A program made the translations under genes and the position numbers. From Acidobacteriota bacterium (GTDB lineage Bacteria > Acidobacteriota > Thermoanaerobaculia > Multivoradales > Multivoraceae), in the NCBI GenBank assembly GCA_028875725.1, contig JAPPCR010000023.1, forward strand, positions 531,620-595,619: a stretch of 64,000 nucleotides of DNA. The letters are read 5' to 3'. Positions 1 through 64,000 of this stretch are shown here, piece after piece. Numbering within the stretch: position 1 is the first letter of the stretch; every line of letters begins with the position of its first letter. The notes under the pieces were generated by a model. The model had not been told where the DNA came from. It ran no database searches and worked only from the letters and a program-made list of their open reading frames with translations.

Positions 1-2292
1 CTGAACGGCGGCGGCTCGTTTCCCGACGAGAACAAGCACGCCTCGCCGGAGAGCTGGCTGGCGCTGGCCGACGCGTTCCACGAAGCCTCGACCGACACCT
101 CGGACGGCGGCGTCGGCATTCCGGTAATCTGGGGCGTGGACGCGGTGCACGGCCACAACAACGTGATCGGCGCCACGATCTTCCCCCACAACATCGGGCT
201 CGGCGCGGCCCGCAACCCGGACCTGATCCGCCGCATCGGCGAGATCACGGCCCGCGAGGTGCTCGCCACCGGCCTGGACTGGAACTTCGGGCCGACCGTC
301 GCCGTGGCCCGGGACGATCGCTGGGGCCGCACCTACGAGAGCTACTCGGAAGACCCCGAGATCGTCGTCGAGTACGCGCGCGCCCTGGTCGAGGGCCTCC
401 AGGGCGCGGTCGGCAGCCCGGACTTCCTGGGCGAAGAGCGGGTGATCGCCACGGCGAAGCACTTCCTGGGCGACGGCGGCACCTTCGAGGGCCACGATCA
501 GGGAGACACGCGGGCCAGCGAAGAGGAGCTCCGCGACATCCACGGCGCTCCCTACGTCGCCGCCCTCGATGCCGGCGCGCAGGCGGTGATGGCCTCGTTC
601 AGCAGTTGGCACGGCCGCAAAATGCACGGCCACAACGAGCTGCTGACGGACGTGCTCAAGGGCCGGATGGCATTCGACGGGCTCGTCGTCGGCGACTGGA
701 ACGGTCACGGTCAGTTGCCGAACTGCACGAACGAGAGCTGTGCCGACACGCTTCGAGCCGGCCTCGATCTGTTCATGGTCCCGGAAGACTGGAGGGCGCT
801 CCACAGGAACACGCTCCGCCAGGTGCGTTCCGGCGAGATTCCCGAGGAGAGGCTCGACGACGCGGTGCGGCGCATCCTGCGGGTGAAGGCCCGAGCCGGC
901 CTGCTCGACAGCGGCCGGCCGTCGGAGCGAGCGCTCGGCGGACGCTTCGAACTGCTGGGCGCTCCCGAGCATCGCGAGGTGGCCCGGCAGGCGGTGCGCG
1001 AGTCTCTCGTCCTGCTGAAGAACGACGACGGCCTTCTGCCTCTCTCCCCTCGATCCCTGGTCCTGGTCGCGGGTCCGGCGGCCGACGACATCGGCCGGCA
1101 GAGCGGCGGCTGGACGCTGACCTGGCAGGGGACGGAGAACACGAACGACGACTTCCCGGGCGCCACCTCCATCTGGACCGGCATCGAACGGACCGTCGAG
1201 GCGGCTGGCGGCCGGGCCGTCCTCTGTCAGGGATGCGCGTACAGCGGCGAACTACCGGACGCCGCCATCTACGTGACCGGCGAGACGCCTTACGCCGAGG
1301 GCCAAGGCGATGTGACGGGCCTCGAGTACAGCCCGGCGGACAAGTCCGACGTCGAGTTGATGGGGAGGCTTCGGGCCGCCGGCATTCCGGTCGTCACGAT
1401 CTTCCTGTCCGGGCGCCCGCTGTGGACGAACCCGGAGATCAACGCCTCCGACGCCTTCGTGGCCGCCTGGCTGCCGGGCTCCGAGGGCGGCGGCGTGGCC
1501 GACGTGATCTTCAGCGCGGCCGACGGCGGAGTCGCCCACGACTTCCGGGGCAAGCTCTCCTTCTCCTGGCCACGCTCCCTGGATCAGACGGTGCTCAACG
1601 TTGGCGACCCGGACTACGACCCGCTCTTCCCCTACGGCTACGGCCTGACCTACGCCGACGAGGGGAACCTCCCCGACCTGGATGAGACGCGGCCCGCCGG
1701 ATCGATGCCGGTTCGCACGACCGATACCACGGCCGGCGGCACAACCGACCTCGTTCTCTTCGAAGGACGGACGGCGGAAGGGTGGCAGTTCTACCTCGGC
1801 GACGAGGCGGACTGGCGGGTTACCGCCCCGGACGGCCGCGGCCAGACCCGCCGCCGAGTGTCCGGCGTCGTGCTCTCGGCCGTCGACCGCAACGTCCAGG
1901 AAGATGCGAGGAAAGCGCAGTGGCGAGGCCGCAACGAGGCCCAGATCTACCTGCAGTCGGCTCCCATCGACCTGCGCGCCGAAACGGCTGCCGGCATGAC
2001 TCTCGAGATCGATTTCCTGGTGGAGCAGGCGCCCTCCCGGCGAGTCCAGATGCGGATGGACTGCGGCTACCCGTGTACCGGCGGGCTCCTCGTCTCGCCC
2101 ATCTTCGCGGGCGTGCCCGAAGGAACATGGGACACTCTGCAGATTCCCCTCCGCTGCTTCCAGGATTCCGGCGCCGAGATGGACAAGATCGACACTCCCT
2201 TCCTGATCACGACGAACGGGCCGTTCACGCTTCGTTTCTCCCGCATCGCGATCGCCCCCGCCGATCCCACCGCGCTGACGGCCGGTTGCTGA
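1..2292 (+). CDS. GH3 beta-glucosidase / exo-beta-glucanase (5' end outside window)
   Basis: A glycoside hydrolase family 3 enzyme that releases glucose from beta-glucans or cello-oligosaccharides, probably exported. The frame is open from base 1, so the true start and signal peptide lie upstream. Visible family features are the KHFLGDGGT stretch, the nucleophile motif VVGDWNGH (Asp codon at 694-696), the GH3 C-terminal domain (ESLVLLKNDDGLLPL onward) and a last ~190 residues that look like the galactose-binding-like tail of marine ExoP-type GH3 enzymes. The SSS symporter follows 37 bp downstream on the same strand, so the two probably form a sugar release and uptake unit. Substrate linkage cannot be read from sequence. 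Confidence 0.93.
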   Translation: MNGGGSFPDENKHASPESWLALADAFHEASTDTSDGGVGIPVIWGVDAVHGHNNVIGATIFPHNIGLGAARNPDLIRRIGEITAREVLATGLDWNFGPTVAVARDDRWGRTYESYSEDPEIVVEYARALVEGLQGAVGSPDFLGEERVIATAKHFLGDGGTFEGHDQGDTRASEEELRDIHGAPYVAALDAGAQAVMASFSSWHGRKMHGHNELLTDVLKGRMAFDGLVVGDWNGHGQLPNCTNESCADTLRAGLDLFMVPEDWRALHRNTLRQVRSGEIPEERLDDAVRRILRVKARAGLLDSGRPSERALGGRFELLGAPEHREVARQAVRESLVLLKNDDGLLPLSPRSLVLVAGPAADDIGRQSGGWTLTWQGTENTNDDFPGATSIWTGIERTVEAAGGRAVLCQGCAYSGELPDAAIYVTGETPYAEGQGDVTGLEYSPADKSDVELMGRLRAAGIPVVTIFLSGRPLWTNPEINASDAFVAAWLPGSEGGGVADVIFSAADGGVAHDFRGKLSFSWPRSLDQTVLNVGDPDYDPLFPYGYGLTYADEGNLPDLDETRPAGSMPVRTTDTTAGGTTDLVLFEGRTAEGWQFYLGDEADWRVTAPDGRGQTRRRVSGVVLSAVDRNVQEDARKAQWRGRNEAQIYLQSAPIDLRAETAAGMTLEIDFLVEQAPSRRVQMRMDCGYPCTGGLLVSPIFAGVPEGTWDTLQIPLRCFQDSGAEMDKIDTPFLITTNGPFTLRFSRIAIAPADPTALTAGC

Positions 2293-2329
2293 GCGAGAAG
2301 AATGGCTTGCTGAGCGAGGAGAACACGCC

Positions 2330-3961
2330 ATGCTGACGGCGAAGATCACCACCCTCGACTGGACCGTCGTCGCCCTCTACTTCGCCGGCGTCTTCGCCAT
2401 CGCGCTCTGGGCGATCAGGCGCGTCCAGCACGGCGAACGCACGTCGTCGAGCTACTTCCTCGCCGGCCGCAACGTCGGCTGGTTCGTCGTCGGCGCCTCC
2501 CTCTTCGCCTCGAACATCGGCTCCGAGCATCTCGTCGGCCTGGCCGGCACCGGCGCCGAGAGCGGCCTCGTTCTCGGCCAGTTCGAGCTCCAGGCCTCGC
2601 TCATCCTTCTCATTCTCGGCTGGCTCTTCGTGCCGTTCTACGTCAAGAGCGGCATCTTCACGATGCCCGAGTTCCTGGAGCGGCGCTACTCGCCCGCGGC
2701 CCGCTGGTACCTCTCGGTGATCTCGGTCATCGGCTACGTCCTGACCAAGATCTCGGTGACGATCTACGCGGGTGGCGTCGTCTTCGAGACCCTGATGGGG
2801 ATCAACTTCTGGACCGGCGCCCTGGTGGTCGTCGTCATCACCGGCGTCTACACCGTGCTCGGCGGCCTCCGCGCCGTCGTCTACACGGACCTGCTGCAGG
2901 CCGTCGTCCTGATCGTGGGCGCGTCCACGGTGACGATTCTCGGTCTGGCCGAACTCGGCGGCTGGAGCGTCATGGTCGAGACCGCCGGCGACGGCTTCTT
3001 CGACATGTGGAAGCCGATGTCGGACCCGGACTTCCCGTGGACCGGCATCGCCTTCGGCGCGCCGATCATCGCCGTCTGGTACTGGTGCACGGACCAGTTC
3101 ATCGTCCAGCGCGCGCTCTCCGCCCGCGGCATCGACGACGCCCGGCGCGGCACGATCCTCGCCGGTTTCCTCAAGCAGTTGCCGCTGTTCCTCTTCGTGG
3201 TGCCCGGCGTGATCGCCTACTGCCTGTCGCAGTCCGGGAAGCTCGAGCTCGCCTCCTCCGACCAGGCGCTGCCGGCGCTGGTCGTCGCACTGCTGCCGGC
3301 CGGCTTCCGGGGACTGGTGGTCGCGGGTCTGCTGGCGGCCCTGATGAGCAGCCTCTCCTCCGTTTTCAACTCGTGCTCGACGCTGATCACGATCGACATC
3401 TACAAGAAGCTCCACCCCGGCGTCTCGGAGCGCCGGCTGGTCCTGGTCGGACAGACGGCCACCGTCGGGCTCGTGGGCCTCGGCCTGCTCTGGATCCCGT
3501 TGATGCAGAACATCTCGGGCACGCTCTACCAGTACCTCCAGAGCGTCCAGGGCTACATCTCCCCGCCCATCACCGCTGTCTTCCTGCTCGGACTGTTCTG
3601 GAAGCGGCTCAACGCCCAGGGCGCGATCGCGTCACTGGCCGTCGGCTTCGTCCTGGGAATGGGCCGCCTCGTGGCGGAACTCAACAAGGACAGCCTGAGC
3701 GGCTTCCTCTACACCTTCGCCGACATCAACTTCATGCACGTCGCGATCTTCCTGTTCCTGATCTGCGCGGCCGTGCTGGTGGCGGTCAGCCTCTGGTTCC
3801 CGCCGCCGTCCGAACAGCGGGTCGCCGGCCTGACCTGGAGCCGGGCAGGCAACGCCGAGCTTCTTGCCGAGTCCGAACCCGCGAAGCGCCGGCTGGACCG
3901 GACGCTGTCCGTAGTGCTGGTCCTGATCGTCGCCGCGGTGATGGTCTACTTCTCGGCGTAG
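2330..3961 (+). CDS. Sodium/solute symporter (SSS family, SGLT-like)
   Basis: A 543-residue inner-membrane protein with about 14 hydrophobic segments, of the sodium/glucose cotransporter-like SSS family. The conserved SNIGSEHLVGLAGTGAESG stretch lies near residue 65, as in SGLT-type members. The ATG follows a GAGGAG ribosome site 8 nt upstream. Its position directly behind a GH3 glucosidase suggests uptake of the released sugar with Na+ (inference). The 3' end overlaps the 3' end of the convergent DJ-1/PfpI gene by 16 nt (3946-3961), so the two stops lie inside each other's coding DNA. Confidence 0.93.
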   Translation: MLTAKITTLDWTVVALYFAGVFAIALWAIRRVQHGERTSSSYFLAGRNVGWFVVGASLFASNIGSEHLVGLAGTGAESGLVLGQFELQASLILLILGWLFVPFYVKSGIFTMPEFLERRYSPAARWYLSVISVIGYVLTKISVTIYAGGVVFETLMGINFWTGALVVVVITGVYTVLGGLRAVVYTDLLQAVVLIVGASTVTILGLAELGGWSVMVETAGDGFFDMWKPMSDPDFPWTGIAFGAPIIAVWYWCTDQFIVQRALSARGIDDARRGTILAGFLKQLPLFLFVVPGVIAYCLSQSGKLELASSDQALPALVVALLPAGFRGLVVAGLLAALMSSLSSVFNSCSTLITIDIYKKLHPGVSERRLVLVGQTATVGLVGLGLLWIPLMQNISGTLYQYLQSVQGYISPPITAVFLLGLFWKRLNAQGAIASLAVGFVLGMGRLVAELNKDSLSGFLYTFADINFMHVAIFLFLICAAVLVAVSLWFPPPSEQRVAGLTWSRAGNAELLAESEPAKRRLDRTLSVVLVLIVAAVMVYFSA

Positions 3962-4797
3962 GCCGGCCGCGACCCCAGCAGAACCTCCATCATGCGATGC
4001 GCCGTTTCGGCGCCGCTGTTCTGGTTCTGGCCGGTGACCAGGCGTCCGTCGACGACGACGCGGCTCGCGAGCATGTCGCGAAACCTGGTCTCGCTCTCGA
4101 ACAGCGCTCCGGCGGCGCGCAGGTCACGCTCCGGGTGCATCGGCGTGAAGGTGATGCCGAGTTCCTCGATCTGCTTGTCCGAAACGGCCGAGACGCGGCG
4201 GCCGCGCACCAGCGGTTCTCCGCCCGGAGTCACCGCCTGAAGCAGTCCCAACGGACCGTGGCACACGCCGCCGACCACCGATTCGCGGGCGTACGCCTCG
4301 CTGACCTTCCTGCCCAGGTCTTCCGACTGGCCGAGGTCGTACGCGGCGCCCCAGCCGCCAGCGAGAAACACGATGTCGTAGGCGCCTGCGTCGACGTCGG
4401 CGATCGCCAACGAGTTCTCGACCCTGGATCGAAACTCCGCATCCCGGAGATAGCGCTTGTCCTCCGGCGTGGCCACCGGCCACCGCACGGACTGGCGCTC
4501 GACCGGGATGGCACCGCCCTGGATGCTCGCCACGTCGACCGTCATTCCGGCATCCGCGAACGCGTAGTAAGGCACCGTCATCTCCGACGCCCAGACGCCG
4601 GTCGCCTTGCCTGAGTCGCCCAGCGTGTCGTGGCTGGTGGTCACGATGAGGGCGCGGCGGCCGGCGAGATCGATCGCGGGAATCTCGTAGTGGGCGTGAA
4701 GGCCCAGGCCGACGAGCACTCTAGGCAATCCCAGCCAGACGGCGGCCGCCAGAACGACGACGGCCAGCCCTGCTCCGGTCCATACCCTGGTCTTCAT
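3946..4797 (-). CDS. DJ-1/PfpI family protein with N-terminal membrane anchor (internal start)
   Basis: A 283-residue product starting at an ATG inside the sulfatase frame and preceded by AAAGGAG with 6-nt spacing, the best ribosome site in the area. It has one transmembrane helix (about residues 6-25), then a DJ-1/PfpI class I amidotransferase-like fold with the nucleophile elbow GGVCHGPLGLL and the ending GQNQNSGAETAHRMME. I recognise this as a family usually found as a free-standing, singly anchored protein, which favours an independent gene. Its role (glyoxalase/deglycase, chaperone or hydrolase) is unknown. It could be made alone, as the sulfatase fusion, or both. Confidence 0.75.
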   Translation of the reverse strand: MKTRVWTGAGLAVVVLAAAVWLGLPRVLVGLGLHAHYEIPAIDLAGRRALIVTTSHDTLGDSGKATGVWASEMTVPYYAFADAGMTVDVASIQGGAIPVERQSVRWPVATPEDKRYLRDAEFRSRVENSLAIADVDAGAYDIVFLAGGWGAAYDLGQSEDLGRKVSEAYARESVVGGVCHGPLGLLQAVTPGGEPLVRGRRVSAVSDKQIEELGITFTPMHPERDLRAAGALFESETRFRDMLASRVVVDGRLVTGQNQNSGAETAHRMMEVLLGSRPAYAEK

Positions 4798-6549
4798 GAA
4801 GGTCTCCTTTGCACGGTCGTAGAAGTAGTTGATCGCCAGCTGACGAGTCGGCGAGTAGAAGGCAGGCACCTCGAGCACTCCCACGCGCTCGGCGTAGGCC
4901 TCGTAGTCCGCCAGCATCTCGGAGAACCGCTCGGGTTGTTCCGCGGCCAGGTCGCGGGTCTCGCCCGGGTCCTCCGCCAGATCGAAGAGGCGCCAGCGGC
5001 CGTCGCCGACGGGAGCGCCGACCCGGACGAGCTTGTGGTCGCCCTTGAAGACGCCCCTGTGACCCGCCGTCTCGAAGGCGACCGCCTCCCGCGGCGGATG
5101 AATCAGGGCCGAAGGATCGCGCAGCGCCGGGGCCAGGCTGCGGCCGTCGATGGGATGCTTGCCGGACGGAGTGGCGTCGCCCGCGCCGGTGAGCTCGAGA
5201 ATCGTGGGAACGAGGTCCGTCACGAAGGCGAAGGCCGGAGCGATCCCTCGCGCCTCCACCCCCGGCCCGGCGATGATCAGGGGAACGCGAATTCCTCCCT
5301 CGCCGCCGTGGAACTTGTAGTACGCAAGCGGAGCGGCCGCCGCGCGCGCGAAGTGTGGGCCGATGATGCCGTAGCTCCCCTTCTCGCCGAGCGTCTCGAG
5401 GTCGCGGCGGTAGCCGACGCTCTCCGCCCACCGCTCGAACTGACCGCTCTGGGCCGGATCGCCCGCCTCCGGACCGTTGTCGGACAGCACGACGAAGACG
5501 GTGTTCTCCAGGAGTCCCTCGTTCCCGAGGTACTCGACCAGCCGCCCGAAGTGATGGTCCATCGCTTCGAGCATCGCCGCGTTGACCGCCATGTTCTTGG
5601 CGGCGAACGCTCTCTCGTCGGGCGAGAGAGCCTCCCAGTCCGCCTGCTCCGGCGTGGTCGACGGGTCGGCCCCGGGCGGAAAGACACCCGCTTCAACGGC
5701 GCGGCGATGACGCTCTCTCCGCAGCGCGTCCCATCCTTCGTCGTACACGCCCTCGTAGCCTTCGATGAACTCGCGCGGCGCCTGAACCGGCAGGTGGACC
5801 GCCTGAAAGGCGAGGTAGGCGAAGAAGGGCTGTCGCTCCCCGTCGGTGACCCGATCCGTGTCGATGAACTCGACGAGCCTGTCCACGAGGTGCTCCGACG
5901 AGTAGAAGTCGGCCGGCAGGTCGGTCGGCTCGCCGTCGGCGAACCAGGGGGGCTCCCCGTAGATGGGCAGGTAGGACTTCTTCTCGAAGTTGTCGGCGCC
6001 GGTGGCGTCGAGCGCGAACGTCCGATCGAACCCGCGCGCGCTGGGCAGCGAGGTCGGAGCGTGACCGAGGTTCCACTTGCCGCTCAGGTACGTGCGGTAG
6101 CCGGCGGCGCGCAGCCGGCTGGCGATGGTGAGCACGTCCGTGCTCAACTCGCCTCGGTAGCCGGGTCGGCCGCGATGACGAAGCGGCGTGGCCACATGCA
6201 GGCTGGCCACGTCGGTCAGGTGCGAGTCGACCCCCGTGAGCAGCATGGCCCGCGACGGCGAGCACATCGGCGAGGCGTGGAAACTCGTGAAGATGACGCC
6301 GCGCGAGGCGACCGCGTCGATGTGTGGAGTGCGAATCTCGCTGCCGTACGCGCCCAGATCCGTGAAACCGACATCGTCCGCGACCACGACGACGACGTTC
6401 GGCCGGGACGTGGCCGGGGCCTCGGATTCCGCTGCCGTCGACGCCGACGCCTGAAGGGCCGCGACCGCCGCGAGCGTCGCCGCCAAGACTCGCCGGCCTG
6501 CACGGCCCCGGCCCCTCTTTCGTCGGCTGAAGATGAACCCGGGTCTCAT
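3946..6549 (-). CDS. Arylsulfatase (S1) open into a DJ-1/PfpI domain: apparent 867-aa fusion
   Basis: Residues 1-584 are a type I sulfatase. There is an Arg-rich signal-like N-terminus, a metal-binding ADD at 57-59 and the formylglycine motif CSPSR at 96-100, with Cys96 the residue normally oxidised. No stop ends this domain: the frame runs through NYFYDRAKETF into a second protein, a membrane-anchored DJ-1/PfpI protein from Met585. That Met has its own strong ribosome site inside the sulfatase frame, so the open fusion may be a lost stop codon rather than a designed two-domain enzyme. The sulfatase would act in the periplasm or outside on sulfated glycans or sulfate esters. The gene is divergent from a TetR regulator with a palindrome between them. 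Confidence 0.8.
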   Translation of the reverse strand: MRPGFIFSRRKRGRGRAGRRVLAATLAAVAALQASASTAAESEAPATSRPNVVVVVADDVGFTDLGAYGSEIRTPHIDAVASRGVIFTSFHASPMCSPSRAMLLTGVDSHLTDVASLHVATPLRHRGRPGYRGELSTDVLTIASRLRAAGYRTYLSGKWNLGHAPTSLPSARGFDRTFALDATGADNFEKKSYLPIYGEPPWFADGEPTDLPADFYSSEHLVDRLVEFIDTDRVTDGERQPFFAYLAFQAVHLPVQAPREFIEGYEGVYDEGWDALRRERHRRAVEAGVFPPGADPSTTPEQADWEALSPDERAFAAKNMAVNAAMLEAMDHHFGRLVEYLGNEGLLENTVFVVLSDNGPEAGDPAQSGQFERWAESVGYRRDLETLGEKGSYGIIGPHFARAAAAPLAYYKFHGGEGGIRVPLIIAGPGVEARGIAPAFAFVTDLVPTILELTGAGDATPSGKHPIDGRSLAPALRDPSALIHPPREAVAFETAGHRGVFKGDHKLVRVGAPVGDGRWRLFDLAEDPGETRDLAAEQPERFSEMLADYEAYAERVGVLEVPAFYSPTRQLAINYFYDRAKETFMKTRVWTGAGLAVVVLAAAVWLGLPRVLVGLGLHAHYEIPAIDLAGRRALIVTTSHDTLGDSGKATGVWASEMTVPYYAFADAGMTVDVASIQGGAIPVERQSVRWPVATPEDKRYLRDAEFRSRVENSLAIADVDAGAYDIVFLAGGWGAAYDLGQSEDLGRKVSEAYARESVVGGVCHGPLGLLQAVTPGGEPLVRGRRVSAVSDKQIEELGITFTPMHPERDLRAAGALFESETRFRDMLASRVVVDGRLVTGQNQNSGAETAHRMMEVLLGSRPAYAEK

Positions 6550-6567
6550 CGCTCTGAACCTCGTCTG

Positions 6568-6584
6568 CTAATGTCTATCATTAG
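6568..6584. promoter_or_regulatory. Probable TetR operator between sulfatase and tetR
   Basis: A perfect inverted repeat, CTAATG-TCTAT-CATTAG, lies in the 40-bp gap between the divergent sulfatase (start 6549) and tetR (start 6590) genes. A third CATTAG half-site follows at 6598-6603, inside the first codons of tetR. TetR regulators commonly bind such palindromes between themselves and a divergent target, so self-repression and control of the sulfatase are likely (inference). Confidence 0.6.
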
Positions 6585-6589
6585 TTCTG

Positions 6590-7234
6590 ATGGAAGTCAT
6601 TAGCACGCGAGAGAAGCTCCTGCGCGCCGCCGAGAAGCTGTTCGCCGAGCGGGGCGTCGGGCCGACCTCCACCCGCGCCATCCTGCGCGAAGCGGGCCAG
6701 CGCAACGAATCGGCCCTCCAGTACCACTTCGGCGGCCGCGAGGGGCTCATCGACGCCATGTACGTCAAGCGCGGCGCGCAGATCGGGGAAGAGCGGGAGC
6801 GCATGCTGCACGAGCTGGATGAAGCCGGCGGGGCTCAGGACGTGCGCCGGCTGTGCGAGGTGGCGGTCATGCCTCCGGTGCGGATCGCCCGACGCGATCC
6901 GGAGTTCGCGCTCTTCCTGAAGGTGGTCGGGCAACTCGTGTTCCTGCCCGGCGAGGAGCTCCGCGAGGGCGCGATCCGCTACACGGGCGCGGGAGTGGGC
7001 GAGGTGGCGAAGCGCATCCGCGCGCAGCTTCGGATCCCCAAGGCGCTGGCAGACCGGCGGTTCGACCTGATGCACCGGATGGCGGCGCTGGCGCTCGCTC
7101 AGCGCGCGCTTTCCGGCGGCAGCTTCGACGGGCCCGATGCCGAGCTGTTCTTCGAGACGCTGCTGGACGCGATGGCGGCCGTTCTCGAGGGACCGGTTTC
7201 TCCTGCGACGGAACGCGAACTCTCTATGCCTTGA
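6590..7234 (+). CDS. TetR/AcrR-family transcriptional regulator
   Basis: A 214-residue regulator. The N-terminal helix-turn-helix is clear: STREKLLRAAEKLFAERGV, then STRAILREAGQRNESALQYHF with the usual YHF at the end of the recognition helix. The C-terminal ligand domain is not assignable to a subfamily. No ribosome site precedes the ATG and the intergenic space is 40 bp, so the message may be leaderless. It is divergent from the sulfatase gene with a palindrome between them, so the sulfatase/PfpI unit is its likely target. Confidence 0.9.
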   Translation: MEVISTREKLLRAAEKLFAERGVGPTSTRAILREAGQRNESALQYHFGGREGLIDAMYVKRGAQIGEERERMLHELDEAGGAQDVRRLCEVAVMPPVRIARRDPEFALFLKVVGQLVFLPGEELREGAIRYTGAGVGEVAKRIRAQLRIPKALADRRFDLMHRMAALALAQRALSGGSFDGPDAELFFETLLDAMAAVLEGPVSPATERELSMP

Positions 7235-7259
7235 CAGCAAGTCAGGAAGACATCATGAT
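7231..7259 (+). promoter_or_regulatory. Candidate sigma70 promoter for vapBC-like pair
   Basis: A perfect -35 box TTGACA (7231-7236), a 17-nt spacer and a -10 like CATGAT (7254-7259) end 6 nt before the antitoxin ATG at 7266. The -35 overlaps the stop of tetR. Transcription from here would give a leaderless or nearly leaderless antitoxin message. This is a sequence match only. Confidence 0.4.
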
Positions 7260-7265
7260 GCCTCC

Positions 7266-7556
7266 ATGCGAACGACGGTCACGCTGGACGCTGACACGGA
7301 ATCCCTGCTGCGCGAAGCGATGCGGCAACGGGGCCAGACGTTCAAGCAGGCCCTGAACGACGCGGTCCGGCAGGGTTTGGCTGGAGTCGCCGGCGATCCA
7401 GAGCGGCCGGCCTTCGTGCAACGGACCTTTCCTATGGGCGTCAGGGCCGGCTATGACCTGGAGAAGCTCTCCTCCCTCGAAGCGGAGTTGGACGCGGGGG
7501 ATTTTCTCAAGGTGACTCGCCGCCTGCTCAAGGAAGGCGCCGTGACCCCGGAATGA
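7266..7556 (+). CDS. VapB-like antitoxin
   Basis: A 96-residue protein beginning MRTTVTLDADTESLLREAMR, the short beta-strand plus helix layout of ribbon-helix-helix antitoxins. The start at 7266 is chosen because this is where the domain begins; the frame is open further upstream but that sequence overlaps tetR. The gene overlaps the PIN toxin by 4 nt (ATGA). It should neutralise the toxin by direct binding and repress its own promoter, as is usual for VapB proteins. Confidence 0.85.
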   Translation: MRTTVTLDADTESLLREAMRQRGQTFKQALNDAVRQGLAGVAGDPERPAFVQRTFPMGVRAGYDLEKLSSLEAELDAGDFLKVTRRLLKEGAVTPE

Positions 7557-7996
7557 TCGTCCCCGACGCGAACCTCCTCCTGTACTCCGTCGACTCAACG
7601 AGCCCGTTCAACGCACGCGCGACCGCTTGGTGGGCCGGCTGTCTGAGCGGCTCGGTACCGGTCGGCCTCTGTCAGCCCGTTCTCTTCGCCTTCCTGCGGG
7701 TCAGCACGAACCGTCGCGTCTTCCGGGAGCCGCTCTCACTCGACACAGCCGGCGACCTGGTGAACGAGTGGATCGCCCACCCCGTTACAAGGCTGCTGCT
7801 ACCTGGCGAGGACCACGTGCGCCATGTCGTGGACCTTCTCGCAGAGGCGGGATCCGCCGGCGGCGACCTCGTCACGGATGCACAGGTCGCTGCGCTCGCC
7901 CGGACCCACCGAGGCGAAGTACACACCGCTGATCACGACTTCCGGCGTTTTCCGGGAGTGACCTGTCACTATCCGCTGACACCCAACGAGACGTAG
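7553..7996 (+). CDS. VapC-like PIN-domain ribonuclease toxin
   Basis: A 147-residue PIN-domain protein. MIVPDANLLLYSVD carries the first catalytic Asp (residue 5), DAQVAALARTH the middle region, and HTADHDFRRFPGV the late acidic site. PIN toxins are Mg2+-dependent RNases that cleave tRNA or rRNA; the target here is unknown. Translation is coupled to the antitoxin through an ATGA overlap. The pair fits type II VapBC. Confidence 0.88.
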   Translation: MIVPDANLLLYSVDSTSPFNARATAWWAGCLSGSVPVGLCQPVLFAFLRVSTNRRVFREPLSLDTAGDLVNEWIAHPVTRLLLPGEDHVRHVVDLLAEAGSAGGDLVTDAQVAALARTHRGEVHTADHDFRRFPGVTCHYPLTPNET

Positions 7997-8003
7997 GACT
8001 CCC

Positions 8004-9497
8004 ATGCCCATGAAGCCCACTCGACGCGACCTCCTGGCCAGGAGCGCCGCCGTGGCCGCCGTGGCCGCGCTGCCGCCGCTCCGCACCGCCTTCGGTCAGA
8101 GCGCTCCGGCCGACGAGGGCCCCGGCGCCACCCATCTGCGGCGCGACCTCGAAGAGGCGATCGCGCGCCACCGGGTCGTCGGCGCGAGCGCGGCCGTCTA
8201 CCACCGCGGCGAGATCGAGACCGCCACGGCCGGGATCCTGAACGCGACCACCGGCGTCGACGTCACCCCCGAAACGGTGATGCACATCGGCTCGATCACG
8301 AAAACCCTGAACACGACCCTAGTCATGCAACTGGTCGACGAGGGTCTGGTCGACCTCGACGCACCCGTGCTCGAGTACCTGCCAGGCTTCGCGGTCGCCG
8401 ATCCGGAGGCGACCCGGGCGATCAAGGTCGGCATGCTCATCAACCACACGAGCGGCATCGACGGCGAGATGATCCCGGACCACGGCCCCGACCAGGAGGC
8501 CATCCGCCAGGCGGTCGAACGCGCCCGTGATCTCGGTCAACTGTTCGCTCCCGGCGAGGACTGCTCGTACTGCAACACGGCGATGGTGGTCGCAGGCCAC
8601 CTCGCCGAGCGGGTGCTCGGGGACAGTTGGTACAACCTGATCGAGGATCGCATCTTCGGCCGTCTCGGCCTGGAGCACTCCGTCGTCCAGCCGCAGGACG
8701 CCCTGCTTCACCGCGCCTCCGTCGGCCACTTCCTCAATCCGGCCACCGGCACGCAGCAGAGGACGTCGCAGGCCTTCCTGCCGCTGAGCTTCGCTCCGGC
8801 CGGCTCCACCGCCATGATGTCGGCGTCCGACCTGCTCGCCTTCGTCACCGCCCACCTCCGCGGCGGCGAGGGGCTGAACGGCGAGCGCCTCCTCTCGGAG
8901 GAAAGCTCGAAGGCGATGCGCACCGGCACCGCGGCAGTCCAGGGGATCGGCGCCGTCCGCTCCTTCGGCCTCGGCTTCATGCTCGGTCCGAACGGCGACT
9001 TCGGCCACGGCGGCGGCGGCCCGGGCATCCTCTCCTGGTTCTCGGCGCACGAGGAGTCCGACTTCGCGATGGTCGTCCTGACCAACTCGGCGCACGGCGG
9101 GCTGGTCGCCTTCGAGCTCGTGAACGCCTGGATGAAGAAGGCTTCCGGCTTCGAGCCGTTGGCGCCGCAGCGGTTCCCGGCGCTCGACATCGACATCGAT
9201 CCGCGGCTCTACGCCGGCGTCTACGAGGACGTCGCCGCCGAGCACACGGTCACTGAGCGCGACGGCCGTCTGAGCGTCAGCTCCCGCGCCAAGGTCGCCT
9301 TCTACGACACGACCTCGACCGACCCGACGCCGCCCTTTCCGCTCGACCCGGTAGGCGAGCATTCGTTCGTCGTCTCCCTGCCGGAGCCGATCGCGGCCAC
9401 CGCGCCGCAGACGCTCCTGTCGTTCGTCAATCCGCAGGCCGACTGGCGGATGCGGCATGTGTCGACGGGTGGGAGGCTCTACCTGAGGAGGTCGTGA
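8004..9497 (+). CDS. Tat-exported serine hydrolase (class C beta-lactamase fold)
   Basis: A 497-residue protein of the beta-lactamase/penicillin-binding-like serine hydrolase family. The N-terminus TRRDLLARS followed by a hydrophobic Ala/Val stretch and AFGQS is a twin-arginine signal peptide. The nucleophile motif is SITK (Ser97, Lys100), a YCN triad follows near residue 191, and HGGGGPG replaces the third motif. It is probably an esterase or peptidase of the periplasm rather than an antibiotic-resistance enzyme. A second ATG at 8010 is an equally possible start. It is convergent with the extradiol dioxygenase gene. Confidence 0.88.
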   Translation: MPMKPTRRDLLARSAAVAAVAALPPLRTAFGQSAPADEGPGATHLRRDLEEAIARHRVVGASAAVYHRGEIETATAGILNATTGVDVTPETVMHIGSITKTLNTTLVMQLVDEGLVDLDAPVLEYLPGFAVADPEATRAIKVGMLINHTSGIDGEMIPDHGPDQEAIRQAVERARDLGQLFAPGEDCSYCNTAMVVAGHLAERVLGDSWYNLIEDRIFGRLGLEHSVVQPQDALLHRASVGHFLNPATGTQQRTSQAFLPLSFAPAGSTAMMSASDLLAFVTAHLRGGEGLNGERLLSEESSKAMRTGTAAVQGIGAVRSFGLGFMLGPNGDFGHGGGGPGILSWFSAHEESDFAMVVLTNSAHGGLVAFELVNAWMKKASGFEPLAPQRFPALDIDIDPRLYAGVYEDVAAEHTVTERDGRLSVSSRAKVAFYDTTSTDPTPPFPLDPVGEHSFVVSLPEPIAATAPQTLLSFVNPQADWRMRHVSTGGRLYLRRS

Positions 9498-9522
9498 GCG
9501 ACCGGCCGCGATACGAAGCGGG

Positions 9523-10434
9523 CTACGAGAGGGGATCGCCCAGTTGCTGGGACTGCTCCCTCTCGGCGCGGATCGCGTCTTCGTCGAAGCGGAAGTAGGA
9601 CCGTGGGGGCAGTTGGCCCCAGGTGTTCGAGGCGAAGGCGTCGTCCGGGAAATGCCGGACCTGGTGGTTCGGCCCGAGGACTTCCATGTCGGCGAAGAAC
9701 TCGATGAACGTGTCCTCCTCCGGCATCCGCCAGTAGGCGAACAGGTTCCGGGCCATCCCGTGGCGGCCGGGTCCCCACACGATCGGCCGCCGGTGGGCCG
9801 CCAGGTGATCGAGCCCGACCCGCATCTCGCCCCAGTCGGTCAGCTCGAACGCGACGTGGTGGATGTGGGCGTAGCCCTTGTCGAGGAAGGCGAGCACGTG
9901 GTGCTCGCGATCGGCGTGGAGCCAGCAGGCGTCGTCGCCGATCCAGTCGGTGATCTTCAGGCCGAGGGCCTCGACGTACCACTTGACGGCGCGCGGGGTG
10001 TCGGCGGTGAGGTAGTTCACGTGCTGGAGCCGGCGCGGATGGAACCCTGGCAGGGCGTCCGAGTGCTTGCAGACGTCGGGCCGCGGGTCGTCCGGCGCGA
10101 CGTGCTCGACGACGGCCACGCCGTTGCCGTCCGGGTCGGCGGTGCGGAGCCCGAACCGGCCGGCCGGCAGCTCGAACGGCACGGCGAGCGTTCCGGCGCC
10201 CGAGAGCCGGTCGCCGGCCTCGGCCAGGGTCACGCCGGCTTCGAGTTCGTAGGCGATGTAGTCAACGCAGCCTCGCTCGCCGGCGGTCAGGCGGACGCAG
10301 AAGTCCTCGTAGGCGCAGCGGAGCAGGGCGCCGTCGCCCGCGGCCGGGCTGAGGCCGAGCAGCCGCTGCCAGCGCGCCGAGGCCTCGGCGAGATCGGTGA
10401 CGGTGAGGCCGACGTGGTGGATGCCGCGGATCAC
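9523..10434 (-). CDS. VOC-family extradiol ring-cleavage dioxygenase
   Basis: A 303-residue two-module vicinal-oxygen-chelate protein. The GTG start follows AGGAGGTGGCTC and overlaps the upstream dehydrogenase stop (GTGA). Metal ligand candidates are the His of LQHVNYL and IHHVAFEL and the Glu of FIEFFADME; WGPGRHG matches the active-site region of homoprotocatechuate 2,3-dioxygenase-like and catechol 2,3-dioxygenase-like enzymes. It should open a catechol-type ring next to the hydroxyls (meta cleavage) using Fe(II) or Mn(II). It is the last gene of the ligase/P450 operon, where dehydrogenase and FAH genes would process the ring-opened semialdehyde. Confidence 0.85.
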   Translation of the reverse strand: MIRGIHHVGLTVTDLAEASARWQRLLGLSPAAGDGALLRCAYEDFCVRLTAGERGCVDYIAYELEAGVTLAEAGDRLSGAGTLAVPFELPAGRFGLRTADPDGNGVAVVEHVAPDDPRPDVCKHSDALPGFHPRRLQHVNYLTADTPRAVKWYVEALGLKITDWIGDDACWLHADREHHVLAFLDKGYAHIHHVAFELTDWGEMRVGLDHLAAHRRPIVWGPGRHGMARNLFAYWRMPEEDTFIEFFADMEVLGPNHQVRHFPDDAFASNTWGQLPPRSYFRFDEDAIRAEREQSQQLGDPLS

Positions 10435-11915
10435 GAGCCACCTCCTGTCCCGGCAGCCGCGAACGCGGCAGTGCGTTCGCAGACCGTCTTCACGTCGCAG
10501 TAGAAGTCGAACGAATGGCGGCCGCCCTCGCGGCCGATGCCGGAGTGTTTCGTGCCGCCGAACGGCGTCTCGAGGTCGCGGACGTAGAAGCAGTTCACCC
10601 AGATCGTGCCCGCGCTGATCCGGCGCGAGAGCCGGCCCGCGCGGGACTCGTCGCCGGTGAAGATCATCGCCGCGAGGCCGTAGTCGGTCGACTCGGAGAG
10701 GGCCACCGCCTCCTCGTCGTCCTCGAACGCCTGCAGGGTCAGCACCGGCCCGAACACCTCCTCGCGCAGGATGTCGGCGCCGGACGGCACCTCGGTGAAC
10801 AGGGTCGGCGGGAAGTAGAGCCCGCCGCTGCCCTTGCCGCCGAAGCGGAGCGCCGCGCCCTGGGCCAGCGCCTTCTCGACATGCGCCTCGACGCGCGCGA
10901 GCGCCCGCGGGTGGATCAGCGGGCCGTAGGTCGTCGCAGCGTCCCGCGGGTCGCCGACCCGGATCGCCTCGACTTGCTTGAGGAACCGCTCCATGAAGGC
11001 GTCGAGGCAGCTCCGCTCGACCAGCAGCCGGGTGCCGGCCAGGCAGACCTGGCCCGAGTTGTCGTACTGGTACGCCGCGGTGCGGGCGGCGGCCTCCAGG
11101 TCGGCGTCGGCGAAGACGAGGAAGGGCGACTTGCCGCCGAGCTCGAAGGAGACGGGGGTGAGTTCCGCCGCGGCCGCGGCGCCCACCGTGCGGGCGGTCG
11201 CCGGCGATCCGGTGAAGGCGATCCGGTCGACGCCGGCGTGGCCGGTCAGCAGCGCGCCGGTCTCCGGCCCGCCGTGGACGATGTTGAGCGCTCCCGGCGG
11301 CAGCCCCGCTTCCTCGGCCAGGTCGCCGAGTAGCGAGCAGGTCAGCGGCGCCCACTCCGGCGGCTTGAGGACGACGGTGTTGCCCGCGGCGAGGGCCGGG
11401 CCGACCCGCCAGGTCGCCAGCATGAAGGGCGCGTTCCACGGCGTCGACACGGCGACAACGCCGGCCGGGTCGTGCCGGACCGTGTTCCGCTCGCCGCCAT
11501 GCAGGATGCGCGGCGGCTCCGCCAGACGCGACACCGCGTACTCGGCGAAGAAACGGAAGTTCATCCCGCCGCGCGGAATCACCCGCTCGCGCATCGCCTC
11601 CAGCAGCGAACCGTTGTCGACCGTCTCGACCTGGGCGATCTCGGCGGCCCGCCGTTCGACCCCGGCGGCCAGACGCAGCAGGTACGGCGCTCGCCCCTCC
11701 GGTCCCAGCGCCGCCCAGTCCGGGAACGCCCCGCGCGCGGCGTCGACGGCGGCGTCCACCTCCGCCGGCCCCGCCTCGGGCAGCTCGGCCAGCTTCCAGT
11801 CCCAGTCGATCGGCGAGCGGACCTTGAAGCCGGCGCCGGCGCCGACCCGGCGGCCGCCGATCAGGTGGTCGGTCGGAACCGCGACGCCCTCAACGTCGAC
11901 GCGCTCGGCCGTCAC
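10431..11915 (-). CDS. NAD(P)-dependent aldehyde dehydrogenase, muconic-semialdehyde type
   Basis: A 494-residue aldehyde dehydrogenase with the full core: cofactor loop FTGSPATARTVG, general-base Glu in ELGGKSPF and nucleophile Cys in GQVCLAGTR. It resembles the betaine/2-hydroxymuconic semialdehyde dehydrogenase group. The GTG start overlaps the stop of the FAH gene (GTGA), and its own stop overlaps the dioxygenase start. In this operon it most likely oxidises the ring-cleavage semialdehyde to the dicarboxylic acid. Upstream in-frame residues overlapping the FAH gene were excluded as non-coding. Confidence 0.9.
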   Translation of the reverse strand: MTAERVDVEGVAVPTDHLIGGRRVGAGAGFKVRSPIDWDWKLAELPEAGPAEVDAAVDAARGAFPDWAALGPEGRAPYLLRLAAGVERRAAEIAQVETVDNGSLLEAMRERVIPRGGMNFRFFAEYAVSRLAEPPRILHGGERNTVRHDPAGVVAVSTPWNAPFMLATWRVGPALAAGNTVVLKPPEWAPLTCSLLGDLAEEAGLPPGALNIVHGGPETGALLTGHAGVDRIAFTGSPATARTVGAAAAAELTPVSFELGGKSPFLVFADADLEAAARTAAYQYDNSGQVCLAGTRLLVERSCLDAFMERFLKQVEAIRVGDPRDAATTYGPLIHPRALARVEAHVEKALAQGAALRFGGKGSGGLYFPPTLFTEVPSGADILREEVFGPVLTLQAFEDDEEAVALSESTDYGLAAMIFTGDESRAGRLSRRISAGTIWVNCFYVRDLETPFGGTKHSGIGREGGRHSFDFYCDVKTVCERTAAFAAAGTGGGS

Positions 11916-12703
11916 GAGGCCGCCGCCTCCGCCGCCGCGACGACCTCCGCCTCGTCCTCCGGCACGCAGAGCGCGACGTGCAGCGTGTTGCCGGTCACCT
12001 GGGGCTGCTCGCCGACCGGCTGCAGGTCCCGGTCCAGCTCGACGATCGGGTTGCGCAGGGTGCCGATCTCGTCGCATTGCACCTCGACCACGTCGCCCGG
12101 CTCGACCGGCCGCGAGTTCGCCGGCGTGCCGGTCATGATGACGTCGCCGGGTTCGAGCGTGATCAGCCGGCTCAGGTCGGCGACCTGGTAGGCGAACGAG
12201 AACAGGAGGTCTTCGCCCGTGCTCCCCTCCTGCACTACCTCGCCGTTGACCAGGGTGCGCAGCGTCAGGTCGTTCGGGTCGACATCGCCGGCATCGACCA
12301 GGGCCGGGCCCATCGGCCCGAAGCCGTCCTGACCCTTGACCCGCAGCATCGAGCCGCGGTCCGCGTGCCGGAAGTCGTGGATGCCGAAGTCGTTGACCAG
12401 CGTGTAGCCGCGCACGTAGTCGAGCGCCTCCTCGATCGCCACGCCGGTCGCCCGCCGGCCGATGACGACCGCGAACTCCCCTTCGTAGTTCAGGAAGCGG
12501 CAGCCGCGCGGCCGCGCCACCGGCGCCTCGTGGGCGCTCAGCGACGAGGTGGGCTTCATGAAGTAGGACGGCACCTCCGGGATGCTCTCCATCTGGTACT
12601 CGACGCAACGCGAGCGGTAGCTCAGGTGGACGCCGATGATCTTCGACGGCGGATCGATCGGAGGCAACCAGGTGCCATCGTCGGCGCGGCGCTCATGTCT
12701 CAT
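11912..12703 (-). CDS. Fumarylacetoacetate hydrolase (FAH) family protein, HpaG-like
   Basis: A 263-residue FAH-family enzyme. Recognisable parts are KIIGVHLSYRSR, the metal-binding YEGEFAVVIG, the GYTLVNDFGIHDF segment and the late GDVIMTGTP. Members act as isomerase/decarboxylases or hydrolases on oxo-dicarboxylates in meta-cleavage pathways; HpaG and the oxalocrotonate decarboxylases share the fold. It lies 12 bp after the amidotransferase-like gene and overlaps the dehydrogenase by 4 nt. Its role as decarboxylase or hydratase downstream of ring cleavage is inferred from context. Confidence 0.88.
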   Translation of the reverse strand: MRHERRADDGTWLPPIDPPSKIIGVHLSYRSRCVEYQMESIPEVPSYFMKPTSSLSAHEAPVARPRGCRFLNYEGEFAVVIGRRATGVAIEEALDYVRGYTLVNDFGIHDFRHADRGSMLRVKGQDGFGPMGPALVDAGDVDPNDLTLRTLVNGEVVQEGSTGEDLLFSFAYQVADLSRLITLEPGDVIMTGTPANSRPVEPGDVVEVQCDEIGTLRNPIVELDRDLQPVGEQPQVTGNTLHVALCVPEDEAEVVAAAEAAAS

Positions 12704-12715
12704 CGCAGTTCGTCC

Positions 12716-13492
12716 TCACGCCGTTGATGGATGGGATGAGCAGAAGTCGACGAGGGCGCGGAACAGCCGGCCGCCGTCCTCCGGCGCGGTGACTTCGGGG
12801 TGCCACTGCACGCCGAGGCAGAACGGAAGCCGGGGATCCTCCAGCGCCTCGATCACGCCGTCCGGCGCGGTGGCGGCCACGCGGAGCCCCTCGCCCAGCC
12901 GGCCGGCGCCCTGGTGATGGTGCGAAGCGATCTCGACGTCGCCGTCTTCCCTGCCCGCCTCCATCGCCGCCGCCAGGTGGGTCCCCGGCTCGATCGTCAC
13001 CATGTGCCGCGTGAACTCGCCCAGGACGTCGCGGTGCGGCTTCATGTCGAGCCGGTCGCCGAGGTGCTGTTCCAGGTCGCCGCCGTAGAGGATGTTCAGG
13101 AGCTGGAAACCGCGGCAGATCCCCAGGATTGGCATCCGGCGTTCGAGCGCGGCGCGGCCGATCGCCAGCTCGACCCGGTCGCGCGTCTCGTCGTGCTCGT
13201 CGTTCTCCGGGTGCGGTTCCGCGCCGTAGATCTGCGCGTCGAAGTCCTTGCCGCCCATGAAGACGATCCCGTCGAGGTCGTCGAGCGCGGCCCCGGGTTC
13301 CTCGTCGTACGGCTCGACGCTCGGGATGATGACCGGGGCGCCGCCAGCGGCGGCAATCGCCGAGACGTAGTCGTGCGGGACCATCGAGACGACCTCGTCC
13401 CACGGGCCGATGATCGCGTCCCGGACGTCGCCGACGATGCCGATCCGCGGCCTGCGTCCGCGTCCCGAGTTGCTCGCCGCCCCTTCACTCAT
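12716..13492 (-). CDS. Class I glutamine amidotransferase-like gamma-glutamyl hydrolase (PuuD/C26 type)
   Basis: A 258-residue free-standing amidotransferase-like protein. The nucleophile elbow is GICRGFQLLN and the His/Glu pair lies in QWHPE. The DDLDGIVFMGGKDFD stretch and lack of a synthetase domain match the gamma-glutamyl-GABA hydrolase/PuuD group, which removes gamma-glutamyl groups from amines. TdnT of aniline-degradation clusters has the same layout. Its start overlaps the P450 stop (ATGA), and a gamma-glutamyl ligase-like gene opens the operon, so it likely cleaves the adduct that ligase forms. Confidence 0.87.
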   Translation of the reverse strand: MSEGAASNSGRGRRPRIGIVGDVRDAIIGPWDEVVSMVPHDYVSAIAAAGGAPVIIPSVEPYDEEPGAALDDLDGIVFMGGKDFDAQIYGAEPHPENDEHDETRDRVELAIGRAALERRMPILGICRGFQLLNILYGGDLEQHLGDRLDMKPHRDVLGEFTRHMVTIEPGTHLAAAMEAGREDGDVEIASHHHQGAGRLGEGLRVAATAPDGVIEALEDPRLPFCLGVQWHPEVTAPEDGGRLFRALVDFCSSHPSTA

Positions 13493-14739
13493 CGGTAGCG
13501 AACTCCCATGTGCTTGATGCCGTTGAAGAAGTTGGAGCGCAGCCGCTCCGGCTCCGAGACCAGTTCGAGGCGGTCGAGATGGGGCCGCAGCTCCTCCAGC
13601 GCGATCTTGATCTCGAGCCGCGCCAGGTACGCGCCCAGGCAGAAGTGCGGCCCGATGCCGAAGGTCAGGTGCCGGTTCGGCTTGCGGCCGACGTCGAATC
13701 GGTTGGGTTCCTCGAACACGTCCTCGTCCCGGTTGGCGCTCGTGTACCACATCGCGACCTTGTCGCCGGCGCGGATGACCTCGCCGCGCATCTCGACGTC
13801 CTCGGTGGCCGTGCGGCGGAAGTGGTGGACCGCCGTCACCATCCGCAGCACCTCGTCGGCGGCGGTCACAGCCAGGTCCTCGTCGCCGGCGACGATGCGC
13901 TCCGCCTGGTCCGGGTGGCGCAGCAGTTCGCACATGCCGCCCGACAGCGAGTGGCGCGTCGTCTCGTTGCCCGCCGCCGCCAGCAGCAGGAAGTACAGGT
14001 CGAACTCGTGCGGCGTGAGCGGCTCGCCGTCGACTTCGGCGAACACCAGGTCGGTCACGATGTCGTCGCGCGGTTCGGCGCGGCGCTGGGCGGCCAGCTT
14101 GCGGCCGTACTCGAACATCTCGAGGCTCGCCGGGCTCGAGAACGGCAGGTGCTTGAAGCGCTCCCGCTCCGTCTCGTAGTCGTCGACGTACTCCGGGTCG
14201 GTCGCGCCGAGGATGCGGTTGCCGATGTCGACGATCAACCGCCGGTCCTCCTGGGGCGCGCCCAGCATCTCCGCGAACACCCGCATCGGCAGCTCGACCG
14301 CCACGTCGTCGACGAAGTCGAAGTCGCCCCGGGCGATCGCGGCCTCCAGGATGCCCCGAAACAGTTGCCGGATGTGGTCCGAGAAGGCCGTAAGCGCCCG
14401 CGGCAGGAAACGCTTGCTGATCAGCGAACGCAGCTTGTAGTGGCGCGGCGGATCCATGTCGATCATCGACTTGCGGGCCTCGACGTGCTCCGGCTCCAGG
14501 TCCTCGAGCGAGGTGCCGCCGACTTCGGACGAGAAGCGCTTCGGGTCCTTCGAGACCCGCACGACGTCCTCGTGACGCGTGATCGACCAGAAGCCCGGCC
14601 CCTTCGGCTCCGGCTGCCAGTACACCGGCGCCTCCTCCCGCAGCCTCGCGAACCACTCGTGCGGCACCCCGCGGGCGAACCGGTCGTGATCGCAGAGGTC
14701 GATCTCGGCCGCGAGCGAGGCGTTGGCTGCGTGCGCCAC
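13489..14739 (-). CDS. Cytochrome P450 (CYP125/CYP142-like)
   Basis: A complete 416-residue bacterial P450. The oxygen-binding I-helix motif is AAGNETTRHS, the K-helix ExxR is EVLR, and the haem-thiolate loop is FGIGPHFCLGAYLAR with the Cys ligand. The ending RLRSNFFNGIKHMGVRY resembles the CYP125/CYP142 group, known for steroid or terpenoid side-chain oxidation in actinobacteria. No ferredoxin or reductase gene is adjacent, so electrons must come from elsewhere. The GTG start and first 29 codons lie in the first copy of a 235-bp tandem duplication; a second copy of the 5' end lies upstream. Confidence 0.92.
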   Translation of the reverse strand: MAHAANASLAAEIDLCDHDRFARGVPHEWFARLREEAPVYWQPEPKGPGFWSITRHEDVVRVSKDPKRFSSEVGGTSLEDLEPEHVEARKSMIDMDPPRHYKLRSLISKRFLPRALTAFSDHIRQLFRGILEAAIARGDFDFVDDVAVELPMRVFAEMLGAPQEDRRLIVDIGNRILGATDPEYVDDYETERERFKHLPFSSPASLEMFEYGRKLAAQRRAEPRDDIVTDLVFAEVDGEPLTPHEFDLYFLLLAAAGNETTRHSLSGGMCELLRHPDQAERIVAGDEDLAVTAADEVLRMVTAVHHFRRTATEDVEMRGEVIRAGDKVAMWYTSANRDEDVFEEPNRFDVGRKPNRHLTFGIGPHFCLGAYLARLEIKIALEELRPHLDRLELVSEPERLRSNFFNGIKHMGVRYR

Positions 14740-15125
14740 CGGTTCGACGTCTAGAGTTGAATCCGGTACTCGTTGCGCTCCCAGTCGGTCACCCAGCCGT
14801 GGTAGCGCTCGAGTTCGAAGCGCTTGAGCGTCAGGAAGGCGGCGACGATCTCGCGGCCGACGCCGGCGCAGAGCAGTTCGTCGGCCTCCACTCGTGCGGC
14901 ACCCCGCGGGCGAACCGGTCGTGATCGCAGAGGTCGATCTCGGCCGCGAGCGAGGCGTTGGCTGCGTGCGCCACCGGTTCGACGTCTAGAGTTGAATCCG
15001 GTACTCGTTGCGCTCCCAGTCGGTCACCCAGCCGTGGTAGCGCTCGAGTTCGAAGCGCTTGAGCGTCAGGAAGGCGGCGACGATCTCGCGGCCGACGCCG
15101 GCGCAGAGCAGTTCGTCGGCCTCCA
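14653..15125. repeat. 235-bp perfect tandem duplication over the ligase/P450 junction
   Basis: Bases 14653-14890 and 14888-15125 are identical at an offset of 235, sharing a CCA triplet at the join. Each unit contains the 3' end of the synthetase-like gene, its TAG stop, an 11-nt spacer, and the GTG start plus about 28 codons of the P450. Both genes stay intact, because the outer copies supply the real synthetase end (stop 14986) and real P450 start (14739). The stretch 14740-14985 is therefore a dead copy of both ends. It is either a very recent duplication or an assembly artefact. Confidence 0.95.
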
Positions 15126-16302
15126 GCGCGTCGAGGGCCTGGTCGAGGGAGCTCGGCAGCGAGGCAAGATCCTCCCGCCGGTAGGCGTCGCCCGCGGTCT
15201 GCTCGGGCGCCTCGAGTTCCCGGCGCACGCCGTCGAGCCCGGCCTGCAGCAGCGCGGCGATCGCCAGATGGCAGTTCGCCGTGCCGTCGCCGACGCGGAT
15301 CTCCAGCCGGGCCGACTTGCCGCGCTCGGGCGGCACGCGGACGAAGGTCGTCCGGTTGTCGAGGCCCCAGGAGACGTTGATCGGCGCCAGCGAGTCGGGC
15401 GCGATCCTCTTGAACGCGTTGACCGTCGGGTTGAGGAAGGCCATCAGTGCCCCGGCGTGCTCCAACACGCCGGCGATGAAGGAGAGCGCGGCCGCGCTCA
15501 GACCGTCCGGGCCCGCCGGATCGCCGATGCGGTTGGCGCCATCACCGTCCTGGAGCGACACGTGCAGATGGAGCCCCGAACCGCCCTGGTCGTTGAACGG
15601 CCGGCCCATGAACGTGGCGCGCATCTCCTCCAGCACCGCCATCTCCTTGACCGTCGCCTTGAGACGGAAGGCCCGGTCGGCAGCGTCGAGGGCGGGGCCG
15701 TGACGGAGGTTGATCTCGTACTGCGAGTTCATGAACTCGTGGTTCGCGGCGTAGGCGCCCAGACCCATCCCGGCGCAGGCGTGGAGCATCCGGCCCGAGA
15801 TGCCGCCGGGGTCGCTCTCGGCGCCGACCGTGTAGACCCGCGACAGCGTGTCGACGTAGCGGACCGCGCCCTCCGGGGCAGCGTCGTCGGGCTTGAACAG
15901 GAAGAACTCGAGTTCCGGGCCGACGATCGGCAAAAGATCCAGTTCGGCCAGCCCGTCCGCCGCCCGCCGCACCGCGCCGCGCGGGTCGAACGGATGGGGA
16001 TTGCCCTCCTCGTCGACCAGGTCCACCAGGCAGGCGGCGACGTCCGGCGCCCACGGCAGCGCCGCGGCGGTCGAGAGATCCGGCCGCGCGAAGAAGTCCG
16101 GGTAACCGATCTCGCCGCCCATCACCGGCGTGTGCGCCAGGTCGGTGGTCATGATCGCCGAGCAGAAGGCGACACCGCCCTCGATCTCGTGGCCGGCGTC
16201 GGCGAGCACCAGGTCCTTGCCGCGGGCGATCCCGTGGAGATCGGGGTACATCACCCGCAGTGTCTTCGCGCCGAGCTCGGTCAGGCGTTCGATGTCGCTC
16301 AT
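14986..16302 (-). CDS. Glutamine synthetase-like gamma-glutamyl-amine ligase (PuuA type)
   Basis: A 438-residue glutamine-synthetase-fold enzyme. ATP/Mg2+ site stretches are visible: GPELEFFLF, ANHEFMNSQYEINLRHGPA, GSGLHLHVSL and LNPTVNAFKRI. The pattern and the ending DWERNEYRIQL match gamma-glutamylpolyamine synthetase-like rather than housekeeping GlnA proteins. The ATG at 16302 follows AAAGGGGA; the open frame further upstream is unlikely to be translated. Members couple glutamate to an amine with ATP. As first gene of an operon with an amidotransferase-like hydrolase, P450 and ring-cleavage enzymes, it may activate or mask an amine substrate. Confidence 0.9.
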   Translation of the reverse strand: MSDIERLTELGAKTLRVMYPDLHGIARGKDLVLADAGHEIEGGVAFCSAIMTTDLAHTPVMGGEIGYPDFFARPDLSTAAALPWAPDVAACLVDLVDEEGNPHPFDPRGAVRRAADGLAELDLLPIVGPELEFFLFKPDDAAPEGAVRYVDTLSRVYTVGAESDPGGISGRMLHACAGMGLGAYAANHEFMNSQYEINLRHGPALDAADRAFRLKATVKEMAVLEEMRATFMGRPFNDQGGSGLHLHVSLQDGDGANRIGDPAGPDGLSAAALSFIAGVLEHAGALMAFLNPTVNAFKRIAPDSLAPINVSWGLDNRTTFVRVPPERGKSARLEIRVGDGTANCHLAIAALLQAGLDGVRRELEAPEQTAGDAYRREDLASLPSSLDQALDALEADELLCAGVGREIVAAFLTLKRFELERYHGWVTDWERNEYRIQL

Positions 16303-16367
16303 GTGCGATTCCCCTTTCCCGCCAGGCCGAGCGCGCCTGAGCGCAGCGACTGGGGGCGCTCCCTCGC

Positions 16368-19148
16368 TCACGGCGGCGTGCCCAGACCCAGTTGCCGGAG
16401 CCGCGCCTCGTCTTCCGCGTACTCGCGCTGGATCGCCTCGAGTTCGGCGTCGATCGCCTCCTTCGACCACCACTTGTCGCGGAACATCAGGCCGCGAATC
16501 CTACGTGCGTTGCCGATGTCGTCGAGCGGGTTCGCGTCGAGGAGCAGAACGTCGCCCCGCGCGCCTGTGGCGAGCACGCCGAACTCCCCTTCCCGGTCCA
16601 TGTAGCGGGCCGCCTCCGAAGTCGCGGCTTCCAGCGTCTGGTACGGCGTCAGGCCGGCCTCGACGAAGAGGCCCATCTCCCGGTGGACGGTGTAGCCGGT
16701 GGCCGAGATGTCGGTGCCGACCAGCAGCGGCGCGCCCGCGTCGTGGAGCGCCTTGACCAGGCCGAGCCGCACCGAGCGCGTCCCGGTGATCCCCGCCCGC
16801 TCGCGCGGTCCGTAGAGGGTGTAGAGCCACTCGATGCCGCCGGGCGTCGTCGGGTGCTCGTACTTGCCGATCTCGCCCGCGTCGCGCTGCGGCCGGTCGA
16901 ACTCGGTCACCGTGCTGTCCCACAGGGCGAGCGTCGGCACGTTCCAGACCTCGTACCGCGCGGTCAGCGCCGCCAGCTCGGCCACCTTCTCCGGCGAGCA
17001 CCACGCCCAGCCCTGGTAGATGTCCTGCCGGACCGGCTTCATCTTCACGTGCGGCGCCGCGCAGGCGACGTCGTAACCGGTCAGGTGCTCGATCGAGCGC
17101 AGCCCGCGCTCCAGCGCGTGCTCGAGCGGCACGCGGATCGGCACGTGGGCCGCGACCGTGAGGCCCACCTCCGCGGCGGCCGCCATCACCGCGTCGAAGA
17201 CCTCGGGGCTGAGCGTCGTGTAGACCTTGGCCAGGTCGTAGCCGTCGGCCGCGCTGCGGCGCACGAAGTCCGCGGCCTCCTCGGGCTCCGTGAACGTCCG
17301 CGGAATCGGGAAAAGCGGCGGGTCGCCGTCCATCAGCGGCGACGAGACGAAGATGCGCGGCCCGAACAGCTCGCCGCGCTCGATCGCGTCGCGCGCCTCC
17401 AGGACCAGGGGGCCGCCGGAGGGGTCCCTCGCCGTGGCGACGCCGAACATGACGTACTGCCTCAGGTTCTGGTCGCGCATCCGGACGCGCGACGCGTCCG
17501 TGCCGTCCCAGGCGAAGCCGTCGAAGTGGTTGTGCATGTCGGCGAGCGCCGGGATGAGGAACTTGCCGGCGCCGTCGATGACTCGGGCGTCCGCCGGCGT
17601 GCAGCCGGGACTGCTGGGACAGATGTCGGCGATCCGTTCGTCGCGGATGACCAGGGTGTGGTTCTCCAGCACGAGCGGCGTGCGGGAAGTCATCGGGATG
17701 AGCGTCGCGTGTTCGATCGCGGTGGCGCTGGCCGTCTCGGCGGCCCCCGCCGTCTGCGCGGCCGTCAGGCGGACCAGGGCGCCGGGGTTGTTGAGGAGCA
17801 GGTAGATCGCCCCGTCGGGGCCGGTCCTGATGTCGCGGATGCGGCCGTGGCCCTTGAACAGGAGTTCCTGGCGGGTGACCCGGCCGCCTTCGATCTCCAG
17901 GCGCCGGAGTTCCTCGAAGGAGAGCGAACCGACCAGCAGGTCGCCTCGCCACTGCTCGAAAGCCGGGCTCGTCACGAACTCGATCGGGCCGACGGCGAGC
18001 GCCGGCGTCCACTCGACGACGGGCGCCTCGATGCCGTCGGCGTGGGTCCGGTCGCTGACGACCGAGCCGTCGTAGTTGACGCCGAAGGTCACGACCGGCC
18101 AGCCGTAGTTCCGGCCCTTGACCAGGAGGTTCAGTTCGTCGCCGCCGCGCGGTCCGTGCTCGGCGGCCCAGATCCCGCCGGTCTCCGGGTGCTGGGCCAT
18201 ACCCTGGACGTTCCGGTTGCCGAGGGTGAACACCGCGCCGAGCGCGCCGTCCTCGCCGGCGAAGGGGTTGTCGTCCGGGATGCCGCCGTCGGGCCGGATG
18301 CGGAACACCTTGCCCGAAGGCATGGCCGGGTCCTGCGAGTTCATCGCCGCGCTCATGTCGCCGATCGAGAAGTAGAGGAAGCCGTCGCGGTCGAACAGCA
18401 GGCGGCCGCCCCAGTGCTTGCTGTCGGGCAGGTGGTACCCGGGATCGAGGCGGAAGAGGTACTCCGTGTCCCGCCAGCGGTTGCCGTCGACGCGGCCGCG
18501 GATGATCCGGGTCAGCCCGCGGGCGTAGCGGTCGTTCGGGTCCTCCGAGTGGCTGATCGCCGCGTAGACCCATCCGTTCTCCGCGTAGTCCGGATCGAGC
18601 GCGACATCCATCAGCCCGCCCGTCGAGGTCGCGACGTCGACCGGCGGCAGCCCCGTGATCCGCTCCGGGTCCACCTTGCCGTCCCGGTACCGGAGCAGGT
18701 AGCCCGCGTCCTCGGAGATCAGCGCCTCCGACGGGCCCGTGAACTCGATGCCCCAGGGGTTCTCCAGTTCGTCGGTCGCCAGGTACTCGACCCGCAGGGT
18801 GTAGTGCTCCGTCTCGACCGCCGGCGGCAGCGGCTTCGCGATCCAGACCTCCTCCGTCTGCAGGCTGTAGATCAGCTCGACCAGCGCCGCCATCTCCTCG
18901 TCCGAGAGTTCGCCGAGATAGCCCGGCATGTCGGTGCCCGGGATGCCGTGCCGGATGTTGCTCTCGACCGAGAAGCCGTCCCGGCCGAACCGCCAGTCCG
19001 ACTTGATCAGCGGCTCCGCGAGCCCGCCTTCGAGCGCCTGCCCGTGGCAGCCGCCGCAGTGGAGGCGGTAGAGGGCGCGCGCGTCCGGCTCCGCCGCCGC
19101 GACGGGAACGGCCGCGAGCAGCACCGAGACCAGGAGGCTAGTTCGCAC
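16368..19148 (-). CDS. Cytochrome c / PQQ-type sugar dehydrogenase / amidohydrolase triple fusion
   Basis: A 926-residue exported protein with three parts. Residues 1-19 are a signal peptide. Residues ~20-100 are a cytochrome c with haem motif CGGCH (31-35) and a Met ligand candidate in DMPGYLGEL. Residues ~110-465 are a glucose/sorbosone dehydrogenase-like beta-propeller (NPWGIEF, HWGGRLLFDRDGFLYFSIGD, AEHGPRGGDELN). Residues ~480-926 are a metal-dependent amidohydrolase with DMHNHFDG near residue 537 and late GTDISATGY. Cytochrome plus propeller is a known electron-passing layout; adding an amidohydrolase in one chain is unusual. It overlaps the next amidohydrolase gene by 11 nt. Substrates are unknown. 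Confidence 0.87.
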   Translation of the reverse strand: MRTSLLVSVLLAAVPVAAAEPDARALYRLHCGGCHGQALEGGLAEPLIKSDWRFGRDGFSVESNIRHGIPGTDMPGYLGELSDEEMAALVELIYSLQTEEVWIAKPLPPAVETEHYTLRVEYLATDELENPWGIEFTGPSEALISEDAGYLLRYRDGKVDPERITGLPPVDVATSTGGLMDVALDPDYAENGWVYAAISHSEDPNDRYARGLTRIIRGRVDGNRWRDTEYLFRLDPGYHLPDSKHWGGRLLFDRDGFLYFSIGDMSAAMNSQDPAMPSGKVFRIRPDGGIPDDNPFAGEDGALGAVFTLGNRNVQGMAQHPETGGIWAAEHGPRGGDELNLLVKGRNYGWPVVTFGVNYDGSVVSDRTHADGIEAPVVEWTPALAVGPIEFVTSPAFEQWRGDLLVGSLSFEELRRLEIEGGRVTRQELLFKGHGRIRDIRTGPDGAIYLLLNNPGALVRLTAAQTAGAAETASATAIEHATLIPMTSRTPLVLENHTLVIRDERIADICPSSPGCTPADARVIDGAGKFLIPALADMHNHFDGFAWDGTDASRVRMRDQNLRQYVMFGVATARDPSGGPLVLEARDAIERGELFGPRIFVSSPLMDGDPPLFPIPRTFTEPEEAADFVRRSAADGYDLAKVYTTLSPEVFDAVMAAAAEVGLTVAAHVPIRVPLEHALERGLRSIEHLTGYDVACAAPHVKMKPVRQDIYQGWAWCSPEKVAELAALTARYEVWNVPTLALWDSTVTEFDRPQRDAGEIGKYEHPTTPGGIEWLYTLYGPRERAGITGTRSVRLGLVKALHDAGAPLLVGTDISATGYTVHREMGLFVEAGLTPYQTLEAATSEAARYMDREGEFGVLATGARGDVLLLDANPLDDIGNARRIRGLMFRDKWWSKEAIDAELEAIQREYAEDEARLRQLGLGTPP

Positions 19149-20883
19149 CGGCCGTGTACACCCTCTCGCCGGCGATGAACGTCATTTCCACCTTCGTCCG
19201 ATGCACCTCGGTCGGCTCGACGTCGAACGGGTTCTGCGAGGTGACGACGAGGTCGGCCTCCTTGCCGACCTCGATCGTGCCGACCTTGTCGCCCTGGCCC
19301 ATCAGGCGCGCGCCGTTCCAGGTCATGATGCGGAGCGCGTCCTCCAGCCCTACCTGTCCCTGGAGGCCCAGCGTCTCCTCGCTGCCGCCCGGCACCTGCC
19401 GGGTCACCATCGTCTCGACGGCGAGCCACGGGTCGACCAGGGGCACCACCGGCCAGTCCGAGCCTGCCGCCACGAGGGCGCCCGTCTCGAGGGCGTCCCT
19501 GATCGGCACCCACCGCTTCATCCGCTCGTCGCCGACCGCCTTGCGGATGTCGATCGCCGCCATCGGCGTCGGGAACCAGATGTAGGGCGAGAACTCCCAG
19601 GCCATCCCCAGCTCGCGCGGCCGGGGAATGTCGGCCGGGTCGACGAAGGTGCTGTGGCCGACATCGTGCATCGGGCCACCGAAGCCATTCCGTGCCCGGG
19701 CCGCCGCGACGGCGTCGATCGCGGCCCGCACCGCGCCGTCGCCGGCGGCGTGCATCTTCACGTGAAGCCCCTGGCGGTCGAACGCCGTGACCGCGTCGTT
19801 CAGCGCCTCCTGCGGCACCAGGAGCAGCCCGAGCCTGGGCCGCGGATCGTCCTCGCCGGTCGAGTCCTCATAGGGAGCGAGCATCGCCGCGGTGTGGCTC
19901 TCCGTCGGCACGCCGTCGAGCATGATCTTCACACAGTCGACCTTCAGTCGCTCGCTCTCGTAGGTCGCGCGGATCGCGAGCTGGGACTCGGCCGCGTCGG
20001 CGAGCGCCGGGTTGTGCGCCCAGGCAACGCAGGCCCGCACCCGCTGCTTCAACGTGCCCTCGCGCGCCAGTCGGGCCAGCGCGCCGAGCTGCCACGAGTT
20101 CGCGTAGGCGACGGTGAACGAGGTGATGCCGTGGGCCAGCATCTCGTCCGTGGCGATCTTCATGCCCTGCATCTTCTGCGCGTCCGAGGCCGGAGGAATC
20201 GCCGACGCCACCATGGCGTTGGCCGTCTCGCGGAGCAGGCCGGTCGGCTCGCCGTCCTGGTCGCGCTCGATGATCCCGCCCTCCGGGTCCGGCGTGTCGC
20301 GGTCGATGCCGGCGACTTCCAGCGCCATCGTGTTGACCCAGACGCTGTGGTGGGACTCGTCGTAGAGGAAGACCGGGTTGTCCGGCGACACGGCGTCGAG
20401 GAATTGCCTGGTCTGCTGGCCGGGCTCGAACACCGCCGCCACCCAGTTGCCGCCGTTGATCCACTCCCCCGGCTCGGCCCGGGAAGCGCATTCGCCGACC
20501 GACTCGCTGATGATGTCCGGCGTCGCGCCCGGAGGCAGGCGGCACGAGAACTCCTGCATGCCCGCGATCAACGGATGCACGTGGACGTCGTGGAAGCCGG
20601 GGAACACGGTCCGGCCTGCCAGATCGATCACCTCCGTCGAGCCGATGCGGAACGCGGCGACGGAGGCGCTGTCGCCGACCGCGACGATGACGCCGTCGCG
20701 GATCGCGATGGACTCTGCCCAGCCGTCGGGCGTGTAGACGTTGCCGCCGTCGAGGATCGTGTCCGCCGGGTCGTTGCGCGACAGCGCCGGTTCGCCGGCC
20801 TGGAACTGGGCGACGGCGGGCTGGGCGACGATGGCGGCGAGGATCAGGGCGAGAAGAGACCGGCGCACCCACTTAGTTCTCAT
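19138..20883 (-). CDS. Secreted amidohydrolase family 3 (YtcJ-like)
   Basis: A 581-residue metal-dependent amidohydrolase with a cleavable signal peptide (MRTKWVRRSLLALILAAIV, cut near AQPAVAQ). The metal site HVHP lies in FPGFHDVHVHPL and a late GSDWPVVPL supplies the Asp. The YtcJ-like group hydrolyses amides or imides of mostly unknown identity. An ATG at 20883 with AGGAG upstream is preferred over the TTG two codons earlier. It overlaps the preceding paralogous gene by 11 nt and the following fusion gene by 11 nt, so the three are co-transcribed. Confidence 0.88.
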   Translation of the reverse strand: MRTKWVRRSLLALILAAIVAQPAVAQFQAGEPALSRNDPADTILDGGNVYTPDGWAESIAIRDGVIVAVGDSASVAAFRIGSTEVIDLAGRTVFPGFHDVHVHPLIAGMQEFSCRLPPGATPDIISESVGECASRAEPGEWINGGNWVAAVFEPGQQTRQFLDAVSPDNPVFLYDESHHSVWVNTMALEVAGIDRDTPDPEGGIIERDQDGEPTGLLRETANAMVASAIPPASDAQKMQGMKIATDEMLAHGITSFTVAYANSWQLGALARLAREGTLKQRVRACVAWAHNPALADAAESQLAIRATYESERLKVDCVKIMLDGVPTESHTAAMLAPYEDSTGEDDPRPRLGLLLVPQEALNDAVTAFDRQGLHVKMHAAGDGAVRAAIDAVAAARARNGFGGPMHDVGHSTFVDPADIPRPRELGMAWEFSPYIWFPTPMAAIDIRKAVGDERMKRWVPIRDALETGALVAAGSDWPVVPLVDPWLAVETMVTRQVPGGSEETLGLQGQVGLEDALRIMTWNGARLMGQGDKVGTIEVGKEADLVVTSQNPFDVEPTEVHRTKVEMTFIAGERVYTAGAN

Positions 20884-22570
20884 GGACAATCGCTCCTGCG
20901 TAAAGGGTCAACTCGACGGTCGTGTCGCTGACGTCCTCGATCGGCACCTCGAACAGGTCACGGTCGAGGACGATCAGGTCGGCTGACTTGCCGGGGCTGA
21001 TCGTGCCGGCCCGCGACTCGACGCCGAGCAGCCGGGCGCCCGCGAGCGTGTAGAGCTCGATCGCTTGTTCCAGACTCACCGCCTGCTCCGGCGCCAGGGT
21101 TCCCGGGTACCCGCCCCAGGGGTCGGCGCGGGTGACCAGCGCCTCCATGCCGGGCCAGGGGTTCATGTCCGGGATCACGGCCGGCCAGTCCGAGCCGACG
21201 ATGACGTGGGCGCCCGCGTCGAGCAGTTCCCGCACCGGCCAGGAGCGGTCGGCGCGGTCGCCGATGGCGGCGCGGATGGAGTCCGAGATCAGCGACGGGT
21301 ACCAGATCGCCGGCGACATGTCCGCGACCGCGCCGAGTTCGGCGTAACGCGGAACGTCCTCAACGGCCACGAAGCCGGAATGGGCGAGCTGATGCATCAG
21401 TCCGGAATCGCCGTTCTGCTCGCGCGCGAACTCGATCGCGTCGAGCGCGACGCGTACCGCCCGGTCGCCGGCGGTGTGGATGTTCACCGTGACGCCGAGC
21501 GCGTCGAGTTGCTGCAGCCAGGCGTTCAGCGCTTCCGGAGGCACCAGCAGTTCGCCGTTGTGAGCCGGTCCGCCCGGCTCCTCCGGCTCGTAGTCGTCGA
21601 GCATCGCCGCCGTCCGCGCGACGGACGGCACGCCGTCGAGGAAGATCTTCACGTGGTCGGCGTCGAGGTTGGCGGCCCGGTTCTCCTCGCGCAGCCGATC
21701 CAGGGCGTCGACGTCGAGCTCGAGGGTGCCGGCGACCAGCGGAATGGCGATCGACGCCGCCATGTGGACGGTCAGCGCGCCCTCGTCGGCCAGTGCCTTG
21801 TAGGCCGCGACGCCGGTGCCCTCGTCGCCCGCCTCCTTGATGCCGACGATGCCGAAGCGGTTCGCCGTCCGGATCGACTCGCGGGCGGCGCGCAGGAACT
21901 GCTTCGCCGTCTTGTCGGGGATCGCCTGGAACACCGGGTACATCGCCGCTTCGAGCAGCAGACCGTTCGGCTCGCCGGTCGCCTCGTCCAGCACGACCTC
22001 GCCGCCCTCGACGACCGTGCCGGCATCGATGCCCGCAAGTGCGAGCGCCTTGCTGTTCACCCAGCGGTTGTGGCCGGTGTCGTCCGCCAGGCTGATCGCC
22101 ACGTCGCCCGAGAACCGGTCCAGCCACTCGCGCGGGGAGCCGATGTCGTGCTCGACGAAGAAGTTGCTCGTCCAGCGCCCGCCCTCGATCCAGGCCGCGG
22201 CGGGATCGCCGGCGACGCAGGCCGACAGGGTCTCCTCGACTTCTGTCGGTCCCGCGGTGGGCGGGAACAGGCACTGGAGCAGCACCTCGGTGCCGCCGAG
22301 GACGGGATGGACGTGGACGTCGTAGATGCCCGGCATCGCCATGCGGCCTTCGAGGTCGCGGACTTCGGTGTTCGGGCCGCGCCGTTCCAGCGCCTCCGCG
22401 GTCGAGCCGACGAACGTGAACTCGCCGCCCGCGATCGCGACCGCTTCCGCCCAGGGCTGCACGGCCTCGAGGGTGTAGATGCGGCCGTTGGTGAGGATCA
22501 GGTCGGCGTCGCCGTCGCCCGCGGGAGTGCAGGCGAGAATCAGGGCGACGAGAAGGAAGCGGCCCGGCAC
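20873..22570 (-). CDS. Amidohydrolase family 3 lipoprotein (YtcJ-like)
   Basis: A 565-residue amidohydrolase related to its downstream neighbour. The N-terminus MPGRFLLVALILAC ends in a lipobox, predicting a lipid-anchored protein. The metal motif is in MPGIYDVHVHPVLGG and the late Asp motif in GSDWPAVIPD. The GTG start lies 11 bp after the S9 peptidase stop. Two adjacent paralogues beside an aminopeptidase-like S9 enzyme suggest scavenging of N-acyl or cyclic peptide-like compounds (inference). Confidence 0.88.
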   Translation of the reverse strand: MPGRFLLVALILACTPAGDGDADLILTNGRIYTLEAVQPWAEAVAIAGGEFTFVGSTAEALERRGPNTEVRDLEGRMAMPGIYDVHVHPVLGGTEVLLQCLFPPTAGPTEVEETLSACVAGDPAAAWIEGGRWTSNFFVEHDIGSPREWLDRFSGDVAISLADDTGHNRWVNSKALALAGIDAGTVVEGGEVVLDEATGEPNGLLLEAAMYPVFQAIPDKTAKQFLRAARESIRTANRFGIVGIKEAGDEGTGVAAYKALADEGALTVHMAASIAIPLVAGTLELDVDALDRLREENRAANLDADHVKIFLDGVPSVARTAAMLDDYEPEEPGGPAHNGELLVPPEALNAWLQQLDALGVTVNIHTAGDRAVRVALDAIEFAREQNGDSGLMHQLAHSGFVAVEDVPRYAELGAVADMSPAIWYPSLISDSIRAAIGDRADRSWPVRELLDAGAHVIVGSDWPAVIPDMNPWPGMEALVTRADPWGGYPGTLAPEQAVSLEQAIELYTLAGARLLGVESRAGTISPGKSADLIVLDRDLFEVPIEDVSDTTVELTLYAGAIVHEN

Positions 22571-22581
22571 TCCACGCCCGG

Positions 22582-25137
22582 TCAGAAAACGGTCGCGGCC
22601 GGCTTGACCTCGAAGGTCACGTCGCGCGGCGGCTCAACGCCGAGCAGGTGCTCGACGAAGTAGTCCCAGGTGCGGAGCAGGGCGTACGGCTCGGCGCCGC
22701 CGCCGTGGTTGCGGTTCGGAAGGTACAGCAGGTCGTAGGGCTTGTTCGCCTTGATCAGCGCGTCGACGAGGCGGAAGGCCTGGGCCGGCGGCACGTTCTC
22801 GTCCATGTCGCCGTAGACGATGAGGAGCCGTCCCTCGAGATTCCCGGCCATCGCCGTGATGTCGAGCGGTTCCCAGCTCTTCGGCGCTTCGTCGGGCCGG
22901 GTCCGGGTCCTGCCGCCGTCTGAGTACTCGGCCGGGCCGGTGAACGCCTCGAAACCGGGGTAGATCGCGGCGTAGTCGTAGACGCCAGCGCCGGAGACGG
23001 CCACGTCGTAGAAGTCCGGCCGGCTGAGGATCGCCTGGGCGGTGAACGTCCCGCCCCAGGACCAGCCGTAGATGCCGACCCGCTCCGGATCCATCTCGGG
23101 CTTGAGTTCGGCCCACTGGCGGATGACCGCCACGTGATCGTCGACGCCGACCTGCGTGAACTCGGGGTAGCCCGCGTCCCGGAACGCGCTGGAGCGGCCC
23201 GGCGTGCCGCGGCCGTCCGTGACGACGACCGCGAAGCCGAGGCGGGCCAGAGCCGGCTCGGCGGCGGGGTTGCGCGCGCCCACCGCCTGGACGAAGTTCC
23301 GCGGCGCCACGAACACCTGCGGGCCGCCGTAGACGGCGTCGATCACCGGGTGCCGGCCGCCCTCGACTTCGCGACGGGGCGGGAAGTAGACGGAGTACAC
23401 CTCCGTCTCGCCGTCGGCGGCGACGAAGGCGCGCCGCTCGGGCGCCACGAAGCCCGCCTCGAACAGCGCGGAGGCGTCCGCCTGCTCGACCTCGGCGAGC
23501 ACCTTGCCGTCCTCCGTCGAGCGCAGCACGGTGACCGGCGGCCGGTCGACGGTCGAGTAGGTGTCGAGGAAGACGCCGAGATCGGGCCGGATCCGCGGCG
23601 GCGGCGGAGCGAGCCCGAACAGGACCTGCATCATCGGCACCGGCGCCGGCTCGAAGTGGTGGTCGGCCTCGTTCGCCGTCAGCAGCGTGACTTCGCCGCC
23701 ACGGAGCGAGCCGGGGTCGAACGGCGCGCGATAGAGATGGCGCAGGTACGGGTCGCCGGGCTCCCGGCCGCCGCCCGTGAAGTAGACCTGCTGGCCGTCC
23801 TCGTCGACGTGGATGATGTCGAGCACCGTCCAGTCGCCTGCGGTGATCGTGCCGACGAGGTCGGCCGTGTCGTCGCCGGCCAGTTCGTAGAGGTAGAGGT
23901 GCCCCCAGCCCGTGCGGTCGGAGTACCAGAGCACCCGCCGTTCGTCGTTCGGACCGCGCACGAGGCGGACGTTGGGCCGGTTGTACATGTGGGTGTTCGC
24001 CTCGACCCGCGTCTCGTTCGTCTCCCACACCACCGGCGTGGCCTTGCCCGACTCGATGTCGACGGCGACCAGGGCGGCACTCTTGCCGGCGTAGGCGGAC
24101 CCCAGCATGTACAGGCGGTTCCGCTCCAGGTCCCAGCCGATCACGCCGCCCCCGAGCCCAGGGGTGTCGATCCCTTCAGGGAGCGAAGCGCCATCGAGCT
24201 CGACCTGGACGCGTCCGCCCTTCTCCGTATCGAACAGGAACCAGTCCACGCTCATCTCGTCCTCGTCGCCCGCGACCGGTTCGCGCAGCAGATGCACGAC
24301 CGGCCGACGGCTGCCGTCTGTCGGCACCCACTCGACGAACGGCACCGCCTCGAGCAGCCGCTCGTCGATGCGCGGCGCGAGCAGGTAGCGGCTATCCGGC
24401 GACCAGCTCGAAAGGTACGGCGGCTGCCGTAGTCCCGTCTTCCTGACGACCACGGTCAGCAGCGAGGAGTCGGGCCACTTGCCGTAGGAGAAGTACGGCT
24501 TGCCGTCGTGCGTGAGACGGGTCTCCTCGCCCGTCTCGAGCTTGCGCACGAACAGGTTGTCGCCGCGGGTGAAGGCCGCACGGCCGCCGTCCGGCGACGG
24601 CAGCAGGCCGGGCTCCGGCGGCGTGATCGCCTTCGCGGCGCAGCCGAAGTCGGCCACCGAGCAGGTGATGCGATGGGCGCCGTGGCTAGCGGTCAGCGTT
24701 GCGAGGTCGTCGGTGAGCGAGAGCCCGAGGAGCCCCTCGAGGCTGGCCTTGTTCCCCTGCTCCGCTGCCGCGTCGGCGTCGGCCAGGGCATCGAAGATCG
24801 CCGCCGCCATCCGGGCATGGTCGAAGGCGGGTCGGCGAGACCACGTCTCCAGGTCGAAGACCGCGAGTTCGGGGCCCGAGTCGCCGTCGCGGCCGTACCA
24901 GAAACCGGTCGTCTCAAGATCGGCGTCGAGCCAGTGCGGCGTGACGTCCGCGTTGCGCAGCAGAGCGAGCAGGTTGCCTTCGACCAGCGCCGCCGCAGCC
25001 TGGTAGTCGTCCGCGTCTGGACCGGCCTCCTGGGCGACGGCGACAGCGGTCGCCAGACCGACGATGAGCGCAGTCGCGGCAGCTCCACGGGCCCAACGGC
25101 TGCGGTAAGCTCGCACGGATCCAGACCTGTTCTGCAA
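22582..25137 (-). CDS. Exported S9-family prolyl oligopeptidase (DPP IV-like)
   Basis: An 851-residue serine peptidase with a signal peptide (ALIVGLATAVAVAQ), an eight-bladed propeller region and a C-terminal alpha/beta-hydrolase domain. The triad is visible: Ser693 in GWSWGG, Asp near 779 in GDMDEN and His811 in NRNHGG. DPP IV relatives remove N-terminal dipeptides in the periplasm. The TTG at 25137 gives this length; a GTG at 25116 (starting MRAYRSRW) is at least as likely and leaves 31 bp to the divergent gene. It appears to be the first gene of a long minus-strand run. Confidence 0.9.
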   Translation of the reverse strand: MQNRSGSVRAYRSRWARGAAATALIVGLATAVAVAQEAGPDADDYQAAAALVEGNLLALLRNADVTPHWLDADLETTGFWYGRDGDSGPELAVFDLETWSRRPAFDHARMAAAIFDALADADAAAEQGNKASLEGLLGLSLTDDLATLTASHGAHRITCSVADFGCAAKAITPPEPGLLPSPDGGRAAFTRGDNLFVRKLETGEETRLTHDGKPYFSYGKWPDSSLLTVVVRKTGLRQPPYLSSWSPDSRYLLAPRIDERLLEAVPFVEWVPTDGSRRPVVHLLREPVAGDEDEMSVDWFLFDTEKGGRVQVELDGASLPEGIDTPGLGGGVIGWDLERNRLYMLGSAYAGKSAALVAVDIESGKATPVVWETNETRVEANTHMYNRPNVRLVRGPNDERRVLWYSDRTGWGHLYLYELAGDDTADLVGTITAGDWTVLDIIHVDEDGQQVYFTGGGREPGDPYLRHLYRAPFDPGSLRGGEVTLLTANEADHHFEPAPVPMMQVLFGLAPPPPRIRPDLGVFLDTYSTVDRPPVTVLRSTEDGKVLAEVEQADASALFEAGFVAPERRAFVAADGETEVYSVYFPPRREVEGGRHPVIDAVYGGPQVFVAPRNFVQAVGARNPAAEPALARLGFAVVVTDGRGTPGRSSAFRDAGYPEFTQVGVDDHVAVIRQWAELKPEMDPERVGIYGWSWGGTFTAQAILSRPDFYDVAVSGAGVYDYAAIYPGFEAFTGPAEYSDGGRTRTRPDEAPKSWEPLDITAMAGNLEGRLLIVYGDMDENVPPAQAFRLVDALIKANKPYDLLYLPNRNHGGGAEPYALLRTWDYFVEHLLGVEPPRDVTFEVKPAATVF

Positions 25138-25147
25138 GGGAGTAGCG

Positions 25148-26446
25148 ATGACGAGTCGACGCCTGGTTGGTTTTGCGCTCTGCCTGCTCTTTGCCGCGAC
25201 GGCCCACGGCGCCGCTGGGGCGGAAGGGCCGACATTCTATGAGGATGTCCTGCCCATCCTGCAGGAGAACTGCCAGGAGTGTCACCGGCCCTCGGGCAGC
25301 AAGATCTACCGGGGCGGCGTGCCGATGTCGCTCACGACCTACGAGGACGCCCGCCCCTGGGCGCGCGCGATCGTGCGCCAGACGGCCTCGAAGGAAATGC
25401 CGCCGTGGGACGCCTCCGAGCACTTCGACGGCGTGTTCAGGAACGAGCGCGGCCTGACCGACGAGGAGATCGCGACGATCCGGCGCTGGGTCGAAGGGGG
25501 CGCTCAGCCCGGCCGGCCGGAGGACGGGCCGGAGCCGATCGAGTGGCCAGACGACGAGGGCTGGGTGTTCACAGATCCCGACCTGGTGCTCAAGATGCCG
25601 GAGCCCTACTACGTCGAGGACGACATCAAGGACATCTACACCAAGCACCGCCTGGTGCTGACGCCGGACCTCCTGCCCGAGGACAAGTGGGTGCAGGAGA
25701 TCGAGTTCCGCCGCGGCAGCGAGCTCGTCCACCACTTCAACATCTTCGTCAAGGGGCCGAACGACGAGGAGACCCGCGGCGACGGCCACTTCCTCGGCGG
25801 CGCCACTTCCGGCTCGCCGCCCCACGTCTGGCCCGAGGGCTACGGCTCGCTGCTCGAGGTCGGCGCGACGCTCACCTTCGACCTGCACTACCACAAGGAA
25901 CCGGGCCCCGGCAGCGGCGGCTGGGACCAGTCATCGATCGCGCTGAAGTTCGCGACCAGGCCGGTCACGCACCCGGTCCACTTCTTCCCGATCAGCAACT
26001 ACGAGTTCGAGATTCCGGCGCGCCACGCCTACTGGCACGACACCGCCGAGCGCACGTTCGACCGGGAGGTCACGGTCCTCGGCATGCTCCCCCACATGCA
26101 CATGCGCGGCCGCGAGTCGAAGTACACCGCCTTCTACCCGGACGGCACCGAAGAGTTGATCCTCCACGTGCCGGACTGGGACTTCGACTGGCAGGAGATC
26201 TACTGGTACGACGAGCCCAAGGTGTTGCCGAAGGGCACCCGTCTGCGGATCGACATGTGGTTCGACAACTCACCCGGGGAAGCGGAACGCTGGGGCTTCA
26301 ACCCCGACCGTGACGTCGTGTTCGGCCCGATGTCGACTGACGAGATGTTGATGGGCTTCATCTCCTGCGTCTACAGCGACGGCGAACCGCCGCCCAGGCG
26401 GCAGGGACGCGGTCGAGCGACCGAGACCACCGCCGGCGGCGAGTAG
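25148..26446 (+). CDS. Cytochrome c plus copper type II monooxygenase-like protein
   Basis: A 432-residue exported protein. After a signal peptide (cut near AAGAEG) comes a haem-binding segment with CQECH at 42-46. The rest resembles the peptidylglycine-monooxygenase fold: HHFNIFVKG, HYHKEP and MLPHMHMRGRE provide His and Met ligands typical of its two copper sites. Related haem-plus-copper proteins occur in planctomycetes and acidobacteria, with no agreed substrate. The ATG follows GGGAG by 7 nt and the gene is divergent from the S9 peptidase. Confidence 0.8.
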   Translation: MTSRRLVGFALCLLFAATAHGAAGAEGPTFYEDVLPILQENCQECHRPSGSKIYRGGVPMSLTTYEDARPWARAIVRQTASKEMPPWDASEHFDGVFRNERGLTDEEIATIRRWVEGGAQPGRPEDGPEPIEWPDDEGWVFTDPDLVLKMPEPYYVEDDIKDIYTKHRLVLTPDLLPEDKWVQEIEFRRGSELVHHFNIFVKGPNDEETRGDGHFLGGATSGSPPHVWPEGYGSLLEVGATLTFDLHYHKEPGPGSGGWDQSSIALKFATRPVTHPVHFFPISNYEFEIPARHAYWHDTAERTFDREVTVLGMLPHMHMRGRESKYTAFYPDGTEELILHVPDWDFDWQEIYWYDEPKVLPKGTRLRIDMWFDNSPGEAERWGFNPDRDVVFGPMSTDEMLMGFISCVYSDGEPPPRRQGRGRATETTAGGE

Positions 26447-26470
26447 GCGAGCAGGGGTCTCCGTCCCGCG

Positions 26471-27649
26471 TCAGTAGGACAGGTTCTCGGTGACGCGTAC
26501 CCAGCGTCCGTCCTGTACCTCAGCGAGGAACGACTCGTCCGAGCCGACACGCTTCTCCGGCCCGAAGCTCAGGACCGGGCCGCCGAAGATGTCCTGGTAG
26601 TCGTCGATCGACTCGATCGCGGCGACCAGCGAATCGACCGTGAGGCCCGGTCCGGCGTCGCGTAGGGCCCTGACCGTGAAGTCGGCGACCAACCAGCCCA
26701 GGAGCGAGCCGGTGTTGGGCTCCGGGCCGTAGCGTTCCTTGTAATCGGCGACGAAGTCGCGGACCTCCTGGCGAGGATGATCGGCGTAGGGAAACTCGAA
26801 GGACGTCATCGCGTAGAAGCCATTCGTCACGCCGCCCTCCGCCTCCGCGACCTCGGACTCGAACGCCGCGATCGGGCCGACGAAGTCGACGTCCCAGTCG
26901 ATTCCCCTTGCCGCCGAGATCGCCAGGATCGTGTCGCCGATGATCGTTCCGAGCACGATCAGGTCGCAGTCGGCCTGCCGGAGCTTGAGGATCGCCGCGC
27001 TGAAGTCGGTGTCGAGAGGCCTGTGGGCGGTCGAGTCGATGACCTCCCGGCCCATTTCGCCGAGCTGATCGTTCGCGGCGTCGGTCATCTCCGTTCCGTA
27101 GTCGGTGTCCTGGGTCATCGTGCAGATGCGCTCCTTGCCCCTCTCCTCGACGAAGTACCTGATGGCGGCGCGCATCTGGTCGTAGTAAGTGGAGATGCCG
27201 GCGAACTTCAGCGGATGCAGCGGTTCCGCCATCGAACGCGCGCCCGAGAGCGGGAAGATGTTGGGAACGCCCGCCTCGAACTGGCTGGTCATGACGGCGT
27301 TGTTCATCGGCGTCCCGAGGGCGCCCACCATGGCGAAGATCCTGTCGCGGTGGATCAGCTTGTTGGCCGCCTGGACCGCGCGAGGCACCTGGTATTGATT
27401 GTCCTCGACGACGAAGCGGATCTGACGGCCGTGGATGCCGCCTTCCTCGTTCACGCGATCGAAGATCATTCGCGCCGCGTTGATGCTGCCGACACCGATG
27501 GCCGCGGCCGGACCGGACAGGTCGGTGTAGGTGCCGAGCACGATCTCCCCGGCCGTTTCCGAGGTCTCGGGATCGGAACTCCCGCATCCTGCCAGGACGG
27601 CGCCAAGCAACATGCAAGCAACGGTGAGGGAATGGTGTCTCTTGGTCAT
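26471..27649 (-). CDS. ABC transporter substrate-binding lipoprotein (LivK-type)
   Basis: A 392-residue periplasmic binding protein of the branched-chain amino acid type. MTKRHHSLTVACMLLGAVLAGC is a lipoprotein signal; the mature part begins with GEIVLGTYTDLSGPAA, the usual first strand of the family. Its start overlaps the acyl-CoA synthetase stop (ATGA), and it ends the liv-type operon. This family also binds aromatic acids and amides, and the embedded acyl-CoA synthetase suggests an organic acid ligand (inference). The upstream in-frame extension overlaps the synthetase and is rejected. Confidence 0.92.
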   Translation of the reverse strand: MTKRHHSLTVACMLLGAVLAGCGSSDPETSETAGEIVLGTYTDLSGPAAAIGVGSINAARMIFDRVNEEGGIHGRQIRFVVEDNQYQVPRAVQAANKLIHRDRIFAMVGALGTPMNNAVMTSQFEAGVPNIFPLSGARSMAEPLHPLKFAGISTYYDQMRAAIRYFVEERGKERICTMTQDTDYGTEMTDAANDQLGEMGREVIDSTAHRPLDTDFSAAILKLRQADCDLIVLGTIIGDTILAISAARGIDWDVDFVGPIAAFESEVAEAEGGVTNGFYAMTSFEFPYADHPRQEVRDFVADYKERYGPEPNTGSLLGWLVADFTVRALRDAGPGLTVDSLVAAIESIDDYQDIFGGPVLSFGPEKRVGSDESFLAEVQDGRWVRVTENLSY

Positions 27650-29541
27650 GCCTGCTGTCCTCCGTACATCGAATCGATCAGGGGTCGGTACTTCTCGTTC
27701 ACGAACTTGCGCTTGAGCTTCATCGTCGGCGTGAGCTCGTCGTCCTCGGGGGTCAGCTCCTGGTCGATCAGGCGGAACTTCTTCACCTGCTCGACGCGCG
27801 CGAACTTCGCGTTGACGGCCTCCACCTGATCGTGGATCAGCTCGACGATCTCCTCCGCGGCGCACAGGCTCTGGTAGTTGGTGAAGGGCACGTGGTGATC
27901 CTGAGCGTATTTGACGACGTTGTCGTGGTCGATCATCACGAGACATGTCAGGTACTTGCGCTTGTCGCCGATCACCACCGCGTCGGCGATGTAGGGCGAG
28001 AACTTGAGCTGGTTCTCGATCTCGCTCGGAGTGATGTTCTTGCCACCGGCCGTGATGATGATGTCCTTCATGCGGTCGGTGATCCTGAGGAAGCCCTCGT
28101 CGTCGATCTCGCCGACGTCGCCGGTGTGGAGCCAGCCGTCACGAATCGTCTCGGCCGTCTTCTCCGGCTGGTTGAGGTAACCCATGAAGACGAACTCTCC
28201 GCGGATCAGGATCTCGCCCTCCCCGGAGATCCTGATTTCGCCGTAGGGAACAGAGCGGCCGACGGTGCCGGGCTTGATGTCGCCCGGTTGCAGCATGGAG
28301 GCGATGCCGGTGTTCTCGGTCTGGCCGTAGCCTTCCACCATGTCGATGCCGAGTGCGAGATACCAGCGGATCAGATCGGGTGAGATCGGCGCGGCCCCGG
28401 TGCCGATCCAGCGACAGCGGTCGAGGCCCAGGAACCTGCGAATGTTGCGCAGCACGAGCGCATCGCCGACGCGGTAGGCGAGCTCCAGGACCGCTCCCGG
28501 CCTCTCGCCCGCGAGACGTTTGTCCGCCCGTTTGAACCCGATCCCTATCGCCTTTCCGTACGCCCATCGCTGCAGGAAGGTGGCGTCGGAGAGGGCGATG
28601 CTGATGGCCGAGTAGAACTTCTCCCACACGCGCGGCACCGAGAAGAACAGCGTCGGCTGGATCTCCTGAGCGTTCTCGGGCACCGTTTCCGGATTCTCGA
28701 CGAAGTTGAGCTTCGTGCCGGTGTAGAGGGAGCCGTAGACGAAGATGCGCTCGGCGATGTGGCACAGCGGCAGGAAGGCCATGCGCTCGTCGTCCTCGTT
28801 CTGCGAGAGGACGTGCGGGGCGTTGACGCACTGGAACACGAGGTTGTGGTGGCTGATCATCGCCCCCTTCGGAGGCCCGGTGGTGCCGGAGGTGTAGACG
28901 AGGATCGCGAGGTCCTCGGGCTTCGCCAGCTCGAGGCACTCGGCCCAGGCCTCGGGGTGGAGCTCGTCCTGTTCGCGTCCGAGCGCGAGCAGGTCGTCGT
29001 AGCTCATGGCCCGCGCATCCTCGAAGTCCCGCAGGCCCTCCATGTCGAAGATCACGATCTGTTCGAGCGTCGGGCACTTGTCGCGCACCTCGAGCACCTT
29101 GTCGAGCTGCTCCTCGTCTTCGACGAACATCACCTTGCAGCTCGAGTCGTTGACCAGGTAGTCCACCTGCTCGGCCGCATCCGTCGGGTAGATCCCGGCG
29201 CACACGCCGCCGGCGCCGAGTACCCCCATGTCGGCGAACATCCACTCGGTGATCGTGTTGGAGAGGATGCAGGCGACGTCGCCCTTGCCGAAGCCGAGCG
29301 ACCGCAGCGCCAGCCCCGTATGGCGCGCCTTCTCGCCGAAGGTGCGCCAGGAGACGTCCTGCCAGATGCCGAAGTCCTTCTCCCGCATCGCGATGCGGTC
29401 GCCGTACTTCTCGACGCGGCTCCAGAACATCGTCGGTACGGTGCCGGCGAAGCTGGTGTCGCGCCAGAACACGAGCTCGCGGCCGTCGTCGGCCACGCGC
29501 GTCTCGCGCACCAGATCGGGGTTCGATTCGACGCCGCCCAT
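27646..29541 (-). CDS. Long-chain-type acyl-CoA synthetase (AMP-forming)
   Basis: A 631-residue ANL-superfamily ligase that activates a carboxylic acid with ATP and CoA. The P-loop is YTSGTTGPPKGAMISHHN, the adenylate motif is GYGQTENTG, and LHTGDVG and ITDRMKDIIITAGGKN are the hinge and C-terminal motifs. The ATG follows GGAGG by about 6 nt and lies 2 bp after the LivF stop. Its place inside a branched-chain-type ABC operon suggests that the imported acid is made into a CoA ester on entry; chain length is not predictable. Confidence 0.92.
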   Translation of the reverse strand: MGGVESNPDLVRETRVADDGRELVFWRDTSFAGTVPTMFWSRVEKYGDRIAMREKDFGIWQDVSWRTFGEKARHTGLALRSLGFGKGDVACILSNTITEWMFADMGVLGAGGVCAGIYPTDAAEQVDYLVNDSSCKVMFVEDEEQLDKVLEVRDKCPTLEQIVIFDMEGLRDFEDARAMSYDDLLALGREQDELHPEAWAECLELAKPEDLAILVYTSGTTGPPKGAMISHHNLVFQCVNAPHVLSQNEDDERMAFLPLCHIAERIFVYGSLYTGTKLNFVENPETVPENAQEIQPTLFFSVPRVWEKFYSAISIALSDATFLQRWAYGKAIGIGFKRADKRLAGERPGAVLELAYRVGDALVLRNIRRFLGLDRCRWIGTGAAPISPDLIRWYLALGIDMVEGYGQTENTGIASMLQPGDIKPGTVGRSVPYGEIRISGEGEILIRGEFVFMGYLNQPEKTAETIRDGWLHTGDVGEIDDEGFLRITDRMKDIIITAGGKNITPSEIENQLKFSPYIADAVVIGDKRKYLTCLVMIDHDNVVKYAQDHHVPFTNYQSLCAAEEIVELIHDQVEAVNAKFARVEQVKKFRLIDQELTPEDDELTPTMKLKRKFVNEKYRPLIDSMYGGQQA

Positions 29542-29543
29542 GC

Positions 29544-30308
29544 TCACCTCCAGGTCTTGCGCTTCTTCCACCGGCGGACCCCCCTCGGCATCTGGTCCTT
29601 CATGCCGAGATAGAACTCCTGGATGTCCGGCGAACTCTCGAGCTTCTCGCACGTGTCGTCCATGACCACCCGTCCGTTCTCGAGCACGTAGCCGTAGTGC
29701 GAGTGCCGCAGCGCGACGTGGGCGTTCTGCTCGACGACGAGGATCGTCATGCCCGCCTCCTCGTTGATGCGCTTGATGATCTCGAAGATCTGGTGGACCA
29801 GGATCGGGGACAGGCCGAGCGACGGCTCGTCGAGCAGCAGCATCCTCGGATGCGCCATCAGGGCGCGTCCGATGGCGAGCATCTGCTGCTCGCCGCCGGA
29901 GAGCTGGCTCGCCGGCTGCGAGCCCCGATCGGCGAGCGCCGGGAAGTAGTCGTAGACGCGCTCGAGATCGTCGGCGATGCGGGCGCGGTCGCGGCGGCTG
30001 AAGGCACCCATTCGCAGGTTCTCGTTCACCGAGAGGAAGGGAAAGACCTCCCGGCCCTCCGGCACGTGGCTCAGGCCGAGGCGCATGACGGCGTCGGGAT
30101 CGCGGCGCGCGATGTCCTCGCCGGCGAAGAGGATCTCGCCCTTCTGGGGATCCATCACGCCGGAGATCGTACGGAGAATGGTCGTCTTGCCCGCGCCGTT
30201 GGCGCCCAGCACGGCGACGATCCGGCCCTCGGGCACGGCGAGGCTGACGCCGCGGATCGCCATGATGGGACCGTAGTAGGTCTCAACGTTCTTGAGCTCG
30301 AGCAACAC
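29544..30308 (-). CDS. livF: ABC transporter ATP-binding protein (LivF-type)
   Basis: A 254-residue cytoplasmic ATPase. Walker A is GANGAGKTT, the signature LSGGEQQ, and Walker B MLLLDEPSLGLSP. The start is a GTG directly after the LivG stop. It carries a basic extension at the C-terminus (RGVRRWKKRKTWR) not typical of LivF. It pairs with LivG to drive the LivH/LivM channel. Confidence 0.93.
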   Translation of the reverse strand: MLLELKNVETYYGPIMAIRGVSLAVPEGRIVAVLGANGAGKTTILRTISGVMDPQKGEILFAGEDIARRDPDAVMRLGLSHVPEGREVFPFLSVNENLRMGAFSRRDRARIADDLERVYDYFPALADRGSQPASQLSGGEQQMLAIGRALMAHPRMLLLDEPSLGLSPILVHQIFEIIKRINEEAGMTILVVEQNAHVALRHSHYGYVLENGRVVMDDTCEKLESSPDIQEFYLGMKDQMPRGVRRWKKRKTWR

Positions 30309-31070
30309 TCAATCCGCTCCCAGGTAGGCGTCGACGACGGCGGGGTTCTTCTGCACGTCCGCGGGGCTCCCCTCCGCGATCACGCGACCCTCGTTGAGGG
30401 CGAGCACCCGCCCCGCCACCCGGCTCACGAGACCCATGTCGTGCGCCACCATGACGACCGTGACGCCGAGATCGCGGTTGATGTCCTCGATCCAGAACCC
30501 CATGTCCTCGCTCTCCTCGGGGTTGAGCCCCGAGGTCGGCTCGTCGAGGAGCAGCAGCTTCGGCTCGAGGCAGAGCGCGCGGCCCACCTCCACGACCTTG
30601 CGCACGCCGTATGGCAGGTTCGCGATCCTCTGCTCGCGGTAGTGGGCGAGCTCGAGGAGGTCGATGACGTCTTCCACGCGGCGCCGGTGCTCGAGCTCCT
30701 CCCGCCTCACCGCGGGGAGGAACAGGAGGTGGGACAGCGCGGTCGAGCGCCGGTGGACATGACGGCCGATAAGGAGGTTCTGCAGAACGGTGGCGTGCTC
30801 GAAGAGCTCGATGTTCTGGAAGGTGCGCGCGAGGCCGAGCGGTGCGATGCGATGCGCCGGCAGCGAGGTGATGTCGCGGCCCGCGAAGCGAACGCTCCCG
30901 CCGTCGGGGGAGTAGATGCCGCTCACCAGGTTGAAGAGCGTCGTCTTGCCGGCTCCGTTCGGTCCGATGATGGCGAACACCTCGCCCTCCTCGACCTCGA
31001 AGCTCACGTCGTCGACGGCACGAATGCCCCCGAAGCTGATCGACAGGTCCGTAACGGCGAGGTAGCTCAC
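30309..31070 (-). CDS. livG: ABC transporter ATP-binding protein (LivG-type)
   Basis: A 253-residue ATPase of the LivG group, with Walker A GPNGAGKTT, Walker B LLLLDEPTSGLNP and H-loop VAHDMG. The signature region reads LPYGVRKVVEVGRAL, the degenerate form normal for LivG. The GTG start overlaps the LivM stop (GTGA), giving translational coupling. Confidence 0.93.
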   Translation of the reverse strand: MSYLAVTDLSISFGGIRAVDDVSFEVEEGEVFAIIGPNGAGKTTLFNLVSGIYSPDGGSVRFAGRDITSLPAHRIAPLGLARTFQNIELFEHATVLQNLLIGRHVHRRSTALSHLLFLPAVRREELEHRRRVEDVIDLLELAHYREQRIANLPYGVRKVVEVGRALCLEPKLLLLDEPTSGLNPEESEDMGFWIEDINRDLGVTVVMVAHDMGLVSRVAGRVLALNEGRVIAEGSPADVQKNPAVVDAYLGAD

Positions 31071-32143
31071 CTCAGTCGCTCCGTGCGCAGGTAGGTCTTC
31101 TGGCGCCGGTGCGTCGCCCGGCGATAGAGCGGGAACAACTGGAAGTAGCTCTTGATCTTGAGCCAGCGGCCGAAGATGCCCTGGGGCTCGAACAGGATCA
31201 CCAGCACGAGGATGAGGCCGAAGATGCCCGGCTCGAGGCCGGGAGCCTGTGCGATCTGCGGCGGCAGCGTGTCGCGGGCGATGGCGAGGAGCTGAGGCAG
31301 AAAGCCGATGAAGAGCGCGCCGTAGATGACGCCCCGCATCGAGCCGACCCCGCCGACGACCACCATCAGGAGGAGCTGCAGCGAGATGAGGAACGTGAAG
31401 GCATCGGGCGAGAGGTAGCCGAGGCGATGCGCGAAGAGAGCGCCGGCCAGGCCGGTGATGCCGGCGCTGAGAGCGAAAGCGAAGGTCTTGTAGACGGCCA
31501 GGTTGATGCCGACGCTCTCCGCCGAGATCTCCGAGTCACGGATGGCGACCATGGCTCTTCCGGTCGAGGACCGCAGGATGTTGAGCGCCGCGAAGAGGGT
31601 CACGACGAGGAGCGTGAGCGTCAGGTAGTAGTGCTGCCAGCCCTGCGTGAGCGGCATCCCGAAGAGGCTCGCCTGCGGAACGGCGAGGCCGCGAAAGCCC
31701 CCGGTGAGCCACTCGGCGCGCGAGATCGTCTGCTCGGTGAGCATGGCGAAGGCCAGGGTGGCGATGGCGAGATAGATGCCCGTCATCCGGAGCGCGATCC
31801 ACCCCACGCCGGCGCCGACGAGCGCCGAGACCAGGACCGCCGCGACGATCGAGAGAAGGAACGGGAGACCGGCGCCCAGAAGCAGCGAGTGGGTATAGGC
31901 GCCGATCGCCAGAAACGCCGCGTGGCCCAGGCTCACCTGGCCGGTGTAGCCAACGAGCAGCATCAGACCGACGCCGGCGATGGCGTAGATCATCACCAGG
32001 TTGAGCTCGCCCAGATAGAAGGTACCGAGCGCCGCCGGCGCCGCGGCGGCCAGCACCAGGAGCAGGCCGTACCAGAACCGGTCGCCACCGTGCTTGAGGT
32101 GGTCGATGTCCTGGTTGTAGTGGGTCTTGAAGAGGAACCGCAT
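31067..32143 (-). CDS. livM: ABC transporter permease (LivM-type)
   Basis: A 358-residue inner-membrane permease with 8-10 hydrophobic helices and the family stretch GLMLLVGYTGQVSLGHAAF. It lies 15 bp downstream of LivH. A hydrophilic tail (YRRATHRRQKTYLRTERLR) extends past the last helix. With LivH it forms the channel. Confidence 0.93.
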   Translation of the reverse strand: MRFLFKTHYNQDIDHLKHGGDRFWYGLLLVLAAAAPAALGTFYLGELNLVMIYAIAGVGLMLLVGYTGQVSLGHAAFLAIGAYTHSLLLGAGLPFLLSIVAAVLVSALVGAGVGWIALRMTGIYLAIATLAFAMLTEQTISRAEWLTGGFRGLAVPQASLFGMPLTQGWQHYYLTLTLLVVTLFAALNILRSSTGRAMVAIRDSEISAESVGINLAVYKTFAFALSAGITGLAGALFAHRLGYLSPDAFTFLISLQLLLMVVVGGVGSMRGVIYGALFIGFLPQLLAIARDTLPPQIAQAPGLEPGIFGLILVLVILFEPQGIFGRWLKIKSYFQLFPLYRRATHRRQKTYLRTERLR

Positions 32144-32158
32144 GATGCTCGCTGGCCG

Positions 32159-33031
32159 TCAGACCTTCTTTCGCTGAATCTGCGCGAACAGACCTTCGGG
32201 CCGCAGGATCAAGGCGAGAATGAGAATGCCGTAGGCGGCCATCTCCTGGAAACCGGCGGGCAGGTAGACCCCCGCGACCTGCTCGGCGATCCCGATGATC
32301 CAACCGCCGAGCAGCGCGCCGGGGATCGAGCCGAAGCCGCCGATCACCGCGGCCGCGAAGGCCTTGATCCCGATGAATCCCATCCCGGGCTGGACGAGCG
32401 AGACGGGCGCCAGGAGGATCCCGGCCACGGCGGCGACTCCGGCGGAGATCGCCCACACCAGAGAGAAGACTCGCTTGACCGGGATGCCGACGTAGTAGGC
32501 CGCGAGCTGGTTCTGCGACGTGGCCTGCATGCCGATGCCGAGCCGCGTGTGGCGGAAGAAGAGGAAGAGCACGACGCAGAGGACGAGGGTGCCCAGGAGG
32601 ATCGCGAGGTTCTCGTAGCTCACGACGACCTCGCCGACACGCAGCGACTCGCCGGTGTACGGAGTCGGAAAGCTCCGCGGGTCGTAGCCCCACACCAGTC
32701 CCGCCACGGCGCGGAAGATGAAGCCCAGCCCGATCGTCAGCATCACGATGGCGAACTGCGGCTCGCCCAGAACGCGGCGTAGCACGAAGGCGTCGAGCAG
32801 ATAGCCGAAGACCGCCAGCGCCAGGACCGACAGCAACAACCCCAGCGCCCAGGGCAGACCGAAGTCGCCGATCAGGGTCACCGCCATGAAGGCGCCCAGC
32901 ATCATGAGATCGCCCTGGGCGAAATTCACCATCTCGGTCGCCTTGTAGACGAGGACGAAGCCGAGAGCGATCAGGCCGTAGATGCAGCCGACGGCCAGAC
33001 CATTGATGAGAACCTGCAGGAGCTGACTCAG
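32159..33031 (-). CDS. livH: ABC transporter permease (LivH-type)
   Basis: A branched-chain-type permease with about eight helices, including GLIALGFVLVYKATEMVNFAQGDLMMLGAF, the LivH hallmark given here as positions ~23-52. The start is uncertain. No ATG is available; a CTG at 33031 has AAGGAG 5 nt upstream and gives 290 residues starting at LSQLLQVLINGL, the usual family length. A GTG at 33115 would add 28 residues with no membrane character. The first gene of the liv operon, divergent from the DUF3604 gene. Confidence 0.88.
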   Translation of the reverse strand: MSQLLQVLINGLAVGCIYGLIALGFVLVYKATEMVNFAQGDLMMLGAFMAVTLIGDFGLPWALGLLLSVLALAVFGYLLDAFVLRRVLGEPQFAIVMLTIGLGFIFRAVAGLVWGYDPRSFPTPYTGESLRVGEVVVSYENLAILLGTLVLCVVLFLFFRHTRLGIGMQATSQNQLAAYYVGIPVKRVFSLVWAISAGVAAVAGILLAPVSLVQPGMGFIGIKAFAAAVIGGFGSIPGALLGGWIIGIAEQVAGVYLPAGFQEMAAYGILILALILRPEGLFAQIQRKKV

Positions 33032-33136
33032 AGTGACTCCTTCACCGGCCCGCGTCCCGCGTGCCCGGCTTCCCTGTGCCGGATTCCGGACCGGACGGAG
33101 TATAGCCTTGGCCACCTACCAACACGGGAGAGAACG

Positions 33137-34969
33137 ATGGCGAGAAGAGTCCATCGCATCGCCGCGCTGGCGGTCTGCGTATCGTGCGCCACGGCCGGCG
33201 CCGCAAGCGGGCAGCGCAATGCCTACTTCGGCGATCTGCACATCCATACCCGTTATTCCTTCGACGCGTTCGTTTTCGGCACCCGCGCTTCGCCCGACGA
33301 CGCCTACAGCTATGCGCGCGGGGAGGCGATCAAACATCCCGCCGGCTACCGGATCCAGCTCGATCGCCCGCTCGATTTCTACGCCGTCACCGATCACGGG
33401 ATGTACCTGGGGGCGTTTTCGGCCATGACCGATCCTGCCCATCCGCTCCACGGTGCTTCCGAAAGCCGTCGCTTCTTCGATCCGAAAGACGTCGACGAAA
33501 GACGCGCGGCCTTTCGATCCGCCGGCGCGTTTCTCAGGGAGCATCCCGACCCCGGGGCCTCACGTTCGGCATGGCGGGAGATCATCGAGTCGGCGGAGCG
33601 CAACTACGAGCCGGGCAAGCTCACCACCTTCGTCGCCTACGAGTTCACGTCGTCATACCCCCCGGGGGCCAATCAACACCGCAACGTCATCTTTCGCGGC
33701 GCGAACGTGCCCGACCAGCCCTTCAGTCGGCTCGACTCGCCGAACCCCGAGGATCTCTGGGACTGGCTCGAAGGTTTGCGAGCACGGGGCATCGAGGCGC
33801 TCGCCATCCCCCACAACTCGAACCAGAGCGATGGCTACAGGTTCGCGCGCCAGAAGCTGTCCGGGGAGCGATTCGACGAGGCGTACGCCCGACTCCGGAT
33901 GCGCAATGAACCACTGGTGGAGATGACACAGGTCAAGGGCACCTCGGAAACACACCCGCTGCTTTCCCCCAACGACGAGTGGGCCGACTTCGAGATCATT
34001 CTTCTCACCCCGGAAGAATCGAGCTTCGACAGAATCCGCGGAGGCTACGTGCGCGACGCCTACCTGGCTGGTCTCGAGTTCGAGGAGAGGGAGGGCTTCA
34101 ACCCCTACCGGTTCGGGATGATCGGTGCGAGCGACAGCCACAATGCAGGAGCCTCGTACGAGGAGTCGTCCCATATCGGCAAGGTCGGCTTCCTCGATGG
34201 GATGCCGGTGGGGCGGGGATCCGTACCCCCCGAAGGAGCTACCAGTTGGAAGGACGTGGAGGAAGCCGCCGAATCCGACGCGACCTCACGGCCCCCACAG
34301 GAGATGTTCTCGACCTGGGGCGCTTCCGGCCTGGCGGGCGTGTGGGCCGAGGAGAACACCCGCGAATCGATCTACGACGCCTTCCGTCGCAAGGAGACGT
34401 TCGCGACCACCGGACCGCGCATCCGGGTGCGCTTCTTCGCCAGCTACGGCTTCGATGACGATCCGTTTCAGGACGTGGAACTCGTGGCGAAGGCCTACGA
34501 GCACGGAGTACCGATGGGCGGCGACCTCCCTGCCCGGCACAGCGGCGTGCCGCAGTTCCTGGTCTGGGCGGTGCAGGACCCCGAGTCGGCGAAGCTCCAG
34601 CGCGTGCAGGTGATCAAGGGCTGGATCGAGGACGGCCAGCCACAGGAAAGTGTCTACGATGTCGCCTGCTCCGACGGCCTGGAGGTCGACTCCGAGACCC
34701 ACCGCTGCCCCGACAACGGCGCTCAGGTCGATCTTGCCGACTGCAGCGTCAGCCCCGACGTCGGTTCAACCGAGCTCATGACGCTCTGGACCGACCCCGA
34801 CTTCGACCGTAGCCAGCACGCCTTCTACTACCTGCGAGCCCTGGAGAATCCGACCTGCCGCTGGTCGACGTGGGATGCGATACGGGCGGGAACTCCACCT
34901 CGACCCGGCCTCGCACTCACCCTTCAGGAGCGCGCCTACTCCTCTCCCATCTGGTCGGTACCGAACTGA
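33137..34969 (+). CDS. Exported DUF3604 (PHP-like) protein
   Basis: A 610-residue secreted protein with a signal peptide cut near AASGQ. The body is DUF3604, related to PHP metal-dependent phosphoesterases: YFGDLHIHTRYSFDAF carries the first HxH, FYAVTDHG the next ligands, and GMIGASDSHN the late Asp/His. The biochemical role of the family is not established. A ribosome site (GGGAG) precedes the ATG. It is divergent from livH, with about 105 bp between the starts to hold both promoters. Confidence 0.88.
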   Translation: MARRVHRIAALAVCVSCATAGAASGQRNAYFGDLHIHTRYSFDAFVFGTRASPDDAYSYARGEAIKHPAGYRIQLDRPLDFYAVTDHGMYLGAFSAMTDPAHPLHGASESRRFFDPKDVDERRAAFRSAGAFLREHPDPGASRSAWREIIESAERNYEPGKLTTFVAYEFTSSYPPGANQHRNVIFRGANVPDQPFSRLDSPNPEDLWDWLEGLRARGIEALAIPHNSNQSDGYRFARQKLSGERFDEAYARLRMRNEPLVEMTQVKGTSETHPLLSPNDEWADFEIILLTPEESSFDRIRGGYVRDAYLAGLEFEEREGFNPYRFGMIGASDSHNAGASYEESSHIGKVGFLDGMPVGRGSVPPEGATSWKDVEEAAESDATSRPPQEMFSTWGASGLAGVWAEENTRESIYDAFRRKETFATTGPRIRVRFFASYGFDDDPFQDVELVAKAYEHGVPMGGDLPARHSGVPQFLVWAVQDPESAKLQRVQVIKGWIEDGQPQESVYDVACSDGLEVDSETHRCPDNGAQVDLADCSVSPDVGSTELMTLWTDPDFDRSQHAFYYLRALENPTCRWSTWDAIRAGTPPRPGLALTLQERAYSSPIWSVPN

Positions 34970-34999
34970 GGAAGAGCTAGCTTTCAAGAGCGCCTACCC

Positions 35000-36247
35000 T
35001 CAGATGTAGGGCTCGACGCCGGGCATCAAGACATCCATGTAGACGCGGGGGACCATGGCGCGGCGGCCGAACATGCCGAGCGCGCGGTGCTCCGAGCCGG
35101 CGAGTCGCACTGCCGCTGCGCCGATGAGGCGGGCCAGCGCCGTCTCGCGCCAGAACCAGTCCCGGAGCTCGAGTGACGTCGCCCGGCCAGGGCGGCCCTG
35201 GGCCGCCTCCATGTACCAGGTGCGCAGGTCGTCGCAGCCGAGGCGCACCCACTCGGGGAGCGGCAGGTTCGTGGCGACCGACGGGTCGTTCGCGCCGCCC
35301 GCCAGTTCGCCCAGTCCGCGCACGATCTGTTCGTGGCTCAGGCCGCTCGCCGGCGGCGCGGATCGACCGCGCCGCGCCGCGTAGACCTCCTGCCAGGGCG
35401 CGAGGCGCCGCAGTTCCGCGAGGACCTCGCCTGCCAGCCCGGCATCGTCGCCGGCGGCCCCGGCGAACGAGACCGGACAGGACCAGCCTGGGCCGTCGTC
35501 GGCCGCGCCGTCGGTGGCGGCGGGCGCGTCGTCGGGAAAGTCCTCCAGGACGACCGGGCCGTCCCGCCGCTCCAGCAACCCCAGCGCCGAGCGCAGCACG
35601 CGGCGCTGGAAGTCCGGTTCACGGGGCGCGCCGAACGGCCGGCCCAACTCGAACGGCACCCACAGGAACCGGGGCAGTTCCATCCGCTCCGTGTTGACCC
35701 GCACCAGGCTGATGCCCGTCGTCGCGATGCCTTCGTCTTCGAGGAAGTGACTCACCGCGCCCACGGCGCGGGTGCAGTTCGGTCATACAGGACAGAGGCA
35801 GACAGCCTCCACCTCGTCCTCCCTGAGCCGTGCGGCGAGTTCGCGCACCGTCGGTTCGATCGCCTCGGGAGGCCAGCCGGCGCCCATCAGCGAGTAGTGG
35901 AAGTCGGCCACCGACCCGATCTCCCCCTCGCTCTCCAGTTCGCGCAGCCGGTCGAGCGGGAACACGACGTTCACGTCCTCCCGGAAACCGGTCCGGTCGA
36001 AGTGGACGGACGAGTGCGTCATCGTCAGGTCGCTGGTCGAGATCGAGCCGGGAATCACCCGGTAGCTCAGGTCGACCGTCGAGAAGGCCTGATCGCCCAC
36101 CCGGTGAAGGCCGGCCGAAGTCACGAGCGCCACCCGCCGCTCCGCCAGCGGCGGACCCTCGACCCACGGCCGAGTCGCGAACGGCAGGCACTCCTTCGCC
36201 GCCACGTGAGCGGCTTCGACTTCGGCCATGTCGGACAGTCGGACCAT
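35000..36247 (-). CDS. GrdB-like selenoprotein with in-frame UGA (Sec155)
   Basis: Two adjacent open frames in the same phase form one 415-residue protein if the UGA at 35783-35785 is read as selenocysteine. The join reads EAVCLCPV-U-PNCTRAVGAVSHFLE, giving a redox UxxC motif (U155, C158). Sequence on both sides matches one family: glycine/sarcosine/betaine/D-proline reductase selenoprotein B-like (GRDB), whose aerobic relatives carry Sec at this place. There is no ATG or ribosome site suited to restarting just after the UGA. The ATG at 36247 follows GAGGAGA. A hairpin starts 8 nt after the UGA. It probably acts as a thiol/selenol oxidoreductase; its substrate is unknown. Confidence 0.88.
35753..35774 (-). 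promoter_or_regulatory. Bacterial SECIS-like hairpin downstream of the Sec codon
   Basis: Starting 9 nt after the UGA, the message can fold as CACC-(C)-GCGCC pairing with GGCGC-GGTG around a GUG apical loop, about nine base pairs with one bulged C. Bacterial SECIS elements sit inside the coding region just after UGA and present a G-U in the apical loop to SelB. Distance and loop fit; the pairing was judged by eye and is helped by the high G+C. Confidence 0.6.
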
Positions 36248-36389
36248 CGCGTCTCCTCGTGCAGCCGGAGGCTGACACAATCGAGCGGCCTTGCCACCCG
36301 GCGCGGACGTTGCGGCCGCTCTGTAGGATCCATCCGCCGTGCCGACTGCCGGTGCGCCGGCCTTGGCCAATCAGCAGGGAGTGACGTCC

Positions 36390-37892
36390 ATGACTATCGC
36401 CGCCTCCGTAGACACCCGCGTCCCCACGTCCCTCCCCGACCTGGTCGACCCGGGTCTGCTCCGGTCCCAGGCCTACATCGATGGCCAGTGGGTCGACGCC
36501 GACTCCGGCGAGACCTTCGCCGTCGAGAACCCGGCCAACGGCGAAGTCCTGGCCGACGTCGCCAACTGCGGCGCGGCCGAGACCCGGCGCGCGATCGCGG
36601 CGGCGGGCCGCGCCCTGAAGAGCTGGCGCCAGACCACCGTCAAGGAGCGCGCCGCGCTGCTGCGCCGCTGGTTCGACCTGATGATGTCGAGCCAGGAAGA
36701 CCTGGCGCGGATCCTGACCGCCGAGCAGGGCAAGCCGCTGGCCGAGTCCCGCGGCGAGATCGCCTACGGCGCGAACTACGTCGAGTGGTTCGCCGAGGAG
36801 GCCAAGCGCGTCTACGGCGACACGATCCCCGGGCCGTCCAACGACAAGCGGATCGTCGCGATCCGGCAGCCGATCGGCGTCGTGGCGGGCATCACCCCCT
36901 GGAACTTCCCGAACGCCCTGCTCACCCGGAAGATCGCGCCGGCCCTGGCCGCCGGCTGCACCGTGGTCTGCAAACCGGCGAACGAGACGCCGCTCTCCGG
37001 CTTCGCGCTGGCCGAACTCGCCGAGAGCGCCGGCATTCCCGCGGGCGCCGTCAACATCCTCTGCGGCAAGACGGAGGAGATCGGCCGGGAGCTGACCTCC
37101 AACCCGACCGTCCGCAAGCTCAGCTTCACCGGCTCCACCGCGGTCGGCAAGCTGCTCATGGCCCAGTGCGCCGGCACGATGAAGCGCACGTCGATGGAGC
37201 TCGGCGGCAACGCGCCGTTCATCGTCTTCGACGACGCGGACCTCGACGCGGCGGTCGAAGGCGCGATGATCTGCAAGTTCCGGAACGCCGGCCAGACCTG
37301 CGTCTGCGCCAACCGCATCTTCGTCCAGGAGGGCGTCTACGACGAGTTCACCGACAAGCTCGCCGAGGCCGTGGCCGGCATGAAGATGGGCGACGGCACC
37401 GAAGACGGCGTGACGATCGGACCGCTCATCCACCGCCAGGCCGCCGACAAGGTGATGGGCTTCATCGAAGACGCCGTCGACCGCGGCGCCACCATCGAGT
37501 CCGGCGGCGGACCCTCCGATCTCGGCGAGTGCTTCCTCGAACCCACGATCCTCTCCGGCGTGACGGACGACATGCGCTGCTTCCGCGAAGAGGTCTTCGG
37601 CCCCGTCGTGCCGCTGATGAAGTTCAGCACCGAAGAAGAAGCGATCGCCATGGCCAACGACACCGAGTTCGGCCTGGCCAGCTACTTCTACGCCCGCGAC
37701 GTCGGCCGCATCTGGCGCGTCAGCGAGGCGCTGGAGTACGGCATCGTGGGGATCAACGAAGGCATCATCTCCAACGAGATGGCCCCCTTCGGCGGCGTCA
37801 AGGAATCCGGCCAGGGCCGGGAGGGGTCGAAGTACGGCTTGGACGACTACCTCGAGATCAAGTACATGTGCATCGGGGGGATCGAGGCGTAG
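36390..37892 (+). CDS. Succinate-semialdehyde-type aldehyde dehydrogenase
   Basis: A 500-residue NAD(P)-dependent aldehyde dehydrogenase of the GabD group. Visible are ITPWNFPNALLTRKIAPALAAG, shown as a family block near residue 170, the cofactor loop FTGSTAVGK, the Glu in ELGGNAPF and the nucleophile Cys in GQTCVCANR (second Cys two residues later, as in GabD). The ATG at 36390 has AGGGAG upstream; the earlier in-frame start lacks one. Divergent from the selenoprotein gene with 142 bp between the starts. Succinate semialdehyde is the best guess. Confidence 0.9.
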   Translation: MTIAASVDTRVPTSLPDLVDPGLLRSQAYIDGQWVDADSGETFAVENPANGEVLADVANCGAAETRRAIAAAGRALKSWRQTTVKERAALLRRWFDLMMSSQEDLARILTAEQGKPLAESRGEIAYGANYVEWFAEEAKRVYGDTIPGPSNDKRIVAIRQPIGVVAGITPWNFPNALLTRKIAPALAAGCTVVCKPANETPLSGFALAELAESAGIPAGAVNILCGKTEEIGRELTSNPTVRKLSFTGSTAVGKLLMAQCAGTMKRTSMELGGNAPFIVFDDADLDAAVEGAMICKFRNAGQTCVCANRIFVQEGVYDEFTDKLAEAVAGMKMGDGTEDGVTIGPLIHRQAADKVMGFIEDAVDRGATIESGGGPSDLGECFLEPTILSGVTDDMRCFREEVFGPVVPLMKFSTEEEAIAMANDTEFGLASYFYARDVGRIWRVSEALEYGIVGINEGIISNEMAPFGGVKESGQGREGSKYGLDDYLEIKYMCIGGIEA

Positions 37893-37911
37893 GAACCCTC
37901 AAGCCGCCTCG

Positions 37912-39270
37912 CTACACGGCTTCGCGAGAAATGGCGGCGAGCCCAGTGAGATCGCGAACGTCCCCCACCGCGTCCAGCCGCAACGACACCTCCCGCAACC
38001 GATCACTCGCCTCCGTCCCCAGCAACGGCGCCGTCAGCCCGGTCATCTTCACCGCCAGCTTCGCTCCCTGCGCTTCCAGGTCCGTAGCCGGGATCCCCGT
38101 GTCATGGAACTCCTCGAGCGAGTGTCCATTCGCGCGCAGCTCGACCCGGGCCTGCGTGTGACCAAGCCCGCGATCCGTCCGCACCTCGACCCTGTCGATC
38201 ATCCGCACGACCTCGGGATCGTCGAGCGTCTCATCAACAAACGTCCCGGTGTCCGTCGTGTCGATCCCCAGCATCGCCAGCGACGTCGTGGCAACCAGGC
38301 TGAACTTCGCCTCCAGCCCGGTCTTCGGCTCCGGAATGCCGCAGACGTCGAGCAACCCCGGATGCACCGTGACGACCGCCTTCTCGACATCCCCCGCCGC
38401 GACCCCCTCGGCCGCCAACCGCGGCCGCAGCCGCCCAACCGACTCGATGGCCGCATGCGTCAGGTAGCAAGCCGCGTGGTACTTGAACAGCGTGTCCTCG
38501 ATCAGGAAGCGGTCGTCCTGCTCCTCGAGCCGCTCCCAGTTGACCTCCTCGTGGCCCGAGGCCGCCGCGTCGGCGTAGCCCTGCCGGCCGTCGACAGCTT
38601 CGGGGTTCGAGGTGAAGCCCCGCATCGCCAGCCGCGCCGACAGCAGGCCGCGCTCGGCGGCGTGACCGGCGTGGAACGGCTTCGTCATCGTGCCGAAGTT
38701 CGCCTTGAGGCCGCTCGCCTGCGATGCGGCCAGCCCAAGCGCGTGCGCGAACTGCTCGTTGCTCGCGCTCATCAGGTGGCATGCCGCGGCCGCGGCGCCA
38801 TGGACGCCGATCGTCGACGTCGAGTGCCAGCCCTTCTTGTAGGCAACGCCTCCGATGAGTGCGCCGACCCGCGACTCCACCTCCACGCCGACGACGAAGG
38901 CGACCAGCAGCCGCTCGCCGCTCGCGCCCATCTCCTGGGCTTGCGCCAGGGCAGCCGGGAACACCGGCACAGTCGGATGCCCGCCCATCATGCTGTGCGT
39001 GTCGTCGAAGTCCAGTGCGTGACCGGCCGCGCCGTTGACCAGTGCGGCAACCCCTGGCGCGCACCGTAACTCCGTGCCCACGATGGAGCACGGTCCGGCC
39101 TGGCCGCCGAGCTCATCACGCAGGATCCCGGACAGCGGCTCGCGGCTGCCGACCAGCGCGCAACCGAACCAGTCGAGCACGCACTGGCCCGCGACGGTGC
39201 GGGCCGACTCGGGAATGTCGTCCAGGGTCAGGCGACCGAAACGGTCCCAGAGATGGTTGGCAAGTCTCAT
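37912..39270 (-). CDS. MmgE/PrpD family protein
   Basis: A 452-residue member of the MmgE/PrpD family, which includes 2-methylcitrate dehydratase and cis-aconitate decarboxylase. Family stretches are NGAAGHALDFDDTH, GHPTVPVFPAALA and KPFHAGHAAERGLLSA. GGAGG-rich sequence precedes the ATG at 39270; the longer open frame overlaps the acyl-CoA dehydrogenase and is rejected. It sits 2 bp after that dehydrogenase. Related proteins occur inside itaconate-degradation clusters, so a C5/C6 dicarboxylate substrate is plausible. Confidence 0.9.
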   Translation of the reverse strand: MRLANHLWDRFGRLTLDDIPESARTVAGQCVLDWFGCALVGSREPLSGILRDELGGQAGPCSIVGTELRCAPGVAALVNGAAGHALDFDDTHSMMGGHPTVPVFPAALAQAQEMGASGERLLVAFVVGVEVESRVGALIGGVAYKKGWHSTSTIGVHGAAAAACHLMSASNEQFAHALGLAASQASGLKANFGTMTKPFHAGHAAERGLLSARLAMRGFTSNPEAVDGRQGYADAAASGHEEVNWERLEEQDDRFLIEDTLFKYHAACYLTHAAIESVGRLRPRLAAEGVAAGDVEKAVVTVHPGLLDVCGIPEPKTGLEAKFSLVATTSLAMLGIDTTDTGTFVDETLDDPEVVRMIDRVEVRTDRGLGHTQARVELRANGHSLEEFHDTGIPATDLEAQGAKLAVKMTGLTAPLLGTEASDRLREVSLRLDAVGDVRDLTGLAAISREAV

Positions 39271-39272
39271 CG

Positions 39273-40463
39273 TCAACTCCTCCTCGACGGCTTCCCCAGC
39301 AGCGCGTCGGACACGATCTTCAGCATGATCTCCGACGTCCCCTCGAAGATCTTCGTCAGCCTCGCGTCGCGCCAGTAGCGCTCGACCGGGTAGTCCGTCG
39401 TGTAGCCGGCGCCGGCCAGCACCTGCAGCGCGTCGGAGCACACCCGCTCCGACATCTCGGCGGCGTAGTACTTCACCATCGCCGCCTCCTTGGCGCAGGA
39501 CACGCCGGTGTCGATCTTGGCGCAGACCGAGTAGTTCAACTGGCGCGCCGCCTCGACCTCGGCCGCCATGTTCGCGATCTTGAAGCGGATCGCCTGGAAG
39601 TCGGCGATCGGCCGCCGGAACTGGATGCGCTCCTTCGAGTAGGCGATCGCCTGCTCCAGCGCACCCTGGGCGAGGCCGATCGAGCGCGCCGCCGTGTGGG
39701 CCCGGGCGCTCTCGAGTCCGCGCGCCATGCCGTAGAACGCCTGGCCCTTGGCCTCCTTCTGGCGCTTCGTGATCGGCACGCGGACGTTCTCGAAGTGGAG
39801 TTCCCAGGTCTTCCACCCGTGGTACCCGATCTTCGGGATCGGCGAGCCGGTGACGCCCTCGGGCAGCTCGCCGGGCGGCTTCTCGATGCCGATCCCGGTC
39901 AGCGCGGCGTGGCGCTTCGACGGGTCGCCCTCCGTCCGCGCAATGACCTGGATGAAGTTCGCCCCATCCGCGAACGTGCACCAGTACTTGTTGCCGGTGA
40001 TCACCCAGTGGTCGTCCTCGACCCGCGCCCGGCAGGTGATCGACGAGATGTCCGAGCCGACCTCCGGCTCCGACATGGCGAGCGCGCCGAGGTACTTGCC
40101 CTGCGCCATCAGCTCGATGCGCTTCCGCCGCTCCTCGCCCTCGAACGGGATCGAGCGGTAGAAGCCGTTACCGCGGGCGATGATGCTCGCCACGCTCATC
40201 CAGCCCCGCGCCAGCTCCTCGGCCACCAGGCAGTACTCGAACGCGCCCAGCCCGGCGCCACCGTACTCCTCCGGGATCACGATGCCGAAGAAGCCCAGCT
40301 CGCCCATCTGGTCGATCAACGACTGCGGGATCGACTCCTTCTTCGGGTCGAGCTCGTTGGCGACCGGGAGGACCTCCCTGTCCGTGAAGTCCCGCGCGAT
40401 CCGGCGGAGCATCTCGCGCTCCGGGGTCATGTAACCGACGGCGGCGGGTGAAATGTCGTTCAT
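39273..40463 (-). CDS. Acyl-CoA dehydrogenase
   Basis: A 396-residue FAD-dependent acyl-CoA dehydrogenase. The FAD/substrate loop is ALAMSEPEVGSDISS and the catalytic Glu lies in KIFEGTSEIMLKIV. It introduces a trans double bond in an acyl-CoA and passes electrons to ETF. It is upstream of and coupled to the MmgE/PrpD gene. The nearby CoA transferase, hydratases and CitE lyase suggest a short branched or dicarboxylic acyl-CoA. Confidence 0.93.
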   Translation of the reverse strand: MNDISPAAVGYMTPEREMLRRIARDFTDREVLPVANELDPKKESIPQSLIDQMGELGFFGIVIPEEYGGAGLGAFEYCLVAEELARGWMSVASIIARGNGFYRSIPFEGEERRKRIELMAQGKYLGALAMSEPEVGSDISSITCRARVEDDHWVITGNKYWCTFADGANFIQVIARTEGDPSKRHAALTGIGIEKPPGELPEGVTGSPIPKIGYHGWKTWELHFENVRVPITKRQKEAKGQAFYGMARGLESARAHTAARSIGLAQGALEQAIAYSKERIQFRRPIADFQAIRFKIANMAAEVEAARQLNYSVCAKIDTGVSCAKEAAMVKYYAAEMSERVCSDALQVLAGAGYTTDYPVERYWRDARLTKIFEGTSEIMLKIVSDALLGKPSRRS

Positions 40464-40470
40464 GGCGCGA

Positions 40471-40527
40471 TCATCGCTCCTGTTCGCTCAGGAACTCGTC
40501 GATCTCGGCTCGCGACATGGCCGGCAT
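40471..40527 (-). pseudogene. 18-codon stub resembling a PNPOx-type N-terminus
   Basis: Between the alpha/beta hydrolase and acyl-CoA dehydrogenase genes a short frame reads MPAMSRAEIDEFLSEQER then stop. This resembles the first residues of F420/FMN-binding pyridoxamine-phosphate-oxidase-like proteins (MSRAEIDxFL). Nothing of the rest of that protein follows. It may be the remnant of a deleted gene or chance. Confidence 0.3.
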
Positions 40528-40532
40528 GATGA

Positions 40533-41435
40533 CTAGCTACCCGCGGCCGCAGCCGGAGAAAAGTCCGGCGAGCCCAGCCGCGTCTGATCGCCGACGATCT
40601 CCGCCAGCACCGGCTCGATGTAGCCGTAGAACCGCTCCGGGTCCTCGGACATCGGGAAGTGGCCCAGGCCCTTCATCGTCCGGTACGTCGCGCCCTCGAT
40701 CTGCGCGGCAACTTCTTTGGACGCCTCGGGCGGCGTGGCCGCGTCGTACTCGCCGGTCAGCAGGAACACCCGCGTCTGCGACGTGTCGATCTCCGAGGCG
40801 CGATCGCCAAGGTCGTGGTCGGTGCCCCAGTAGAAGAGGTCGCCCCGGAACACGCGCGGCGCGCCCTGGCTGTAGCACCAGCCGACCTCACGGCGGAACG
40901 CCTCGGGCGCCTCTGGCGACGTGATGCCGATCATCAGCTCGCCCTTGTAGCCGTTGTTGATCTCGGGGTGGTCGAGCAGGTCGATGTTGCCGGGGTCCGA
41001 CTTGATCGCCGCCTCCAGCCCGATGACGGCCTGGAACAGCCCCGCGCGGTGCAGGGCGAGGTCGAGCGCCAAATGACCGCCGATCGAACTGCCCATGTAG
41101 ACCGGGTCTTCGAGCTGGAGTTCGCCGACGAAGGCGGCGACGAAGTCGAGCAGGAAGCTCTTCGTCAGCCTGTACTCCTGCTTCCACCACTCGACGCCCG
41201 CCGGCGGCACGGACTTGGCGTGGTAGGGCAGGTCGTAGGCCAGCAGGTGGAAGTGCCGGCCGATCCGCTCGTCTTCCAGCTGGTGGCGCCACTGGCGGCC
41301 GTCGGAGCCGGCGGTGTGCTGGAGCACCAGCGGGATGCCGTCCGGGTTCCCGGCCGACTCGAAGTAGACCTCGTAGGAAACGCCCTGAACTTCGAGGTCC
41401 AGGTAGCGGCCGACGCGTTTCGCGAACGTGGGCAT
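40533..41435 (-). CDS. Alpha/beta hydrolase
   Basis: A 300-residue alpha/beta-hydrolase. The oxyanion region is LVLQHTAGSDGRQW, the nucleophile elbow GSSIGGH, the acid Asp is in TGEYDAATPPE and the His in GLGHFPMSEDP. It cleaves an ester, thioester or C-C bond of unknown identity. Its start shares one base with the stop of the small membrane protein gene (TGATG), and a third small gene is coupled upstream, so the three form an operon. Confidence 0.88.
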   Translation of the reverse strand: MPTFAKRVGRYLDLEVQGVSYEVYFESAGNPDGIPLVLQHTAGSDGRQWRHQLEDERIGRHFHLLAYDLPYHAKSVPPAGVEWWKQEYRLTKSFLLDFVAAFVGELQLEDPVYMGSSIGGHLALDLALHRAGLFQAVIGLEAAIKSDPGNIDLLDHPEINNGYKGELMIGITSPEAPEAFRREVGWCYSQGAPRVFRGDLFYWGTDHDLGDRASEIDTSQTRVFLLTGEYDAATPPEASKEVAAQIEGATYRTMKGLGHFPMSEDPERFYGYIEPVLAEIVGDQTRLGSPDFSPAAAAGS

Positions 41436-41779
41436 CAGGCCGCCGCCCGCTGGTCGCCGAGGAGCATCCGCTTCACGTCGCCGTTCGTCTGCTGACTCAG
41501 GATGAACAGGTAGAGCGTGAGGATTGGCGCCCCAAGGAGGAGGCCCCCGACACCGAGCACCAAGCCGCCCGGCGTGAAGTTGTTACGCCAGGCCATCCAG
41601 AACCCGGAGAGGATCAGCATGCCCATGAAGTCCAGGTTGAACTGGCCCGGCCACCCCACTTCGGCGATGTCGCCGAAGAAGACGCCGAACAGGCCCAGGC
41701 CATGCTCCATGGCGACGAACACCGTGTAGACGACGATCACGCCGAAGATGAGGCCAAGCAACAGGCGAAACGCGTTCAT
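41435..41779 (-). CDS. Small integral membrane protein
   Basis: A 114-residue protein with three or more hydrophobic segments: LLLGLIFGVIVVYTVFVAM, FMGMLILSGFWMAW and LVLGVGGLLLGAPILTLYLFI. I do not recognise the family. Its start overlaps the stop of the SCP2-like gene (ATGA) and its stop overlaps the hydrolase start, so it is tightly coupled to both and may anchor or export the hydrolase product (inference). Confidence 0.75.
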   Translation of the reverse strand: MNAFRLLLGLIFGVIVVYTVFVAMEHGLGLFGVFFGDIAEVGWPGQFNLDFMGMLILSGFWMAWRNNFTPGGLVLGVGGLLLGAPILTLYLFILSQQTNGDVKRMLLGDQRAAA

Positions 41780-42162
41780 GCGGAAGCTCCCTCGGTTGGG
41801 TTGGACATCTCGCGCAGCACACCGACCAGCCGGCGCAGCGCCGGGTAGTAGGCGGCGTAGTCGAGCTGCTCGCGGTTCAGCTCGATGCCGTGATGCACGC
41901 TGGCAAAGAACGGGTCCTGGTAGAAGGGCCGCGGCACCTCGCGGAGGAGTTCGCGCCACTCCTCCTCCGGACCGGCGATGAAGACGTCGGCCGGGCTGTC
42001 CGCCTCGCACGGCTCGACCGCGGCAACCGCGCCGTCCTCGAAGCGGATCGCGTGGTGCCGGTCGCCCACGCTCAGCCGCAGGCTCGCCGTCCAGTGCCGG
42101 ATCGTGTACCGGAACTCGGCGTCCTGCTCCAGGGTCGATTTCAGGTTGTTCCAGGGAATCAT
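41776..42162 (-). CDS. Small SCP2-like / lipid-binding-like protein
   Basis: A 128-residue soluble protein. The middle (LSVGDRHHAIRFEDGAVAAV, then DVFIAGPEEEWRELLREV) resembles sterol-carrier-protein-2-like folds, and the ending YYPALRRLVGVLREM is typical of small partners of alpha/beta hydrolases. No catalytic motif is seen. The start is set at MIPWNNL; the longer open frame is unlikely. First gene of a three-gene unit. Confidence 0.65.
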   Translation of the reverse strand: MIPWNNLKSTLEQDAEFRYTIRHWTASLRLSVGDRHHAIRFEDGAVAAVEPCEADSPADVFIAGPEEEWRELLREVPRPFYQDPFFASVHHGIELNREQLDYAAYYPALRRLVGVLREMSNPTEGASA

Positions 42163-42195
42163 CCCGGAATCGTAGCGCGCAGAACCACTGGGAGC

Positions 42196-42213
42196 GCCGG
42201 CGTCCCCGCCGGC
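42196..42213. repeat. Palindromic intergenic repeat, copy 1
   Basis: GCCGGCG-TCCC-CGCCGGC is a perfect 7-bp stem with a 4-nt loop, followed by a GCGAAGTGGCGACC tail, between the divergent SCP2-like and TlpA-like genes. Copies with the same core flank occur at 55178 (same tail) and, inverted, at 47576. It belongs to a dispersed REP-like family. Confidence 0.65.
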
Positions 42214-42359
42214 ATCCGGAACGACGCGACGCGAAGTGGCGACCGCTTTCCGCGGGGTGCGTCCGCGACACGAACGAAACAAAGGTGCCGGTCGCACCGT
42301 TAGAGGAGCGAAAGACTCCGCCAGTGTTCGATGGCGCGTACCGCCGAGAGGAGCTATGG

Positions 42360-42964
<605 letters not shown>

Positions 42965-42968
<4 letters not shown>

Positions 42969-43984
42969 TCTGGAGAGCCTTGCTACTCGCGGCCTCGGCG
43001 GCAGTGCCGGGAGCAATCGCCCAGGAGGACGACGCATCCCAGCCCACCCCAGTGGATGTCGTCGAGGAAGAGATCAAGGTCGTGGGAGATCTCCCTGGGC
43101 CGCCCCTCTGGAAGGTCACCAGGGACGACCACGTCTTGTGGATCCTTGGTACTCCAGAGTGGGTGCCGGACGATCTACTCTGGCAATCGGACTCCGTCGA
43201 ACACATGCTGGCCCACTCCAGCGAGTTGCTGACATCCCCAGCCGTGGCCGTCACGGCGTCAAACCCGGTCCGAGTCATGCGGGCCCTCAGGCAATACAGG
43301 CGCACACGACGAATCCCGGACCGTGGAGCCCTGGAGGACCTGCTGTCAGAGGACCTGTACAAGCTCTTTCAGGAAACCAGCCTCAGATACGCGCCGAAGC
43401 GAAACGATCTCGAGAGATTACGGCCTAGCGTCGTGGCCAAGGAGCTCTTCGACTCCGCGGCACAATCCGCAGGCCTGGAGCCAGGCCGTACGATTCATCG
43501 GGAAATCGAGAAGAGAGCCAGGAAGCGCAACGTCAAGGAGGTCGCAACGGTACTCTCCCAGCGCTACAAGGATTCGCCTATTGTCGATTCGATCGAGGAA
43601 ATGTCGGCCACTGTGGAGCGAACCTGTCTTGAGAAACGTCTTCAAGGTCTCGATGCCCAGCTCGAGGCGCTGACGCGTCTTGCCGCTGCCTGGGCCGAAG
43701 GCGATCTCGCTTCGCTTAGGGCCCATCCAGGCGATCCGGCCACGGAGGCCTGCGATCCCTGGCGACTGGCCCTCGACTCAGAGGAGCTGAACCGGATGGA
43801 CTCGCGGAGCTGGGAACTCTGGCTCGAGAACGCCGATCGCGCATTGAGCAACAACGACTCCACTTTCGCCATCCTGCCTCTCAAAGCCCTGCTCCGGGCA
43901 GACGGACTTCTGTCGCGGCTCCGAGAGAGAGGCTATGAAGTCGTGGAGCCCGACGAAACTCCTCTGGGCGAAGAGGGAGGCTAG
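42965..43984 (+). CDS. TraB/GumN family protein
   Basis: A 339-residue exported protein (signal LLLAASAAVPGAIAQ). PPLWKVTRDDHVLWILGTPEWVP is the start of the TraB/GumN domain, and the ending ALLRADGLLSRLRERGYEVV matches its last helix. Tiki-like relatives are metal-dependent peptidases; GumN is linked to polysaccharide production. The GTG start overlaps the TlpA stop. The usual conserved GxxH motif after the LG is altered to GTPEW, so catalytic activity is doubtful. Confidence 0.78.
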
Positions 43985-43991
43985 GGCCTTC

Positions 43992-44354
43992 TCAACCAGC
44001 CCGAGCGCCGTTCGGCACCGGCCGCTCCGGGAGCAACAACGCCGGTTGAATCCCGTCCTCGTAGCCGACGTCGAAGATCATGCCCTCCGAGATCTCCCCC
44101 ATCATCTTCCTCGGCTCCAGGTTGACGATGAACAACGCCTGACGACCTTCGATCTCGGCCGGGTCTTCGCGCTCCTGTTTCATCCCCGCGAGGATCGTCC
44201 GCTTGTGGTCGCCGAAGTCGACCCTGAGTCGCACGAGCTTGCTGGACCCTTCGACATCCGTGACGCTCTCGATCGTGCCGACCCGAGCGTCGAGCTGGTT
44301 GACGACATCGATACTGATTGCGGGCTTGACCTCCGCGGGCTTCATTTCGTTCAA
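43992..44354 (-). CDS. CsaA-like tRNA-binding-domain protein
   Basis: A 120-residue free-standing EMAP/MetG C-terminal-like OB fold. IDVVNQLDARVGTIESV, KLVRLRVDFGD, RTILAG and the late NLEPRKMMGEISEGMI are the family blocks of CsaA, a tRNA-binding protein with chaperone-like activity. The TTG at 44354 is preferred because GGAGG lies 5 nt before it; an ATG at 44393 without a ribosome site would add 13 residues. Convergent with the GumN gene. Confidence 0.8.
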   Translation of the reverse strand: MNEMKPAEVKPAISIDVVNQLDARVGTIESVTDVEGSSKLVRLRVDFGDHKRTILAGMKQEREDPAEIEGRQALFIVNLEPRKMMGEISEGMIFDVGYEDGIQPALLLPERPVPNGARAG

Positions 44355-44420
44355 GCGATCCTCCCGGGGAGCTTCGGTTCGAGGGCGGCTCATCGTACTG
44401 CGTGGTAGAACCTGCACCGC

Positions 44421-44915
44421 ATGCCCGACCCCGACTTCTCCACCTTCCCGCTCAAGAAGAAGGGCAACCGCTACCAGGACTTCGAGGAAGGCCGGACCTT
44501 CCAGCACCACTGGGGCCGCACCCTGAGCGAAGCGGACAACGCTCTCTTCGCCACGTCGACGATGCGGTTCACGCCGCTCTACTTCAACGCCGAGTACGCG
44601 CGCGCCCACGGCCACGACTCGGTGGTCATCGACCCGTTGCTCGTGCTCTGCACGGTCGTCGGCATGTCGGTCGAAGACCTCTCCGAGGGCGGCGGGCCGT
44701 TCCTCGGCGTGAACGACGTGAAGTTCCACCGGCCGGTCTACCCGGGCGACACGATCACGGGAAAGAGCCGCGTCGTCGGCCGCCGCGAGTCCGGCTCCAG
44801 GCCGCACTTCGGCATCGTCACCTGGGAGACGGAGGCCTTCAACCAGCACGGCGAGAAGGTCGTCAGCTACCAGCGCACCAACCTGGTCGCCAAGCGGCGC
44901 GAGGCAACCCCATGA
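44421..44915 (+). CDS. MaoC-family acyl-CoA hydratase (first of two)
   Basis: A 164-residue hot-dog-fold protein. FEEGRTFQHHWGRTLSEADN is the MaoC start, and FHRPVYPGDTITGKSRV the substrate-loop strand. Hydratases of this type add water to enoyl-CoAs such as mesaconyl- or itaconyl-CoA. It overlaps a second MaoC gene by 4 nt (ATGA), followed by CoA-transferase and CitE-lyase genes, so the two may act as a heterodimer or on two successive esters. Confidence 0.88.
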   Translation: MPDPDFSTFPLKKKGNRYQDFEEGRTFQHHWGRTLSEADNALFATSTMRFTPLYFNAEYARAHGHDSVVIDPLLVLCTVVGMSVEDLSEGGGPFLGVNDVKFHRPVYPGDTITGKSRVVGRRESGSRPHFGIVTWETEAFNQHGEKVVSYQRTNLVAKRREATP

Positions 44916-45385
44916 CCACCGCCCTCACGTCGCCGTCCACCTACTTCGAGGACTTCGCCGCCGGCCAGAAGATGCAGCACGCCCGCGGCACGACGATCGA
45001 GGAGGTCGAGAGCCAACTCCTGACCAAGCTCGTCATGAACACCGCCGACGGCCACTTCAACGAGGACCGCATGCAGAAGTCGCCCTTCGGCCGGCGGCTC
45101 GTGTTCGGCCTGGTCACCGGCTCGACGGTGATCGGCCTGGCGACCCAGGACACGGCCGAGAACGCGCTCGCCGAACTCGGCCTCGACAGGATGCGGTTCC
45201 GCGCGCCGGTCTTCCTCGGCGACTCGCTGACCGCCTACACCGAGGTGCTCGACACTCGCGACGCCGACCGCGACGACGCCGGCGTCGTCCGCTTCAAGCA
45301 CTGGGGCACGAAGCAGGACGGCACGATCGTCTTCGAGGGCGAGCGCGAGGTGCTGATCAAGCGCCGCTCGCACTGGGGGTCGTAG
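44912..45385 (+). CDS. MaoC-family acyl-CoA hydratase (second of two)
   Basis: A 157-residue MaoC-like protein (YFEDFAAGQKMQHARGTTI; NTADGHFN; FRAPVFLGDSLTAYTEV). It shares the hot-dog fold with the preceding gene but is divergent in sequence, so it is a partner rather than a recent copy. Its stop TAG overlaps the GTG start of the CoA-transferase by one base. Confidence 0.87.
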   Translation: MTTALTSPSTYFEDFAAGQKMQHARGTTIEEVESQLLTKLVMNTADGHFNEDRMQKSPFGRRLVFGLVTGSTVIGLATQDTAENALAELGLDRMRFRAPVFLGDSLTAYTEVLDTRDADRDDAGVVRFKHWGTKQDGTIVFEGEREVLIKRRSHWGS

Positions 45386-46653
45386 TGAGCCCGGACGCCC
45401 GGGCACGCGGGCCGCTCAGCGACCTCGTCGTCATCGACTGCACGATGGCGCTCGCCGGGCCGTTCGGCTCGGCCATCCTCGCCGACCTCGGCGCCGACGT
45501 GATCAAGGTCGAGCCGCCCACCGGCGACATGTCCCGCCCCTCGCCGCCCATCCCCGAGGACTTCATCCACCCGGCCCAGGGCAAGGCGGGGGTCGACGGC
45601 GGCTGCGACTTCGGCGGCTACTTCGGCAGCATCAACCGCAACAAGCGCAGCATCTCGCTCGACCTGAAGGACGAAGCCGACCGCGAAACCTTCCTCCGCC
45701 TGTGCGAGCAGGCCGACGCGGTGCTCGAGAACATGCGCGCCGGCGTGATGGACCGGCTCGGGCTGAGCTACGAGACGATCCGCGAGCGCAACCCGAAGAT
45801 CGTCTACGCGGCGCTGCGCGGCTTCGGCGACCCGCGGACCGGCGAGAGCCCCCACTCCGACTGGCCCGCCTTCGACATCGTCGCCCAGGCGATGGGCGGC
45901 TTCGCCCACGTCAACGGCCCCCGGGGCGACGACGAACGTCCCGGCGGGGGCTACCCAGGCGGCGCCTCCGTCGGCGACCTGTTTCCCGGCACGCTGATGG
46001 CGCTCGGCGTCGTCGCCGGGGTCCACCACGCGCGGCGGACCGGCAGGGGTCAGTTCATGGACGTCGCGATGGTCGACGGCGTCAACCTGCTGTGCGAGTC
46101 CGTGTTCGCGAACTACGGCTCCAGCCTGCGCCACCAGCTCCCGCCGCGCGGCAAGCACCACCACAGCCTGTCCCCGTTCGGCATCTACGACGCGAAGGAC
46201 GGCGGCGTGGCGATCGCGGCGCCGACGCCGACGCAGTGGGAGATCCTCTGCCAGGAGATGGGCCGGCCCGACCTGGTGGAGGACGAGCGCACGAAGAACT
46301 TCTGGTCGCGCCGCGAGAACCGGGAGTTTGTGGAGGCGGTCGTCTCCGGGTGGACCGGCGCGCACACCCGCGACGAGATCGTCGAGGCGCTCGCCGGCCG
46401 GGTCCCGTGCGGCCCGGTGCAGACCGCGGCCGACATCTTCGAGAGCCCCCACACCGCCGTCCGCGAGATGGTCGCCGAAGTCGAGCTGCCGGGCGAGAAC
46501 GCGCCGGTCCGGATCGTGGGCTGCCCGATCAAGTACACCGAGACGAAGACCGGCGTGCGGCGCCGGGCGCCCCTGCTCGACGAGCACCGGGACGAGATCC
46601 TCGCCCAGTTCGGGCTGGACGCCGGGCCGGACGGGGAAGGCAAGGAGAAGTGA
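45385..46653 (+). CDS. Class III CoA-transferase (CaiB/BaiF)
   Basis: A 422-residue family III CoA-transferase, which moves CoA between carboxylic acids. The N-terminal block DCTMALAGPFGSAILADLGADVIKVE and the catalytic Asp in SVGDLFPGTLMAL are clear. In itaconate degradation and in the second half of the 3-hydroxypropionate bicycle a class III transferase works with a MaoC hydratase and a CitE-type lyase, which is the order here. Which dicarboxylate is the acceptor cannot be told. Confidence 0.92.
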   Translation: MSPDARARGPLSDLVVIDCTMALAGPFGSAILADLGADVIKVEPPTGDMSRPSPPIPEDFIHPAQGKAGVDGGCDFGGYFGSINRNKRSISLDLKDEADRETFLRLCEQADAVLENMRAGVMDRLGLSYETIRERNPKIVYAALRGFGDPRTGESPHSDWPAFDIVAQAMGGFAHVNGPRGDDERPGGGYPGGASVGDLFPGTLMALGVVAGVHHARRTGRGQFMDVAMVDGVNLLCESVFANYGSSLRHQLPPRGKHHHSLSPFGIYDAKDGGVAIAAPTPTQWEILCQEMGRPDLVEDERTKNFWSRRENREFVEAVVSGWTGAHTRDEIVEALAGRVPCGPVQTAADIFESPHTAVREMVAEVELPGENAPVRIVGCPIKYTETKTGVRRRAPLLDEHRDEILAQFGLDAGPDGEGKEK

Positions 46654-46655
46654 GC

Positions 46656-47558
46656 ATGCGACTGAGACGTTCCGAGCTGGCCGTGCCCGCCAGCAACCCC
46701 AGGATGGTCGAGAAGTCGGCCTCAAGCGACGCCGACCTCGTCTTCCTCGACCTGGAAGACGCCGTCGCGCCGGACAAGAAGGAGGGCGCCCGCCAGATCG
46801 CCATCGACGGCCTGAACGACCTCGACTGGACAGGCAAGGTGCGCTCCGTCCGCGTCAACGACCACACCACCCGCTGGGCCGTCGACGACGTGATCAGCGT
46901 GGTCGAAGGCGCCGGCGAGAACCTCGACATCATCATCCTGCCCAAGGTCAAGGAGCCGCGCGACATCTGGTTCTTCGAGACGATGCTCGACGGCCTGGAG
47001 CAGAAGCTCGGGCTTGACCGCAGGATCGGCCTCGAGGCGTTGATCGAGGAAGCCGAGGGCCTCGCCAACGTCGAAGCGATCGCCACCTGCTCAGACCGCC
47101 TCGAAGCGCTCATCCTCGGCTTCGGCGACCTCTCCGCCAGCATGGGCATGCGCTTCGGCCACGAACTCGACAAGGACTACCGCTACCCCGGCGACATGTG
47201 GTCCGCCCACCGCGTCCGCATGATCGCCGCCTGCCGCGCCGCCGGCATCGACGCCATCGACGGCCCCTTCGGCGACTTCCGCAACGACAAGGCCTACCTC
47301 AAGCAGGCCACCTACGCCGCCACCCTCGGCGCCGTCGGCAAGTGGTGCATCCATCCGAACCAGATTCCGCTCGCCAACGACGTCTTCGCGCCGTCGCCCA
47401 GGGAGATCGAGCAGGCGCGGAAGATGGTCGATCTGTACAACGAGTCGGTGAAGGCGGGCGCCGGGGCCGGCGGCAAGGGTGGGCAGTTGGTGGATGCGGC
47501 GACGTTGCGGATCTACCAGCCGGTGCTGGATCGGGCGAGGGCTACGGGGAAGCTGTAG
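46656..47558 (+). CDS. CitE-type CoA-ester lyase (malyl/citramalyl-CoA lyase-like)
   Basis: A 300-residue TIM-barrel lyase of the HpcH/HpaI-CitE family. SELAVPASNPRMVEKSA begins the barrel, VFLDLEDAVAP contains the Mg2+-binding acidic pair and IGLEALIEEAEGL a further acidic ligand. AGGAG precedes the ATG. Relatives split malyl-, methylmalyl- or citramalyl-CoA into acetyl- or propionyl-CoA plus glyoxylate or pyruvate. Last gene of the MaoC-MaoC-CaiB-CitE operon. Confidence 0.9.
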   Translation: MRLRRSELAVPASNPRMVEKSASSDADLVFLDLEDAVAPDKKEGARQIAIDGLNDLDWTGKVRSVRVNDHTTRWAVDDVISVVEGAGENLDIIILPKVKEPRDIWFFETMLDGLEQKLGLDRRIGLEALIEEAEGLANVEAIATCSDRLEALILGFGDLSASMGMRFGHELDKDYRYPGDMWSAHRVRMIAACRAAGIDAIDGPFGDFRNDKAYLKQATYAATLGAVGKWCIHPNQIPLANDVFAPSPREIEQARKMVDLYNESVKAGAGAGGKGGQLVDAATLRIYQPVLDRARATGKL

Positions 47559-47575
47559 CAGAGCGTCAAGCGGAT

Positions 47576-47607
47576 GCCGGCCAGAAGGCCGGCGCACCGA
47601 CAGGTGC
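47576..47607. terminator. Two hairpins between convergent genes (repeat copy 2)
   Basis: GCCGGCC-AGAA-GGCCGGC (47576-47593) is followed by GCACC-GACA-GGTGC (47594-47607). They lie between the ends of the CitE-lyase gene and the convergent tetR gene, where a bidirectional terminator is expected, though there is no T-tract. The reverse strand matches the repeats at 42196 and 55178 (GGTGCGCCGGC...GCCGGCAT), so this is also an inverted member of that family. Confidence 0.5.
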
Positions 47608-47625
47608 ACCGACATCGGCGGCCAC

Positions 47626-48225
47626 TCAGGCGTTCAGGAAGCCCCGCGTCACCATCCGCTTCATGAAGGCGTTGCGACGCTCCACCATGGACCGTTCGTA
47701 CATCGAGCGCCCGAACGCTTCCTCGGCAAACGGCTCCACGACCGCGGGGCCAAGGAAGTCGAAGACCAGGAACATGGCGGCCCATTCCTCGTCCACCCCG
47801 TCCTGCAGGAAGCCGCGCTCCCTGTTCACCGCGACGAAGTCACGCAGGACCTCGACCAGCCTCAGAAGCAGCTTGAGGCTTCCGGGCGACTGTTCGACCA
47901 TTGCCCGGCGCATGTACATCAGGGCATCCCGGTCCCTTTCGATCCACTCGACGACGTCCTCCACGAAGTGCTCGAGGGCGGACGTTCCGGAGCGTTCCGA
48001 AATCGTGCTGTAGAGCTCCTCGACCTGCGCGAGAACGTGGGCCTCGACTTCCTCTCGAAGGCCTTCCTTCGATCCGAAGTGCTTTCGGATCAGGCCGAAC
48101 GAAACGCCGGCCTCGGCGCCGATCTCACGGACCCCGACGCCCGTGAAGCCACGCTCGGCGAAGAGCTTCATCCCCGCCAGGATCAGCCTCTCGCGGCGCG
48201 TCGGGGCTGCCTCCGCGCTGGTCAT
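47626..48225 (-). CDS. TetR-family transcriptional regulator
   Basis: A 199-residue TetR regulator. The HTH is RRERLILAGMKLFAERGF followed by GVREIGAEAGVSFGLIRKHF, with the KHF form of the usual YHF. Its target is unclear: it lies between the CoA-ester operon and the frameshifted TonB receptor, 15 bp downstream of the latter is its start on the opposite side of 48225-48241, so both are read on the minus strand and it may be co-transcribed. Confidence 0.88.
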   Translation of the reverse strand: MTSAEAAPTRRERLILAGMKLFAERGFTGVGVREIGAEAGVSFGLIRKHFGSKEGLREEVEAHVLAQVEELYSTISERSGTSALEHFVEDVVEWIERDRDALMYMRRAMVEQSPGSLKLLLRLVEVLRDFVAVNRERGFLQDGVDEEWAAMFLVFDFLGPAVVEPFAEEAFGRSMYERSMVERRNAFMKRMVTRGFLNA

Positions 48226-48240
48226 CGTCCGTCGAGTGTC

Positions 48241-51200
48241 TCAGAACTCGAAACGCACGCCGATCTGCCCTTCCCGTCCGGGCAGAACCTGAAGCGGCTG
48301 ACCGAAGGCCGTCGGCCGGTCCTTGCCGGTCTCCACGGCGGCGGGGTTCTGCTCGTTCGTGGCATTGAAGAACTCGACCAGGAAGGTCAGCCGCCTGTCG
48401 TTGCCGAGATCGAAGAACTTCGCGAGTCGAAGATCGAGACTCTGGTACGAAGGCGCCTGGAAGCTGTTCTTGGTCACGCTCGTGTCCCGAAGCGAGAAGC
48501 TCAGATTGCCGTCCGGGTCGGAGAGCTGCGCCGCCGATTCGGAGAAGCGGAAACCGCTCGTGTAGCGGTAGATGCCGCTGAGCTGGAAACCCGCTGGCAG
48601 GTCGACCAGACCGAAGAGGACGAACTGGTCGTCGACGGCGAACGGCGACGGACCCTTGTCGAGGTCGGGACCGTTGTGGAACGTACCCGCCTGTGGAATG
48701 AAGTTGCCGTTCCCCGCGGTGAAGGAACCGTTCTCATTGGTCTGCCCGGTCGTCGGGTCCGTCACCACGGGCACCGTGCCGACGAACGAATCGGTCGGAG
48801 CGGAACCCGTCGCGGTGGGGCCGCTCAGCGCGCCGTTGCCCAGTTGGCCACTGACCAGGTTGTCGACCGCGTCCGTGTAGGTGTAGTGCGCGGACAGGCT
48901 GAAACGGTTGCTCAGGCGCTTGGTGTAGCCCACCGTCGCGGCCTTGTACTCGCCTTCGAACCACGGCCCGAAGCCACGAACGCCCACGCCGGCGCCGCCC
49001 TCGTAGGTCCGTTCGGAACCCGGGATGCGCGACACGAACTCCAGGTTCGTCTCGCGAACGCCGAGGATGTTCCTCATCTCCCGGTAGTGGAGATCGAGCG
49101 TCACGAGGTGGTTTCGCCCGAACTGCCGCCTGGCGCCCAGGTGGTACGCGCGGGTGTTGGGCGTTTCGAACCCCGGGTCGATCTGGATCGGAAAGTCCTG
49201 AGCCGGGAGGAGCGGATGCGTCAACGCGCCGAAGGGCCCCCAGTACCAGGCATCCGGACCGAACGCGAAGAGCGGCACCATCGCGTTCACGCGGGCCAGG
49301 TACTCGTCCGGACTCAGGCCGCTCAGGTCCTGCACGTTGTCGCGGGTGATCACCGTCTCCGGCGGGATCGGGCTGCGACCGTCGGCGACGATGTTGTTGA
49401 AGATGTCGACGCCAAGGTGAGGCGTCGGCAGGCCGAACAGGCAGGGGGTGCCCTCCACCGCGGCGTGGGGCGCCAGCGGATTCGGGCAGAGTCCGACGAG
49501 GATCGGAATGATCGACGTGACGTTGTAGAAGCCCTGCGGGTAGGAGAGATCCTGGATCAGGTTCATGTCGGCGCCGCCGAACGCCGCGATGTTGCGCACC
49601 AGGCCCAGGCGGAACCGGTCGTAGTACACGCCGGCGCTGCCGGAGATCACGGTCGAGTCCGTCGGGCTCCAGGCGAAGCCGAGACGGGGCGACAGGTTGT
49701 TCTTTTCGAACTCCGAGTCGCGGTCGTAGCGCAATCCCATGTTGACGACGAGCTCGCCGCCGATGGACCAGTCGTCCTGCACGTACAGCGCGGTGTAGTC
49801 GTTGTCGAGAGCGACGTTGTCGCCGCCCGCGACGCGCGGCCCGATCTCGGTCAGGGTGAACAACCCGGAGTAGACCGGGCCGAAGCGCGCGAAGTTGGCC
49901 TCGGTCGCGAAGAGTTGGTTCGCCAGGATGCTGGCTTCGCTGCCGTTGACCTGCGTCCCCAGATAGTCGAGGCCGAACTTGATCTCGTGGTTGCCGAAGC
50001 TGGCCGCCAGACTCGGCCCGGCGGACAGGTATTCCTGATCGAAGTCCGAGCCGGTGGACGGATTGCCGAACGCGACAATTCCCAGGTCGCCGAAGAGCTG
50101 GAAGGTAAAGGGGCTGCTGAAGATGGAGAACGCGGTGGCGGCACCCGCCTCGGGGTGCGACGGCGTCTGGACGTCCGTATGTTCCCGGTACTGCAGGTGA
50201 CCTTCGAAGATCCAGTTGCCGTCGCCGAAGAGCGACGTCTGCCTCAGCCCCAGCATGGACCGTTCACGCCCGAAGTTTTCCGGGTGGACGGGAGGTTCGC
50301 CGCCGCCGACAGCGGCAGGAAGTCGTTCACCTGGCTGTCCGACACGCTGATCTGCTGGTCGAGCCGGTGCCGGTCTCCAACCTGCTCGGTGAGCTTCAGG
50401 AAGTACCGGTCTTCGTCCGTTGTCGCGGGAAAGTCGAACGAGTTCTCGAAGTCCCGCAGGACCGCCGGAGTCGCCGGAGGAAACGCGAAGTTCAACTCCC
50501 GCTCCTCGTCGATCTGCTCGGCCGACGCGAAGATGAAGGCCCGGTCGCCGACGAGCGGACCGCCCAGGTTCAGGGCGAAGTTGTCCCGGGACAGGCTCGG
50601 CGTTTCGGCCATCTCCTCGAGACTGTTGGAGGAGTCCATCCCGTCATCCCGCACGAAGCCGACGACCGCGCCGCGCCACTGGTTGCCGCCGCCCTTCGTG
50701 ACGACGTTCACGACGCCGCCCGAGCCGTGGCCGAACTCCGCCTTGAATCCGCCGGTGAGCACCTCGAACTCCTGGATGGAGTCCTGGGTGAACTGCGAAG
50801 CCGCGCCGCTGCCGAACTCGTCGCGGTTCGGCATGCCGTCGATCAGGTAGACCGCGTTGCCGGCGCGCTCGCCCAGGACGGGCACGGCCTCGTCGCTGCC
50901 CTTGTCCTTCTCCCGGTTCACCTGGACGCCGGGGACCAACTGCATCAGGTCGAGGTAGTCGCGGCCGTTGACCGGCAGCGTCGCGATCTGAAGCGGCGTC
51001 ACGACGCCGCCGGTATCGGAGGACTGCGTGTCGAGGAGCACCGGCGCGCCGGTCACCGTCACTTCGTCTTCGACGGTGCCGACCTCGAGCTCGAAGTCGA
51101 GTTCCACGCGGGAGTTGAGCAGGAGTTCGAAGCCGGACCTCACGGCCGGCGCGAAGCCGTCGGCCGAGGCGCGCACCTCGTACGTGCCGGCCGGAAGGGC

Positions 51201-51461
51201 CGGGAGGCGATAGCCGCCGTCGGCATCCGTCGCCACTTGCCGTTGAAGCGTCTCGCTGGCGACCGTCACCTCCGCGCCGGGAATGGCCGCGCCGTCGGCG
51301 GAGCGGACCTCGCCGGTGATCGTCGCGCTGGTCTGGGCCGTTACCGTCGCGGGCGCAAGGGTTGCCCACACGACGGCGGCCGCGGCGAGCACCGCCCAGC
51401 TCCCGATTCGTCCTTCTCGAATCGAGCGTGTTCTCCGACCTGGCAAGACGAACCTGGACAT
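48241..51461 (-). pseudogene. TonB-dependent receptor, interrupted by one frameshift
   Basis: An outer-membrane receptor of about 1075 residues in two phases. Residues 1-405 (from 51461) hold a signal peptide, a carboxypeptidase-regulatory-like domain (TITGEVRSADGAAIPGAEV), then the plug (LIDGMPNRDEFGSG; GGVVNVVTKGGGNQWRG). The frame then stops at 50244, while the barrel continues in another phase to 48241. Near 50270-50297 the second phase reads HPENFGRERSMLGLRQ upstream of its first ATG, so a single base missing there (or two extra) explains the break. The sequence on both sides is well preserved, so a recent mutation or a sequencing error is likely. Ends in F-E-F, as barrels do. Confidence 0.85.
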
Positions 51462-51532
51462 GCTTGCTACCCCCCTCGCAAGAAGTGATCGCCAAGAGCT
51501 AGGCGTGTGGGATACGGTTGTGCACTTGAAAG

Positions 51533-51544
51533 TACACCGGTGTA
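51533..51544. promoter_or_regulatory. Palindrome in the divergent receptor/hydrolase promoter region
   Basis: TACACCGGTGTA is a 12-bp perfect palindrome in the 145-bp gap between the TonB receptor start (51461) and the serine hydrolase start (51607). Related half-sites (GTGCAC, GTATAC) flank it. It is a candidate operator for both divergent genes; no regulator is adjacent. Confidence 0.4.
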
Positions 51545-51606
51545 TACCCGACCGTCAACGGCCGCAGCGGAACCGCCCGCTGTCCCTGCTGTCGCTGGAC
51601 GCCCTG

Positions 51607-53211
51607 ATGGCCCTGTGGCTTCCCGTCGCGCTCTGCGTAGCCTGCGCCCCCCAGCCGGAACCGGCGGCGAACGAACCCGCCGCGGCCATCGTTCCGCACC
51701 CGAACCTGGACGGCCTGCGACCGTTCATCGAGGAGTCCTTCGCCGACTGGAACGTCCCCGGCCTGGCCGTCGCCGTCGTCGTCGACGATCGGCTGGTCTT
51801 CGCCGAGGGATTCGGCGTCAAGCAGGTCGGACTGCCCGACCGGATCGACGCCGCCACGCTCTTCCAGATCGGCTCGGTGACGAAGAGCTTCGGCGCCGCG
51901 GCCATCGCCGCTCTGGTCGACGACGGTCTCGCTGCCTTCGACGACCCGCTGGTGCAACACCTACCCTGGTTCGAGTTGGCGGAACCGGAGCGCGCCGCGC
52001 AGATCACGCTGCGTGACCTTCTCGCTCACCGTTCCGGCATCCCCGAGGACTACTATCCCGCGCTCGAAGTCATCGATGCGCGCGCCGTCGCCGAACGGGC
52101 CCGGCGCCTGGAGAACTTCGCTCCCTACGGCGACCACCGCTACAGCAATCTCGGCTATGGACTGCTGAGCCTCGTCGTCGAGGCGGCGACCGGAGAGTCG
52201 TGGGGCGAGTGGCTGGACGACCGGATTCTCTCGCCGCTCGGGATGGACTTCACGCACCCGAGCCCGTACGGCGTCTGGGCGCCCCGGTTCGTCGCGCCGA
52301 CCTTCCTCGGCACCGCACCCGCCGGCGCGGTCAGCATCGCCGACGCGCCCGACCGAAATGTGGCGATGCCCCACGGCTTCGACCGCGACGGCGAACGCCG
52401 GGTTCTGCCGTGGCAGTCCTACGACAACATGCAGGCGGCCGGAAGCGTGGCCTCCAACGTGCTCGACCTGGCCGACTGGCTTCGCATGCACCTCGACGAA
52501 GGCCGCCTCGACGGAGTCACCGTGCTCCAGCCGGAGACGCTCGCCGAACTCCACGCCGAGCAGGTCGACGCCCCCGGCTACTTCCTCTTCGCGGACGATC
52601 CGCAGTCGTCCTACGCGATGGGTTGGGAAGCGGGGTCCTTCGCGGGCCACCGCTACGTATCCCACGGCGGCGGCATCTTCGGGTTCCCCGCCTACGTCGC
52701 CCTGCTGCCGGAGGCCGACGCCGGCGTCGCGGTGCTGGTCAACGGCAGCATGTGGACGCCCTACTACCCGCACCAGGAGATCGCCGCCTTCGTCTTCGCC
52801 CGCCTGCTCGACCTTCCGGAACGCGACGTCCACGCGGAAGCCATGCATGCCACGGAGGCCATTCACGCCCAGGTAGAGCAGGCGCTGGCCGCCCAGGCGG
52901 CCATGCGCAATCCCGATTCGCCTCCGTCGCATCCGCTCGAGCGCTACGCCGGCCAGTACGCGAACGCGTTCGGAGAGACGCTGACCGTTTCGGCGGCCGC
53001 CGGAGCGCTCCGGCTTGCGTTCTCGGCCCCGGGCTCCTTCTCGGGAGACCTGGAGCCACTGGACGGGGACACGTTCCTCCTCCACTACGACGGCGGCGAC
53101 GGCCAGGCGTTCTCCCGGTCGCCGGCGACCTTCAGCGACTCCGGCCCCGGCCCCGGCCTGGAGCTCGATCTCGGCAATCTCGGCCTCTACCGCCAGGAAA
53201 CCACCAACTGA
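51607..53211 (+). CDS. Exported serine hydrolase (class C beta-lactamase fold, with C-terminal domain)
   Basis: A 534-residue serine hydrolase. The hydrophobic start MALWLPVALCVACAPQPEP is a signal sequence with a weak lipobox at Cys13. The nucleophile motif is SVTK (Ser90, Lys93), YSNLGYG the Tyr motif and HGGGIFG the third. The last ~110 residues (HPLERYAGQYANAFGETLTV) match the DUF3471-like lipocalin-like tail found on such enzymes. It is followed 20 bp later by a paralogue; the pair are probably peptidases or esterases acting on cyclic or D-amino-acid peptides (inference). Confidence 0.87.
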   Translation: MALWLPVALCVACAPQPEPAANEPAAAIVPHPNLDGLRPFIEESFADWNVPGLAVAVVVDDRLVFAEGFGVKQVGLPDRIDAATLFQIGSVTKSFGAAAIAALVDDGLAAFDDPLVQHLPWFELAEPERAAQITLRDLLAHRSGIPEDYYPALEVIDARAVAERARRLENFAPYGDHRYSNLGYGLLSLVVEAATGESWGEWLDDRILSPLGMDFTHPSPYGVWAPRFVAPTFLGTAPAGAVSIADAPDRNVAMPHGFDRDGERRVLPWQSYDNMQAAGSVASNVLDLADWLRMHLDEGRLDGVTVLQPETLAELHAEQVDAPGYFLFADDPQSSYAMGWEAGSFAGHRYVSHGGGIFGFPAYVALLPEADAGVAVLVNGSMWTPYYPHQEIAAFVFARLLDLPERDVHAEAMHATEAIHAQVEQALAAQAAMRNPDSPPSHPLERYAGQYANAFGETLTVSAAAGALRLAFSAPGSFSGDLEPLDGDTFLLHYDGGDGQAFSRSPATFSDSGPGPGLELDLGNLGLYRQETTN

Positions 53212-53231
53212 CAAGAAAGAAGAGCCTTCGC

Positions 53232-54782
53232 ATGAGAACCGCACGAGCCATACGAGCAATCGCCGTCTTCGCGGCCATCGCGTTCGCCGCCGGCCCCCTC
53301 TGGTCCCAAACCGTCGAGGAGCGGCTCCAGGGATTCGACGAGTGGGTCGAGTCGGTGATGACGGAGTGGAAAGTGCCGGGCCTCGGCGTGGCGATCGTCG
53401 AGGACGGCAAGACCGTCTACGCGAAGGGCTACGGCTGGCGCGATGTCGAGCGGGAACTGCCCGTGACGGCGGACACGCTCTTCGCCATCGGCTCGAACAC
53501 GAAGTCCTTCACGGCCACCCTGCTGGCGATGCAGGTGGACGACGGCGCTCTCACCTGGGACGAGCCGGTCCGCAGCGTGCTCCCGGAGTTCCATCTCCAC
53601 GACCCGGTGGCGACCGCCCAGATGACCGCGGCCGACCTGCTGAGCCACCGCTCCGGCCTCCCCAGGCACGACCTCTACTGGCTGGCGACCGGCAGGAGCC
53701 GCGAGGAGATGCTGGCCGGGCTCCACCACCTCGAACCCTCCGCCACCTTCCGGAGCAGCTTCCAGTACCAGAACCTGATGTACATGACCGCCGGCATCGT
53801 CTCCGAACGGATCGGCGGCAAGTCGTGGGAGGAGCTCGTCGAGGAGCGCATCCTCACTCCGCTCGGCATCGAGCGTGCCACCTTCTCGGTGATCCAGATG
53901 CAGAAGGACGAGGACTTCTCGTACGGCTACGGCGCGGACGAGGAGATCGAGCGGGTGCCGTTCCGGAACATCGACGCGATCGGCCCGGCCGGGTCGATCA
54001 ACATGTCGGCCCGCGACCTAGCCGCCTACGTGCAGTTCCATATCGACTACGGCAAAGCCGGCGACACCCATCTCCTCAAGGTAGAGTCCGCGAAGCTCCT
54101 GCAGCAGCCCCAGATGGTCCTGAGTCCGCTGCTCCTGTCGCTGGTGCAGGACGGAGCGGAGATCAGCGACCCCACCTACGGGCTCGGCCTCATCGTCGGC
54201 GGCTACCGCGGCCACAAGCACATCAGCCACGGCGGGGGCATCGACGGCTTCATCTCCGCGATGGAGTGGCTGCCCCACGAGAGGATCGGCGTCGTCGCCC
54301 TCTCCAACACCTCCAGCACCGGGACCGTGCCTCCCCTCGTCGCGCGCAACGCGTTCGACCGGATGCTCGGCCTCGAGCCCATCGACTGGGCCGCCCGGGC
54401 GCGCAAGCGCGAAGCCGAGGCGAAGGCCAAAGCCGAGGAGGCGAAGAAGGCCGACCGCGAGGCAGCGGTGGCGGACACCAAACCCTCACATCCGCTCGCC
54501 GACTACGCCGGCGACTACGAGCACCCCGGCTACGGCAAGGCGTTCGTGCGGGTCGACGGAGACGGCCTCGTCCTGGAGGCGGTGGGCATCGAGTTCCCGC
54601 TCGTCCACTACCACTACGACCTGTTCACCGTCCCCCACGATCTTCCGGCGAGTTCGCCCGCGGCCGCGCTCGGGGGAGCCAAGGTCCGGTTCGACTACGA
54701 CAACGCCGGAGCGATCAACGTCGTTGCGGTGCCGCTGGAGCCGGTCATCTCGCCGATCCGCTTCGAGCGCTCCGACGCCTGA
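53232..54782 (+). CDS. Exported serine hydrolase with DUF3471-like tail (paralogue)
   Basis: A 516-residue relative of the preceding gene with a clean signal peptide (AVFAAIAFAAGPLWSQ). The nucleophile is SNTK (Ser88, Lys91), the Tyr motif YQNLMYM, and the third motif HGGGIDG. A Lys/Ala/Glu-rich linker (AKAKAEEAKKADREAAV) joins it to a C-terminal DUF3471-like domain. Co-oriented and closely spaced with its paralogue. Confidence 0.9.
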   Translation: MRTARAIRAIAVFAAIAFAAGPLWSQTVEERLQGFDEWVESVMTEWKVPGLGVAIVEDGKTVYAKGYGWRDVERELPVTADTLFAIGSNTKSFTATLLAMQVDDGALTWDEPVRSVLPEFHLHDPVATAQMTAADLLSHRSGLPRHDLYWLATGRSREEMLAGLHHLEPSATFRSSFQYQNLMYMTAGIVSERIGGKSWEELVEERILTPLGIERATFSVIQMQKDEDFSYGYGADEEIERVPFRNIDAIGPAGSINMSARDLAAYVQFHIDYGKAGDTHLLKVESAKLLQQPQMVLSPLLLSLVQDGAEISDPTYGLGLIVGGYRGHKHISHGGGIDGFISAMEWLPHERIGVVALSNTSSTGTVPPLVARNAFDRMLGLEPIDWAARARKREAEAKAKAEEAKKADREAAVADTKPSHPLADYAGDYEHPGYGKAFVRVDGDGLVLEAVGIEFPLVHYHYDLFTVPHDLPASSPAAALGGAKVRFDYDNAGAINVVAVPLEPVISPIRFERSDA

Positions 54783-54923
54783 CCCGCGCTCCCGAATCGG
54801 GCAACCGGCAGCGGAGTTCGTCCTGGTCCTTGAGGACCGGCATCAGGCCGTGTCCATGGGACCCGGCGCCGGGGCCTGTAGTACGGTTGCTCTGTCGACC
54901 TGCTGGATGAACAGGTGGCACCG

Positions 54924-55145
54924 ATGATGACGAGAGCAGAACCGGATACTCGACTGGCGGCGATCGAGCGGCGGCTTGGCTCGATCGAGGGCCGCCTTGG
55001 CTCACTCGACGGACCGATGGCGGGGGTGGAAAGACAGCTCGCAGCGCTGTCGAGACAGGTGCACTCGCTGACGGTGACCTTTAGCATCCTTCTGGGCCTG
55101 AACACGCTGGTTCTCTGCGTACTGACGTACGTCGTGGCCACTTGA
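54924..55145 (+). CDS. Small membrane-anchored protein with heptad/hexad repeats
   Basis: A 73-residue protein: an N-terminal stretch with the repeated unit RLGSIEG/RLGSLDG, likely a short coiled coil, then one C-terminal transmembrane helix (FSILLGLNTLVLCVLTYVV). The ATG at 54924 has AGGTGG 6 nt upstream; a GTG at 54915 is possible. I do not recognise a family. The 141 bp before it hold no gene I can support. Confidence 0.6.
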   Translation: MMTRAEPDTRLAAIERRLGSIEGRLGSLDGPMAGVERQLAALSRQVHSLTVTFSILLGLNTLVLCVLTYVVAT

Positions 55146-55177
55146 CGAGCGACTGACCTCCGCTAGCAACTAGGTGC

Positions 55178-55245
55178 GCCGGCGTCCTCGCCGGCATGTA
55201 ACCGCGGGTCCACTGACCCGCGGACAACACGAGCCGCGAAGCGGC
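55178..55245. repeat. Three consecutive hairpins; palindromic repeat copy 3
   Basis: GCCGGCG-TCCT-CGCCGGC (55178-55195), then CCGCGGGTC-CACT-GACCCGCGG (55202-55223, nine perfect pairs), then GCCGC-GAA-GCGGC (55233-55245). They lie between convergent genes, so they may end both transcripts. The first hairpin and the GCGAAGCGGCGACC tail match the copy at 42196. Confidence 0.65.
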
Positions 55246-55257
55246 GACCATCCTTCA

Positions 55258-55671
55258 CTACGTCGTCAGACGCACCCGTTCCCCATCCAGTTCGATCGTG
55301 GTCTTGGAGTAGGTCAGCTTCTCGACGATCTTGCCGCCCCGGAAGTGCAGCACATCGAGGCCGCGCCTGGCTTCGTGCTTTTCTTCCTGGCCCTTCTCGA
55401 ACGAGGGCGAGTCGAGCTGCCAGCGGAAAAGCATCTTCTGTTCGACTTCGTCGATGAAGGTCTCTTCGGTCGTGAACTTGAAGTCTCCATGATTGGCGAA
55501 CCATGGCGCCCATGCCTCACGCAGATTCTCCTTGCCCCTGACCGAGCCTCCGTTCCAGTTCTCGAAGTAGATCTCATCGTGAAACAGGTCCATCACGCCG
55601 TCGAGGTCGTGCTCGTTCCAGGCTGCGCCCCACTTCGCGAACGCGCTGGACATTCCGTCTCTTGTCAGCAT
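55258..55671 (-). CDS. NTF2/SnoaL-like protein
   Basis: A 137-residue single-domain protein of the nuclear-transport-factor-2-like fold. SSAFAKWGAAWNEHDLDGVMDLF and YFENWNGGSVRGKENLREAW are the usual opening helices, GLDVLHFRGGKIVEKLTY the ending. Such proteins act as small isomerases, hydrolases or binding partners; substrate unknown. The start at 55671 has AGGAGG upstream, placed at the very end of the preceding antitoxin-like gene. Confidence 0.82.
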   Translation of the reverse strand: MLTRDGMSSAFAKWGAAWNEHDLDGVMDLFHDEIYFENWNGGSVRGKENLREAWAPWFANHGDFKFTTEETFIDEVEQKMLFRWQLDSPSFEKGQEEKHEARRGLDVLHFRGGKIVEKLTYSKTTIELDGERVRLTT

Positions 55672-55683
55672 GGTCTCTTCCTC

Positions 55684-56007
55684 CTATCCCCGGGTGGCAC
55701 CGCTTGAGATGGTCCTCAGGTCCCGTTGCAGGTCTTCCAGTTCGTACTGCGCCGGGATGTTCGCCGAGCGCGCGTAGTCCATCATCTCCCACAGGGAGAC
55801 ACCGGCATCGCGCGCCGCCCGCGCGAGTGTGAGCTTGCGCTCGCCGTACTGCCGGGCGTAGGGCTCGAGCTTCCAGTCGTGAACCGCCCGTGCGAGCAAC
55901 CGGCGCACCGTCGTCGAGCGGTCGGACTGCTCGACTTCCCCGATGAGTTCGAGTTCGCGCACCAGACCCACGGGCAGCCTGGCTCGAATCGTCTCTTCTC
56001 TCCTCAT
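55684..56007 (-). CDS. UPF0175-family small protein (antitoxin-like)
   Basis: A 107-residue protein of the UPF0175 group: an N-terminal ribbon-helix-helix-like part (TIRARLPVGLVRELELI) and the diagnostic YGERKLTLARAARDAGVSLW ending in a helix-turn-helix. These proteins often pair with PIN toxins, but none is next to it. It is in an operon with the NTF2-like gene (12 bp gap). Confidence 0.78.
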   Translation of the reverse strand: MRREETIRARLPVGLVRELELIGEVEQSDRSTTVRRLLARAVHDWKLEPYARQYGERKLTLARAARDAGVSLWEMMDYARSANIPAQYELEDLQRDLRTISSGATRG

Positions 56008-56044
56008 CTCTAGGCCCCGCGCAACTCTACGCCCGTTCCGGCCG

Positions 56045-56102
56045 GACGCGTACGGGCCAGCTCAATCTCAGGCAGTGGTTTCGCCTACTAGGCTTAGGGG
56101 TC
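56045..56102 (+). repeat. Leader segment duplicated at 58323-58379
   Basis: GGACGCGTAC, then GTTTCGCCTA-CTA-GGCTT-A-GGGGTCA, just before the phd-like gene, recurs at 58323-58379 as GGACGCGTAC, then GTTTCGCCTAGGCTTCGGGGTCA, just before a small gene. The genes that follow (56344 and 58380) are also paralogous, so a whole segment was copied. In this copy the phd-like gene lies between leader and body. Confidence 0.7.
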
Positions 56103-56336
56103 ATGAAGCAGGTCAGCGTTCGAGAAGCCAAGTCGAATCTCTCCCGGCTGTTGCAGGAGGTAGCCGCCGGTCAGGATGTCGTGATCACTCGCTCGGGGCG
56201 TCCCGTCGCGAAGCTCGTCAATGTAGAGGAGGGGCGACCGATCCTCGGGATCGACCAAGGCCAGTTCGTGGTGCCGGAGGACTTCGATACGCCGCTCAAT
56301 GAGGACCTGCTGCGCGCCTTTGAAGGCCGGTTGTGA
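56103..56336 (+). CDS. Phd/YefM-family antitoxin
   Basis: A 77-residue antitoxin: MKQVSVREAKSNLSRLLQEV then GQDVVITRSGRPVAKLV is the standard Phd/YefM N-terminal DNA-binding domain. No Doc, YoeB or PIN toxin follows; the next frame is a broken copy of an unrelated small gene. It is either an orphan or acts with a distant toxin. Confidence 0.85.
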   Translation: MKQVSVREAKSNLSRLLQEVAAGQDVVITRSGRPVAKLVNVEEGRPILGIDQGQFVVPEDFDTPLNEDLLRAFEGRL

Positions 56337-56343
56337 CGCCGTG

Positions 56344-56570
56344 ATGCCGACCCACCGCTTCACCCTGATCGTCGAAGGCCCTGACTTGCAGGCCGAACGG
56401 GTCATCGACGCCCCTTCCAGGCCGGCTGCAACGACGCCACGGTCGGACGGACCGATGGCGCGCGGTACATCGAGTTCGACCGGGAAGCGGGGAGCTTCAA
56501 CCAGGCTGTCTTCTCCGCGGTGCAGGACCTCGAGAAGGTCGAGGGCGTTCAGATCACGCGGGTCTTCTGA
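56344..56570 (+). pseudogene. Frameshifted copy of the small gene at 58380
   Basis: Begins MPTHRFTLIVEGPDLQAERVI, nearly identical to the intact gene at 58380, and ends with the same codons (ITRVF, stop). Its length is 227 nt against 228, one base missing at GACGCCC/CTTCC where the intact copy has GACGCCCTCTTCC. The frame is lost after residue 23, so it is inactive unless the base is a sequencing loss. Confidence 0.85.
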
Positions 56571-56600
56571 CCGGACGAGTCCAACCCGGCCGCACTAGCG

Positions 56601-57299
56601 TCACGGATGGAAGTTGATCGTCACGACCCGGTACACGGCCACAGGCTCGCCGTGGAGCGTCGCCGGCTTGAACTTGTATCGCCTCACGGACCTCGCCGCC
56701 TCCAGACCGAGTCCGTAGCCGGGATCCTGGAGAAGGACCGGGTGCTCCACCCTTCCGCGTTCATTGATGACGAATCCGATCACCGCCGCGCCATAGGCGC
56801 CAGCCTCACGTGCCCAGGCAGTCTTCCTTGGCACATAGGAGTGAGGGTTCTTCCGCACAGGCGGCTTCATCCCTTCGACCGGCTTACCGCCAACATTCAG
56901 CGTGTGGATCTCCCGGTCCGGATCAGCGAGGCGTAGTGCCTCGAGGTCGGCGTCGACGACGAGTCGGAGGGCGAATCCGTAGTGCTCGGCGGCATTGCTG
57001 TTTCTCTGGTCGACGTAGCGAAGCGCCGATGAGACGGCCACGTCGTGCAGTCCCTCCTCTTCTGCCGCCGCGGCGTGGACAGCCCAGAAGAGCGGCGGCA
57101 GTTCCAGGCCGGAATGGAGCGCCTCGAGCTCGACCATGTCGTCCAGGGCGCTGAGCGCCTCGGGCAACTGGTCCAGTTGGATGAAGCGTGTCGCTTCCGC
57201 CCACAGGCGTTCCACCTCGGCCTCCGGGGTCGGCTCTACCTGCGCCAGCACGCGCGCCGCGGCGAGCAGCAGGAGAAGGACAGCGCTGCGATTCGTCAC
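56601..57299 (-). CDS. TonB C-terminal domain (energy-transducer-like) exported protein
   Basis: A 232-residue protein with a signal peptide (LLLLLAAARVLAQ), a helical middle resembling TPR-like repeats (LWAEATRFIQLDQLPEALSAL) and a TonB_C domain: GAAVIGFVINERGRVEHPVLLQ, ARSVRRYKFKPATLHGEPV. It lacks the Pro-rich linker and N-terminal anchor of true TonB, so it is secreted rather than an energy transducer. GTG start overlapping the upstream small gene by 4 nt. Confidence 0.8.
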   Translation of the reverse strand: MTNRSAVLLLLLAAARVLAQVEPTPEAEVERLWAEATRFIQLDQLPEALSALDDMVELEALHSGLELPPLFWAVHAAAAEEEGLHDVAVSSALRYVDQRNSNAAEHYGFALRLVVDADLEALRLADPDREIHTLNVGGKPVEGMKPPVRKNPHSYVPRKTAWAREAGAYGAAVIGFVINERGRVEHPVLLQDPGYGLGLEAARSVRRYKFKPATLHGEPVAVYRVVTINFHP

Positions 57300-57505
57300 G
57301 GGCGGGTCCGGATTGGCAGCCCCTGCAGGTCGAACGTGGACGGCTTGTCACCGCGGGCCTTCCGCGTCTCCTCCCGTACTCGCTTGGCCAACTCGATCCG
57401 TTCCCGCCAATCGGGGTCCATGCCGGCCGGTGGGGACCCAAGCGCGGGTGACTGTCCGGCGGCATCCCGACTGCGATCCGGCAGTGTGGCTTTGGGCTGG
57501 GTCAC
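57296..57505 (-). CDS. Small hypothetical protein coupled to the TonB_C gene
   Basis: A 69-residue hydrophilic protein (GTG start) ending IRTRP. It has a Pro/Ser-rich front half and a basic helix (RERIELAKRVREETRKARG). I recognise no family. The only support is the open frame and the GTGA overlap with the next gene; it could be an untranslated frame. Confidence 0.4.
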   Translation of the reverse strand: MTQPKATLPDRSRDAAGQSPALGSPPAGMDPDWRERIELAKRVREETRKARGDKPSTFDLQGLPIRTRP

Positions 57506-57601
57506 GACTGGTTGCTGCTGGTCCGCATGATCTGTTGTTCCAAGTACACGCTCTCCCTCATGCTCAAGGCGTACGAGTCTGACTCTACGCCGTGATGGAA
57601 G

Positions 57602-57871
57602 TCAGCCTCCAACAAGAACCGGGGACACCAAGGTATCTTCTCGAGCCCCGCTCTTCCGCACCAACGCTCCGCCCTTGATGCCCTTCGCGTAGACGGCACG
57701 TATGGCCTCGTCGCAGCTCGGGTAGGCACCGATGACCTGCTGGCCGCGAATCACCAGGTGCTGGTTCGGGTACTTGCGCCTGAGCTGGTCGAAGTTCTCG
57801 TCGTAGTAGTCCCGTTCCTCCTTGAGCACAGTCCTCACAACGTAGCCCCCCGAAGCACGCTTTGGCTCCAT
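57602..57871 (-). CDS. Small protein, DUF5678-like
   Basis: An 89-residue protein: YDENFDQLRRKYPNQHLVIRGQQVIGAYPSCDEAI, given as residues ~23-57, resembles the DUF5678 core in which YPxxxVxVxGxxVxGxxxxxxEA recurs. Function unknown. It lies 67 bp downstream of an Xre-type gene on the same strand and may be co-transcribed with it. Confidence 0.6.
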   Translation of the reverse strand: MEPKRASGGYVVRTVLKEERDYYDENFDQLRRKYPNQHLVIRGQQVIGAYPSCDEAIRAVYAKGIKGGALVRKSGAREDTLVSPVLVGG

Positions 57872-57938
57872 TGCCAGCGCGCCCCGGCAGGCCGTGTGCG
57901 AAGCGCACGACCGTCCGCAGACTTGTGGGATGTCGGCG

Positions 57939-58271
57939 TCAGCGGACTTGGGAGGGTTGCGGTAGCGGAGCCGACCGGGACACGTCGACCTTCACGGTGA
58001 CCCTGGCGTTGGCGTCCAAAGAGGCCAACATCTTCATCAGCCGATCCAGCGTGAAGCGCCCAAGATCCGCGTTGCGGATGCGGGAGAAGTCCGCCGCGGC
58101 GAACCCGGTGAGACTCGCCGCCTTGCGCACCGCGAGACCACGATCGTCCAACACGGCGATGATTCGCGCGGCAAGGACGGCCTTCGCCTGCTTGAGGTCG
58201 GCCTGGGGATCACCGAAGTCTCGGAAGACGTTCCCGCTTCCGTGGACAAGCTCGACGTTCTTCTCACTCAT
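57939..58271 (-). CDS. Xre-family helix-turn-helix protein (HigA-like antitoxin)
   Basis: A 110-residue DNA-binding protein. LAVRKAASLTGFAAADFSRIRN is the helix-turn-helix and FTLDRLMKMLASLDANARVTVKV the tail of HigA-type/DUF-linked antitoxins that are usually preceded by a RelE-like toxin. None is adjacent. Probably an orphan regulator in this accessory stretch. Confidence 0.8.
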   Translation of the reverse strand: MSEKNVELVHGSGNVFRDFGDPQADLKQAKAVLAARIIAVLDDRGLAVRKAASLTGFAAADFSRIRNADLGRFTLDRLMKMLASLDANARVTVKVDVSRSAPLPQPSQVR

Positions 58272-58379
58272 GGAGTGATGTTGTCAGATACGACTACATC
58301 AAGCCGGTACCCGCGCAGGGCTGGACGCGTACCCCCGGGCGAGATGGAGACTGGGTTTCGCCTAGGCTTCGGGGTCACG

Positions 58380-58607
58380 ATGCCGACCCGACGTTTCACA
58401 CTGATCGTCGAGGGCCCTGACCTGCAAGCCGAACGGGTCATCGACGCCCTCTTCCAAGCCGGCTGTGACGACGCCACGGTCGGACGGACGGATGGCGTGC
58501 AGTACATCGAGTTCGACCGAGAAGCGAAGAGCCTCCTTCAGGCGGTCTCCTCCGCGCTGCACGACGTCGAGAACGTCGAGGGCGTTCAGATCACGCGGGT
58601 CTTCTAG
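58380..58607 (+). CDS. Small protein, intact paralogue of the broken copy at 56344
   Basis: A 75-residue protein, MPTRRFTLIVEGPDLQAERV to ITRVF. It has an alternating strand/helix pattern (FTLIVEG; QAERVIDALFQAGC; QYIEFDREAKSL) resembling small proteins that precede HTH antitoxin-type genes. The next gene, 17 bp on, is such an HTH protein. Function unknown; a toxin/antitoxin-like unit is a guess. Confidence 0.7.
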   Translation: MPTRRFTLIVEGPDLQAERVIDALFQAGCDDATVGRTDGVQYIEFDREAKSLLQAVSSALHDVENVEGVQITRVF

Positions 58608-58624
58608 GAAGAAGGGTTGAGACC

Positions 58625-58804
58625 ATGCCACTGACGCGTGACTTCAGAGTGACGGTCCGGGAGCGGCTCGAGCGCGACCCAGGCTTTCGGGAGGCGCTGC
58701 TCGAAGAAGCAGTGCAGTGCCTTCTTGCCGGCGAGGTAGACGTCGGCAAGTCGATTCTGCGTGACTACGTCAACGCGACCATCGGGGTTCGCGAACGGCG
58801 CTAG
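58625..58804 (+). CDS. Short HTH-type regulator (addiction-module antitoxin-like)
   Basis: A 59-residue protein, PLTRDFRVTVRERLERDPGF with FREALLEEAVQCLLAGEVDV and ILRDYVNATIG. This resembles HTH proteins (ALTRDFKETV...LNGEPETARLILRDLVNATVGF) often encoded after the small gene type at 58380. It appears shortened at the C-terminus, ending RERR, where relatives continue with a second helix-turn-helix. It overlaps the convergent membrane-protein gene by 4 nt. Confidence 0.7.
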   Translation: MPLTRDFRVTVRERLERDPGFREALLEEAVQCLLAGEVDVGKSILRDYVNATIGVRERR

Positions 58805-59250
58805 GGCGCCTTCCCGGACCGCGCGCGCAGCCTCCCCGTCCCGAACCACACCCCGACAGCCCCAACCACCGGGTTGAGCCAGTTGAACCACGCCGGCTGA
58901 AGAGCCCCCGCGGTCGCCTCCATCATCGACACGTCGTCGGGGCGCGGTCCCGCCACCATCTCCGGCGGGATCAGGGCATTCACCACTCCGAACACGATCA
59001 CCAGGCCGATCAGCATCGTGGCGCCCCTGGCATCGTGCGCCACCCTGGCACAGACCTGCCCGCCGACGTACGCGCCCATGAGCCCGAGTACGAGCTGGAG
59101 GACTGCCCAGCCGACGGGTACCTCCCAGGAACCCGGCTCGAAGGCGCGCGAGGGCCCCACCGTCAACCACAGAAGCGAGAAAAGTGCGAAGAGCACGGCG
59201 GCCATGGCGACGTAGCCGGCGATGGCGGCGAGGATGTTCCTGAGCATCAT
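58801..59250 (-). CDS. Four-helix membrane protein
   Basis: A 149-residue integral membrane protein with about four hydrophobic segments (NILAAIAGYVAMAAVLFALF; AVLQLVLGLMGAYVGG; MLIGLVIVFGVVNALI; LNPVVGAVGVWFGTG). The ATG has AGGGAGG 3 nt upstream. Family not recognised; small membrane proteins of this size occur widely in acidobacteria and related groups. Confidence 0.75.
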   Translation of the reverse strand: MMLRNILAAIAGYVAMAAVLFALFSLLWLTVGPSRAFEPGSWEVPVGWAVLQLVLGLMGAYVGGQVCARVAHDARGATMLIGLVIVFGVVNALIPPEMVAGPRPDDVSMMEATAGALQPAWFNWLNPVVGAVGVWFGTGRLRARSGKAP

Positions 59251-59271
59251 GTTCCTCCCTGAGGCGACAGC

Positions 59272-60185
59272 CTAGCGATGGCGCTCGAAGTAGGCCCGCA
59301 GCCGCGCCGCCTCGTCCGCCGCCGCGGGATCGCCTTCCACCTGGTACAGGCGGGTACGAACCACGAACAGGTCCATGTCCTCCTCGCTGGGCGGCGTGTC
59401 CCTCTCGATGATCTCCCACACCTTGCGAGGGAAGAAGCTGCCCCAGTCCGGCCGGCGGCCGTCCACGTCGGTGAAGCCGTACTCCTTCGCCAGTCCCCAG
59501 CTTGAGAACAGGCCGCCGCTCTTGGCCCCGACGTCCGGCTCGGCGGCCAGCGCCGCCACCGCGCGCCCCACGTAGCACGGCGTTTCGGCCTCGGCGAAGT
59601 ACGGATCCTTCTCGATGGCGTCCCGCCAATTCGCCTCGGTGACCCCGAAGTGGTCGAGCACCGCCTCGGACCGCATCAGCCCCGGCGTGAGCGCCACCGT
59701 CGTCACCCGGTGCGCGTGCAGGTGGGCCGCCATCGCGTAGGCCAGCCGAATGACCGCGTTCTTGGCCACGTCGTAGAAGAGGTTGCCGCGATACCCGAAG
59801 GTGTCGTCGTCGGTGACCTCGACGACGAGCCCCGCGTTGCGCTCGACCCTCAGGGGAACGCCATGCCGGCTCGTGACGATGTGAGTGTGGACGGCGCGCT
59901 CCAGCAGTTCGAACCCCTCAGCGGTGGAGAGCTCCCAGAAGGGCGCTTCCACTCGGTCAGCGCGTCGCCGCCCCAGATATCGTTGACGAGCACGTCGAGC
60001 CGGCCCTGCTCGGCGCGGACGCACGCAAACAGCCGCTCGACCTCCGCCTCGACGGTGTGGTCCGTGCGGACGGCGATGCCGCGGCCTCCCGCGGCGGTCA
60101 CCATCTCGGCGGTCTCTTCGATGGTCTCGGGCGATCAACGTCGTTTCGGTGGCGCCGTAGCCGGTCTCTCGCCCATCCGCTTCGC
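59272..60185 (-). pseudogene. Short-chain dehydrogenase, N-terminally truncated with two frameshifts
   Basis: An SDR gene in decay. The C-terminal two thirds is good, with the catalytic YDVAK (Tyr-x-x-x-Lys) and VALTPGLMRSEAV. The segment TAAGGRGIAVRTDHTVEAEV to LVNDIWGGDALTEW is in another phase, so frameshifts lie near 60130 and 59950. Before that, GRETGYGATETTLIAR joins in the first phase, and the Rossmann start (TGxxxGxG) is absent. Not expected to give an active enzyme. Confidence 0.75.
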
Positions 60186-60503
60186 GCGCTCCGGCGGGTG
60201 AGGTGCCGGATTGCGGACCGCCACACAACAGCATCGCCGAGAGGGTGACTGCGCTTGCGTTCGTCGTCACTCGCTGTGGCCCTCTCGTCGCCACTCTTGG
60301 CACTGGGCCACTACCGCCTTCGCGGGCCTTCGGTCCACGGTCCTTGCTCTATGCACCCACCGTCACGGTCTCTTTGCCTGAAAGGGGGACGAAGGGGGGA
60401 ACGGAAGGTCGGTGAGGGTGCCACCTTTTTCCTCGTCCCAGCCAAGCTGGTACGCTGCACTCGAACACCCTGTGTACGACAGTCAACTGAAAAGGAGGTT
60501 GGG
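60186..60503. other. Intergenic stretch without a supported gene
   Basis: About 318 bp between the SDR remnant and the lipoprotein gene. The short open frames have no ribosome site or family resemblance. A purine-rich run GAAAGGGGGACGAAGGGGGG (60379-60398) and a GGTGCCACCTTTTT (60417-60430) stand out; the latter has a T-tract and could end a transcript, but its stem is weak. Confidence 0.4.
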
Positions 60504-60785
60504 ATGAAGAAACAAGTGCCGACTATCATCTTGGCTGTACTGCTGCTCGGCTGCGGCGGAACGGGCTACGACGAGTCGACAGCCGAACTCGCTCCAGGTG
60601 ACGACTGGCTCATCGTCCGCGTAGCCGGCTGTTCTTACATTGGCTACGCGATGATGACCGAACCGTGGACAGCCAGGGTGGACTACCAGAGGTCCTTTGA
60701 GATCATCGGACACTTCAACTCCGGAGACGAAGCGATCATCGCCGCGAAGAACGCGGTTCTGGAGCGCTGCAACAATCCAGAGTAG
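60504..60785 (+). CDS. Small predicted lipoprotein
   Basis: A 93-residue protein starting MKKQVPTIILAVLLLGCGG, a lipoprotein signal with Cys17. The ATG is preceded by AAAAGGAGG at ideal spacing. The mature part has three Cys, and an ending IIAAKNAVLERCNNPE. No family recognised. Confidence 0.75.
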   Translation: MKKQVPTIILAVLLLGCGGTGYDESTAELAPGDDWLIVRVAGCSYIGYAMMTEPWTARVDYQRSFEIIGHFNSGDEAIIAAKNAVLERCNNPE

Positions 60786-61030
60786 AACCACAAAAGACGG
60801 TGAGACGGCCAAGTCCTCTTCGCTCAAGGCGCATCGGCTCCGCGACGTGGCGGGGGCGATCGAACAGTCTGCAAATCGAACTCTATGAACCGCCGACCTA
60901 CCGGGTCCCTCGACCAAGGGGCCGGCAGCTAAAGCGGTACGTCGACGAGTTCGCCGACAGGGCGCGCGGCTTCGCAACGGGCCGAGACTGGAGTAGGCTC
61001 TCACCAATGCACCGATCCAGGAGAAACGCA

Positions 61031-61360
61031 ATGGTGAAGCACCCCATCCTCGGCGGCCAGTACTTGGTTTCGGCCACAATCACGGCCGTCCCCATGGACG
61101 TCCAACACGACGCGATCTTCTGCCGGCTGATTCAGGAGCGCGCCGCGTTGCTGTCGTTCTTCACCGAGGACGAAATGGACCTCTTCGTGAAAGTCACTGA
61201 CAGCCGAGCAGAGACAGGCCACTGGTTGTTTCATGCGGCCTCCCTTACAGGCTTCCCCGGCTCGATCACGGTAACCAAACCGGAAGCAGGGACGAAGAGG
61301 TACACATTCAACATGAACCAGCCCGTCGTCGTCGGAACCCTGGACTTCCTAGCCTCATAG
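61031..61360 (+). CDS. Hypothetical protein
   Basis: A 109-residue protein from the ATG at 61031, which has AGGAG 8 nt upstream. VSATITAVPMDVQHDAIFC, FFTEDEMDLFVKVTDSRAE and VVVGTLDFLAS are its clearest stretches; no family is recognised. The frame is open further upstream without a ribosome site. Confidence 0.5.
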   Translation: MVKHPILGGQYLVSATITAVPMDVQHDAIFCRLIQERAALLSFFTEDEMDLFVKVTDSRAETGHWLFHAASLTGFPGSITVTKPEAGTKRYTFNMNQPVVVGTLDFLAS

Positions 61361-61432
61361 TAAAGGCGCTGACCGTTGTCTCGCTGATCGTGGCCGAGGC
61401 GCACGGCTAGGCCCCTACCGCTCCGGCACAAG

Positions 61433-61476
61433 TGTGCAGTCTTCAGTTGCCAGATGTGTGCAGTTTTCGGTTGCCA
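61433..61476. repeat. Two 20-bp direct repeats, 24-bp period
   Basis: TGTGCAGTCTTCAGTTGCCA (61433-61452) and TGTGCAGTTTTCGGTTGCCA (61457-61476) match at 18 of 20. They lie just outside a transposase remnant, and may be the end of a degraded insertion element with multiple terminal repeats. Confidence 0.5.
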
Positions 61477-61489
61477 TTGACACCCGCGT

Positions 61490-61800
61490 CGGCCTGCGGG
61501 TCGCGGCGGGTTGTGCGACGCCCCTGCGTCGACTGATGTCGGCCAGCCTGCCTCTCGCATCAGGCTGGCGACTGCTTGTGCCCTACGCTGCCTGCCGATT
61601 CCACGAGCTAGGCGTGGACGCGCGACGAATCGTAGCTGCCCCGACTGCGCCGCTGATTCTCCGAACACCTGCCGCAACAGATTGTCATCTGACAGCGCCC
61701 GCCCCGAACGCGTCCCCTGAGCCACGGATGGAACCTGCCCAGGGACACGCCCAGCACCTAGGCCATCGTGGCGATGTGAAACCGCCCGGTGGTCCCCTAA
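61490..61800 (-). mobile_element. Degraded IS3-family transposase (OrfB) fragment
   Basis: Pieces of an IS3-type OrfB occur in two phases on this strand: SRGSYDSSRVHA (IS3: SRGTYGSPRVHA) is followed by a stop, and in the other phase SDDNLLRQVF and QAVASLMREAGW (IS3: KRVARLMREAGL). An N-terminal piece VLGVSLGRFHPWL-like lies near 61720-61770 after a further shift. The catalytic DDE domain is missing. The rest of 61361-62016 holds no supported gene. Confidence 0.65.
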
Positions 61801-62016
61801 CGAACCGTCCAGTGTCCGAACGGATCGGCGCCCACATAGGGGGCCTGCCCGGGTCCCCATGCGGGCTGCTATTGCCACTGCTCAGAATTGAATCTACCAT
61901 CAGCGCACTAGGTTACGGCTGAGGCTCGAAGTCGCCAGCCGTCCACCGTACGCGCGGTCGTCCGTGGCCTGCGGGAGGTACAACACGGGAGAAGGAGTCG
62001 AAAGGAGGATCGATAA

Positions 62017-62442
62017 GTGGAACAACCGGCCTGCGAGATGGTCACGACGCTATCCAATCTCGACGCCGTATGGGGGGCGGCCATAGGCGCCGGTGGTGCC
62101 CTCGCGGCCGCGGGACTAACGCTAGTCGCGACTCGCGGGCGCGATCGTCAACGGCTGTCGGCAGATTTCTTGACCATCTACATGAAGGACATTCACCACC
62201 ACCACGCGGAGGCGTTTGACGGTCTCCGAAAGGGCAGCTACGAAGCGTACTTAGTGGGGAACTGGTTCGAGGCTTTCGCCGCGCTGACTACGTCGAAGCT
62301 GGCCAGCCGCAAAATCGTCAGGCATTCAGGCCTGGAGGAGCAAATGAGAGAGTTTTGGAACGAGGCTGTAGCAGCACACACAAAGGGCGGCCCACTAGAT
62401 CCCCATGAGAAATGGCCGGACTTGGGGAGGCTAGTGGGATGA
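62017..62442 (+). CDS. Hypothetical protein with N-terminal membrane segment
   Basis: A 141-residue protein. The GTG at 62017 has AAAGGAGG 8 nt upstream. An N-terminal hydrophobic stretch (WGAAIGAGGALAAAGLTLVAT) is followed by a helical soluble region with a HHHH run (DIHHHHAEAFDGLRKGSYEA). It overlaps the next gene by 4 nt (ATGA). Family unknown. Confidence 0.6.
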   Translation: MEQPACEMVTTLSNLDAVWGAAIGAGGALAAAGLTLVATRGRDRQRLSADFLTIYMKDIHHHHAEAFDGLRKGSYEAYLVGNWFEAFAALTTSKLASRKIVRHSGLEEQMREFWNEAVAAHTKGGPLDPHEKWPDLGRLVG

Positions 62443-62660
62443 GGGTCTACAGGATTCCAGCCGATCTGGCTGAGCTCAGAGACAGGCTCTCTGAACTAGA
62501 ACACGGAGGCGACGAAGCGAAGTGCGCAGTGGTGCCCGCGAACGTAGATGTGGCGAGGCTCGCGAGACCCCCAAGACCGGGCGCGGGCAGCGGTCGCGCA
62601 GCTTTCCGATGCCCGCATTGTGGCGCAACTTCGGGGATGCCCGAAGTTGCGCGGTCCTGA
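62439..62660 (+). CDS. Hypothetical protein ending in a CxxC segment
   Basis: A 73-residue frame coupled by ATGA to the preceding gene. RIPADLAELRDRLSELEHGG is a plausible helix. The ending passes through the FRCPHCGATSG segment and a 13-bp inverted repeat, which looks like a different kind of sequence; the true protein may have been truncated or altered there by an inserted element. Confidence 0.45.
   Translation: MRVYRIPADLAELRDRLSELEHGGDEAKCAVVPANVDVARLARPPRPGAGSGRAAFRCPHCGATSGMPEVARS
62623..62652. repeat. 13-bp perfect inverted repeat with 4-nt loop
   Basis: GCGCAACTTCGGG-GATG-CCCGAAGTTGCGC. Such a long perfect stem inside a coding frame is unusual. It could be a terminator for the two-gene unit before it (no T-tract) or the end of a small inserted palindromic element. 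Confidence 0.6.
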
Positions 62661-62729
62661 GCTTCCCGTCTTGCCATCCAAGGAGTTCGCATCGGATGCA
62701 GTGAGCCAGCCGCCGGTTCCGTGTGATCG

Positions 62730-63125
62730 TCACGGTTGACCCTTCTCCTCCTGGATCTGGATCAGGTTGCCGCAGGTATCGTCGAAGACTGCGGTAACAA
62801 CGGTCCCGAGGTCCGTTGGCGGCTGAACGAACCGCACACCTCTTGCCACGAGACGCTCGTACTCAGCTTCGACATCGTCGACCGCGAAGCTGGCACCGGG
62901 GATCCCGTCCTCCACCAACGCCGCCCTGTATGGACCGACGGCGGGGTGTGCAGCGGGCTCAAGCAGCAACTCCGTCCCGTCCGGGGCTTCCGGGGATACG
63001 ACGGTGATCCAGGCGTGCTCTCCCAAAGGGATGTCGTGCTTCACCTGGAAGCCGAGCGTTTCGGTGTAGAAGCGAAGTGCCTTCCGCTGGTCGTCCACGA
63101 AGACGCCGGTCAGGTGGATTCTCAT
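62730..63125 (-). CDS. VOC-family (glyoxalase-like) protein
   Basis: A 131-residue vicinal-oxygen-chelate protein: VDDQRKALRFYTETLGFQVK, then ELLLEP, and FDDTCGNLIQIQEE with the last metal ligand Glu/Gln position. Members include glyoxalase-type and antibiotic-modifying enzymes; function unassigned. Start overlaps the ArsR stop (ATGA), so the two are one unit. Confidence 0.88.
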   Translation of the reverse strand: MRIHLTGVFVDDQRKALRFYTETLGFQVKHDIPLGEHAWITVVSPEAPDGTELLLEPAAHPAVGPYRAALVEDGIPGASFAVDDVEAEYERLVARGVRFVQPPTDLGTVVTAVFDDTCGNLIQIQEEKGQP

Positions 63126-63433
63126 TCCTCGATGCCCTCATCGGTTGAGTGTGAAGTGTCCTCGTCCGTCGAGACCGGCCACCGCTCCCGGATTGCCTTC
63201 AGCGGGGCGCCCTCAAACCAGTGGAGCTTTGACCTCCCCTCGCGCCTCGTGCGGATCAGCCCGACGGCTTCCAGGACGCCCAGGTGTTGCGAGATCGCCT
63301 GCCGCGAGGAGTTGATGCCGTGTTTCATGATCAGGCGCCCGCAGAGTTCGAAGAGCGACTGACCCGACCGATCGACGAGTTCATCCAGGATGGCTCGCCT
63401 GGTTGGGTCAGCGATCGCGCGGTAGATGTCCAC
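63122..63433 (-). CDS. ArsR-family transcriptional regulator
   Basis: A 103-residue winged-helix repressor. DIYRAIADPTRRAILDEL is the family start and NSSRQAISQHLGVLEAVGLI the recognition helix. The metal-binding Cys pair of arsenic sensors is absent, so it is of the group that partners SRPBCC or VOC proteins. GTG start. A palindrome lies 40 bp upstream. Confidence 0.9.
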   Translation of the reverse strand: MDIYRAIADPTRRAILDELVDRSGQSLFELCGRLIMKHGINSSRQAISQHLGVLEAVGLIRTRREGRSKLHWFEGAPLKAIRERWPVSTDEDTSHSTDEGIEE

Positions 63434-63472
63434 ATGTCCAGGGTCGGTCTTGCGGGTCGGGGCTTCACGTTA

Positions 63473-63490
63473 TGCAAGCGCGTGCTTGCA
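63473..63490. promoter_or_regulatory. Candidate ArsR operator
   Basis: TGCAAGC-GCGT-GCTTGCA, a perfect 7-bp inverted repeat, lies 40 bp upstream of the arsR/VOC pair. ArsR-type proteins bind such AT-edged palindromes at their own promoters. Autoregulation is inferred. Confidence 0.5.
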
Positions 63491-63605
63491 CGTCAACCGC
63501 CCCGATCAGCGGCTTGAGTCAGTTGGACCATCGCGGCGCCCCCCACCCTGCGGGTCGTCAATGGTCCACCGTGCCCTCGGTAAGCGAACGGATCGGCATG
63601 GCAGC

Positions 63606-63884
63606 TCAGCGAGCCGCCGAGTCCATGCACTCGATCAGGATCTCCTTGGCCTGCTTCCAGAGCCTGTTGCCAGGGTTCGTACCCATCCGCTGGGCGAAGG
63701 CGTTGTACATGTCGGCCGCGTACGCGGCTTCGTCAGCGCAAGGACAACAAGCCGGCGGCGCGGCTGCAGGGGCCGCAGCCGGCGCCGCCGCAACCAGCAA
63801 AGCTGCTGCGATAGCCAAGGTCACGGCGCCAGCGGCGAGGCGGAGCCAAAGTCGACGGCGCGGGTCTGGATTGGGGATGCTCAT
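63606..63884 (-). CDS. Small exported or anchored protein
   Basis: A 92-residue protein with a long hydrophobic Ala-rich segment (LRLAAGAVTLAIAAALLVAA) then a repeated AAPAAAPAAAPP linker, a CCPC cluster and a helical tail (YNAFAQRMGTNPGNRLWKQA). GGAG lies 6 nt before the ATG. It is probably a secreted or membrane-tethered protein; the CCPC could bind metal. Family not recognised. Confidence 0.6.
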   Translation of the reverse strand: MSIPNPDPRRRLWLRLAAGAVTLAIAAALLVAAAPAAAPAAAPPACCPCADEAAYAADMYNAFAQRMGTNPGNRLWKQAKEILIECMDSAAR

Positions 63885-64000
63885 GGTGTTCTCCGGTCAA
63901 GTTGGCGAAATCATCTTCGCGCCGTTTCGCCTGCGCGAAGGCACCGGCTACGCGACGCGAACGATAGCCCCGAGTATCACAGCTCCTGTGCGCATCCGCC

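Follow-up and report, generated by a model that had tools for sequence, protein, structure and literature searches.

Reading frame and in-frame TGA

Does the minus strand at positions 35000-36247 of the window (the whole 64,000-nt stretch of DNA analysed here) carry two short genes, a broken one, or a single selenoprotein gene with selenocysteine (Sec) at its active site, and in the last case, what kind of enzyme would it encode? Mechanical ORF calling cuts the gene in two at a TGA, and the second ORF begins at a GTG at 35764. Read through on the minus strand, the frame consists of an ATG start codon at 36247-36245, 154 open codons in all, the TGA (35785-35783), a further 260 codons and a TGA stop at 35002-35000, giving a product of 415 aa plus stop in which Sec is residue 155. 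A Shine-Dalgarno-like GAGGAG, read from the sequence, is located 5 nt before the ATG (36253..36258). The in-frame TGA (35783..35785) supplies the first residue of a U-P-N-C motif, and Cys158 (35774..35776), the presumed resolving residue of the UxxC, is invariant in the proteins of this architecture, here called the long form. An earlier note on this DNA had described a single frame broken by one UGA at 35783-35785 and lacking a good restart after it. Its coordinates were right, the strand (minus) can now be added, and the start that ORF calling gives the second frame, GTG 35764, proved to be the apical loop of a hairpin and is not preceded by a Shine-Dalgarno-like sequence.

Conservation and selection

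Within the genus, the full-length gene was found in nine other genomes at 90-97% identity, each with exactly one in-frame TGA, and in pieces in two further genomes. Across 84,980 species genomes scanned, 33 loci were found, 29 of which cover the TGA site. The hosts are Candidatus Multivorans and other Acidobacteriota, Acidimicrobiia and other Actinomycetota, Myxococcota/Deltaproteobacteria, Gammaproteobacteria (the K189A clade and others), a Rhodospirillales MAG and Hydrogenedentota. At the place where the earlier note had considered that homologues might show a true stop or a restart, the Sec codon is TGA in 29/29 site-covering loci (five phyla, 35-97% identity), and a long form with Cys there was not encountered among these 29. 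The invariant residues in 22 long-form sequences include P153, residue 155, P156, C158, R160 and the more distant C257. Values of dN/dS within the genus were 0.06-0.24 ahead of the TGA, 0.05-0.37 between residues 156 and 239 and 0.02-0.14 beyond residue 239; the top values are those of the closest relative and are based on few changes. Purifying selection acts on both sides of the TGA.

SECIS-type hairpin

Bacterial SECIS (bSECIS) rules describe an apical loop of 3-9 nt with G in the first two places, a stem of 4-16 bp, a distance of 16-37 nt from the UGA and an MFE of at most -7.5 (PMC13188914). A hairpin at 35755..35771 (minus strand) conforms to this pattern, with a stem of 7 bp, an apical GUG at 35764-35762 and a UGA-to-loop distance of 18 nt; the folding energy of the 51-nt stretch that contains it is -20.2 kcal/mol (z -2.2). 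The minimum-energy pairing in the window's own sequence is a shifted form with the loop GCC. Across 36 distinct long-form and short-form sequences, stem pairing is present in 90.9% of cells, and slid versions of the stem reach 47.6% at most. Two-sided stem changes were counted in 63 cells against a shuffled mean of 21, with 0/500 shuffles as high. The earlier note had likened a hairpin with a GUG loop to bacterial SECIS elements, a likeness that is borne out by the rules and by the covariation, but had placed its beginning 8 nt downstream of the UGA; since in the covarying stem nt 15-21 are paired with nt 25-31 (the U of UGA being 1, with G-U at nt 22-23), the 5' arm begins 11 nt after the UGA.

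Stem bases differ while the structure is equal between the window (CCGCGCC-GUG-GGCGCGG) and a short-form paralogue in the same genome (AUCAGUCC-GUG-GGACUGAU). A point of caution is the share of synonymous recodings that pair equally well, which was 5.8% for the window, 0.005% for L081, 0.3% for L080 and 0.5% for the paralogue, and by the same test the L074 hairpin pairs no better than chance. When a covariance model of the hairpin was run genome-wide, its two strong matches were the selenoprotein gene and the paralogue. Five weaker matches (E 0.19-2) were read and looked unlike selenoprotein genes. Rfam gave no match on the window or on the hairpin.

Decoding of codon 155

The host genome (4.54 Mb, 98% complete) has selB (350 bits joined, cut-off 242), selA (350 bits), selD (253 bits, cut-off 125) and a single tRNA-Sec gene (selC) with the anticodon UCA (74 bits, ARAGORN concurring). 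The organism had been supposed in the earlier note to decode UGA as Sec, and the presence of selA, selB, selC and selD is in line with this. SelA is also present in 26/26 searched long-form genomes, compared with 2/14 control genomes. From this sequence evidence, UGA codon 155 almost certainly directs selenocysteine insertion, and it would be decoded by SelB and tRNA-Sec under the direction of the SECIS hairpin just downstream. A full Sec system is thereby placed in sponge-associated Acidobacteriota.

A pseudogene, a sequencing error or a pair of genes, in which translation would end at the TGA and what follows would be decaying or translated anew from GTG 35764, would fit the two frames given by standard ORF calling, and the genome is a draft of 23 contigs. 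However, the TGA recurs in independent assemblies of five phyla, dN/dS is low downstream of it, the restart GTG is a hairpin loop with no Shine-Dalgarno-like sequence ahead, and selABCD are present, all of which make this reading highly improbable. Insertion of a different amino acid (Trp or Cys) at the UGA, or its plain suppression, is barely conceivable: the inserted residue cannot be told from an open frame alone, but TGA ends the selenoprotein gene and several neighbours, tRNA-Sec (UCA), SelB, SelA and SelD all occur together, and this position holds Cys in relatives and Sec in PrdB.

Relationship to PrdB, GrdB and other homologues

The protein had been termed GrdB-like in the earlier note, and assigned to a family, GRDB, that contains Sec members. 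Its place in the GRDB superfamily holds, as Pfam GRDB (PF07355) gave a partial match over residues 34-151 at 46.6 bits (gathering cut-off 22), but the closest characterised relative is PrdB and not GrdB. The best curated NCBI family is PrdB (TIGR04483), with 106.3 bits over residues 33-226 (35570..36151, minus strand), under the cut-off of 300; the GrdF, GrdH and GrdB models scored lower than PrdB and all under cut-off, GrdB (TIGR01917) reaching 44.8 bits against 602. The identical set of five curated families was hit by 22/22 long-form homologues. Sec members are indeed found in this family, since annotated prdB genes of Peptoclostridium, Terrisporobacter and Ligilactobacillus plasmids carry TGA in the same UxxC column, the motif there being UGTC and in the window UPNC.

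Apart from the homologous domain and the shared Sec column, PrdB differs from the window protein in being about 240 aa long without a helical domain, in being encoded with prdA and in its hosts, which are anaerobic fermenters, and it forms a separate clade. PrdB is said, in work attributed to Kabisch et al. 1999, to be the selenoprotein subunit of D-proline reductase. In the case of GrdB, GrdF and GrdH, the C-terminal half of the GrdB models matches residues 34-226, UxxC included, whereas the window protein lacks the N-terminal half of GrdB and has a different C-terminal domain. Two alphaproteobacterial proteins (Haematobacter, Roseomonas) annotated as 'glycine/sarcosine/betaine reductase selenoprotein B family protein' share the homologous domain but have Cys in the Sec column, a length of about 305 aa and another tail.

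A homologue is carried by 100/396 sampled Acidobacteriota genomes, many with one TGA and many without. The TGA-free genes that were read have Cys (L127, L134, L135), Ser or a diverged site, and a natural Sec/Cys pair is formed by GGUPSVC in L145 and GGCPEVC in L127. Ser is found at the Sec place in seven Acidobacteriota genes, L138-L144 (PASRLC or PASKLC), so the superfamily also persists without a selenol or thiol. In L128, L129, L130, L131 and L132 the site is diverged (TPGEVLSHQS, GGCxLSHQS) and the UxxC spacing is missing.

The paralogue mentioned above is a short PrdB-like gene (C6:944247-944882; L002, L049) with 36% identity, a single TGA (PVUPVC) and a hairpin of its own. Together with other short PrdB-like Acidobacteriota Sec proteins, it resembles the window gene in the place of the TGA and the position of the hairpin, and these proteins differ in having no helical domain and in carrying HQ/NQ after the UxxC in place of TR/SR. 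It adjoins MsrB-like and inositol-oxygenase-like ORFs (assigned by eye).

Domain structure and phylogeny of the long form

Downstream of the PrdB/GRDB-like domain, the long form has a flexible linker (residues 245-267, 35447..35515) and a C-terminal helical domain (residues 269-415, 35003..35443), both on the minus strand. The linker contains Cys257 (35479-35477), the residue invariant in 22 sequences. AlphaFold, supplied with a 22-sequence alignment, returned a mean pLDDT of 82, predicting an alpha/beta domain that ends near residue 240, disorder across the linker at 245-267 (pLDDT below 50) and helices at 271-407. The last 147 residues modelled alone reached a pLDDT of 93.6 and form seven helices. 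This helical domain belongs to no known family, with no Pfam match in 12 homologues and no PDB relative by sequence or by fold, and nothing significant came out of searches of the PDB (sequence, fold) and of a viral fold library. Phylogenetic analysis of 50 sequences groups the long forms in a single clade (99/92) that is distinct from both PrdB (100/100) and the Cys proteins. In this tree, the window's genus branches among Myxococcota sequences, a placement that suggests gene transfer between phyla.

Gene neighborhood

Neighbor genes were taken from composition-based calls and direct tblastn; a clustering of neighbors in which false ORFs of the high-GC DNA dominated was dropped. The divergent neighbor is an aldehyde dehydrogenase gene of the succinate-semialdehyde-dehydrogenase type (36384..37892, plus strand; TIGR01780 704 bits, cut-off 646), which is kept beside the selenoprotein gene across the genus (78-85% identity in the genus loci). 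On the other side lies a convergent DUF3604 gene (33137..34969, plus strand), followed by genes co-oriented with the selenoprotein gene for branched-chain-type ABC uptake, an AMP-binding ligase and a periplasmic binding protein (26471..33115, minus strand). In most genus members, the selenoprotein gene is immediately followed by the ABC uptake operon; the large DUF3604 gene separates the two in the window's species and its nearest relatives alone.

At 15 loci, which represent four lineages, the selenoprotein gene is directly followed on its own strand by a gene for a TauD/TfdA dioxygenase. Three of these loci are from the window's genus and 12 from Myxococcota/Deltaproteobacteria, Acidimicrobiia and Gammaproteobacteria, and the gap between the two genes is -8 to 32 nt, or 378 in L061 (12 loci measured). 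The TauD neighbors fall into two subfamilies, and the presence of two unlike TauD subfamilies by the same selenoprotein gene in distant hosts argues for a working link. No TauD gene lies beside the selenoprotein gene in the window's species, so the link cannot be an essential one in that species, and TauD relatives elsewhere in the window's genome are only distant (35%). Within the genus, TauD follows the selenoprotein gene in L061, L070 and L076 and is absent from this position in L056-L060, L062 and the window, a patchy presence that implies recent gain or loss.

Proposed function

To our knowledge, Sec-dependent GRDB/PrdB proteins have been characterised only from anaerobic amino-acid fermentation. 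The window gene very probably encodes a Sec-dependent, PrdB-related redox enzyme that works without a pyruvoyl partner. Searches of six genomes from the genus gave no PrdA/GrdE partner (PF09338), while both prdA-bearing records searched as controls gave a match, in agreement with the earlier note's view that the gene stands outside an obvious anaerobic glycine-reductase operon. In D-proline and glycine reductases, the chemistry comprises selenolate attack, a carbon-selenium bond and a selenenylsulfide (PMC10298544). In the window protein, the Sec155 selenolate would attack a small substrate, Cys158 of the U-P-N-C would resolve the selenium intermediate into a Se-S bond, and Cys257, the invariant residue of the flexible linker, may relay electrons to this bond from a thiol donor. 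The fused helical domain probably provides substrate binding, because the pyruvoyl partner of D-proline/glycine reductase is missing.

The likeliest role, proposed tentatively, is a catabolic one in which a small compound taken up by the cell is reduced or reductively cleaved as part of an oxygen-using metabolism. A fuller scheme is doubtful: the long form would be a Sec-only class of oxygen-using bacteria, carrying out reductive cleavage of C-N or similar bonds, with the helical domain replacing PrdA and a TauD-type Fe/2-oxoglutarate dioxygenase acting in sequence on the same compound in many hosts.

It is also possible, if somewhat unlikely, that the protein has no catabolic role and is a thiol-based defence or repair enzyme, reducing peroxides, sulfoxides or disulfides by means of Sec155, Cys158 and Cys257. 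The UxxC and the invariant Cys257 fit a thiol relay, the short paralogue lies beside an ORF judged by eye to be MsrB-like, and an ocean survey groups PrdB with thiol oxidoreductases (PMC2398784); yet there is no match to any solved thiol-redox structure, and the genes conserved next to the long form are of metabolic type (TauD, aldehyde dehydrogenase, ABC uptake). It is very improbable that the protein is a D-proline (or glycine, sarcosine, betaine) reductase subunit with the usual chemistry, for although PrdB is the best curated match (106 bits) and has the UxxC in the same place, the scores fall far short of the cut-offs, both that of PrdB (300) and those of the Grd models, PrdA/GrdE are absent from the six genus genomes with controls positive, the clade is a separate one and there is an extra domain.

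Relatives in seawater

Selenoproteins of the PrdB type with a UxxC motif have been on record from seawater since 2005, and the long form is a variant of this kind. The kind was already known because the Sargasso Sea and GOS surveys report PrdB-labelled UxxC selenoproteins; they rank third in abundance among the families of the Sargasso Sea, with 42 genes (PMC1088965), and account for 235 Sec members of PrdB in the GOS data (PMC2398784). The marine proteins share the Pfam family and the motif with the window protein and come from oxic habitats; they are given as family counts, and in the passages covered the extra domain and the TauD neighbor are not mentioned (PMC1088965, PMC2398784). A keyword search of the open-access literature found no paper on the long form, on the helical domain that it adds or on its link with TauD, and returned nothing relevant on PrdB-like or GrdB-like selenoproteins, on Acidobacteriota or sponges, or on TauD.

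Ordinary annotation splits the selenoprotein gene at its active site. The surveys list many UxxC members from oxic seas with function not assigned, and a testable handle on these proteins is offered by a clade that is Sec-only, has an additional domain, lacks a pyruvoyl partner and often adjoins a TauD gene. A second TGA-bearing homologue, with 41% identity, is found at the end of an Acidimicrobiia contig that also carries a long form (L068:7940-8398).
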